Shown here: positions 1 through 33,058 of the stretch, piece after piece
Layout: every line of letters begins with the position of its first letter
How positions within the stretch are numbered: position 1 is the stretch's first letter
Position numbers and translations under genes: made by a program
DNA from: Candidatus Uhrbacteria bacterium
GTDB taxonomy: Bacteria > Patescibacteriota > Patescibacteriia > 2-12-FULL-60-25
Length of the DNA stretch: 33,058 bases
Assembly (NCBI GenBank): GCA_018499965.2
Contig: JAHBAS020000027.1
Coordinates: 1-33,058, forward strand
Direction: 5' to 3'
Notes under the pieces: generated by a model
Told to the model about the DNA's origin: nothing
Databases searched by the model: none
The model's input: only the letters and a program-made list of their open reading frames with translations

Positions 1-557
1 GCCATGCCGGATGAGCCAACGAGGTAGATGAAGCCGCCCCAAATGAACATGATCGTGGCAGCGATCACGCCGATCGAAAGTCCGTAGCGGTAGATGGCGA
101 CGATGTATGCACCGAGAAGGAGTCCGCCGTCTTGAGGTGCAACAAAAGACGGGATGGGGGTGTTAAAATCCGGAATGACCATGGCAGCAGCGCTCTGGGA
201 TCCGTTCGAGGTTCCGATGACGTCTCCGCTTCCGGCTGTTGTTTTCTTTTCAAGTGAAGAAGCTTGCGGAGCGGTTACACAGACGCCACCTTCAAAAATC
301 CTGCGACACTCAGCATCGGTTGTCTTTTCACAGGTCCAGTCCGTGCCAAGCGTGGTATTTGCCGGAATTGTCGGACAGTCTTCAGTACGAGAGATGATGC
401 TTGTATCAATGAGGAGGCAGGAGGTTGCTTTGCTCGGGTCTGCTGTTTGCTTACAGGCGCAGCACACCGTTGCCGCGTGGGCGAATGAAGGTAGCGCAAA
501 AACGACAACGAAGGTCGTTGTTACAATGAGGCGAAAGAAAAGCGATCGGTGCTTCAT
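1..557 (-). CDS. Cys-rich secreted/membrane protein, VirB2/TrbC pilin-like (3' end off window)
   Basis: The start ATG is at 557 and the frame stays open to the window edge, giving 185 codons without a stop. The N-terminus is a clear signal peptide (MKHRSLFF followed by a hydrophobic run), with a likely signal peptidase I site after PSFAHA. The mature part opens with a cysteine-rich stretch (CCACK, and single Cys in ATSC, EDC, WTC, AEC and GGVC), then a Ser/Thr-rich linker. Near the edge a hydrophobic segment contains FIWGGFIYLVGSSG. A cysteine-rich N-terminus plus a terminal hydrophobic pair recalls the VirB2/TrbC-like pilin proteins common in CPR genomes; this is inference from shape and from the WGG motif only. 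The ATG overlaps the stop of the upstream gene by four bases (ATGA), so translation is probably coupled. It is the last visible gene of a four-gene operon. Confidence 0.6.
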   Translation of the reverse strand, partial: MKHRSLFFRLIVTTTFVVVFALPSFAHAATVCCACKQTADPSKATSCLLIDTSIISRTEDCPTIPANTTLGTDWTCEKTTDAECRRIFEGGVCVTAPQASSLEKKTTAGSGDVIGTSNGSQSAAAMVIPDFNTPIPSFVAPQDGGLLLGAYIVAIYRYGLSIGVIAATIMFIWGGFIYLVGSSGM

Positions 558-1282
558 GGATTGATATTCGCTTGCTGGAGTGCGGCGCGGAGCAGGGGCG
601 TGAGCGTCTGTGCATCGATATAGCCCTCGATTGGCTGGTCTTCTACGAAAAGGGTTGGAACTTGGGTAACGGCATGTGCAGCGGCGTCCTCAATATCCCG
701 ATTCAGAGCAAATCGATTGGCCGGGTCGCGCAAACAGGTACGGAAAACATCTTCGGTGACACCGATCTTTCGAGCGAAGCGTGTGAGTTCCAGTTCATCG
801 TAGGTCGCTGCCTCCGTAAACAAGAGATCATGCATTCCGGCGAATTTTCCTTGTTGCGCCGCACAGCGACCCGCGATCGCCGCGGTGACGGATTGGGAAT
901 GTTCTGTGGCATTCGGCAGGTCGCGCCATACGGTTCGAATGGATGTTTTTCCACCGACAGTGAGGAGCGCGTCGTTTATTGCAGAGGCTTGTTGACGGCT
1001 TACTTCACTTTGGAAGTCGCCGAAGACGATAAGCGTGACGCTGCTCGATGTCCCTCCGGAAAGCAGGGGATCAGTAACGCGGATCGCAGGCACCTGTGGT
1101 GGAAGCCCAGCAAGGCGTTCAGCATCCGAAAGCAGGGAGTCTGGAACGATATTGCGCGGAACCGGAAGTCCGGTTCGAAAACGCGTTTGACTGTCTTCCC
1201 AAACGTTCATGAAATAGAACGTCGTCATGCCTACGAGGACGAGGGCGAGAATGACAAGTGTGATGAGACGTGAGCGGTCCAT
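554..1282 (-). CDS. Membrane-anchored DsbA-like thioredoxin-fold protein lacking the CXXC motif
   Basis: This 242-residue protein has an N-terminal membrane anchor (about residues 6-26) and a DsbA/Thioredoxin_4-type domain from about residue 80. Family landmarks are present: the strand VTLIVFGDFQ, the helical insert with AAQQGKFAGMHDLLF, and the cis-proline loop TQVPTLF near residue 209. In active relatives, FGDFQ is followed by CPFC or a similar CXXC. Here it reads SEVS (residues 92-95), so both redox cysteines are absent. The two remaining cysteines (C140, C183) sit at helical positions often cysteine in this family, away from the active site. The domain should lie outside the cytoplasmic membrane. 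It is nine bases downstream of the propeller gene and overlaps the next gene by four bases. A scaffold or chaperone role for the Cys-rich neighbour is possible but unproven. Confidence 0.75.
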   Translation of the reverse strand: MDRSRLITLVILALVLVGMTTFYFMNVWEDSQTRFRTGLPVPRNIVPDSLLSDAERLAGLPPQVPAIRVTDPLLSGGTSSSVTLIVFGDFQSEVSRQQASAINDALLTVGGKTSIRTVWRDLPNATEHSQSVTAAIAGRCAAQQGKFAGMHDLLFTEAATYDELELTRFARKIGVTEDVFRTCLRDPANRFALNRDIEDAAAHAVTQVPTLFVEDQPIEGYIDAQTLTPLLRAALQQANINP

Positions 1283-1291
1283 GGAGGTTTT

Positions 1292-2530
1292 TTAAAACAG
1301 GCCGAATTTATAGAGCTTACCGGTGACAGCATCGGTAAAGATCAGTTCAGATCCGTCTGTTGAAAGGATAGGGTCTTTGACGGTCGGTCCGCCATCCGGT
1401 TTTCCTAAGTCCATGACCGTATTATCTTGAAGATTAATGCGAACGATGCGATCCGATGTATTCTGGAATTGATCCGGTTGTAATCCGGCGCCACGCGGCA
1501 TGGTTTCTGGAACGCCGCAGATGACCTCTGTTTCACCGTGCCAGGCGCATTTGAATGCCCAGGTTTGAACCGAGAGTTTTTGCCGATTTTGGTTGATATT
1601 GCCTGGTGCTCCACCAGAGACCCAGAGTTCCGGCTTGTAGTCGTTTGCGACGGTCCAGACGCTATAGAGAACGATTTGTCCGGATGGTGACCAGAGCGGT
1701 TCGAATCCACGTCCTTCTACGACCAGGCCATTGTAGTTTTCGTGGTTTTTGCCAACGAGGATGATTTCTTGGCGATCGAATCCCTTTGCCTGTCCGGTGG
1801 TCGCATACGCGATAATGTCTCCGTTGGGCGTCCATGCCGGGAACGTTTTATTGGAATTTTCACCAAGGGGTTCAATGGCTTGGGCATTTGATCCGTCCGG
1901 ACTGGCGACGATCAGATATCGTGATTCTGGGGAATCGGATTCATTTTTGGCAACGATTTGATTGTCATTGTTTGAAAAATCAAATCCGTCCCAATGCTTT
2001 GGGAGGGTTGTTTGCTTTTGTGTGACGAAGTTATAGAGAACGTTTGATCCGTCTGGAAAATTGAGAATGGCTTGATCAGAGGCATTTCCCCAGACCACGG
2101 AATCGACATTTGGGAAGGTTTGATCGCTTAAGGCTTTTAAGGCTCCGTCTGAACTGATTTTGTAGAACTTCGCATCAGCTGGATCGTAGAATCGCGCGCC
2201 GTTCCCATCGGTAGTTGCGCTTACGTCACGCGAGATCCCTGCATTAAGCAATTGCGTTCTCTGCGTGGCCGCTGGAAGGTCTTCTGTTGGTTGCTGACCC
2301 GGTTGACTTGTACCCGGAGGGAGTCCGGTACCTTCTCCTTGGGTTGACGTCGGGCGTTCTCCGGCAGTTCCTGAAGAAGGGAGCTCGCCGATCGTTCCCG
2401 GTTGCTCAGTCGTCGGTTCGACCGGAGTAGTTTTTGGACGGAAAAATACGGAATAGAGAATATACCCCAAGCCGCATGCAAAGATGATGAAGGCGATGAT
2501 AAGAAGGAATTTTTTCAACCGTTCAGACAT
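1292..2530 (-). CDS. Membrane-anchored TolB/PD40-like beta-propeller protein
   Basis: This 412-residue protein has a short cytoplasmic N-terminus (MSERLKK) and one transmembrane helix (about 8-30). A low-complexity Pro/Thr/Gly/Gln linker (about 33-88) follows, then a repeat domain. The repeats have TolB/PD40 character: blocks such as SPDGSN, FPAWTPNGDIIAYAT, EPLWSPSGQIVLYSVW and ILSTDGSELIFTD recur about every 45-60 residues, as expected for blades of a beta-propeller. No catalytic motif was seen, so a protein-binding or scaffold role outside the membrane is likely. It follows the 318-residue membrane protein by 30 bases and precedes the DsbA-like gene by nine, so all belong to one transcription unit. 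Confidence 0.7.
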   Translation of the reverse strand: MSERLKKFLLIIAFIIFACGLGYILYSVFFRPKTTPVEPTTEQPGTIGELPSSGTAGERPTSTQGEGTGLPPGTSQPGQQPTEDLPAATQRTQLLNAGISRDVSATTDGNGARFYDPADAKFYKISSDGALKALSDQTFPNVDSVVWGNASDQAILNFPDGSNVLYNFVTQKQTTLPKHWDGFDFSNNDNQIVAKNESDSPESRYLIVASPDGSNAQAIEPLGENSNKTFPAWTPNGDIIAYATTGQAKGFDRQEIILVGKNHENYNGLVVEGRGFEPLWSPSGQIVLYSVWTVANDYKPELWVSGGAPGNINQNRQKLSVQTWAFKCAWHGETEVICGVPETMPRGAGLQPDQFQNTSDRIVRINLQDNTVMDLGKPDGGPTVKDPILSTDGSELIFTDAVTGKLYKFGLF

Positions 2531-2560
2531 AGGTGAGGGAAGTATACCTTGCTTGGGGCA

Positions 2561-3517
2561 TTAGCTAAAGAAAAAAGAGACAGCATCGAATATTCCCATC
2601 GTGAGGAAGATGATGACCGCACAGAGAAGGATGATGAGCGGTAAGAGTGCGATGAAAATCATGAAGTCGATCCAGAATGTGATGGCTACGACGACGATGT
2701 TATATAGCGTAAAAAATCCCTCTTTTTTATCGTAGCTAAGATTGATGCCTATGGCTGCCAATCCCGTCCCCATGGGTTCAGGAGCGTCTACGTGGAAGAG
2801 CAAGATGTTCCATGTTTCCACATTGAGGTCAAAGATGAGCTTGATCAGGGGGAAAATCGTTTCTGCAAGAACGAGCTCTACAACTCTCACGATCGTGGAA
2901 TAGAGGCGCCGTAATTTTCGAACGTCTCGAAGCGTTTTTGCTGCTCGTTCGGCCTGGGCGATCTTGTCTTGTTCTTGCCCTTTAGCCTGCGCTTGCCGTT
3001 CCCGTTGGCCGTCCCTGGCCATGGATTGTTGAAGAATGAGCGATCGTTGCGTGTCTGTCTGCTCCGGAGCTGTGCGTTCTTGGGTATAGCCCACCTGTCG
3101 CTGTGAGCCCTCGGAAGGAAAAGAGGAAGTCTCGGAGATTTCGGTGAGCGAACGGCCTGGCTGTGTGAAGCGTCGTTGCGTTTCTGACAGCGCGTGTTGA
3201 CGATCGGATTCCAACGATTCTTCCGTTGCCTCCCGTTGCGTATAGGATTTCGGTTTGAGTGCGAGTAGTGGAGCTTCTTCGCTTCCGAGTGAAGAATCCG
3301 ATGGAGCGGAGGAGTCGCTTACGGTATCGCTCTGCTCTTGAATGTCGGCGTCTTCAAAGTCATTGGTATTCTGCGCTCGTTGGTCAAGAAGGCGATTCGA
3401 ATGAAAGCGCAGTGCATCTTGCATTGGGGCATTGTTGCTATTCGCAGGGCCGGCAGAAGAACGAAAAGATCCTCCGAGGGGTACGGAGGTTGGGAGCTTG
3501 CGTGCCGCTTCTGCCAT
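2561..3517 (-). CDS. Unrecognised protein: polar Gln/Ser-rich N-terminus, hydrophobic C-terminus
   Basis: This 318-residue protein belongs to no family I recognise. Residues 1-190 are strongly polar, rich in Gln, Ser, Glu and Arg (for example SDTVSDSSAPSDSS), and probably disordered or coiled-coil near the end (QAKGQEQDKIAQAERAAK). Residues about 205-318 carry three hydrophobic stretches: one near VVELVLAETIFPLIKLIF, one around IVVVAITFWIDFMIFIALL, and a terminal IILLCAVIIFLTMGIF. It is the first gene of the operon, and its ATG lies eight bases after an extended -10 element, so the mRNA is almost leaderless. The layout (long cytoplasmic tail, C-terminal membrane bundle, neighbours with exported domains) would fit a subunit of an envelope or secretion apparatus; that is inference only. 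Confidence 0.6.
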   Translation of the reverse strand: MAEAARKLPTSVPLGGSFRSSAGPANSNNAPMQDALRFHSNRLLDQRAQNTNDFEDADIQEQSDTVSDSSAPSDSSLGSEEAPLLALKPKSYTQREATEESLESDRQHALSETQRRFTQPGRSLTEISETSSFPSEGSQRQVGYTQERTAPEQTDTQRSLILQQSMARDGQRERQAQAKGQEQDKIAQAERAAKTLRDVRKLRRLYSTIVRVVELVLAETIFPLIKLIFDLNVETWNILLFHVDAPEPMGTGLAAIGINLSYDKKEGFFTLYNIVVVAITFWIDFMIFIALLPLIILLCAVIIFLTMGIFDAVSFFFS

Positions 3518-3525
3518 GTGCGGAT

Positions 3526-3534
3526 ATTATACCA
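3526..3534 (-). promoter_or_regulatory. Extended -10 promoter of the four-gene envelope operon
   Basis: On the minus strand the sequence reads TGGTATAAT, a perfect -10 hexamer with the TGn extension. No -35 hexamer is evident 17 bases upstream. The start codon lies only eight bases downstream, so transcription should start within about two bases of the ATG. Confidence 0.7.
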
Positions 3535-3581
3535 GAAAATACGCGGTATGGCCGCTTTTTATGAACGAAGATTTGCGCAGT

Positions 3582-6092
3582 CTAGAGTGCGCGGAGTCCG
3601 TTTTTTGTTGCCTTCAAACGAATGGCTCGTTTGGTTGGTTTTTCGGAAAGCAATCGACCGACGAGATGGGTGATTTCGCGTTCAATGAGTCGACGTGCGG
3701 CACGAGCGCCTTCGTGTTCCGGCATCGGGCGGGAGACGAGCCAGTTCAATACATCGTCACCTGCCGTGCAGGCGACGCGTTGGGCGTTCGAAACGCGTTC
3801 CAGGGCGCGTGCGAGTTCCTGTTTGACGATGGATTTCATGCTCGAAGCATTGAGCGGGCGGAAGGTGATGATATGGTCTAATCGATTGATGAGTTCAGGT
3901 CGAAAACGTTCGTCGATCTGTGATCGAACGTATGAATCAAATGCGTGTTCATGAAGTTCGCCGGATGATTCAAAGCCAATGGATGTGCGCTTTGCTGCAT
4001 CTCCGCCCACGTTTGAAGTGAGGATGATGTACGTATGTCGCAAGGAGATATGTCGACCTGTTCCGTCGGTAATACGACCATCTTCCAGCATCTGGAGAAG
4101 TAAGTTGAGCACGTCCGGATGCGCCTTCTCAACCTCGTCAAAACAGATCACACAGTGTGGGCGTTTGCGGATCGCATCCGTAAAATGATTCGATTCACGA
4201 TATCCAACATAGCCTGCCGGAGAGCCGAGAAGTTTGGATGCCGAATACCCTTCGGAGAACTCGGACATGTCGAGCTTGATGAGTGCATCCTCACGTCCAA
4301 AGAGTTCGTGTGCAAGCGTGCGCGCGAGTTCTGTTTTTCCGGTTCCAGAAGGACCGACGAAGAGAAGTGAGGTCTTTGGGCGTCGCTCGTCGCTGAGTCC
4401 GAGTCGGGAAACGCGAACTGCATTCGCGACGGTGTGCAGGGCGCGTTCTTGTCCGAGTACGCGTTTCGCCAAACGCTTTTCAAGATCGTGCATGCGTTCG
4501 CGTTCCGTGGCGAGAACGGTTTCGAGCGGGAGGTTCGCCATGCGCGCTACTACGGCGGCCACGTCTTCGGCGCGAACGGGGAGTGGAGCGGCATTGCGCT
4601 CGCATTCCAGCTTTTCAATCACGGATTCAATATCTTTCGTGAAGCGCTGTTCCTTGGCGTGATATTCCGCGGCCTCTTCAATGCGTTGCGCATCCAGGGC
4701 TTGCTCCTTTTTCATGGCAGAATCGTCTCGTGCGATTTCGAGCGCGCGGAGACGCTCCATGACTTCCGGGTTTTTCTGTTTGGCCACGACGGATGCTGCG
4801 GATTCATCCAGGAGGTCGATGGCCTTGTCTGGGAACATGCGATCCGTAATATATCGTTCGGCGAGCGTGACTGTGGCTTCAAGCGCCGCATCGTCATACG
4901 TGACGCCATGATGCGTTTCGTATTTTGAACGAAGGCCTTGGATCATGGATCGCGTCACTTGAGTGCTCGGCTGTTCAATGGCAACCGGTTGGAAACGGCG
5001 TTCAAGAGCCGCATCGGTTTCGATGAATTTTTTATACTCGTTCCAGGTCGTGGCTCCGATGCAGCGGATTTCTCCTCGGGCCAAAGCTGGCTTGAGGATA
5101 TTGGCTGCGTCAAGCGATCCGGAAGTCGAGCCTGCACCGACGATATTATGCATCTCATCGATAAAGAGGATGATATTCGGATCAGCCTTCACTTCGTCAA
5201 CGAGCTGTTTGAGGCGCGCTTCAAATTCACCGCGATACATGGTTCCGGCTACGGTAAGTGCAAGGTCTACGGATAAGAGACGTTTACCCGAAAGGGCGTC
5301 GGGAACATCGCCGGATGCAAGACGCGAGGCTAGTCCTTCGACAATGGCGGTTTTGCCAACGCCAGGTTCACCAAGAAGAACGGGATTGTTCTTGGTACGC
5401 CGGCATAGGATTTCGATCACGCGGTGCAGTTCACGATCGCGTCCAATCACCGGGTCAAGTGTTTCGATAACATTGGGCTGCGTGAGGTCTCGTGTAAATG
5501 CTTCGAGTGCAGATCCAGTCGTGCGCTGGTTTCCGGACGGTCGGCCATGCTGAGGTGGACGGGGGATGATCGGCGGAATGTCTGCATTCTCGTCATCGAT
5601 GCTGCTGCCAGTCATGGGTGGAATGAGATCGGGAAATTTCGTCGTTGACGTTAGTACGGCATTGACGCGTTCTTTGAGCTGCGTCGGATTGATGGATTGC
5701 TCTTCGAAGAATCGGTGGATGTCCGGCGGGTCGATCGCGAGCAGGGCGGCGATAAGGTGCTCGGTACCGACGTATTTATGATCATGGATATGTGCGAGGA
5801 GAATGCATCGTTCCAAAATTTGCTTTACCGGACTGGAAAGATCTGGAGTAATCGTTTCTCCTTTTGGCGCCGCATCCGGCGTTCCTCGAAACGCTGCCTC
5901 GGCTAATTCAATCGTGACGCCGTTCTTCGTGAGCAGCTCAGCCCCAATGGATCCTTTTTCTTGAAGGAGTCCGATGATGAGGTCGCCCGGCTGCATAACT
6001 TCTCGTCCCGCATGGACAGAAAAAGCAAGCGCTTTTTGGAGCGCTTCTTTGAGGTGTGTGGTGAAACGGGAGATGAAGGATGGCTCGATCAT
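3582..6092 (-). CDS. clpC: ClpC-type AAA+ protease ATPase
   Basis: This 836-residue Hsp100 unfoldase should thread damaged or tagged proteins into ClpP in the cytoplasm. Domains in order are the Clp N domain repeats (about 5-150), a linker, and AAA module D1 with Walker A GEPGVGKT (241-248) and Walker B IILFIDE (307-313). A short helical M domain follows (about 445-495), then module D2 with Walker A GPSGTGKT (580-587) and Walker B VICFDE (648-653), and the C-terminal D2-small domain. The tripeptide IGF at 705-707 sits where ClpP-binding loops carry IGF/LGF/VGF, so a partnership with ClpP is expected. The short M domain argues for ClpC rather than ClpB. It lies downstream of lemA on the same strand but has its own TATAAT. 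The tmRNA system in this window could supply its substrates. Confidence 0.95.
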   Translation of the reverse strand: MIEPSFISRFTTHLKEALQKALAFSVHAGREVMQPGDLIIGLLQEKGSIGAELLTKNGVTIELAEAAFRGTPDAAPKGETITPDLSSPVKQILERCILLAHIHDHKYVGTEHLIAALLAIDPPDIHRFFEEQSINPTQLKERVNAVLTSTTKFPDLIPPMTGSSIDDENADIPPIIPRPPQHGRPSGNQRTTGSALEAFTRDLTQPNVIETLDPVIGRDRELHRVIEILCRRTKNNPVLLGEPGVGKTAIVEGLASRLASGDVPDALSGKRLLSVDLALTVAGTMYRGEFEARLKQLVDEVKADPNIILFIDEMHNIVGAGSTSGSLDAANILKPALARGEIRCIGATTWNEYKKFIETDAALERRFQPVAIEQPSTQVTRSMIQGLRSKYETHHGVTYDDAALEATVTLAERYITDRMFPDKAIDLLDESAASVVAKQKNPEVMERLRALEIARDDSAMKKEQALDAQRIEEAAEYHAKEQRFTKDIESVIEKLECERNAAPLPVRAEDVAAVVARMANLPLETVLATERERMHDLEKRLAKRVLGQERALHTVANAVRVSRLGLSDERRPKTSLLFVGPSGTGKTELARTLAHELFGREDALIKLDMSEFSEGYSASKLLGSPAGYVGYRESNHFTDAIRKRPHCVICFDEVEKAHPDVLNLLLQMLEDGRITDGTGRHISLRHTYIILTSNVGGDAAKRTSIGFESSGELHEHAFDSYVRSQIDERFRPELINRLDHIITFRPLNASSMKSIVKQELARALERVSNAQRVACTAGDDVLNWLVSRPMPEHEGARAARRLIEREITHLVGRLLSEKPTKRAIRLKATKNGLRAL

Positions 6093-6115
6093 ACATGCAG
6101 GAGCATTGGACGCTG

Positions 6116-6121
6116 ATTATA
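6116..6121 (-). promoter_or_regulatory. Candidate -10 box of clpC
   Basis: The minus strand reads TATAAT here, 23 bases before the clpC ATG. No -35 hexamer is recognisable, and the position where one would lie is occupied by the perfect inverted repeat at 6119-6147. This supports transcription of clpC separate from lemA. Confidence 0.5.
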
Positions 6122-6147
6122 GGGCATCGGAATTTCCGATGCCCTAT
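6119..6147. repeat. Perfect 14-bp inverted repeat between lemA and clpC (operator or lemA terminator)
   Basis: The arms ATAGGGCATCGGAA and TTCCGATGCCCTAT are exact reverse complements with one base between them. Downstream of lemA it could fold into a terminator-like hairpin, but no run of T follows on the minus strand. One end overlaps the TATAAT of clpC and the other covers the -35 region, which fits an operator for a dimeric repressor at least as well. It does not match the CIRCE element. Confidence 0.7.
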
Positions 6148-6165
6148 GTATTGATGATTCGTGAC

Positions 6166-6717
6166 CTAGAATTTGACTTGCACGTTCTGCTTGGCGGCTT
6201 CTTCTGCTTCAAAGAATTCGCGAGCCTTGAAACTCAACATGCCAGCAACGAGATTCGTTGGAAAGACCTGGATCTTCGTGTTGAAGTCGCGGACCATGCC
6301 ATTGTAGAAGCGGCGTGCAGCTTGGATCTTTTCTTCGATATCCGTGAGTGTCTGCTGGAGATCGAGGAAATTGGTGTTCACTTTGAGTTCCGGATAGCTT
6401 TCTGCTACGGCGAAGAGCGATTTCAACGTATCGCTCAACATGTTTTCCGCTTGAGCCTTGTCGTGAAGGTTCTGCGCGCCCATGGCTGCAGTGCGAGCGG
6501 CTGTGACTTTTTCGAACGTTCCAGATTCATGGCTCGCGTATCCCTTCACGGTTTCAACGAGGTTTGGGATGAGGTCATAGCGACGTTTTGTCTGCACGTC
6601 GATATCTGCAACAGCTTCGTCCGTTTTATTGCGGAGGGAGATGAGGCCATTGTATACGCCGACAAGCCAGAAGGCGATGACGACGACAACGGCAAGAAGG
6701 ATCCAAAGAAACGGCAT
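6166..6717 (-). CDS. lemA: LemA family membrane protein
   Basis: This 183-residue protein has an N-terminal transmembrane helix (about 3-22) followed by the helical LemA domain. Family motifs are clear: DIDVQTKRRYDLIPNLVETV (about 39-58), the following GYASHES, and the C-terminal block GMLSFKAREFFEAEE ending in VQVKF. Length is close to the family norm. The molecular role of LemA proteins is not settled; they are widespread envelope-associated proteins with the helical domain after the anchor. It is divergent from the phosphohexomutase gene and upstream of clpC on the same strand. Confidence 0.93.
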   Translation of the reverse strand: MPFLWILLAVVVVIAFWLVGVYNGLISLRNKTDEAVADIDVQTKRRYDLIPNLVETVKGYASHESGTFEKVTAARTAAMGAQNLHDKAQAENMLSDTLKSLFAVAESYPELKVNTNFLDLQQTLTDIEEKIQAARRFYNGMVRDFNTKIQVFPTNLVAGMLSFKAREFFEAEEAAKQNVQVKF

Positions 6718-6730
6718 AGGGATGAAATGG

Positions 6731-6736
6731 ATAATA
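6731..6736 (-). promoter_or_regulatory. Candidate -10 box of lemA
   Basis: The minus strand reads TATTAT 13 bases before the lemA ATG. No good -35 was found. The predicted start would leave a leader of about seven bases, in line with other genes here. Confidence 0.4.
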
Positions 6737-6909
6737 AGTGAATGTGATTGAGGATAATGATGAGCGCCTTATCCCGAATACTTGGCTAATTTGCGCTCAA
6801 CGCTTACACTGAAAAGGTACTTGATAGAAGCTAATTCGTCAATCAGGCTTTCCCTTATCTTGTGGAGTAGGAGATTTTTCGTCCTACGCCCTCCCATACC
6901 CTTTCTCCT

Positions 6910-8295
6910 ATGTCTTTCTTCCATGCCTATGATATCCGCGGAACAACCGCAGATGGACTGAATGCCGCTTTTGCGGAACGGCTCGGTCGTGCTGCTTTTG
7001 ATGTTTATCACCCCAAGCGGGTATTGGTTGGTCGGGATATGCGATCTTCGTCTCCGGAACTGGAGCAGGCTTTGATCAAGGGGTTAACGGATCACGGGGT
7101 GGACGTTGTACGGATCGGCCTTTGTTCAACTCCGTTGTTCAATGTGGCTATGGGAATGGCTGGTGGAAAATGCGACCTTGGAATCATGGTCACAGCATCT
7201 CATAATCCTGGCCAATATAATGGCTTCAAATTCGCTGATGGGAGCGTGTACCCGATTGGTTTAGGGAGCGGACTCGAAAAAATCGAGCAACGTTTTCTTT
7301 CTGAAGAAGCGTTTACGCCATCAGTATCTAAGGGTAGCGTTTCAGATGATGATTCGAATCTTGCACGATATCTCGATCTCATCACTTCCTTCGTATCTCC
7401 GTCGGATATTGCGGCTATGAAAATCGCGATCGATGCCGGAAACGGAATGGCGGGTTTCGTGCTGCCATCACTCATGGAGCGTCTGCCTCAGGTTGATGCG
7501 GTTCCGATGTATTGGGATATGGATGGCACGTTTCCAAACCATGAAGCGAATCCCATCAAGACCGAAACGCTTTCCGCGCTCTCGCATACGGTTCGCGAAC
7601 AAGGGTGCATGATCGGTGTAGCGTATGACGGAGATTGTGATCGCATTGGTTTCGTCGATGAAGAGGGAAGTCCGATCCCGGGGGATTTGATGGAAGTCGT
7701 TCTCGCTCGCGTACTTTTGCGTCAGCATCCGGGCGCGTTGATTCTTCGTGATCTCCGAAGCTCGTGGGTCGTGGAAGAAGAGATCCTTGCCGCAGGAGGA
7801 AAAACGGAAATGACGCGTGTTGGACATTCGTTCATCAAGCGCCAACTTCGTGAATCCGGCGCGCTCTTCGCTGGTGAACTTTCCATGCATTACTACCATC
7901 AGTCATTATGGGGCGTGGAGTCCGGGGATTTGACGCTCCTACTTCTCCTGAAAGAGTTGTCTGATTCGGGTAAAAAACTTTCGGAACTTTGGAGGCCCTT
8001 GCAGAAGTATGCCTATAGCGGAGAAGTGAACTCGCAGGTCTCTGACACGGCAAAAGCCCTTGAATCCGTTCGTGCAGCGTATGCGTCCTCCGCATCGTCG
8101 ATCGTGGAGATTGATGGCATCCGCATGGAATTCGGCGTGGGTGCGGACGGATCGAAAAATGAGCATTCCTGGTGGTTCTCGGTTCGTGCTTCAAACACCG
8201 AACCGCTCGTTCGCTTGATCGTTGAAGCGGTTGATCCTAAGGTTATGGAAGTGAAACGAGATGAGCTTCTAAAAGTGATTAAAGCCGTGGCATAG
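6910..8295 (+). CDS. manB: Phosphomannomutase/phosphoglucomutase (alpha-D-phosphohexomutase family)
   Basis: This 461-residue cytoplasmic enzyme interconverts hexose 6- and 1-phosphates to feed nucleotide-sugar synthesis for the envelope. All four signature loops are visible: the phosphoserine loop TASHNP (Ser97), the metal loop DGDCDR (240-245, Cys replacing the usual Gly), the sugar-specificity loop GELSMH (322-327, close to GEMSGH), and the phosphate-binding loop RASNTEP (426-432). The start MSFFHAYDIRG matches the usual N-terminal YDIRG. Length is typical of the AlgC/ManB type. Whether mannose or glucose phosphate is preferred cannot be told from sequence. The Wzz-like gene at the far end of the window suggests polysaccharide synthesis in this organism. 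Confidence 0.93.
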   Translation: MSFFHAYDIRGTTADGLNAAFAERLGRAAFDVYHPKRVLVGRDMRSSSPELEQALIKGLTDHGVDVVRIGLCSTPLFNVAMGMAGGKCDLGIMVTASHNPGQYNGFKFADGSVYPIGLGSGLEKIEQRFLSEEAFTPSVSKGSVSDDDSNLARYLDLITSFVSPSDIAAMKIAIDAGNGMAGFVLPSLMERLPQVDAVPMYWDMDGTFPNHEANPIKTETLSALSHTVREQGCMIGVAYDGDCDRIGFVDEEGSPIPGDLMEVVLARVLLRQHPGALILRDLRSSWVVEEEILAAGGKTEMTRVGHSFIKRQLRESGALFAGELSMHYYHQSLWGVESGDLTLLLLLKELSDSGKKLSELWRPLQKYAYSGEVNSQVSDTAKALESVRAAYASSASSIVEIDGIRMEFGVGADGSKNEHSWWFSVRASNTEPLVRLIVEAVDPKVMEVKRDELLKVIKAVA

Positions 8296-8316
8296 GAAGG
8301 TCCCACGTCCTATCTG

Positions 8317-8322
8317 TATATT
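8317..8322 (+). promoter_or_regulatory. Candidate -10 box of murI giving a leaderless mRNA
   Basis: TATATT ends six bases before the murI ATG, so transcription would begin at the start codon itself. No Shine-Dalgarno sequence precedes the gene. Confidence 0.5.
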
Positions 8323-8328
8323 CCATCT

Positions 8329-9099
8329 ATGCTCGGTATCTTTGATTCAGGAATCGGCGGTCTCACGGTTGTAAAAGAATTGCTTCGACGTGCGCCGGAT
8401 GCATCGTTCGTATATCTCGGTGACACGGCTCGAACGCCGTATGGAACCAAGGGAGAAGAGACGATTATTCGATACGCATTGGATGATGCGAAGTTCCTCA
8501 TCGATCGTGGAGCGACCGCGTTGATCGTGGCGTGCAATACGGTTTCGGCATATGCGATTCCGGCATTGAAAAAGGCGTATCCCGCCATCCCGATTTTTGA
8601 TGTGTTGACGCCAGCGATTCGTGCCGCGACATCTTCTTCCGCATCGCGTATCGGTATTCTTGGAACATCCGCGACCGTGCGATCGGGTGCGTATGAGCGT
8701 GCGTTGAAAACTGTTCGTTCGGATTTGACGGTGACGTCTGTAGCATGTCCGTTATTCGTTCCGCTCGTTGAAGAGGGTTGGCTGCATGACGATGTCACGC
8801 GAATGGTCGTGGCTCGATACCTTGCCCCGCTCAAAGAGGCGAAGGTAGACACGGTGATTTTGGGGTGTACGCATTATCCGCTTTTGCAGTCCTTGATCGC
8901 CGAAGAAATGGGGAGCGACGTGACGATCATCGACTCGCCGAAAGCGATCATGGACGAAGTCATGGATGCGCATGCGGACCTATTGAATACAAATAAGGAT
9001 CAACAGTTTTGGTTTACGGATCTTCAACCCGCAACTGCCTCCATTGCAAGTCACTGGCTCGAACGGGAGATTGAAGTGAGGAAGGGCGAGGTTGGGTAG
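8329..9099 (+). CDS. murI: Glutamate racemase
   Basis: This 256-residue cofactor-independent racemase makes D-glutamate for peptidoglycan. The N-terminal FDSGIGGLTV, the GDTARTPYG loop, and the two catalytic cysteines in ACNTVSA (Cys69) and GCTHYPLL (Cys180) are all present, so the enzyme should be active. Length is normal (about 255-285 in the family). It follows the phosphohexomutase gene by 33 bases but has its own -10 box adjoining the ATG. It indicates that the organism makes at least the D-Glu step of a peptidoglycan wall. Confidence 0.96.
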   Translation: MLGIFDSGIGGLTVVKELLRRAPDASFVYLGDTARTPYGTKGEETIIRYALDDAKFLIDRGATALIVACNTVSAYAIPALKKAYPAIPIFDVLTPAIRAATSSSASRIGILGTSATVRSGAYERALKTVRSDLTVTSVACPLFVPLVEEGWLHDDVTRMVVARYLAPLKEAKVDTVILGCTHYPLLQSLIAEEMGSDVTIIDSPKAIMDEVMDAHADLLNTNKDQQFWFTDLQPATASIASHWLEREIEVRKGEVG

Positions 9100-9146
9100 T
9101 TTTAAACAAGGGCGTTGGGCGTACTCTGTTGTCCGCATATTTCTAA

Positions 9147-9155
9147 TGCTAGACT
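9147..9155 (+). promoter_or_regulatory. Extended -10 promoter of the beta-helix surface protein gene
   Basis: TGCTAGACT (extended -10, TGn plus TAGACT) ends nine bases before the ATG at 9165. The predicted leader is about three bases. Confidence 0.6.
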
Positions 9156-9164
9156 GTTTTTGAT

Positions 9165-10727
9165 ATGAAAAAATTCTCCATTCTTGTCATGGCGGCGCTT
9201 CTTCTTGTGCCACTCGTCCAGGTGAAAGCGGCAACAATCGTGCCGGGGATGCTCATTAAGGCATCCGGTCCGGCGGTGTATTACTTTACGGATAAGAATA
9301 CACGACTTGTTTTTCCGGATGAAAAAACGTATTTCAGCTGGTTCACGAACTTTAATACGGTCACAATCATCCCTGACGGACAGCTCTCGAATATTCCGCT
9401 CGGAGGGAATGTGACGTATCGACCGGGGAAATACCTCGTGAAAATCACAACGAATCCAAAGACCTACGCGATTGATGCGGATAATTCGCTTCGATGGATC
9501 AGGACCGAGCAGGTCGCCCGGGATCTCTACGGGGCGAACTGGGCGAAGATGGTACAGGACGTTCCGGATTCGTTTTTCTCGGATTACGCCGAGGGTTCCG
9601 CGATCCAATCAACGGCGGATTATAACCCAAGCGCAGTTCTCGCTTCCCGGATGACGATCATCACGGGCGTAGCGACGCCATCGAATGAGGCTACGACGGG
9701 TGAGATTGTCGGCGCGCCAGTTTCGCCGGTGGTTGCGAGTCCGGTTGGGACCTGTACGGTACCCGCGGAAGCGCAGGCAGAATCCGTGGCAAATCCAACC
9801 ACGGTGGTCGGTAACGGCACGGCGGCATCCTGTACGGCTGCGGCATTTGAGGCGGCTGTTCAAAACGGCGGAATCGTTACCTTTAATTGCGGACCGGATG
9901 TCGTGACGATCACGCTTGATCATGAGATCCGCCTCTTGAACAAAGTCGGTCCCAACAAGAACGGCTCTCGTGTGATTGATGGGGGAGGAAAAGTGATTTT
10001 GAGCGGTGGAAGCAAGAATCGTATCCTCTATCAAAACGCGTGCGAAGAAAGCTTGGGTTGGTTGAATGATCACTGCAATACGTCGCTTTACCCGCGGCTC
10101 GTGGTTCAGAACCTCACGTTCACGAACGGCAAGGCGAGCGATAAGTTATTAGGTGGCGGCGCGATCTATTCGAACGGTGGAAGTCTCAAGGTCGTGAATA
10201 GCAAGTTTTACGATAACGAAATCGTTTCCACGGGTCCGGATGTGGCTGGCGGCGCGATCTATCAAACACAAGGATACGGTCCGACGTATATCGTGAATAG
10301 TACGTTCGGCGGAAGCGCGGATCTTGGCAATGTCGGTTCAAACGGCGGTGCGCTTGGTGGATTGTTCTCCTCCTTCCATATCTATAACAGCATGATCTCG
10401 TATAACAAGGCGATCGGAACCGGTCGAAATCCTGCAGCTTCAGGGACATTGGGAGGCGGGAGCGGGGGCGCGATCTATATGGATGGTAATAGCTTTACGT
10501 TGAACATGTGCGGCACAGAGGTTTCGAACAACTCCGCAAAGGAGCTCGGCGGAGCCATCTTCTACGTTGCAAATGACGTGAAGGGGGATATCAAGATCGA
10601 CCAATCCGTCTTCAAGAAAAACGTTTCAGGGAGCTCGGATGGTCCTGCTCCAGGTATTGCAAAGCCGGGGTGTTACCTCCAGACAACAGCATCGAAGATC
10701 TCACTTACGAATACCACGTTCGAGTAA
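9165..10727 (+). CDS. Secreted surface protein: CPR-type N-terminal domain plus right-handed beta-helix
   Basis: This 520-residue protein begins with a signal peptide (MKKFSILV, hydrophobic core, likely cleavage after VQVKA). Residues about 30-150 form a domain with VYYFTDKNTRLVFPDEKTYFSWF, split here by description as VYYFTDKN, LVFPDEKTYFSWF, LGGNVTYRPG, YAIDADNSLRWI and DVPDSFFSDY. I recall this pattern mainly from Patescibacteria surface proteins. After a Thr/Ala/Pro-rich linker (about 160-215), residues about 215-520 are Gly/Asn-rich with repeated GGAIY, NSKFYDNE, NSTFGG and NTTFE units, the pattern of polymorphic or pectate-lyase-like right-handed beta-helices. No catalytic residues can be assigned. 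A cell-surface adhesin or glycan-binding role is likely. It ends with strands and has no visible C-terminal anchor. Confidence 0.75.
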   Translation: MKKFSILVMAALLLVPLVQVKAATIVPGMLIKASGPAVYYFTDKNTRLVFPDEKTYFSWFTNFNTVTIIPDGQLSNIPLGGNVTYRPGKYLVKITTNPKTYAIDADNSLRWIRTEQVARDLYGANWAKMVQDVPDSFFSDYAEGSAIQSTADYNPSAVLASRMTIITGVATPSNEATTGEIVGAPVSPVVASPVGTCTVPAEAQAESVANPTTVVGNGTAASCTAAAFEAAVQNGGIVTFNCGPDVVTITLDHEIRLLNKVGPNKNGSRVIDGGGKVILSGGSKNRILYQNACEESLGWLNDHCNTSLYPRLVVQNLTFTNGKASDKLLGGGAIYSNGGSLKVVNSKFYDNEIVSTGPDVAGGAIYQTQGYGPTYIVNSTFGGSADLGNVGSNGGALGGLFSSFHIYNSMISYNKAIGTGRNPAASGTLGGGSGGAIYMDGNSFTLNMCGTEVSNNSAKELGGAIFYVANDVKGDIKIDQSVFKKNVSGSSDGPAPGIAKPGCYLQTTASKISLTNTTFE

Positions 10728-10748
10728 CAGGAGTATTGTGGCATCTCG

Positions 10749-10769
10749 GGGGCGGGGAGATCCCGCCCC
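10749..10769 (+). terminator. GC-rich hairpin after the beta-helix gene
   Basis: GGGGCGGG and CCCGCCCC form a perfect 8-bp stem with a 5-base loop, 21 bases after the stop. No T-run follows, so its strength as an intrinsic terminator is doubtful. It separates the surface protein from the adenosyltransferase gene. Confidence 0.45.
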
Positions 10770-10789
10770 TACGTGATCATTGTCTTGAT

Positions 10790-11353
10790 ATGCAACGCGT
10801 TGAACCGCCAAAATCTATCGGGTTGATTCAGGTTTTTACGGGGAATGGGAAAGGGAAAACGACCGCTGCGCTGGGAACGGCGATGCGTGCTTTGGCAAAG
10901 GGTTGGAAGGTCGCTTTCGTCTATTTTGATAAAGGCGGATCGCATTATGCGGAACGGGAGGTGCTTGCGGATCGTTTTACGGATCTCGTCTCCGTGTACC
11001 CGACGGGTTTGGATCGCATTGATCCGATCACGAATAAGTTTCGCTTTGGCGTGACTGAAGAGGATAAAACGGAAGCGGAACGTGGCCTCCAAATCGTCCG
11101 AGACCTCTTTAAGAAAGGGGAGCATCGTCTCATTGTGCTTGATGAAATCAATTCGACCACGGATTTAGGGATGCTAAGTCCGGATCATGTCGTTGATGTT
11201 TTGCACATGCGACCGGATCATATCGAAGTGATTCTCACGGGTCGAAATTGTCCGGAATCCTTTAAAGAGCTTGCCGACCTCGTGACGGATATGACGCTCG
11301 TGAAGCATTACTTCTATAAGGGTGTACCGGCGCGGGATGGGTTAGACTATTAA
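10790..11353 (+). CDS. cobO: Cob(I)yrinic acid a,c-diamide / corrinoid adenosyltransferase (CobO/BtuR type)
   Basis: From ATG 10790 the protein is 187 residues, the usual length. An upstream in-frame start at 10670 would overlap the beta-helix gene and add 40 residues unlike the family, so it was not used. The P-loop GNGKGKTT (18-25) is diagnostic of the CobA/CobO/BtuR ATP:corrinoid adenosyltransferases. Further matches are a conserved VLDEINS segment, ILTGRNCPE, and the C-terminal KHYFYKGVPARDGLDY. The enzyme transfers the 5'-deoxyadenosyl group from ATP to the cobalt of a corrinoid. No other cobalamin gene is in the window, so salvage rather than synthesis is likely, or a different substrate. 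No clear Shine-Dalgarno sequence precedes it. Confidence 0.88.
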   Translation: MQRVEPPKSIGLIQVFTGNGKGKTTAALGTAMRALAKGWKVAFVYFDKGGSHYAEREVLADRFTDLVSVYPTGLDRIDPITNKFRFGVTEEDKTEAERGLQIVRDLFKKGEHRLIVLDEINSTTDLGMLSPDHVVDVLHMRPDHIEVILTGRNCPESFKELADLVTDMTLVKHYFYKGVPARDGLDY

Positions 11354-11384
11354 CCTTTTGTCCCTGTACCCAAATCATTTCCTC

Positions 11385-11393
11385 TGTTACCAT
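11385..11393 (+). promoter_or_regulatory. Weak candidate extended -10 of rseP
   Basis: TGTTACCAT has the TGn extension and a poor hexamer, ending seven bases before the ATG. It is listed because its position matches better -10 boxes in this window. Confidence 0.3.
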
Positions 11394-11400
11394 CGTTCCT

Positions 11401-12525
11401 ATGCTAGCTATCATCGCGTTTTTAATCGTGCTTTCCGTGCTTATTCTCATCCATGAAGCCGGACATTATTTCGCCGCTCGGATGTTTAAGGTGAAGGCAG
11501 AGGAGTTCGGATACGGGCTTCCGCCGCGAGCCATTGGTTTTGTCCGTGAAAACGGAAAATGGAAACGCGTGAAGCGCGGAGATCAGAATTCATATAAGAA
11601 TACGATCTGGTCGATTAATTGGTTGCCGATTGGCGGCTTCGTTCGTATTAAAGGCGAGGAAGGGGAGAATAAAGATACGGACGCTTTGCATGCTCGACCC
11701 GTGTGGCAACGATTCGTGATTATTTCTGCAGGTGTGGTGATGAACTGGGTGCTTGCTGCCGTGCTTTTGAGTATTGGATTCATGATTGGCATTCCAGCGG
11801 TGCTTGATAACCTTCCAGCTGGTGCTTCTATTGATAAGCGGGAAGTCTTGATCGTTGATACCTTGCCGGGAAGTGCAGCGGCAGAAGGTGGTGTGCAGTC
11901 CATGGATTCCATCGTTCGTATTGGTGACGCAACGCCTGCTACCGTGAATCAGGCGCAACAGCTGATTGCAGAGCATGGTACGTCCACGATGACGATGACT
12001 GTTCGTCGATCCGGCAAGGACGTAGTGCTTACGCTTACTCCGGCGTACATCGAGAGCATGGAGAAAATCGCGCTCGGTGTCTCTCTCGTTGATTCTGGAA
12101 GGGTTCGATATCCGATTCATTTGGCGATCGTGAATGGCGTTCGGATTACCGGGGAATACACCAAGCAGGTTGTAATGTCTTTTGCAGGGTTGTTCCACGA
12201 TCTTTTCCGTGGCGGTGGCCAAACGGTCGAATCCGTTTCCGGCCCGGTTGGTATCGCGGTTCTCGCGGGCAAGGTTGCGGAACAGGGTATCCTTCCATTG
12301 CTTCAGTTCGCGGCAATCCTTTCGATTAACCTTGCGGTTTTGAACTTCCTCCCGATCCCGGCCTTGGATGGCGGTCGTGCGGTTTTCTTGATCGTCGAAG
12401 CGATCCGTCGTAAGCCCGTGAAGCGTGATGTGGAAGCGATCATCCATAACGTTGCCTTCTTGTTGCTAATCGTCCTTATTATCCTTATTACGGTTCGAGA
12501 CGTGACGCGCATGTTCGGGTGGTAG
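11401..12525 (+). CDS. rseP: RseP/MmpA-family site-2 zinc metalloprotease
   Basis: This 374-residue multi-pass membrane protease cleaves substrates inside the membrane. The first transmembrane helix contains the zinc motif HEAGH (residues 18-22). A PDZ domain follows the second helix (about 130-215, including VDTLPGSAAAEGGVQSMDSI). The third zinc ligand is in NFLPIPALDGGR (from residue 315, Asp323), followed by a final helix. One PDZ domain is present, as in Gram-positive RasP/RseP forms. In known bacteria it acts after a first protease on anti-sigma factors, or on leftover signal peptides. No sigma/anti-sigma pair is visible here. Confidence 0.95.
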   Translation: MLAIIAFLIVLSVLILIHEAGHYFAARMFKVKAEEFGYGLPPRAIGFVRENGKWKRVKRGDQNSYKNTIWSINWLPIGGFVRIKGEEGENKDTDALHARPVWQRFVIISAGVVMNWVLAAVLLSIGFMIGIPAVLDNLPAGASIDKREVLIVDTLPGSAAAEGGVQSMDSIVRIGDATPATVNQAQQLIAEHGTSTMTMTVRRSGKDVVLTLTPAYIESMEKIALGVSLVDSGRVRYPIHLAIVNGVRITGEYTKQVVMSFAGLFHDLFRGGGQTVESVSGPVGIAVLAGKVAEQGILPLLQFAAILSINLAVLNFLPIPALDGGRAVFLIVEAIRRKPVKRDVEAIIHNVAFLLLIVLIILITVRDVTRMFGW

Positions 12526-12543
12526 GGAATTAGGGGTCTAGAG

Positions 12544-12584
12544 AGCTCCGCCTTTGATCTACGGATCTTGGCGGAGTTCTTTTT
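12544..12584 (+). terminator. Intrinsic terminator of rseP
   Basis: AGCTCCGCC pairs with GGCGGAGTT (nine pairs, one G-U), with an inner GATC/GATC pairing, and is followed by a T-rich tail TTCTTTTT. Confidence 0.85.
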
Positions 12585-12595
12585 GCCTATTTATC

Positions 12596-12629
12596 TTGAC
12601 ATTTTGAATATTCCGTGATGAGCTATTCT
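12596..12629 (+). promoter_or_regulatory. Possible promoter of the 12682 gene
   Basis: A perfect TTGACA at 12596-12601 is followed by TATTCT at 12624-12629. The 22-base spacer is too long for a standard sigma-70 promoter, so the pairing is uncertain. It lies between a terminator and an isolated gene, where a promoter is needed. Confidence 0.3.
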
Positions 12630-12681
12630 TCGTACCTTCTCAGATGAAGAGAAGCACAAGATCTACGAAAGGGAGGTTGGC

Positions 12682-13842
12682 ATGGGTGAAAAGATACGAA
12701 CGAAAACCGAGATGGAATCGTATCGTCGACAATTGGCCGACGAGTATCTAGCAGGCGTGTTCATGAGGTGTGTGATACCGAAGCCATTGCGCGAGGCGTT
12801 AAACGCGAACCGTCTTAGTCTCATGTCGGAGAAACTGAATGTCTTGATCTGTCAGGATCAGGCGAATGAAGGATCTCCGCCAGGGCGATTTTGGGACGCG
12901 TTTCTTCAAGATACGCAATGGCAACAGCGTTGGCCTCGACGTTCGATCCCGGCTCGGACGGCGATCATTCGATCGTCATTCCCAATGGTTTCCTCGGATG
13001 CATTGTCTTCGGACACGTCGCTTTTGTGGTTGCATCGCATGATGGCGTCTAGCGTCGATACCTATTACGCCATGGGATCGCAGGAGTACGCGGTGCTTGC
13101 GAAAGATGTTCAAGGTCTGTCGGATACGATGGTCATTCGTTCCGAAGAACGTGTGGTGAGAGAAGATCAGAAAAAGCACGCCAACTGGCATGCGGATCAG
13201 CGCATTCTTTCTAATCGTGCGTTTTGCTATGGGCTGTTACACGCCTGGAGGAAGTTGGACCAACCGGTGCAGCGAAGGCTTATCGCAAGGGATGTTCTCA
13301 TCCACGATCTGCGAGCCACGTGGTCCGAGTTGATCCAGCAATGGACCGCCGGTTCCATCGATACTTCTCCGTTTATCTATCGTTGCGGGAACGAAGTGAG
13401 AGCGTTCCAGGACTACGTACATCGTCGAGTGGAGTTTGATGACGAGACGCCGAATGGAACCTACCTGAATGACTACAATCGCGATATCGGGTATTACGCA
13501 GTGCCTGATGTCTATAAAAATGGACATGCGCTCGTGCGATGGTTGTATAAACGTGCGTCAAACGTTTGGAACTATTTGGCGAATCTGAACTTGGATCAAG
13601 TCAATCGAATAAATTTCGATGCCGTCATGCTTTCTGCGAATGCGTGGTGGCCGCTTGGAACAAAACGTTCCGTAACGGCGTGGATCGTCGAGGGGATGCG
13701 TCAATTGAATCTCGATCAAGCGTATGTAGAGATTTCTTCCGTATGTACACTCCTCGTGACTCATTCCGGATATCGCTATGATCGCGTGGCTCCAAAAGGG
13801 GATAAAAAAGAAGGAGAAGAAAACCCCGCCATTGCCTCGTAG
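12682..13842 (+). CDS. Unrecognised soluble 386-residue protein in a stand-alone unit
   Basis: I recognise no family. The 386-residue product has no signal peptide or transmembrane segment and is rich in Arg, Trp and Tyr. Notable stretches are the opening MGEKIRTKTEMESYRRQLAD, a central Arg/Asp/His-rich block around QRRLIARDVLIHDLRATW, and RRVEFDDETPNGTYLNDY. The last 15 residues are a charged tail (KGDKKEGEE). The start is well supported: GGGAGG lies seven bases before the ATG, one of the few strong Shine-Dalgarno sequences in the window. A terminator lies upstream and two hairpins downstream, so it is transcribed alone. Different initiation signals from its neighbours hint at separate history or high expression. 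No function is proposed. Confidence 0.7.
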   Translation: MGEKIRTKTEMESYRRQLADEYLAGVFMRCVIPKPLREALNANRLSLMSEKLNVLICQDQANEGSPPGRFWDAFLQDTQWQQRWPRRSIPARTAIIRSSFPMVSSDALSSDTSLLWLHRMMASSVDTYYAMGSQEYAVLAKDVQGLSDTMVIRSEERVVREDQKKHANWHADQRILSNRAFCYGLLHAWRKLDQPVQRRLIARDVLIHDLRATWSELIQQWTAGSIDTSPFIYRCGNEVRAFQDYVHRRVEFDDETPNGTYLNDYNRDIGYYAVPDVYKNGHALVRWLYKRASNVWNYLANLNLDQVNRINFDAVMLSANAWWPLGTKRSVTAWIVEGMRQLNLDQAYVEISSVCTLLVTHSGYRYDRVAPKGDKKEGEENPAIAS

Positions 13843-13869
13843 TGCTTCTCAATCATCTCGTCGCCCGTG

Positions 13870-13914
13870 ACTCCGTCCTCGATGCTACTCGCACCCTGGA
13901 CGGAGTTTCTGTTT
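13870..13914 (+). terminator. Intrinsic terminator after the 12682 gene
   Basis: ACTCCGTCC and GGACGGAGT form a perfect 9-bp stem over a 19-base loop, followed by TTCTGTTT. Confidence 0.75.
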
Positions 13915-13954
13915 AGAACCCCTAAATCTCCTGACAAAGGGATTTAGGGGTTCT
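13915..13954. repeat. Second long inverted repeat directly after the terminator
   Basis: AGAACCCCTAAATC and GATTTAGGGGTTCT form a perfect 14-bp stem with a 12-base loop. It begins at the base after the preceding terminator tail. No T-run follows on the plus strand, so it may be a back-up terminator or another structural element ahead of pheS. Confidence 0.75.
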
Positions 13955-13963
13955 CGCAGCGTA

Positions 13964-13991
13964 TGGCAAAATCTCACATTTCGTGTAAGAT
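13964..13991 (+). promoter_or_regulatory. Candidate pheS promoter
   Basis: TGGCAA (13964-13969) and TAAGAT (13986-13991) are 16 bases apart. Transcription would begin near 13998, which places the ATG at 13992 upstream of the RNA start and favours the in-frame ATG at 14001. Confidence 0.45.
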
Positions 13992-14000
13992 ATGGGCATT

Positions 14001-15056
14001 ATGTTAGATCAGCTCGAGTCTTTGCGTTTGAGCCTTCTCAAGGCCGTTTCTGATGCGGCTTCTATGGGGGAATTAGAAGAGATTGAAACCAAGTTCCTTG
14101 GTCGAAAAGGGGAGCTCACGGCCATTCTCCGACAACTTGGGACGATTCCCGTTGAAGAGCGAAAAGTGGTTGGTTCTCGCGCGAACGAGGTGAAGATGGA
14201 GGGTGAGGCTGCGATCGCGGACCGTCGTCAGGTTTTTGCAACCTCTGCGCATGCGGAAATCGCGGATACGGATTGGGCGGATGTTACGGAACCGGGCGTG
14301 CGTCCTCCAAAGGGACATCTCCATCCGGTCTCCCAAGCCATCCGCGAGATCACGAAGATTTTTGATCACGTCGGTTTTTCCCGCGTTCGTCATCCGGAGG
14401 TGGATTGGGATTGGTTTGCGTTTGAATCGCTGAACATGCCAAAAGAACATCCGGCTCGCGATGAGTGGGAAACATTCTTCGTAGATGCTCCGGAGACAAA
14501 GCAGGGACGCATGGTGCTCACACCGCATACGTCGAATTCGCAAGTCCGAGAACTTCTCCTTGGCGAGCTTCCGATTCGCATGATCAACATCGCCAAATGC
14601 TATCGTCGCCAGATCGACGTCACGCATGTGCCGGTCTTCCACCAATTCGAAGGCTTGTACGTCGATAAGGATGTTTCTATCACGCACTTGCGTGGCGTGC
14701 TCGACTATTTCGCCAAATCCTATTTCGGTCCGGATCGTGTGACGCGTTTACGACCGCATCACTTCCGTTTCACGGAACCGTCTTTCGAGATCGATGTATC
14801 TTGCGGCGTATGTGGAGGCACGGGTTTGTTGAATGGCGCAAAGTGTCGAACCTGCAAGCGCGGATGGCTAGAACTCGGCGGCGCAGGCATGGTTCATCCG
14901 AATGTGTTAAAGGCCGGAGGCGTTGATCCAAAAGTGTATTCAGGCTTTGCTTTTGGCTGGGGCATTGAACGAACTGCCAGCATGAAGAGCGGAACGAAAC
15001 TGGACGATATCCGCATCCTCTATAAGAACGACATCCGCTTCTTGGAACAATTCTAG
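14001..15056 (+). CDS. pheS: Phenylalanyl-tRNA synthetase alpha subunit
   Basis: This 351-residue subunit carries the catalytic core of the alpha2beta2 PheRS. The N-terminal coiled coil (about 1-90) leads to the class II core with the motif 2 region containing TPV-type VFHQFEGLYVDKD and motif 3 FGWGIERTAS. A four-cysteine insert, CGVCGGTG followed by CRTCKRGW, precedes GGAGMVHPNVLKAGG; similar Cys inserts occur in PheS of Clostridia and may bind zinc. An alternative start three codons upstream (13992) is possible but would begin before the predicted transcription start. pheT follows 24 bases downstream in the same unit. Confidence 0.96.
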   Translation: MLDQLESLRLSLLKAVSDAASMGELEEIETKFLGRKGELTAILRQLGTIPVEERKVVGSRANEVKMEGEAAIADRRQVFATSAHAEIADTDWADVTEPGVRPPKGHLHPVSQAIREITKIFDHVGFSRVRHPEVDWDWFAFESLNMPKEHPARDEWETFFVDAPETKQGRMVLTPHTSNSQVRELLLGELPIRMINIAKCYRRQIDVTHVPVFHQFEGLYVDKDVSITHLRGVLDYFAKSYFGPDRVTRLRPHHFRFTEPSFEIDVSCGVCGGTGLLNGAKCRTCKRGWLELGGAGMVHPNVLKAGGVDPKVYSGFAFGWGIERTASMKSGTKLDDIRILYKNDIRFLEQF

Positions 15057-15080
15057 TTTTCCCCATTTTCTTATCTCTTT

Positions 15081-17510
15081 ATGAACTCCCTCGTCTCCTA
15101 TAACTGGCTCAAGCATTACGTCGACCTCAAGGGCATTACGCCTGAGGAATTTGCGCGTAAGATGTCGCTCTGCGGACCGGCGGTTGAAAAGATCGTTCCT
15201 CGGGATGAGCTTTTGCAAAACGTCGTGGTCGGCAAGCTGCTCGACGTGGGTCCGCATCCGAATGCGGATAAGCTTCGCGTATGCATGGTTGATGTCGGTG
15301 AAAAGGCACCAACGCAAATCGTATGCGGAGGATCGAATCTTGAAGTTGGGCAATTCGTGGCGCTCGCAAAGGTTGGAGCGCGCGTGAAGTGGCACGGGGA
15401 AGGGGAGCCGGTCACGCTTGAGGCAGCGAAGCTCCGTGGCGTGGAATCGTTCGGCATGATTTGCGGTGCGAACGAGATCGGTCTCGCAGAGGCATTTCCG
15501 CATGAAGAAAAAGAAATTGTTGATCTTGGCAAAGAGCTCGGAGCAACGGTCGCGTTAAAGCCGGGTATGCCGATCGCGGACCTCTTGGATCTCGCAGGCG
15601 ACGTGGTAATGGATATCGAAGTCACGGGCAATCGCGTGGATGCCATGGGCATGATCGGCATGGCCCGCGAAGCCTCTGCGATTTTGAACCGCAAAATGCT
15701 TTGGAAGCCTGCCAAGAAACTCCCAAAGCCGTCGACCGTCGACCGTAAGCCGTTAGCTATTAAAATCCACGACAAGGAACTCTGCCATCGTTACATGGGC
15801 GTTCGCGTCGCTGGCTTGAAAAACGGACCGTCTCCATGGTGGCTCAAACAGCGATTGATTTCTGCGGGGCTGAACCCGATTTCGTTGCTCGTTGATATTA
15901 CGAATTACGTGCTCTTGGAATACGCCCAACCTATGCATGTCTTTGACGTGGCTCGATTGCGCGTCAAAGGAAAATCTCCAGAACTCCATGCCCGTCGTGC
16001 AAAGGCGGGGGAGTCGATGGTCGCGCTTGATGGCAAGTCCTATGATTTGGATGAGAAGACGCTCGTGATCGCAGATGCTGAAGGTCCGGTCGCGGTTGCG
16101 GGTATCATGGGCGGAGAGCATTCCGGTGCTTATGAGGATACGACGGACGTGATCTTTGAGTGCGCATCTTTCGATCAGGTTTCCGTACGTCGAACGTCCC
16201 GCCGTTTGAATCTCTACTCGGATTCGCAGTTGCGTTTCGAAAAAGGGCTTTCCGCAGAAGGGATTCCGTTCGCCATGGCGCAGGCTATTGAGCTCGCGTG
16301 CGAGCTTGGAGGCGGGACGGTTGTGGCGGTTGAAGACGTGTATCCGACGAAGCCAAAGGCGCGTACCTTTTCCGTGAGCACGAAAGAAGTTGAAGCTCGC
16401 ATGGGCGTAAAAGTCCCGGCGGCAACGCAGAAGAAGACGCTCCAGAATCTCGGATTCAAGGTGACATCGTCCGGATCAATGCTGAAGGCAACGACGCCAT
16501 GGTGGCGTGAGTACGATATCGAAGATGGCGTTGATCTCATCGAAGAGATCGCACGTATTTACGGTTATGGAAACATTCCAGCCATCCTTCCGGTCGGCGA
16601 ACTGCCTCCACGTCCAACGGATACGGAAGTGGTTTTGGAAGATCGCGTCAAAGAGATCGCCAAAGGCGCAGGGCTTACGGAATGCTATTCCTATTCGTTC
16701 GTATCCAAGGCTTTGTTTGAGAAGTCGCTACATAGCCCAGATCGTGCATTCAAAGTCTTGAATCCTTTGACGGAAGAGTTCGTGATCATGCGTACCACGA
16801 TCGCGCCGTCGCTCTTGCAGGTGGTGGCGGATAACCAAGAACGGTTCCGCGAGCAGTCGCTTTTTGAAGTGGCGAATGCGTACCTCGTGCAACAGGGCTA
16901 CCACGAACTACCGAACGAATCGCTCGAACTCGCTTGCGCATATTTCGGCGAAGGGGATCTTTTCAAGAAAGCGAAAGGCTTCATGGAGCATCTCTTGGAA
17001 GAATTAGGCGTCCCAGGGATCTCGTGGAAGCGCGTATCCGAGCAAGGATTCTGGCATTCGGGCCGAACGATCCAGGTTTTCAAGGGAGATATCTTATTGG
17101 CTACGATCGGAGAAGTCGCTCCAAATGTCCTTGTGAATTTCAAGATTGATGGCCGCGTTGCCATGGTGCATGGGTATCTCGAAGAGATATTCCGCGTGGC
17201 CGGGCACGGTGCTTCGTATACGCCGCCAAGTGCATTCCCGGAGTCCCGTCGCGACCTTGCGGTTGTGGTTGATACGCGCACGGAGTACGCAAAGATGGAA
17301 CATGTGATCGTAGGCATCGATTCGCTCATCGCATCCGTTGAATGGTTTGATACCTATCAAGGCAAAGGACTGCCAGAAGGGAAGAAGTCCGTCGCAATGC
17401 ATATCACATTCGCAAGCGATGCGCGCACGTTGACCACGGAAGAAGTGGATACGCTGATGGAAAAGATTCAGAAAACGCTCAAGACGTCATTCGGTGCGGA
17501 GATGAGATAA
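15081..17510 (+). CDS. pheT: Phenylalanyl-tRNA synthetase beta subunit
   Basis: This 809-residue subunit is of full length. Domains in order are an N-terminal B1 region, the EMAP-like tRNA-binding domain (about 45-150, with GPHPNADKLRVC and VCGGSN), the B3/B4 editing domain (about 220-400, with NPISLLVDITNYVLLEY and QPMHVFDVARL), the B5 domain, a catalytic-like core, and the C-terminal anticodon-binding FDX-ACB domain (about 715-809, PPSAFPESRRDLAVVVD). The B3/B4 domain hydrolyses mischarged Tyr-tRNA in known PheRS. No Shine-Dalgarno sequence is obvious before the ATG. The unit ends in a strong terminator just after the stop. Confidence 0.97.
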   Translation: MNSLVSYNWLKHYVDLKGITPEEFARKMSLCGPAVEKIVPRDELLQNVVVGKLLDVGPHPNADKLRVCMVDVGEKAPTQIVCGGSNLEVGQFVALAKVGARVKWHGEGEPVTLEAAKLRGVESFGMICGANEIGLAEAFPHEEKEIVDLGKELGATVALKPGMPIADLLDLAGDVVMDIEVTGNRVDAMGMIGMAREASAILNRKMLWKPAKKLPKPSTVDRKPLAIKIHDKELCHRYMGVRVAGLKNGPSPWWLKQRLISAGLNPISLLVDITNYVLLEYAQPMHVFDVARLRVKGKSPELHARRAKAGESMVALDGKSYDLDEKTLVIADAEGPVAVAGIMGGEHSGAYEDTTDVIFECASFDQVSVRRTSRRLNLYSDSQLRFEKGLSAEGIPFAMAQAIELACELGGGTVVAVEDVYPTKPKARTFSVSTKEVEARMGVKVPAATQKKTLQNLGFKVTSSGSMLKATTPWWREYDIEDGVDLIEEIARIYGYGNIPAILPVGELPPRPTDTEVVLEDRVKEIAKGAGLTECYSYSFVSKALFEKSLHSPDRAFKVLNPLTEEFVIMRTTIAPSLLQVVADNQERFREQSLFEVANAYLVQQGYHELPNESLELACAYFGEGDLFKKAKGFMEHLLEELGVPGISWKRVSEQGFWHSGRTIQVFKGDILLATIGEVAPNVLVNFKIDGRVAMVHGYLEEIFRVAGHGASYTPPSAFPESRRDLAVVVDTRTEYAKMEHVIVGIDSLIASVEWFDTYQGKGLPEGKKSVAMHITFASDARTLTTEEVDTLMEKIQKTLKTSFGAEMR

Positions 17511-17520
17511 TCATCCTGAT

Positions 17521-17559
17521 AAAAAAAATAGAAGCGACACGCGTCGCTTCTATTTTTTT
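17521..17559. terminator. Strong, symmetric terminator after pheT
   Basis: An 11-bp perfect stem, ATAGAAGCGAC with GTCGCTTCTAT, has a 4-base loop, an A-run before it and a T-run after it, so it can work in both directions. Confidence 0.93.
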
Positions 17560-17591
17560 ATCAACATCTTTTCGTCTTGCGTGGGAAATTG

Positions 17592-17600
17592 TGTTATACT
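17592..17600 (+). promoter_or_regulatory. Extended -10 promoter of the 17619 gene
   Basis: TGTTATACT has the TGn extension. The ATG is 18 bases downstream and is preceded by a GAGAGGGG purine run usable as a Shine-Dalgarno sequence. Confidence 0.6.
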
Positions 17601-17618
17601 TCTCGATGAGAGGGGCAT

Positions 17619-17948
17619 ATGTCATTTACTTCCACGCTAGACCTGTTATACCTCGTGATCGCGATCGCCGTCCTTTGGGTGGCTGCCATGCTCACGTGGT
17701 TATTGTTCGAAGCCGCGCTTGCGATGCGGCAAGCGAATCGCGCAATAAAAAAGATTCGAGAAAAAGCAGCTTGGGTAGAAGAAAAAGTCTCGAAGATCGG
17801 CGATCGATTGGAGTCTTCTTCTTCCTACATCAACGCCATCGCCCAAGGCGGCCGTGCGGTTGCCGATTTCATCCGTTCCCGTCACGAAGCTATGGAGGAT
17901 GACGAGGAAGATGAAGCGCCTGCACGCCGACGATCCCGTCGACGGTAA
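17619..17948 (+). CDS. Small membrane protein with coiled coil (unknown)
   Basis: This 109-residue protein has one transmembrane helix (about 8-32), then a charged amphipathic helix (about 37-70, RQANRAIKKIREKAAWVEEK) likely to form a coiled coil, and an acidic-then-basic tail (EDDEEDEAPARRRSRRR). The layout resembles small DUF948-like membrane proteins, but I cannot assign the family. It forms a single-gene unit between two strong hairpin terminators, with its own extended -10 and purine-rich ribosome-binding site. Confidence 0.75.
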   Translation: MSFTSTLDLLYLVIAIAVLWVAAMLTWLLFEAALAMRQANRAIKKIREKAAWVEEKVSKIGDRLESSSSYINAIAQGGRAVADFIRSRHEAMEDDEEDEAPARRRSRRR

Positions 17949-17966
17949 TATTGAAGGATATCCTGT

Positions 17967-17995
17967 AAAAAGACATGCTAAAAGCATGTCTTTTT
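17967..17995 (+). terminator. Intrinsic terminator after the 17619 gene
   Basis: AAAAAGACATGC and GCATGTCTTTTT form a perfect 12-bp stem with a 5-base loop; the right arm ends in the T-run. Confidence 0.93.
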
Positions 17996-18157
17996 AGTTG
18001 TGTTCATGATGGCTTTTTAAGAGATTCTTTAAAGAACAGAAGCGTGTTCATTGCTTTGTTGATGCCCTTGCCATGAGCGTTCTTCTCGGACAGAATGTAC
18101 CCGTACTTGAATCGCGTTTAACTCGCAGGGCTTGTCCCGTCAGCGAAGAACATCCGT

Positions 18158-21100
18158 ATGTCAGAAGACGTCGTCGAACAACCGAAAAGCCCATTTGTCC
18201 ATCTCCACGTGCGTAGCATGTACTCCTTGTACGATGCCATTGGAGACGTGAAACGCATCGTGAAAAAAGCCAAAAGTTTTGGCATGGATGCGATCGCACT
18301 TACGGATCGTGCCGGGTTGTATGGGGCGGTTGATTTTTATAAAGCAGCGACCAAAGAAGGGATCAAGCCGATTTTAGGCGTGCAGGTGAACGTGGCGAAG
18401 AACAAATTAACCGACAAGCGAGCGCGCGTTGATGATCAATCGTACTCGCTTATTTTGTTGGCGGAAACGAATGAGGGTTACCACAATCTCCTCAAGATCA
18501 TCTCCGAGTCGTTTTTAGAGGGTTTCTACTATAAAGCGCGTACGGATAAAGATGCGTTACGTCGCTTTCACAAGGGGATTATCGCTCTTTCCGGAAACAC
18601 CGGGGGCGAGATTCCAAAACTTCTCCTTTCGCATGATGAAGAGGGGGCTGAGCGTGTCTTGCGCGAGTATCAGGATATCTTCGGACCGGAAAATTTCTTT
18701 TTGGAGCTCATGCATCATCCGGAATCGCCAACGCAGAACGAGGCGAATGAAAAGTTGATCGCCTTGGCCCGAAAGACGAGTGCGAATCTCGTTGCCGCGA
18801 AAGAGGTATTGTATGAAGACCCGGAAGATCGCGAAGCCCAAGACGTCTTGCAGTGCATCCATGACGGAAAGATGCTTTCCGACCAAAATCGATATTCCGT
18901 TTCGAATATCGACCATGCCATGTGCGGGCCGGAAGAGATCGTTGCGGCATTCCAGCATGTCCCGGATGCCGTTGAGAACACGCGGAAGATCGCGGATCGG
19001 TGCCAGGTTACGCTCACGCTTGGTGTGAATTTGTTGCCAACGTTCGACGTACCGAGCGGACGGACGCCGGATGATGAGCTTCGGGCGATTTGTGAGGCTG
19101 GACTGATGGAGCGGTATGGCGGCGTGATCTCGGAAGAGGCAAAAGAGCGTTTGGATTTTGAACTCGAAACGATCGTGCGCATGGGGTTCGCGACGTACTT
19201 CTTGATCGTGCATGACTACGTGAATTGGGCGAAGTCGCACAATGTCGTGGTTGGCCCGGGCCGCGGGTCTGCAGCGGGGTCCATCGTGGCCTATGCCTTG
19301 AAAATCACCAACCTTGATCCGTTGCGATACGGTTTGCTCTTCGAGCGTTTCTTGAATCCTGACCGTATCTCCATGCCGGATATCGACATGGACTTCGATG
19401 ACGAGCGTCGAAAAGACGTGATCGAGTACGTGATGGAAAAATACGGTCGCGATCGCGTAGCCGGTATCATCACGTTCGGAACCATGGCCGCGCGTGCCGC
19501 GGTTCGCGATGTGGGGCGTGTGCTCGGCATGACGTTCCAGGAAGTCGATCGCGTGGCAAAGGTGATTCCGCCACCGGTGCAGGGAAAGCATATCCCGCTT
19601 GAGAAATCGAGCAAGGAAAGTCCGGAGTTGCGCGCCATGGTAGAAACGGATCCGCGCGTGAAGCAGCTGATCGGCCTCGCGATCCGTCTTGAGGGGACCA
19701 CGCGCCACGCTTCGCAGCACGCCTGTGGCATCATCATCGCTCCGGAGCGGCTGGATGCGTATGCGCCGATGCAGAAGGCCCAGGGTGGCGATGTGGAAGT
19801 CGTGGTGCAGTATTCCTTGAATTCCGTGGAAGCGATCGGTCTCTTGAAAATGGACTTCCTCGGTCTCTCGAACCTTTCGATCATCCGAGGTTGTTTAGAT
19901 ATCGCGAAAGCCGTCTACGACGTCGATATCGACGTCGATGCCGTGCCGCTCGATGACCACGAAGCGTATGACCTTCTGGGTCGCGCAGAAACCACGGGGG
20001 TCTTCCAGTTGGAATCTGACGGCATGAAGCGGTACATCCGCGAACTCAAGCCAACGTGCATTGAAGACATTATCGCCATGGTGGCATTGTACCGACCGGG
20101 TCCGATGCAGTTCATCGATTCGTTCATTCGTCGAAAGCATGGTCGGGAGAAGATCGAGTACGCGCATCCGTTGCTTGAGAACGCGTTGGGAAACACGTAC
20201 GGTATCCCGGTGTATCAGGAGCAAGTCATGCAAGTCTCCAAAGACATGGCCGGCTTTACGGGCGGCGAGGCTGATACGTTGCGTAAGGCCATGGGAAAGA
20301 AGATTGCGGAACTCATGGTGAAGATGCGTGAAAAGTTCATCGACGGTTCGATCAAGTCCGGCGTCGAAAAGAGTGTTGCTGAAGGCATCTTTACGCAGTT
20401 CGAAGAATTCGCGGCCTACGGATTCAATAAGAGTCATGCGGCCTGCTACGCCATGGTCGCGTATCAAACCGCTTATCTTAAAGCGCATTACCCGGCCTGC
20501 TTCATGGCTGCGCTCATGAATTCGGATATTAGCAATATCGAGCGCATCACGATTGAGGTCGAAGAGTGTCGGCGCATGGGTATGGAGGTATTGCCTCCGG
20601 ATGTGAACGAATCATTCGCCGGATTCGGTGTGGTCAAAGCATCAGTCGATCATCCGGGTGCGATGCCGACGATCCGTTTCGGATTGCATGCAGTCAAAGG
20701 ACTGGGCGAAGATGTGGCGGAGTTGATCGTTCGTGAGCGTAAAGAAAACGGAGAGTATAAAGACATTACGGATTTCACTTCGCGTATCCATGGGCGTGCG
20801 TTTAACCGGAAGGCACTTGAAGTGCTGATCAAATCCGGAGCCATGGATCGATTCGGAGAACGAAATCAGCTGCTCTTTAACGTGGACGCCTTGCTTGCGT
20901 TCCACAAACAACTTGAACAAGAGGCGTCGAGCGGTCAGTCGAGCTTGTTTGCGAACACGGCGGTCGATACGGTGCGTCGTGTGACGTTAAAGCCTGCGCC
21001 ACCGGTGACGCGGCGCGATCGTCTCACATGGGAGCGCGAGCTCCTCGGCCTCTTCGTTTCCGAACATCCGTTTAAAGAAACGTCAGAATGTTTGCAGGGG

Positions 21101-21736
21101 TATTTTATTCCTGTAGCTGATCTCGTTAAGCACAAGAAATCCAAGATGGTCCGTTGCGGAGGCGTGCTCGTTGACCTGAAAAAGATCTACACGAAAAAAG
21201 GGGATCCGATGCTTTTCGCGAAATTAGAAGATCTCTCCGGTTCGGTTGAAGCGGTAGTCTTCCCGCGAACGTTCAAAGACTATGAAGCGATTTTAAAGCC
21301 GGATGCGATCATGTGCGTTACGGGTCGTCCGCAAGAGAAAGACGGGGAGATGAAATTGCTCGTGGAAACCTGTTTTGAAATCACGCAAGAAAACATTCCG
21401 ACGATCAAGGCCGCGATGCCGCAGTCCGCTATTCGGGAAGAGGATTGGGATGTGGAAACGGATGAATCATCGGGCGACGGGGAAAAGAACACAAATAAGG
21501 TTCATAAGAAAATCGTTTCCATTACCTTGCATGTGAAGGCAAATTTGTCGCAAGTGTTCTTGGGACAATTGCGGGCATGTTGCGATCGGCATCCTGGGGT
21601 GTACGACGTCTACTTTAAAGTCTATGACGAACACGGGTCACGCATCATCAAATCCGAGAGCCGAATGTCGTTCAGTGATGCGATGGTGAAAGAATTGGAG
21701 GCGATTCTCGGTCCTGATACGGTGCAGGTGACGTAA
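18158..21736 (+). CDS. dnaE: DNA polymerase III alpha subunit
   Basis: This 1192-residue replicative polymerase is of DnaE type. Domains in order are the PHP domain (about 10-280), the polymerase core with GPGRGSAAGSI (366-376) and the catalytic cluster PDIDMDF (407-413), the third acidic motif in LLKMDFLGLSNL, the fingers, a helix-hairpin-helix region (around KGLGEDVAELIV), and an OB domain (about 1005-1080, VRCGGVLVDLKKIY and MLFAKLEDLSGSVEAVVF). The PHP metal site looks dead: HLHVRS instead of HLHxHS, TDRAG instead of TDHGN, and AKEVLY instead of NDVHY. Proofreading would then need a separate exonuclease. No DnaQ exonuclease motif is fused. The 160 bases upstream hold no gene; only a 12-bp palindrome (TTCTTTAAAGAA, 18025-18036) was seen there. 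Confidence 0.97.
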   Translation: MSEDVVEQPKSPFVHLHVRSMYSLYDAIGDVKRIVKKAKSFGMDAIALTDRAGLYGAVDFYKAATKEGIKPILGVQVNVAKNKLTDKRARVDDQSYSLILLAETNEGYHNLLKIISESFLEGFYYKARTDKDALRRFHKGIIALSGNTGGEIPKLLLSHDEEGAERVLREYQDIFGPENFFLELMHHPESPTQNEANEKLIALARKTSANLVAAKEVLYEDPEDREAQDVLQCIHDGKMLSDQNRYSVSNIDHAMCGPEEIVAAFQHVPDAVENTRKIADRCQVTLTLGVNLLPTFDVPSGRTPDDELRAICEAGLMERYGGVISEEAKERLDFELETIVRMGFATYFLIVHDYVNWAKSHNVVVGPGRGSAAGSIVAYALKITNLDPLRYGLLFERFLNPDRISMPDIDMDFDDERRKDVIEYVMEKYGRDRVAGIITFGTMAARAAVRDVGRVLGMTFQEVDRVAKVIPPPVQGKHIPLEKSSKESPELRAMVETDPRVKQLIGLAIRLEGTTRHASQHACGIIIAPERLDAYAPMQKAQGGDVEVVVQYSLNSVEAIGLLKMDFLGLSNLSIIRGCLDIAKAVYDVDIDVDAVPLDDHEAYDLLGRAETTGVFQLESDGMKRYIRELKPTCIEDIIAMVALYRPGPMQFIDSFIRRKHGREKIEYAHPLLENALGNTYGIPVYQEQVMQVSKDMAGFTGGEADTLRKAMGKKIAELMVKMREKFIDGSIKSGVEKSVAEGIFTQFEEFAAYGFNKSHAACYAMVAYQTAYLKAHYPACFMAALMNSDISNIERITIEVEECRRMGMEVLPPDVNESFAGFGVVKASVDHPGAMPTIRFGLHAVKGLGEDVAELIVRERKENGEYKDITDFTSRIHGRAFNRKALEVLIKSGAMDRFGERNQLLFNVDALLAFHKQLEQEASSGQSSLFANTAVDTVRRVTLKPAPPVTRRDRLTWERELLGLFVSEHPFKETSECLQGYFIPVADLVKHKKSKMVRCGGVLVDLKKIYTKKGDPMLFAKLEDLSGSVEAVVFPRTFKDYEAILKPDAIMCVTGRPQEKDGEMKLLVETCFEITQENIPTIKAAMPQSAIREEDWDVETDESSGDGEKNTNKVHKKIVSITLHVKANLSQVFLGQLRACCDRHPGVYDVYFKVYDEHGSRIIKSESRMSFSDAMVKELEAILGPDTVQVT

Positions 21737-21738
21737 GT

Positions 21739-21766
21739 GGGTAGAGGGTAGAGGGTAGAGGGTAGA
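21739..21766 (+). repeat. Four tandem GGGTAGA heptamers, G-quadruplex pattern, right after dnaE
   Basis: GGGTAGA is repeated exactly four times starting two bases after the dnaE stop, then continues into GGGGAGGGG. Runs of three G separated by four-base loops make this a standard G-quadruplex pattern on the mRNA-like strand. The reverse complement (TCTACCC) matches the heptads at 32595-32630. Confidence 0.95.
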
Positions 21767-21802
21767 GGGGAGGGGTGAATGATCGTTGGTTATTGATGGG
21801 CT

Positions 21803-21829
21803 GTAGGCGGGAAATGTATTTCCACCTAC
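21803..21829. repeat. Imperfect hairpin GTAGG...CCTAC between dnaE and the next gene
   Basis: The left arm GTAGGCGGGAAAT and right arm ATTTCCACCTAC pair with one G-T-type mismatch and one bulge over a two-base centre. It has the GTAGG/CCTAC theme of the other intergenic repeats in the window. Confidence 0.65.
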
Positions 21830-21853
21830 TGCTACGGTCTACCTCTTCTCGTA

Positions 21854-21862
21854 TGCTATACT
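21854..21862 (+). promoter_or_regulatory. Extended -10 promoter of the 21879 gene
   Basis: TGCTATACT, identical to the box ahead of the coiled-coil gene on the other strand (27420-27428), ends 16 bases before the ATG. No -35 is evident. Confidence 0.65.
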
Positions 21863-21878
21863 AAGCGCACATTGCACT

Positions 21879-23048
21879 ATGGCTATTCGCCATCAAAAAC
21901 ATCGAGGGGGCCGTGATCCGTTTCCCGCACCGCCGATTTCCGGCCTTTATCAAAAGATCGCCATGTCGTTCATCGGCTTGACGGTTGTCATTGTTTTGGC
22001 GGCATTGTGGTTTTCATCCGTGCGAGCGACGGTGTGGATTACTCCATCGCGTGAATCGACGCCGATCAACGTGAGTATGGCGATTACGCGAAACCATGCC
22101 GATGGAACGCTGTATGGCCGGGTGGTACAAGGAGTATTCGAGCGGGTGCAGGAATTCCAGGTGACCAAAGGAGATGCAAAGAAGGTTACGGGCGTTTCCA
22201 TGGGAACGGTACGTATTACGAATACGAATAGCCAACCTCAGGCATTGGTCAAAACAACGCGATTGCTTACGAATGACGAACGTTTATATCGTATCAGTGA
22301 AAATGTAACCGTTCCGGCCAAAGGGACGATTGATGTGAAAGCGTATGCGGACGAAACCGGGCCGACCTTTGATTTTACGAATAAACAGAAGTTTACGATC
22401 CCAGGCCTTTCGGATTCCATGCAAAAACTCGTTTATGCCGAGAGCGTGACGCCGTTTACGGGCGGGGAGCGGAACATTCGCGTGTTCACCCAAGAAGACG
22501 CTGATGCGTCGGCGAAGGTTTTGCAGGATGCGATTTTAGAAGAGGCGAAGAAAACGCTTCGTGCGAATATCGGGGAAGCATCCCTTTCCGAGGGGACGTA
22601 TCGCACGGAAATCGTCGATAAGAATACGAGTGCTACCATCGGGGATGAAACGGATGCGTATCTTATGTCCATGAAGCTGAACGTGACCGGCGTTTTTTAT
22701 GCCAAGCAAGACTTGAATGCGGCGATCCAGTCATTGGTGGAAAAGTCGATTCCAAAAGACCGTAAACTCGCCACGGCGGGGGAATCAATGAAGCTTTCTT
22801 TTGATGTTAAAGACGTGGATGCGGCAAATGAAAAAGCGAATATCGACGTCACAGCCGAGGTTTTGACAAAGCGTACGTCTGCAGAAGGACTCGTTGATAA
22901 GACGATTATCCTGGGCCAGCCAATCGCAGATGCTCAGCGGCTTATCGAGAAAATCAATGGCGTAGAATCTGCAGAAATCATCGTCAAACCAAGCTGGGTA
23001 CGACGATTGCCGACATTAAAAGATCACGTGACGGTGAAGGTGAGATAG
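21879..23048 (+). CDS. Membrane-anchored baseplate-J-like protein (tentative)
   Basis: This 389-residue protein has a basic, Pro-rich cytoplasmic N-terminus (1-27) and a single transmembrane helix (about 28-48), followed by an all-extracytoplasmic region. Residues about 105-170 read GTVRITNTNSQPQ, TTRLLTNDERLYR, NVTVPAKGTIDVKAYADE, a pattern like the entry region of phage baseplate J / gp47-type proteins, which I recall as annotated in many CPR genomes. No phage genes are near, so a phage origin is not implied. The rest is a mixed alpha/beta region without known motifs. It lies between dnaE and thrS with its own promoter. An envelope structural role is likely; the family assignment is tentative. 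Confidence 0.6.
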   Translation: MAIRHQKHRGGRDPFPAPPISGLYQKIAMSFIGLTVVIVLAALWFSSVRATVWITPSRESTPINVSMAITRNHADGTLYGRVVQGVFERVQEFQVTKGDAKKVTGVSMGTVRITNTNSQPQALVKTTRLLTNDERLYRISENVTVPAKGTIDVKAYADETGPTFDFTNKQKFTIPGLSDSMQKLVYAESVTPFTGGERNIRVFTQEDADASAKVLQDAILEEAKKTLRANIGEASLSEGTYRTEIVDKNTSATIGDETDAYLMSMKLNVTGVFYAKQDLNAAIQSLVEKSIPKDRKLATAGESMKLSFDVKDVDAANEKANIDVTAEVLTKRTSAEGLVDKTIILGQPIADAQRLIEKINGVESAEIIVKPSWVRRLPTLKDHVTVKVR

Positions 23049-23055
23049 GCTGTTT

Positions 23056-23084
23056 TTGACTTTTTCTGCCATATTCCGTATTCT
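23056..23084 (+). promoter_or_regulatory. Promoter of the thrS T-box leader
   Basis: TTGACT (23056-23061) and TATTCT (23079-23084) are separated by exactly 17 bases, the best two-hexamer promoter in the window. Transcription should begin near 23091. Confidence 0.7.
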
Positions 23085-23090
23085 TCTTCC

Positions 23091-23264
23091 TGAACCTCTG
23101 TGTTCTCCTCGGCTACCAACCGGGTAGTGACAATCTTCGCGAAAAAGCGCCCCGAACGCTATCGGGGAAAGCGGGTGGAACCGCGGTCCTGATGAATGTC
23201 ATCGGAATCGTCCCGGCTATCAAGGTCTGAAAATCAGATCCCTGAAGCCGGCTTTTTTATTTTC
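23091..23264 (+). promoter_or_regulatory. T-box riboswitch controlling thrS
   Basis: The hallmark T-box segment GGGTGGAACCGCG is at 23173-23185 (consensus AGGGTGGNACCGCG). Its partner CGTCCC at 23209-23214 completes the antiterminator, and the terminator at 23213-23264 overlaps that partner, so the two folds exclude one another. A Stem III-like hairpin (CCCCG at 23150-23154 with CGGGG at 23163-23167) precedes it. Uncharged tRNA-Thr should stabilise the antiterminator and allow thrS transcription. The space for Stem I (23091-23149) is very short. A small hairpin CTACC/GGTAG (23113-23127) has ACC, a Thr codon, in its loop and is a candidate specifier; this is inference. Confidence 0.88.
23213..23264 (+). 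terminator. Regulated terminator of the thrS T-box
   Basis: CCGGCT (23213-23218) pairs with AGCCGG (23246-23251), with inner pairing of GGTCTGA to TCAGATCC, and a T-rich tail CTTTTTTATTTT follows. It overlaps the antiterminator at 23213-23214. Confidence 0.88.
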
Positions 23265-23291
23265 AAGAAAGTCTTTCACGGATCTTGATTT

Positions 23292-23321
23292 CTACCTACA
23301 ACCTACTACCTACAACCTACC
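23292..23321. repeat. Heptad repeat upstream of thrS
   Basis: Two exact tandem copies of the 14-mer CTACCTACAACCTA plus CC, which resolve into alternating heptads CTACCTA and CAACCTA. It lies between the T-box terminator and the thrS ATG and would be transcribed only on read-through. Confidence 0.95.
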
Positions 23322-23328
23322 AATCCAT

Positions 23329-25092
23329 ATGGATATCCAAACACAGCGTCATAGTGCCGCCCACGTGATGGCAGCAGCCATCCAACGCCTGTTCCCGCAG
23401 GCGAAGTTCGGCGTTGGTCCGGCCATTGAAAATGGCTTTTATTACGATATTGATATCGGTCGCCCTGTCACCGAAGAAGACCTCAAAGAGATCTCGAAGG
23501 AGATGAAGAAGATGAGCTCGGGAAATCGTCCGTTCGTGCGCGAGGAAATGGGTATCGATGAAGCGATCGCCTTATTCGATAGCATGGGCCAGATCTATAA
23601 GGTCGAACTTCTGAAGGATCTCAAAGAAAAGGGGACGACGAGCTTGTCCGAAGAAGAAAAGCAGGATCTTGGCGATGTGAAGTCTGTGAGTATCTATAAG
23701 ACCGGGGATTTCGTGGATCTCTGTCGTGGTCCGCATGTGGAATCTTCCAGTCAAATTGGCGCGTTTAAGCTCACGAAGTTTTCTGGTGCGTATTGGCGCG
23801 GGAATCAGGCGAATGCGCAGATGCAGCGTATCTACGGGCTTGTCTTCGCCACGCAGGAAGAGTTGGATGGGCATCTTAAAATGCTGGAAGAAGCGGAGAA
23901 GCGAGATCATCGCAAGATTGGTCCGGAACTTGGCCTCTTCATGTTCCATCAATGGGCTCCGGGTATTCCGTTCTTTCTGCCAAATGGCATGATTGTCCGT
24001 CAGGAGCTCGAAAAGTTCGTGCAAGAACATTCCTATGGTGAGGGATATCGGGAAGTGAAGACGCCGCAGATTTTCGATACGGATCTTTGGAAGACCTCCG
24101 GCCACTGGGATCACTATCAGGACGACTTGTTCAAGATTACGATCGATGATCGTGAAATGGCTGTGAAGCCGATGAACTGCCCTGGGCACATGCTCGTGTT
24201 CCGCGAAGGATTGCATTCCTATCGTGATCTTCCATTGCGCTTAGCGGAAACGACCACATTGCATCGTTACGAACTCTCCGGTTCGCTTGGTGGGCTTACG
24301 CGTTGCCGCGGCTTTGCGCAGGATGACTGTCATATCTTCGCCCGCAACAATCAGGTCCGCGACGAAGTGCTCGCATTGCTTTCCCGTGTGAAGACGATTT
24401 ATGCGGTTTTCAATTTGCCGATCGTTGAAGTGATGCTTTCCACGCGTCCGGAAAGCTTCTTGGGGGAAGTTTCTACCTGGGATCAGGCAGAGGCTGACTT
24501 AAAGAGCGCCTTGGATGCGTCTGGATTGACGTACGGTATTAATGAAGGTGATGGAGCGTTCTATGGTCCGAAGATCGATGTTCGTGTTAAAGATGTGATC
24601 GGTCGTATGTGGCAGGTTGCCACGGTCCAGTTGGACTATCAGATGCCAGAACGTTTTGGTCTCGAATACGTGGAAGAAGACGGATCCCGTCAACGTCCAG
24701 TTGTGATCCATCGTGCTATCTTGGGATCATTCGAGCGTTTCTTTGGAATTTTAATCGAGCACTATGCCGGAGCCTTCCCGACATGGCTTTCACCGAATCA
24801 AGTTCGCGTGATCCCGGTTGCGGACCGTCATAATGATGCCGCGAGAGCGATTGCAGCGGAATTGGTCGCCGCAGGCATTCGTGCAGATGTGGATGATGCT
24901 ACGGAGTCCGTTGGAAAGAAGATTCGTATGTCAGAGAAAACGAGAGTTCCGTATGCGCTCGTGGTCGGCGATCGTGAAGCTGCCGGAGAGGCGCTCACGG
25001 TTCGCATCCGCGGACAGAAGGATCAGGAGAGTATGGAAAAGGCCGCGTTCATCGCACGCGTGGTTTCGGAAATCCAAGAACGGAAGTCGTAA
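23329..25092 (+). CDS. thrS: Threonyl-tRNA synthetase without TGS domain
   Basis: This 587-residue class II synthetase begins directly in the editing (SAD) domain: the metal motif HSAAH (His8, His12) is at the very N-terminus, whereas in full-length enzymes about 65 residues of TGS/N1 domain come first. The rest of the editing site is present (DLCRGPH). The catalytic core has the zinc ligands in MNCPGHM, TTLHRYELSG and VIHRAILGSFERF, and the motif 2 segment ending in GFAQDDCHIF. The C-terminal anticodon-binding domain is complete (VRVIPVADRHNDAA, DDATESVGKKIR). The start is fixed by the T-box terminator just upstream. No Shine-Dalgarno sequence is seen. Expression should respond to uncharged tRNA-Thr. 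Confidence 0.96.
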   Translation: MDIQTQRHSAAHVMAAAIQRLFPQAKFGVGPAIENGFYYDIDIGRPVTEEDLKEISKEMKKMSSGNRPFVREEMGIDEAIALFDSMGQIYKVELLKDLKEKGTTSLSEEEKQDLGDVKSVSIYKTGDFVDLCRGPHVESSSQIGAFKLTKFSGAYWRGNQANAQMQRIYGLVFATQEELDGHLKMLEEAEKRDHRKIGPELGLFMFHQWAPGIPFFLPNGMIVRQELEKFVQEHSYGEGYREVKTPQIFDTDLWKTSGHWDHYQDDLFKITIDDREMAVKPMNCPGHMLVFREGLHSYRDLPLRLAETTTLHRYELSGSLGGLTRCRGFAQDDCHIFARNNQVRDEVLALLSRVKTIYAVFNLPIVEVMLSTRPESFLGEVSTWDQAEADLKSALDASGLTYGINEGDGAFYGPKIDVRVKDVIGRMWQVATVQLDYQMPERFGLEYVEEDGSRQRPVVIHRAILGSFERFFGILIEHYAGAFPTWLSPNQVRVIPVADRHNDAARAIAAELVAAGIRADVDDATESVGKKIRMSEKTRVPYALVVGDREAAGEALTVRIRGQKDQESMEKAAFIARVVSEIQERKS

Positions 25093-25111
25093 AAAGGCTG
25101 TAGAACATACA

Positions 25112-25138
25112 AAAAAGACTGGTTCACCCAGTCTTTTT
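25112..25138. terminator. Bidirectional terminator between thrS and the convergent coiled-coil gene
   Basis: AAAAAGACTGG and CCAGTCTTTTT form a perfect 11-bp stem with a 5-base loop. A and T runs on both sides let it serve both converging genes. Confidence 0.92.
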
Positions 25139-25143
25139 CGTTT

Positions 25144-27405
25144 CTATTTTTTCTTTGCCGCGTATTTCTTTTTTCTCGTAATCTCTTCGGCTTTCTTTGC
25201 ACGTTTGGCTGCCCGTTCTTCTTTTGATTTCCGGGGCTGTGCGTTTCGAAGCTTGTTGGCGTTTTCGATGAACCGTGCGCCTGAAGTCATTGGGATGCCG
25301 TTTTCGAGGAGTTCTTCTTGCATGCTTTCGAGGATGGCGAGTTCTTTGGCGGTTTGTACCTGGTCGCTCGCTTTGATGGATTCCATGACCGCGACCATTT
25401 GGTTGAGATAGGCTTGCCCGTGGAACGTGAGCTGGTCTGTATGCGGATCGGTCTGGATCTCTTCAAGAATCGTCTCGGCATCGGAGATACCGGCTCGTTT
25501 TGCCGCTTCCACTTCTGCGCTGCGCGCAATCATCTCCGTACCTTCGACCTCCCGTGACCGGAGTTCGTTGATTTGATTCTGGATCGCGGCGTTTTTCGTT
25601 CCTTCGCCTTTCCCTTTTTGCATCTCTGGAACGGTCGGAGCCTCCACATCCTTACTTAAGGCGCTAATCTCTTCGTGGATTGCTTTCCATACGGCGAACA
25701 GATCGGCATCCTTGCCAAGGTGTTCGATCGGCATGTTTCCACCCAGGGTTCCTCGTTCTTTTACGTTCTGTGCCTGTTCATAGGCGTCGTAATACGCCGT
25801 ATTGAATTTCACCTGAGCGTCTCGGAGACTGCCTGTAATTCTTTGAAGGGTCTTCGCATCTATTCTTGAAGCAGGGGAGGTAAAGAGCCGTTTAAGGCCG
25901 GATAGGATTCCTGGTTGCGTATACGTCGTCATCTCAAGTTCCGGGTTCTTCATGCCGGCTTTTTCAAGAGCTTGGACGAGGTCCTCGGAAATCATCACGA
26001 GCGCATCTCGGAGTTTGGTTTTGAGTTTAAGCTGGGATTCGAGCGATGGATCAGTGGTATTCTTTGATCGAATTCGATCGGCCTGCGGGCGTTCAAGGGG
26101 TTTGAGCTGTGTTTTTCCAAGGGCGTGCTTCGCGTCTTCAATGCGATGCAGCGCTTCTGCGATCATTGCCGCTTCCGCCTGGGCGTCTTCGCTGCGAGCC
26201 GGGGAGAGTTGGATGAGGTGAAGGCGTTCTTCAAGCGGGGCGCGGAAAGACGTTTGCAGGTCGTCTTGGATACTTCTGAAGATAAGGTTGTTCACGTGAC
26301 CTATGTCAATCGTGCGCTGGACTTCGTTCAAATAAGAATCGAGAGCGTCCGTTTTCTTTTGTGTCGCTTCAAGCGTGGCAGGAATGTCCATTAAGAGGCG
26401 ACGGTGCTCTTGGGATTCTGGGAATGTTTGGTCAAGGGAGGCTTGGATTTCTGGATCGAACGTATTTCTGGCTTGAATAGCTCGTTCGAGGTCTTCTTTT
26501 GCACGCTTGGCTTGCATGCGATCTTCGGCGATTTCGACTTCGAACAAGTGCTCGCCAGCGTCTTCAAGTTCTTCTTTGGTAATATCTGCAAAATCCGCTC
26601 TGCCTTGGCGTTCTTCTTCGGCTACGTATGGCGCAAAAGCCTTTTCAACGTCTTGTTCAATCTCCGCATCGGTAGCCCCGTGAAAATCTTTTTTCGCTTG
26701 TTCTGTTCTCTCGTTTTCTTCCGCCGCACGCTTAGCGAAGAATGGATCTACGCTTTCCGCAAGCTCGGTATTAGAAATTCCTTCAAGATCGTCCTGAGCC
26801 TTTAGCATCGCTTCTTGTTTCCGAAGGAGGCTTTCGGCTTTTGGATGGCGGCGCGCGTCGTTTTCTGCGGCTACATTGAGCGCGCCTGGTTTTACGACGT
26901 CTGGAAGGATGAGTTCAGCGTCATCGACGGCCGCCCCTTCGTAGTCCCAATCCTCGTCATCTACGCCTTCTTTTGCGTCGAGGTGCACGAGGTCAAGCGC
27001 TTCTCGGGCGGCTTTTTGGGCACGAGCGGCTTTTTCAATGAGTGCGGAATTCGTATCCGCATCGTCTTCCGCACGCAGCTCGTCAATCATCTCCATGAGT
27101 TCGATTTCGGCTTTTCGGAGGTCAAGCACGGTCTTCCAATCCTGTTCCTCATGAATGCCTTTCATGCGCTTTGCGGCAATCAAATGGACATTCGCATTCA
27201 GCGCTTCGATTTGCGCTTCGAATCTTTGTCGCGAGATCTCCCGTTCCCGTTCGGCAATCTTATCGAGGGTCTGTTCCGGATTTGGGTTGGAATAGGCGAG
27301 TCGAATGCGATCTTGATCTGCTGCGGTTGGAAGCGGCGGCGGACCTTTCCGTTCTGGTGCGGGAGGGATACTTGGTTCAATGATGCGTGCGGCGGATTCG
27401 GACAT
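25144..27405 (-). CDS. Large charged coiled-coil protein (unknown)
   Basis: From ATG 27405 the product has 753 residues. An in-frame ATG eight codons upstream lies inside the extended -10 box, so it was rejected. After a Pro-rich start (EPSIPPAPERKGPPPLP) the protein is almost entirely helical, rich in Glu, Ala, Lys and Arg, with several coiled-coil stretches and repeated blocks ending near FFAKRAAEENERTEQAKKDF and APYVAEEERQGRADF. The C-terminus is strongly basic (RKSKEERAAKRAKKAEE, then a lysine-rich end). It has no signal peptide, transmembrane helix or nucleotide-binding motif. A structural or nucleic-acid-binding cytoplasmic role is possible, but no family is recognised. It is monocistronic and convergent with thrS. 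Confidence 0.75.
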   Translation of the reverse strand: MSESAARIIEPSIPPAPERKGPPPLPTAADQDRIRLAYSNPNPEQTLDKIAEREREISRQRFEAQIEALNANVHLIAAKRMKGIHEEQDWKTVLDLRKAEIELMEMIDELRAEDDADTNSALIEKAARAQKAAREALDLVHLDAKEGVDDEDWDYEGAAVDDAELILPDVVKPGALNVAAENDARRHPKAESLLRKQEAMLKAQDDLEGISNTELAESVDPFFAKRAAEENERTEQAKKDFHGATDAEIEQDVEKAFAPYVAEEERQGRADFADITKEELEDAGEHLFEVEIAEDRMQAKRAKEDLERAIQARNTFDPEIQASLDQTFPESQEHRRLLMDIPATLEATQKKTDALDSYLNEVQRTIDIGHVNNLIFRSIQDDLQTSFRAPLEERLHLIQLSPARSEDAQAEAAMIAEALHRIEDAKHALGKTQLKPLERPQADRIRSKNTTDPSLESQLKLKTKLRDALVMISEDLVQALEKAGMKNPELEMTTYTQPGILSGLKRLFTSPASRIDAKTLQRITGSLRDAQVKFNTAYYDAYEQAQNVKERGTLGGNMPIEHLGKDADLFAVWKAIHEEISALSKDVEAPTVPEMQKGKGEGTKNAAIQNQINELRSREVEGTEMIARSAEVEAAKRAGISDAETILEEIQTDPHTDQLTFHGQAYLNQMVAVMESIKASDQVQTAKELAILESMQEELLENGIPMTSGARFIENANKLRNAQPRKSKEERAAKRAKKAEEITRKKKYAAKKK

Positions 27406-27419
27406 AGAGAATTGACGAT

Positions 27420-27428
27420 AGTATAGCA
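27420..27428 (-). promoter_or_regulatory. Extended -10 promoter of the coiled-coil gene
   Basis: The minus strand reads TGCTATACT, 14 bases before the chosen ATG, giving a leader of about eight bases. The upstream in-frame ATG overlaps this box. Confidence 0.7.
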
Positions 27429-27461
27429 TGGAGAGGGGGCGGCCTACGATTCGCTAAATCA

Positions 27462-27485
27462 AAAGCTCCCCTTGCGGGGAGCTTT
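27462..27485 (-). terminator. Terminator of the infC-rpmI-rplT unit
   Basis: AAAGCTCCCC and GGGGAGCTTT form a perfect 10-bp stem with a 4-base loop, 23 bases after rplT. A modest T-rich tail (TTTTGATTT) follows on the minus strand. Confidence 0.8.
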
Positions 27486-27508
27486 GATGTTTTTTTGAAA
27501 TCGAGCGT

Positions 27509-27844
27509 TTACGCTGCGATCTTCTTGAAGACCTCTGGGTAATCCATGGCCATCTGGCTCAAGACTTTGCGATCAAGGATGACGCCTTTGACTTTCAAGG
27601 CATTCATGAACTTGGCGTAGGTCGTTCCGGCTTCGCGTGCAGCGGCATTGATGCGGGTCTGCATGAGGGATCGGTTGTTTCGCTTCTTGAGCTTACGACC
27701 GACATAGGCTTGACGTCCGGCTTTGACGTCCGCGATCTTTGCGAGCTTGATCTTGGACTTTCGGCCCCAGAGCATGCCCTTGGTGCGCTTGAGGATGTTT
27801 TTGCGATGCTTGACATGCATCATTCCGCGTTTGACTCGTGGCAT
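27509..27844 (-). CDS. rplT: Ribosomal protein L20
   Basis: This 111-residue 50S protein is full length and basic. Diagnostic segments are MPRVKRGMMHVKHRKNILK at the N-terminus, the AGRQAYVGRKLKKRN helix, WINAA-like TRINAAAREAGTTYAKFMN, and LDRKVLSQMAMDYPEVF near the end. L20 binds 23S rRNA early in assembly and in many bacteria represses its own operon. It is the last gene of infC-rpmI-rplT, 33 bases after rpmI, and is followed by a terminator. Confidence 0.98.
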   Translation of the reverse strand: MPRVKRGMMHVKHRKNILKRTKGMLWGRKSKIKLAKIADVKAGRQAYVGRKLKKRNNRSLMQTRINAAAREAGTTYAKFMNALKVKGVILDRKVLSQMAMDYPEVFKKIAA

Positions 27845-27877
27845 AGGTGTAAAATCAGGAGTAGGTGAGAGACGTGA

Positions 27878-28072
27878 TTAGAAATTCTGGATCAACGTCT
27901 TGATATTCTTCGTATCCGAGACGGACATGGTTTCGTCTTTACGCTTGTTACGCGTGACGACACCGGACTCTCGTCCGTTGAAATGATTCTGACCGCCCTT
28001 TCGGCGAAGAAGCTTTCCGGTGGAAGTGATGCGGAAGCGCTTTGAGATCGTCTTGTTCGTTTTCTGCTTCAT
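27878..28072 (-). CDS. rpmI: Ribosomal protein L35
   Basis: This 64-residue basic protein starts at the ATG at 28072 (MKQKTNKTISKRFRIT), the usual L35 start; a TTG six codons upstream was rejected. Typical motifs are the KRFRITSTGKLLRRKGGQNH block and the HFNGRES segment. It lies between infC and rplT in the standard order. No Shine-Dalgarno sequence is evident in the 19-base gap after infC. Confidence 0.96.
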   Translation of the reverse strand: MKQKTNKTISKRFRITSTGKLLRRKGGQNHFNGRESGVVTRNKRKDETMSVSDTKNIKTLIQNF

Positions 28073-28091
28073 ATGTAGAGGAATAATCAAG

Positions 28092-28646
28092 TTATTTTCG
28101 TCCGATAATGGCAGAAACGTTACCGCCTTGCCGCTTCACCGGTTGTTCGATATAGAGTTCGAAGAATGGCTTTAACCGTTCGATGAAATCATTGATGCGA
28201 TCCGCTGCGATGTCTCCATGGGCTTTTTCGCGCCCGCGAAGGATGATTTCAATTTTCGCCTTCTGGCCATCTGCGAGGAATTCTTTTGTCTTTTCTAAAC
28301 GGATGTCGAGATCGTGTTCTCCCATCTTTACGCTCAAACGGATGCCTTTCACTTCTACCTTTCGAGCGTGCGTTTTTTGCGCTTTGTGCTCCTTCTCCTT
28401 CTGGTATTTGAATTGTCCGTAGTCAATGATGCGACAGACCGGAGGTTCTGCCTTTGGGGCGACTTCAACGAGGTCGAGCTCACGTTCCTGCGCTAAGCGA
28501 ATGGCTTGGCGTGTCGGCATGACACCGAGTGGCTCTCCGTTTTCGTCGACGACGCGGACGTTTGGAACGCGAATCGCATCGTTGGCTCGATACTGGAGGC
28601 CAGCATCAAACTGCGGTTTGCGATTGCGTCGATAGTGGATACGCAT
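28092..28646 (-). CDS. infC: Translation initiation factor IF-3
   Basis: This 184-residue factor binds the 30S subunit, keeps subunits apart and checks the initiator codon. The N-domain has the typical RANDAIRVPNVRVVDENGE stretch and the family signature around PVCRIIDYGQFKYQKEKE; the C-domain includes KGIRLSVKMGEHDLDIRLEK and ends with the usual GNVSAIIGRK-like tail. The start is an ordinary ATG, not the rare ATT known from enteric bacteria. It begins 70 bases after the end of ssrA and opens the infC-rpmI-rplT cluster. Confidence 0.97.
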   Translation of the reverse strand: MRIHYRRNRKPQFDAGLQYRANDAIRVPNVRVVDENGEPLGVMPTRQAIRLAQERELDLVEVAPKAEPPVCRIIDYGQFKYQKEKEHKAQKTHARKVEVKGIRLSVKMGEHDLDIRLEKTKEFLADGQKAKIEIILRGREKAHGDIAADRINDFIERLKPFFELYIEQPVKRQGGNVSAIIGRK

Positions 28647-28716
28647 TGGAGAAGAGTGGAATGAGAGATGGTCGTATTGAACCGTAGGCTCAATGCTCCC
28701 GTGTGTAAATCTCTTG

Positions 28717-29119
28717 TGGTGGAGATGGGGGGAGTCGCACCCCCGTCCGGTCCAGCCGCACGGCTCCTTCGTTTACAGACATAGTCCGTTCGGATAAGGA
28801 ATTGCACGATAAACGGACAAGAGGGCAATTCCTACCATCGTCGCCAGGTCTATGCGCACAGACGAGGTAGAAGCGCGCATACAAGCCCGCGAAGTGACGA
28901 TCGGATTCCTCGCAGCGGGCGAACAGGGATCGATCGGAGTGGACGTTTCGACTAGGCGAAAGCCACTGCGGTGGAAGGAGCACGGAACGCCGAAGCGACC
29001 GCTTCCTTCACCTTTGTGAAGACGTTGGCAGTTGTCTTGATTCAGGAGGGATTTACGAATGGTCCTGACATTCGGTCTGCAGAAGTCGAACGAACTGTCC
29101 GTCGATGCTCGGCATCCCC
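28717..29119 (-). ncRNA. ssrA: Transfer-messenger RNA (tmRNA)
   Basis: The 403-nt RNA rescues stalled ribosomes with SmpB. The acceptor stem is GGGGATG paired to CATCTCC, with a G3-U70 wobble (the alanine identity element), followed by A and an encoded CCA. The 5' part GAGCATCGACGG matches the conserved tmRNA start. A T-arm of GGGGG/CCCCC with loop TGCGACT lies near the 3' end; G replaces the usual second T of the loop. A pseudoknot stem TCAGGA/TCCTGA precedes the tag. The resume codon is taken as GCC at nucleotide 91 (29029-29027), close to the E. coli position, and the tag ORF runs 25 codons from ANVFTKVK to STAVAFA with stop TAG at 28954-28952. smpB ends 14 bases upstream, so both are probably cotranscribed. 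Confidence 0.93.
28952..29029 (-). other. tmRNA tag-peptide reading frame
   Basis: Starting at the resume codon GCC, 25 codons encode a tag starting ANVFTKVK, with the middle EAVASAFRAP, and ending STAVAFA before TAG. Common tags are about 10-15 residues and end in ALAA or similar. The ending AVAFA is of the hydrophobic, Ala-rich type that ClpXP/ClpAP-like proteases read. The exact resume codon is inferred from spacing and reading frame. Confidence 0.7.
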
Positions 29120-29133
29120 GGAGTGTAGCAGTG

Positions 29134-29568
29134 CTACATGTCAAAGCGCATATCTCTTTCGATATCCCGTTGGCGGAGCGAGGCACGTTTATCGTGCGTC
29201 GTTTTTCCGCGGCAGAGACCGAAAGAGAGCTTGATCTGACGGCCATGAGGATACAGGGAAAAGGGGACTAATGTCAAGCCTTTTTGCTGTATTTTTCCAA
29301 AAAGCCGTTCAAGCTCTTGTTTGTGCATCAAGATTTTGCGATCGTGGTCTGGCTGATAGTCCTTGAGTTTGCCGGCTTTCGAATAGGGTCGAATCGATGC
29401 ATGTCTCAGCCAAAGTGCGCCTTTTTCAAAGCCGAGATAGCTCCCGAGGAGGTTTGCGCCGCCTTCACGAACTGCTTTTGTCTCTTGTCCGGTCAATACG
29501 ATCCCGCCCTCGAAAGATTCGAGGGTTTCATAGCTATACCGAGCCTTTTTATTCTCTGCGAAGTTCAT
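29134..29568 (-). CDS. smpB: SsrA-binding protein SmpB
   Basis: From ATG 29568 the protein has 144 residues, near the family length; the in-frame ATG six codons earlier adds residues unlike the family. Diagnostic motifs are NKKARYSYE, FEGGIVLTGQETKAVREGGANL, SIRPYSKAG, RKILMHKQEL, KGLTLVPFSLY and the C-terminal GKTTHDKR. SmpB brings tmRNA into the A site of stalled ribosomes. It sits directly upstream of ssrA and divergent from the 29636 gene. Confidence 0.97.
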   Translation of the reverse strand: MNFAENKKARYSYETLESFEGGIVLTGQETKAVREGGANLLGSYLGFEKGALWLRHASIRPYSKAGKLKDYQPDHDRKILMHKQELERLFGKIQQKGLTLVPFSLYPHGRQIKLSFGLCRGKTTHDKRASLRQRDIERDMRFDM

Positions 29569-29635
29569 GATGATCGTTGCGTGCACGCATGCTATCCTTT
29601 CACATACGCTTTGTCGATCCCTCTTCGTCCTTACT

Positions 29636-30445
29636 ATGCCAACGCCTCCACCATCCCCGCGACCTCCAACGCCGCATCACAGCGGAGCTCCGATGCCGTC
29701 TCGTCCGTCCCTGCCACCGCCACCTGCTCCAAAGGGAGCGACGCCGGTTCGTCTTGAGGCGATTTCGCAGTATTCATTGAAGCGCCCGAAGGTTGGACGA
29801 AACGCCTATTCATGCCTATTGATGTTTTTGATCGCCTTGATCGTCATTATCGCGGTGGGCGCGTATGTGGTTGCACGCACGGGCTTGGTACGCGTGCCGT
29901 ATTTCTCAAAATTTTATCATCCGATCGCTCCAACCAGGATTGTAGATGCGGAGCCGATCTCGTCTGCGGATTTTGTGAAGCTTGTACAGGAGCGCGTTCT
30001 CGCGGCAAGTACAACACGGGACGGAGCGAAGAATGTCCAGATTACGGAAACGGAAATGACGGGATTGCTTCGTGGAGTGATTGCTGATCGTACGACATCA
30101 ACGAGTGATATGTTGGTCAAACGTATTCAGGCCGTGGTCGGCACGTCTTCCATTGAGCTTTCTGGATCCGTACAAACGAAGGTCGGAGAGGTGAATGCTT
30201 TTGCGCAAATCTTCCCTTCTGTTACATCGAGCAGCAATGTTTCGTTTATTGTTCAAAAGGCGTATCTCGGCGAATTACCAGTGAGCACGGCTTTGGTGGA
30301 ACGAATGCGCCAATCCATATTAACGAATGGCGGAATGTCGTGGGGAGTAAAGCTTGGATCAATGAGCCTGAAAGATATTCATCTTCAAGACGGATCGCTT
30401 CTTCTCACATTCGTTTCATCGACATCCGCCACATCGACGCGATAA
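29636..30445 (+). CDS. Single-pass membrane protein with Pro-rich tail (unknown)
   Basis: From ATG 29636 the product has 269 residues; upstream in-frame starts overlap the divergent smpB start and were not used. Residues 1-35 are Pro-rich (MPTPPPSPRPPTPHH), followed by a basic stretch, a transmembrane helix (about 60-83), and an external domain of about 180 residues. The external part contains ISSADFVKLVQERV and ITETEMTGLLRGVI, then beta-rich segments to DGSLLLTFVS. This resembles YpmS/DUF2140- or DUF2993-like membrane proteins in layout only. Function is unknown; an envelope role is likely. Confidence 0.65.
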   Translation: MPTPPPSPRPPTPHHSGAPMPSRPSLPPPPAPKGATPVRLEAISQYSLKRPKVGRNAYSCLLMFLIALIVIIAVGAYVVARTGLVRVPYFSKFYHPIAPTRIVDAEPISSADFVKLVQERVLAASTTRDGAKNVQITETEMTGLLRGVIADRTTSTSDMLVKRIQAVVGTSSIELSGSVQTKVGEVNAFAQIFPSVTSSSNVSFIVQKAYLGELPVSTALVERMRQSILTNGGMSWGVKLGSMSLKDIHLQDGSLLLTFVSSTSATSTR

Positions 30446-30503
30446 TTCGATGATTGCCCTTTTCTTTTTAGGGTATCCGTGATAGTCGTATCGCGCACAC
30501 CGC

Positions 30504-31265
30504 ATGGCTCTTCTCTTCCGATTGCTCCCGCTTATCATCGGCATGATCTCTGCCGGATGTTTTGCGATGCAGGCGCAGTACGCGAATTGGTATCCGTGGA
30601 TTCTCGTTCCGGCATTCATCGTTTTCATCGGAGGTATTGCGACCATGTTCCGCCAACGTCATTGGGGGTGGGAAGATGTTCGTCTCGCCGTTCCGGCGCT
30701 TATGGCTTTTGCGGCTGCCGGATTTGGCATGTTGCTGGTGGAGGGGTGGTTGCGCTATTGGGGGATTCCGCTTTTTGTCGGACTCGTTTCCTATCTTTTG
30801 GTGGAGCTTCTTTTTCTCTCAACGTTTTATGCGTCAAAGTATCCGGTGAATGGGATGACGCACATGAACCTTGCGCTCGTGCCGGTTATTTTTTGGTTGC
30901 TCGCCTATACGTCGTCTGGTCTTTTGGTGTTCATGAATACGCAGCGTTTTTCCCCAATGATTCTTTTTGCTGTTGTCGGAGGGGTGTTGTGGTATGTGAC
31001 CGCGCATCCGGAAGCAACGCCGGAATCCCGTTTGCGATGGACATTGATCGGCGCGTGGATCAGTACGCAGATCGGCATGATCATCGCGATCGTTCCGCTT
31101 CGCATGGAAGTTCATGCCATGATCGCTTCCATCTGCGGTGCTGCAGCGCTTCGTGTCCGCCGATACGGCATCGCTCCGCCGATCCCGCGAAACATGATTC
31201 TTTTGGAGGTGATCGGAATGATTCTCTTTTTAGCCGCTGTCGCTTTTACCGCCGCATGGCGGTAA
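30504..31265 (+). CDS. Multi-pass membrane protein (unknown)
   Basis: This 253-residue protein is almost wholly hydrophobic, with about eight predicted transmembrane helices and short loops such as RQRHWGWEDVR and HPEATPESRLRW. No transporter or enzyme motif was recognised. It lies 58 bases after the Pro-rich membrane protein and may share its transcript, since no strong terminator separates them. A run of eight G begins a few bases after its stop, opening the intergenic repeat. Confidence 0.7.
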   Translation: MALLFRLLPLIIGMISAGCFAMQAQYANWYPWILVPAFIVFIGGIATMFRQRHWGWEDVRLAVPALMAFAAAGFGMLLVEGWLRYWGIPLFVGLVSYLLVELLFLSTFYASKYPVNGMTHMNLALVPVIFWLLAYTSSGLLVFMNTQRFSPMILFAVVGGVLWYVTAHPEATPESRLRWTLIGAWISTQIGMIIAIVPLRMEVHAMIASICGAAALRVRRYGIAPPIPRNMILLEVIGMILFLAAVAFTAAWR

Positions 31266-31336
31266 GGGGGGGGCAGGGTAGTTGGTAGGTGAAATGCATA
31301 GCATTCCTTCCTACCGCCCACCAATCACCGTCTACG
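31266..31336. repeat. Intergenic GTAGG/CCTACC hairpin with heptad arms
   Basis: GGTAGG-T-GAAATGC (31284-31297) pairs imperfectly with GCATTCC-TT-CCTACC (31301-31315). To the right, heptads CTACCGC, CCACCAA, TCACCGT and CTACGGT follow in register; to the left lie a G8 run and GGGTAGT. The arms therefore show the same seven-base ACC/GGT period as the other intergenic repeats. Confidence 0.75.
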
Positions 31337-31369
31337 GTTTTATCTATTCCAAATTCTCTCGCATTCACG

Positions 31370-31375
31370 TATACT
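31370..31375 (+). promoter_or_regulatory. Candidate -10 box of the pseudoprotease gene (leaderless)
   Basis: TATACT ends seven bases before the ATG at 31383, so the RNA should start within about one base of the start codon. Confidence 0.55.
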
Positions 31376-31382
31376 CACGCCT

Positions 31383-32558
31383 ATGAAATGGAACGGTTTT
31401 TCTTCAGATATGCGTTTTGCGCTTATCACCCTTGCGGCTTCGATCGCGGGTGGGGCGTGTGCAGGAGCGATGGCAGGGTGGATGGTTGCGGATTTTCCTG
31501 TGACCGTGTACATCCCTCCCTCTGTATCCGCTTCTTCCACTTCCTCCTCTTCCTCTTCGACTTCGCTCGTTGCTCCGGAAGTAACGTTGGTCAATGTAGA
31601 TCCGGAATCGCCTGAATTGATCGTTCCTCCGGCGTTTACGGAACGTCGAACGAGTCCGGCGGCTACGGTATATCGCACGCCTTCGAAGAATGTGACGATC
31701 TATCGTGATGCGGATGCCTTGGCGCAAGCCGTGGCCGTCACATCTGACGGATGGTACGTGGTTCCTCTTGAGACGGTGAAGAACGTTCCAATCGCGGAAT
31801 TGGTGATTTGGCAGGACGGTCCGCATGCGGTTTCAAAAGGCATTGCAGATGCGCGTGGATCCGTGGCGTTTTTAAAGACGGATATCCATAACGGATCCGC
31901 ACCGAGCTTTGCTCGTTTTCAAGATGTGACGCGCGGTATGGCGGTATGGATTGAGCGTCGTCCAGGAAATTTTGAATCGATGATTATTACGGCATTAGGT
32001 CGTGATATTGAACAGCTACAGGGCGTTTCCAGTGATATTGCTGCCCGACGTGGCTCGCTTTCTGGGATGCTTCGAGCAGGGGACGTCGGATCTCCAGTAT
32101 GGGGGACGAATGGTTCGCTCGTTGGTCTCATGGAGGGGATGCCAGATGGTCACGCGCGCTTTATTCCGTCTTCTGCATGGGCTCCGTCGCTGTTCGGTAT
32201 TTTTTCCGATGGCGTGATCATGCACGCTTCCCTTGGTGTGCAGACCGTGGATTTAGCGAATACGCGTTTGGTTGAGCCAGGGAAAATTCCAACGCGTGGT
32301 GCGCTTATCGTTGGGAATAAAGAGAAAGGCGTTTCCGGCGTCCTTGCGGATTCTCCGGCAGCAAAGGCGGGATTGCGCGATGGTGACGTGATTCAGTTGG
32401 TGGATCGTGATATCCTAGACGGGCGAGCGGATCTCGGAGAGATCTTGGTCCAGTACAAACCAAATGCTTCGGTGAAGCTTACCATCCTTCGTGACGGGTT
32501 AAGCATGGAAATGTCCGTAGCGCTCGGAAGCAAGGTGATGAGCTCCGCAATGAAATAA
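31383..32558 (+). CDS. Membrane-anchored HtrA-like protein with erased catalytic triad, plus PDZ
   Basis: This 391-residue protein has an N-terminal transmembrane helix (about 11-37), a Ser-rich linker, a trypsin-like domain (about 100-275) and a PDZ domain (about 285-385, with SGVLADSPAAKAGLRDGDVIQLVD). Compared with DegS/DegP, all three catalytic positions are changed: the TNxHV segment reads VPLETV (about 127-132), the DLAVLK segment reads SVAFLK (Asp to Ser160), and GNSGG reads GDVGS (Ser to Val235). The fold is otherwise well kept (GSLVGLMEG after the site). A peptide-binding or sensor role in the envelope is more likely than proteolysis. It lies upstream of the Wzz-like gene, separated by a heptad repeat. 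Confidence 0.75.
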   Translation: MKWNGFSSDMRFALITLAASIAGGACAGAMAGWMVADFPVTVYIPPSVSASSTSSSSSSTSLVAPEVTLVNVDPESPELIVPPAFTERRTSPAATVYRTPSKNVTIYRDADALAQAVAVTSDGWYVVPLETVKNVPIAELVIWQDGPHAVSKGIADARGSVAFLKTDIHNGSAPSFARFQDVTRGMAVWIERRPGNFESMIITALGRDIEQLQGVSSDIAARRGSLSGMLRAGDVGSPVWGTNGSLVGLMEGMPDGHARFIPSSAWAPSLFGIFSDGVIMHASLGVQTVDLANTRLVEPGKIPTRGALIVGNKEKGVSGVLADSPAAKAGLRDGDVIQLVDRDILDGRADLGEILVQYKPNASVKLTILRDGLSMEMSVALGSKVMSSAMK

Positions 32559-32575
32559 GAAGGGTTATGGGGAGC

Positions 32576-32630
32576 GGGTAGGGGGTAGCATTTTCTACCC
32601 ACCACCCTCTACCCACCACCCTCTACCCAC
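32576..32630. repeat. Heptad repeat with G-quadruplex pattern on the minus strand
   Basis: GGGTAGGGGGTAG, a short A/T loop, then two exact tandem copies of the 14-mer CTACCCACCACCCT (32595-32622) and a third partial copy. The arms can pair. The minus strand shows GGG TAGA GGG TGGT GGG in series. It ends five bases before the ATG of the Wzz-like gene. Confidence 0.95.
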
Positions 32631-32634
32631 TAAC

Positions 32635-33058
32635 ATGTCTCGTCCAAACTACGTACGTATCGTCGCGCTTTCCTGGCGTCAGGTCGTCCTGATGACGGTG
32701 CTCGGGTGTGTACTCGCTCTCGGATTTTCATTCGTTCAGCCATTTCAGTATTCAAGTACAGTCAAGCTTTTAATCACGCAAACGAATCCGACTGGATTGG
32801 ATCCGTATACCGCGATCAAATCTACGGAACGTATCGCACAGAACTTGAGCGAGATCATTTATACGACCGCATTTTTTTCAGCCGTCGTGGATGATGCGTC
32901 GATTGACATGACGGCGTTTCCAACGGATGAGATCAAGAAGCGTCGCGCCTGGCGGGATACGATCGAAACCGCCGTGGAGCCTGGCACGGGTATCATGACG
33001 ATTGTGGCGTATCATCGGGATCGAAATCAAGCGACGAATTTAGCTGTACGAACCGCGA
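32635..33058 (+). CDS. Wzz/YveK-like polysaccharide chain-length protein (3' end off window)
   Basis: The ATG at 32635 opens a frame of 141 codons that runs off the window. Residues about 14-35 form a transmembrane helix, followed at once by FQYSSTVKLLITQTNPTGLD, the typical beta-strand entry of Wzz/capsular export regulators, and a helical periplasmic-type region (TAIKSTERIAQNLSEIIYT). A second transmembrane helix would be expected beyond the edge, perhaps with a tyrosine kinase domain. The family controls O-antigen or capsule chain length, which fits with the phosphohexomutase upstream. No Shine-Dalgarno sequence precedes it; the C-rich heptad repeat does. Confidence 0.7.
   Translation, partial: MSRPNYVRIVALSWRQVVLMTVLGCVLALGFSFVQPFQYSSTVKLLITQTNPTGLDPYTAIKSTERIAQNLSEIIYTTAFFSAVVDDASIDMTAFPTDEIKKRRAWRDTIETAVEPGTGIMTIVAYHRDRNQATNLAVRTA

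Follow-up and report, generated by a model that had tools for sequence, protein, structure and literature searches.

At the locus studied here, a gene of the HtrA family lies between the genes of a DUF5656-type membrane protein and a Wzz-like protein, and the protein that it encodes, which we call pseudo-HtrA, has all three catalytic positions replaced (Table 1). The window, that is, the whole stretch of 33,058 nucleotides that was analysed, belongs to a Candidatus Uhrbacteria genome of 1.11 Mb in 46 contigs. The relatives referred to below are mostly Candidatus Uhrbacteria and other Patescibacteria; the class of Uhrbacteria we take to be ABY1. The reading frame of pseudo-HtrA contains no internal stop.

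Table 1. Features of the pseudo-HtrA locus, in window coordinates
Feature	Position	Strand	Basis or remark
Single-TM protein, about 240 aa, conserved neighbour	29567..30445	+	start codon uncertain; given ORF overlaps smpB
Partner gene, DUF5656-type integral membrane protein, 253 aa, nine predicted helices	30504..31265	+	profile, model, linkage
Pseudo-HtrA ORF	31383..32558	+	391 aa and stop, ATG start; HtrA fold by profile and model
Predicted membrane-anchor helix, residues 8-36	31404..31490	+	model secondary structure; membrane location inferred from sequence hydrophobicity
Trypsin/HtrA-like domain, residues about 90-275	31650..32207	+	profile matches, model, structural alignment
E130 at catalytic His column	31770..31772	+	alignment columns
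S160 at catalytic Asp column	31860..31862	+	alignment columns
V235 at catalytic Ser column; Ser+1 Gly kept, Ser+2 Gly changed to Ser	32085..32087	+	alignment columns
PDZ domain, residues about 280-382	32220..32528	+	Pfam PDZ_2; conservation; family-specific RDILDG..DLGE stretch
Conserved C-terminal tail, family pattern like TSExLK	32529..32555	+	alignment conservation
Wzz-like (polysaccharide co-polymerase type) protein, conserved neighbour	32635..33057	+	cut by window end

Above cut-off, Pfam finds PDZ_2 alone in pseudo-HtrA (residues 283-381, 35.7 bits); with 13.3 bits, the trypsin profile PF13365 stays under its cut-off of 27.6. A profile of the family, made from 30 sequences (alignment A1, in which some rows have N-termini shortened by the chosen start), matches solved DegP, DegQ, DegS and AlgW chains over positions 108-381 with a best E of 4.5e-26. 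The AlphaFold2 model, computed from a 25-sequence input, has a mean pLDDT of 86.9 and a pTM of 0.75. Its best structural neighbour is the H. pylori HtrA 7xs2 (Z 26.3, 264 residues, 3.4 A), DegP and DegQ reach Z about 25, with residues 84-383 as the aligned region of the model, and DegS and AlgW align with Z about 21. By these profile matches and by the predicted fold, the protein belongs to the HtrA family in fold and descent, a relation that is secure over its entire length, and a single N-terminal transmembrane (TM) anchor followed by one PDZ domain gives it the architecture of DegS. An earlier note, made from the letters of the DNA, had recognised a DegS-like scaffold along the whole length, a PDZ domain and a membrane anchor; profile and model comparisons, the Pfam match and the predicted helix agree with it on each.

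The cluster runs from smpB, divergent from a gene for an AI-2E-like transporter, through the single-TM protein, the DUF5656-type protein and pseudo-HtrA to the Wzz-like protein, and the same order recurs in other families of the class. Over 27 loci, the window included, the DUF5656-type gene is found in 24, the Wzz-like gene in 24, the transporter gene in 21 and the single-TM gene in 20. The window has no transporter gene between smpB (29137-29568) and position 29567; the gene is present at L093, a locus of the same genus. The single-TM neighbour has a weak DUF2140 match in one relative. Where it is complete in relatives, the Wzz-like protein has two TM segments and lacks a kinase domain. Its cut copy in the window scores 23.2 bits, below the Pfam cut-off of 25.5, and the complete copy at L095 scores 28.5 bits, so that the Wzz-like neighbour named in the earlier note is recognised above cut-off in the relative. 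The genes that trail the cluster (for example L104 9793-11400, and those at L095 and L118) are variable, have signal-like N-termini and in several relatives carry MopE-type metal-binding repeats or acidic repeats; they are possible secreted surface proteins and, as such, candidate clients.

The gap at 32560-32635, before the Wzz-like gene, holds C-rich repeats of the TACCCACCACCCTCTACC type. This pattern occurs at 15 places in the genome at up to 2 mismatches and at none when read backwards, the gap folds more stably than its own shuffles (z -3.9), and the repeats look like an intergenic repeat family. Elsewhere in the window a tmRNA gene (28717-29119, minus strand, 100.5 bits) adjoins smpB, an ordinary pair, and a 761-aa ORF rich in charged residues (25144-27429, minus strand) has no Pfam match at E <= 1.

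Loss of the catalytic residues and what is conserved instead

The earlier note had claimed that His, Asp and Ser are all replaced, and the alignment columns confirm this: they are occupied by E130, S160 and V235, the glutamate of what the note had read as ETV being residue 130. The window copy thus lacks the His-Asp-Ser triad of an active HtrA serine protease, and its version of the GNSGGP-type oxyanion and nucleophile motif is GDVGSP. The glycine at Ser+2 is retained in 7 of the 31 aligned pseudo-HtrA rows (30 of the window's family and L032 from another family of the class) vs 54 of 55 intact-triad rows. Among the same 31 rows, 25 have none of the triad residues, 4 have Asp only, 2 have Asp and Ser, and none has His; complete loss of all three is therefore not universal across the family. 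At the Ser column the family rows carry R, P, I, V, L, M, S or Q. Given that the protease-like domain holds no conserved His column in the 31 rows, the sole His-rich column (281, 24/31) lying in the PDZ domain, a rebuilt Ser-His-Asp triad appears unsupported; other His, Asp and Ser residues forming a working triad, which the earlier note had named as evidence against its reading, are not seen in the alignment columns. Among the 46 other rows that do not read His-Asp-Ser (HDS), L079 is an HtrA fragment without the His and Asp region.

Judged from the alignments, the loss is old and conserved across the class. A degenerate orthologue is present in 50 of 57 related genomes, two of these copies being fragments at contig ends, and was not found in the other seven (G008, G017, G024, G033, G037, G046 and G055). 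The copy is degenerate in each of 22 further loci of the class, 3 of which belong to genomes included above, and DUF5656 is adjacent in 21. A first scan, with a single protein as query against genome contigs, returned no relatives. Read directly, 36 of the 57 relatives have an HDS copy, 50 a degenerate copy and 30 both, and a PF13365 search adds more candidate HtrA copies to this count; to say that an active and a dead copy occur together in every related genome would be too strong. Sequencing error or frame damage is ruled out by the open frame and by the same state in relatives, and the degenerate orthologues likewise rule out an oddity unique to the window's genome.

W124, S217, G285 and D343, among others, are invariant in the 30-sequence alignment. 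For the pseudoprotease, mean pairwise identity amounts to 0.34 (protease-like domain), 0.46 (PDZ domain) and 0.43 (tail, last nine residues); the corresponding values for a set of 20 HtrAs with an intact triad from the window's family are 0.55, 0.44 and 0.18. Constraint has thus left the protease domain for the PDZ domain and the C-terminal tail, and it is mainly this shift that speaks for a binding function. The earlier note had spoken of a selected pseudoprotease and had proposed to align homologues from related genomes; with the loss conserved in 50 of 57 relatives, His missing from every row and strong family-specific conservation of other residues, that description is well supported.

The DUF5656 partner, the second HtrA and the history of the loss

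The more constant partner of pseudo-HtrA is the upstream DUF5656-type membrane protein, not the Wzz-like protein. Its model, with nine helices, has a pLDDT of 90.6, and a Foldseek comparison with the PDB gives no match at E <= 0.001 (best 0.15), which is not proof of a new fold. The window copy does not match PF18900 (DUF5656); 16 of 28 aligned relatives do at E <= 0.1. A profile of the membrane protein matches 197 of 379 Patescibacteria genomes, and a narrow profile of the DUF5656-type neighbour matched none of 39 intact-triad class loci. Our literature search found no paper on DUF5656 by that name.

We examined 84 distinct DUF5656 loci, which are the returned loci and the next best rows and not a random sample, several with a flank of 1.5 kb only; at 44 of them an HtrA-family gene comes next on the same strand. 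The catalytic columns of these linked genes read H-D-S in 16 and otherwise in 28, so that one and the same position is occupied by a protease in certain lineages and by a pseudoprotease elsewhere. The remaining 40 examined loci have no adjacent HtrA, and therefore DUF5656 probably also works without it. Upstream genes were identified at four HtrA-less loci, YebC at three and RuvC at one; at L174, L175 and L209, for example, the DUF5656 gene follows RuvC or YebC genes, which is a different context.

The C-termini of the DUF5656-type proteins, compared among 24 near relatives, carry an invariant Trp, followed by Ala, Ile, Leu or Val in 20. An end of this kind would fit a PDZ groove well. Against this, DUF5656 copies that have no HtrA next to them carry the Trp as well, and in the model it follows the last helix by only a few residues, so that it may be a mere membrane-interface residue.

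The window's genome (G000) encodes a second HtrA on contig C18, a 220-aa gene at the contig edge with the GNSGGP motif, its His and Asp positions lying off the contig; a search for an active HtrA paralogue, which the earlier note had suggested, thus yields an active-looking copy in the same genome. Over 36 genomes outside the class, in which genes over the cut-off were counted, another Trypsin_2 gene accompanies a degenerate linked copy in 19 of 20 genomes and an intact linked copy in 3 of 16 (Fisher p 3e-6); counted by family the values are 9/9 vs 3/12 (p 0.001). The 16 intact copies include L129, which reads HDS with an altered motif, and moving it gives 20/21 vs 2/15. At 12 fetched loci the degenerate copy and an intact-motif HtrA (split in two frames at L314) share a strand and are at most a few kb apart. 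In most relatives, as in the window's genome, the two genes are apart. Despite a degenerate copy, no active HtrA was found in G010, G013, G030, G036 and G038, searched with two profiles, or in G088; three of these genomes (G013, G036 and G088) are listed with a completeness of 100%. Because several genomes keep the degenerate copy only, the pseudoprotease is seemingly independent of an active HtrA. The distribution has the look of a duplication after which the copies specialised.

Mapped on the DUF5656 tree of 59 rows, the triad state changes 5 times (4-6 times in bootstraps), and well supported branches make at least 2 of these changes necessary; the HtrA tree of 110 rows, built with the catalytic columns excluded, requires only 2. 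Both trees contain long branches, and the direction from intact to degenerate is assumed, not inferred from them. Repeated loss of the triad in place is likely, the number of losses being uncertain, and with 2 changes on one tree against 5 on the other, many independent losses are unproven. The sister copies L129, which reads HDS, and L166, which reads SES, differ in two triad residues and look like a recent step of loss.

Possible roles of pseudo-HtrA and comparison with known systems

We lean towards reading pseudo-HtrA as a dead, DegS-shaped, non-catalytic subunit of the envelope, placed beside the DUF5656-type protein as the outcome of duplication and division of labour. That a dead HtrA is kept beside the same partner across the class suggests that it binds envelope proteins instead of cutting them. 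The ancestor would have been an active HtrA linked to DUF5656; after duplication the unlinked copy would have kept general proteolysis, and the linked copy would have dropped catalysis and kept binding. The N-terminal helix would export pseudo-HtrA across the membrane, the degenerate protease-like domain would serve as a folded scaffold, and the PDZ groove may bind C-terminal tails of envelope or secreted proteins. The bound state might then be passed to, or held near, the DUF5656-type and Wzz-like proteins, pseudo-HtrA acting as an adaptor or sensor in envelope assembly and not as an enzyme. The Wzz-like genes in the window's class and the LytR-CpsA-Psr genes near intact linked copies agree with such a part in building or monitoring the envelope. 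The earlier note had proposed that the protein may sense or hold envelope proteins, which fits both the shift of conservation to PDZ and tail and the envelope gene context, and is itself a conjecture. Gene neighbourhood alone does not prove a complex of pseudo-HtrA and DUF5656. A wider reading, which we hold tentatively and find plausible if somewhat short of probable, is that DUF5656 and HtrA form an undescribed envelope module of Patescibacteria in which PDZ binding is conserved and proteolysis is optional, having been switched off in place several times after the cutting had passed to a second HtrA. Bolder still is the idea that what the PDZ groove recognises is the C-terminal end of DUF5656, which would make the pair a self-contained two-protein receptor.

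Could pseudo-HtrA instead regulate the active HtrA of its genome, activating or tuning it, perhaps by joining it in mixed oligomers or by handing it substrates? Such a role would accord with the second Trypsin_2 gene in 19 of the 20 genomes with a degenerate linked copy, with the 12 loci that hold an intact-motif HtrA in the same cluster and on the same strand, and with MamO, which is described as activating MamE without a triad of its own (PMC4794232). It is nevertheless unlikely, though to be taken seriously, as the degenerate copy persists in the six genomes named above, where no active HtrA was found, and the two genes are apart in the window's genome and most relatives. An obligatory activator was rejected as the main reading, the degenerate copy standing alone in some genomes. 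Less probable again is a factor for polysaccharide assembly that works chiefly for the Wzz-like neighbour, helping it to control the chain length of a surface glycopolymer or to export the polymer, DUF5656 being part of the machine. The Wzz-like gene is downstream in 24 of 27 loci, also in other families, and LytR-CpsA-Psr genes lie near 11 of the 16 intact linked copies; near degenerate linked copies they are found at 0/28 and near HtrA-less DUF5656 loci at 4/40. LytR-CpsA-Psr proteins are thought to ligate cell-wall glycopolymers. Yet in the phylum sample, which includes many short loci, few linked copies have a Wzz-like gene nearby (4/28 of the degenerate and 1/16 of the intact ones), and the genes tested further downstream are mostly not polysaccharide enzymes.

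That pseudo-HtrA is still an enzyme, with a different active site, seems very improbable. In its favour are the intact fold, the invariant S217 and the 94% conservation of K165 within the family; against it, the protease-like domain has no conserved His, the residue at the Ser column varies, and K165, being also common (71%) in intact-triad HtrAs, is a residue of the fold. We give equally little credence to a decaying duplicate without function. The weaker conservation of the protease-like domain than in intact HtrAs would agree with decay, but retention across the class contradicts it: the frames are open, the same cluster is kept in most of the 57 genomes and in many families, and the PDZ domain and tail are conserved as well as, or better than, in active HtrAs.

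A binding subunit of this kind has relatives among known systems. Pseudo-HtrA shares with DegS and AlgW the N-terminal TM helix, the trypsin-like domain, the single PDZ domain and the modelled fold, and differs from them in lacking the catalytic triad; no link to a sigma factor pathway was noticed. Inactive Deg domains with a mutated triad are described in plants, for example AtDeg16 and the second domain of AtDeg7, the latter reported to take part in trimerisation (PMC3473262). As far as that account goes, these are likewise HtrA-family domains kept in genomes after the triad was mutated, but they are eukaryotic, with another domain order and context and without DUF5656 (PMC3473262).

Few HtrA pseudoproteases of bacteria have been studied; the one that we found, MamO, is the closest precedent. 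In the parts of the MamO account drawn on here, it is an HtrA-derived pseudoprotease of magnetotactic bacteria that works beside the active HtrA MamE, and duplication followed by specialisation is described for the two (PMC4794232). Both proteins have the HtrA fold, lost catalysis and an integral membrane link (a TauE-like domain in MamO), and losses of this kind arose several times (PMC4794232). As with MamO, a lost triad, a kept fold and an active HtrA in the genome go together here, with the exception of G010, G013, G030, G036, G038 and G088. MamO, however, is part of magnetosome gene sets, uses a pair of histidines to bind metal and retains His and Asp, its Ser being replaced by Thr (T225) (PMC4794232); in most pseudo-HtrA copies all three residues are changed. 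Pseudo-HtrA has one PDZ domain and DUF5656 as a separate gene, and a surface di-histidine metal site of the MamO type is not seen in its alignment, where the only His-rich column is the one in the PDZ domain. In the portion of the literature covered by our searches on Patescibacteria and HtrA, CPR and pseudoenzyme, and Uhrbacteria and cell envelope, no description of pseudo-HtrA was found. Because cousins with an intact triad occupy the same genomic position, the L129/L166 pair included, the change from an enzyme to a binding protein should be traceable step by step, and pseudo-HtrA offers a way to approach DUF5656 as well as the construction of the envelope in mostly unculturable bacteria. 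HtrA-derived pseudoproteases such as MamO and the inactive plant Degs are already known; what is new is how old pseudo-HtrA is and how widely it is spread in Patescibacteria, that it has DUF5656 as a partner and that cousins with an intact triad occupy its position elsewhere.
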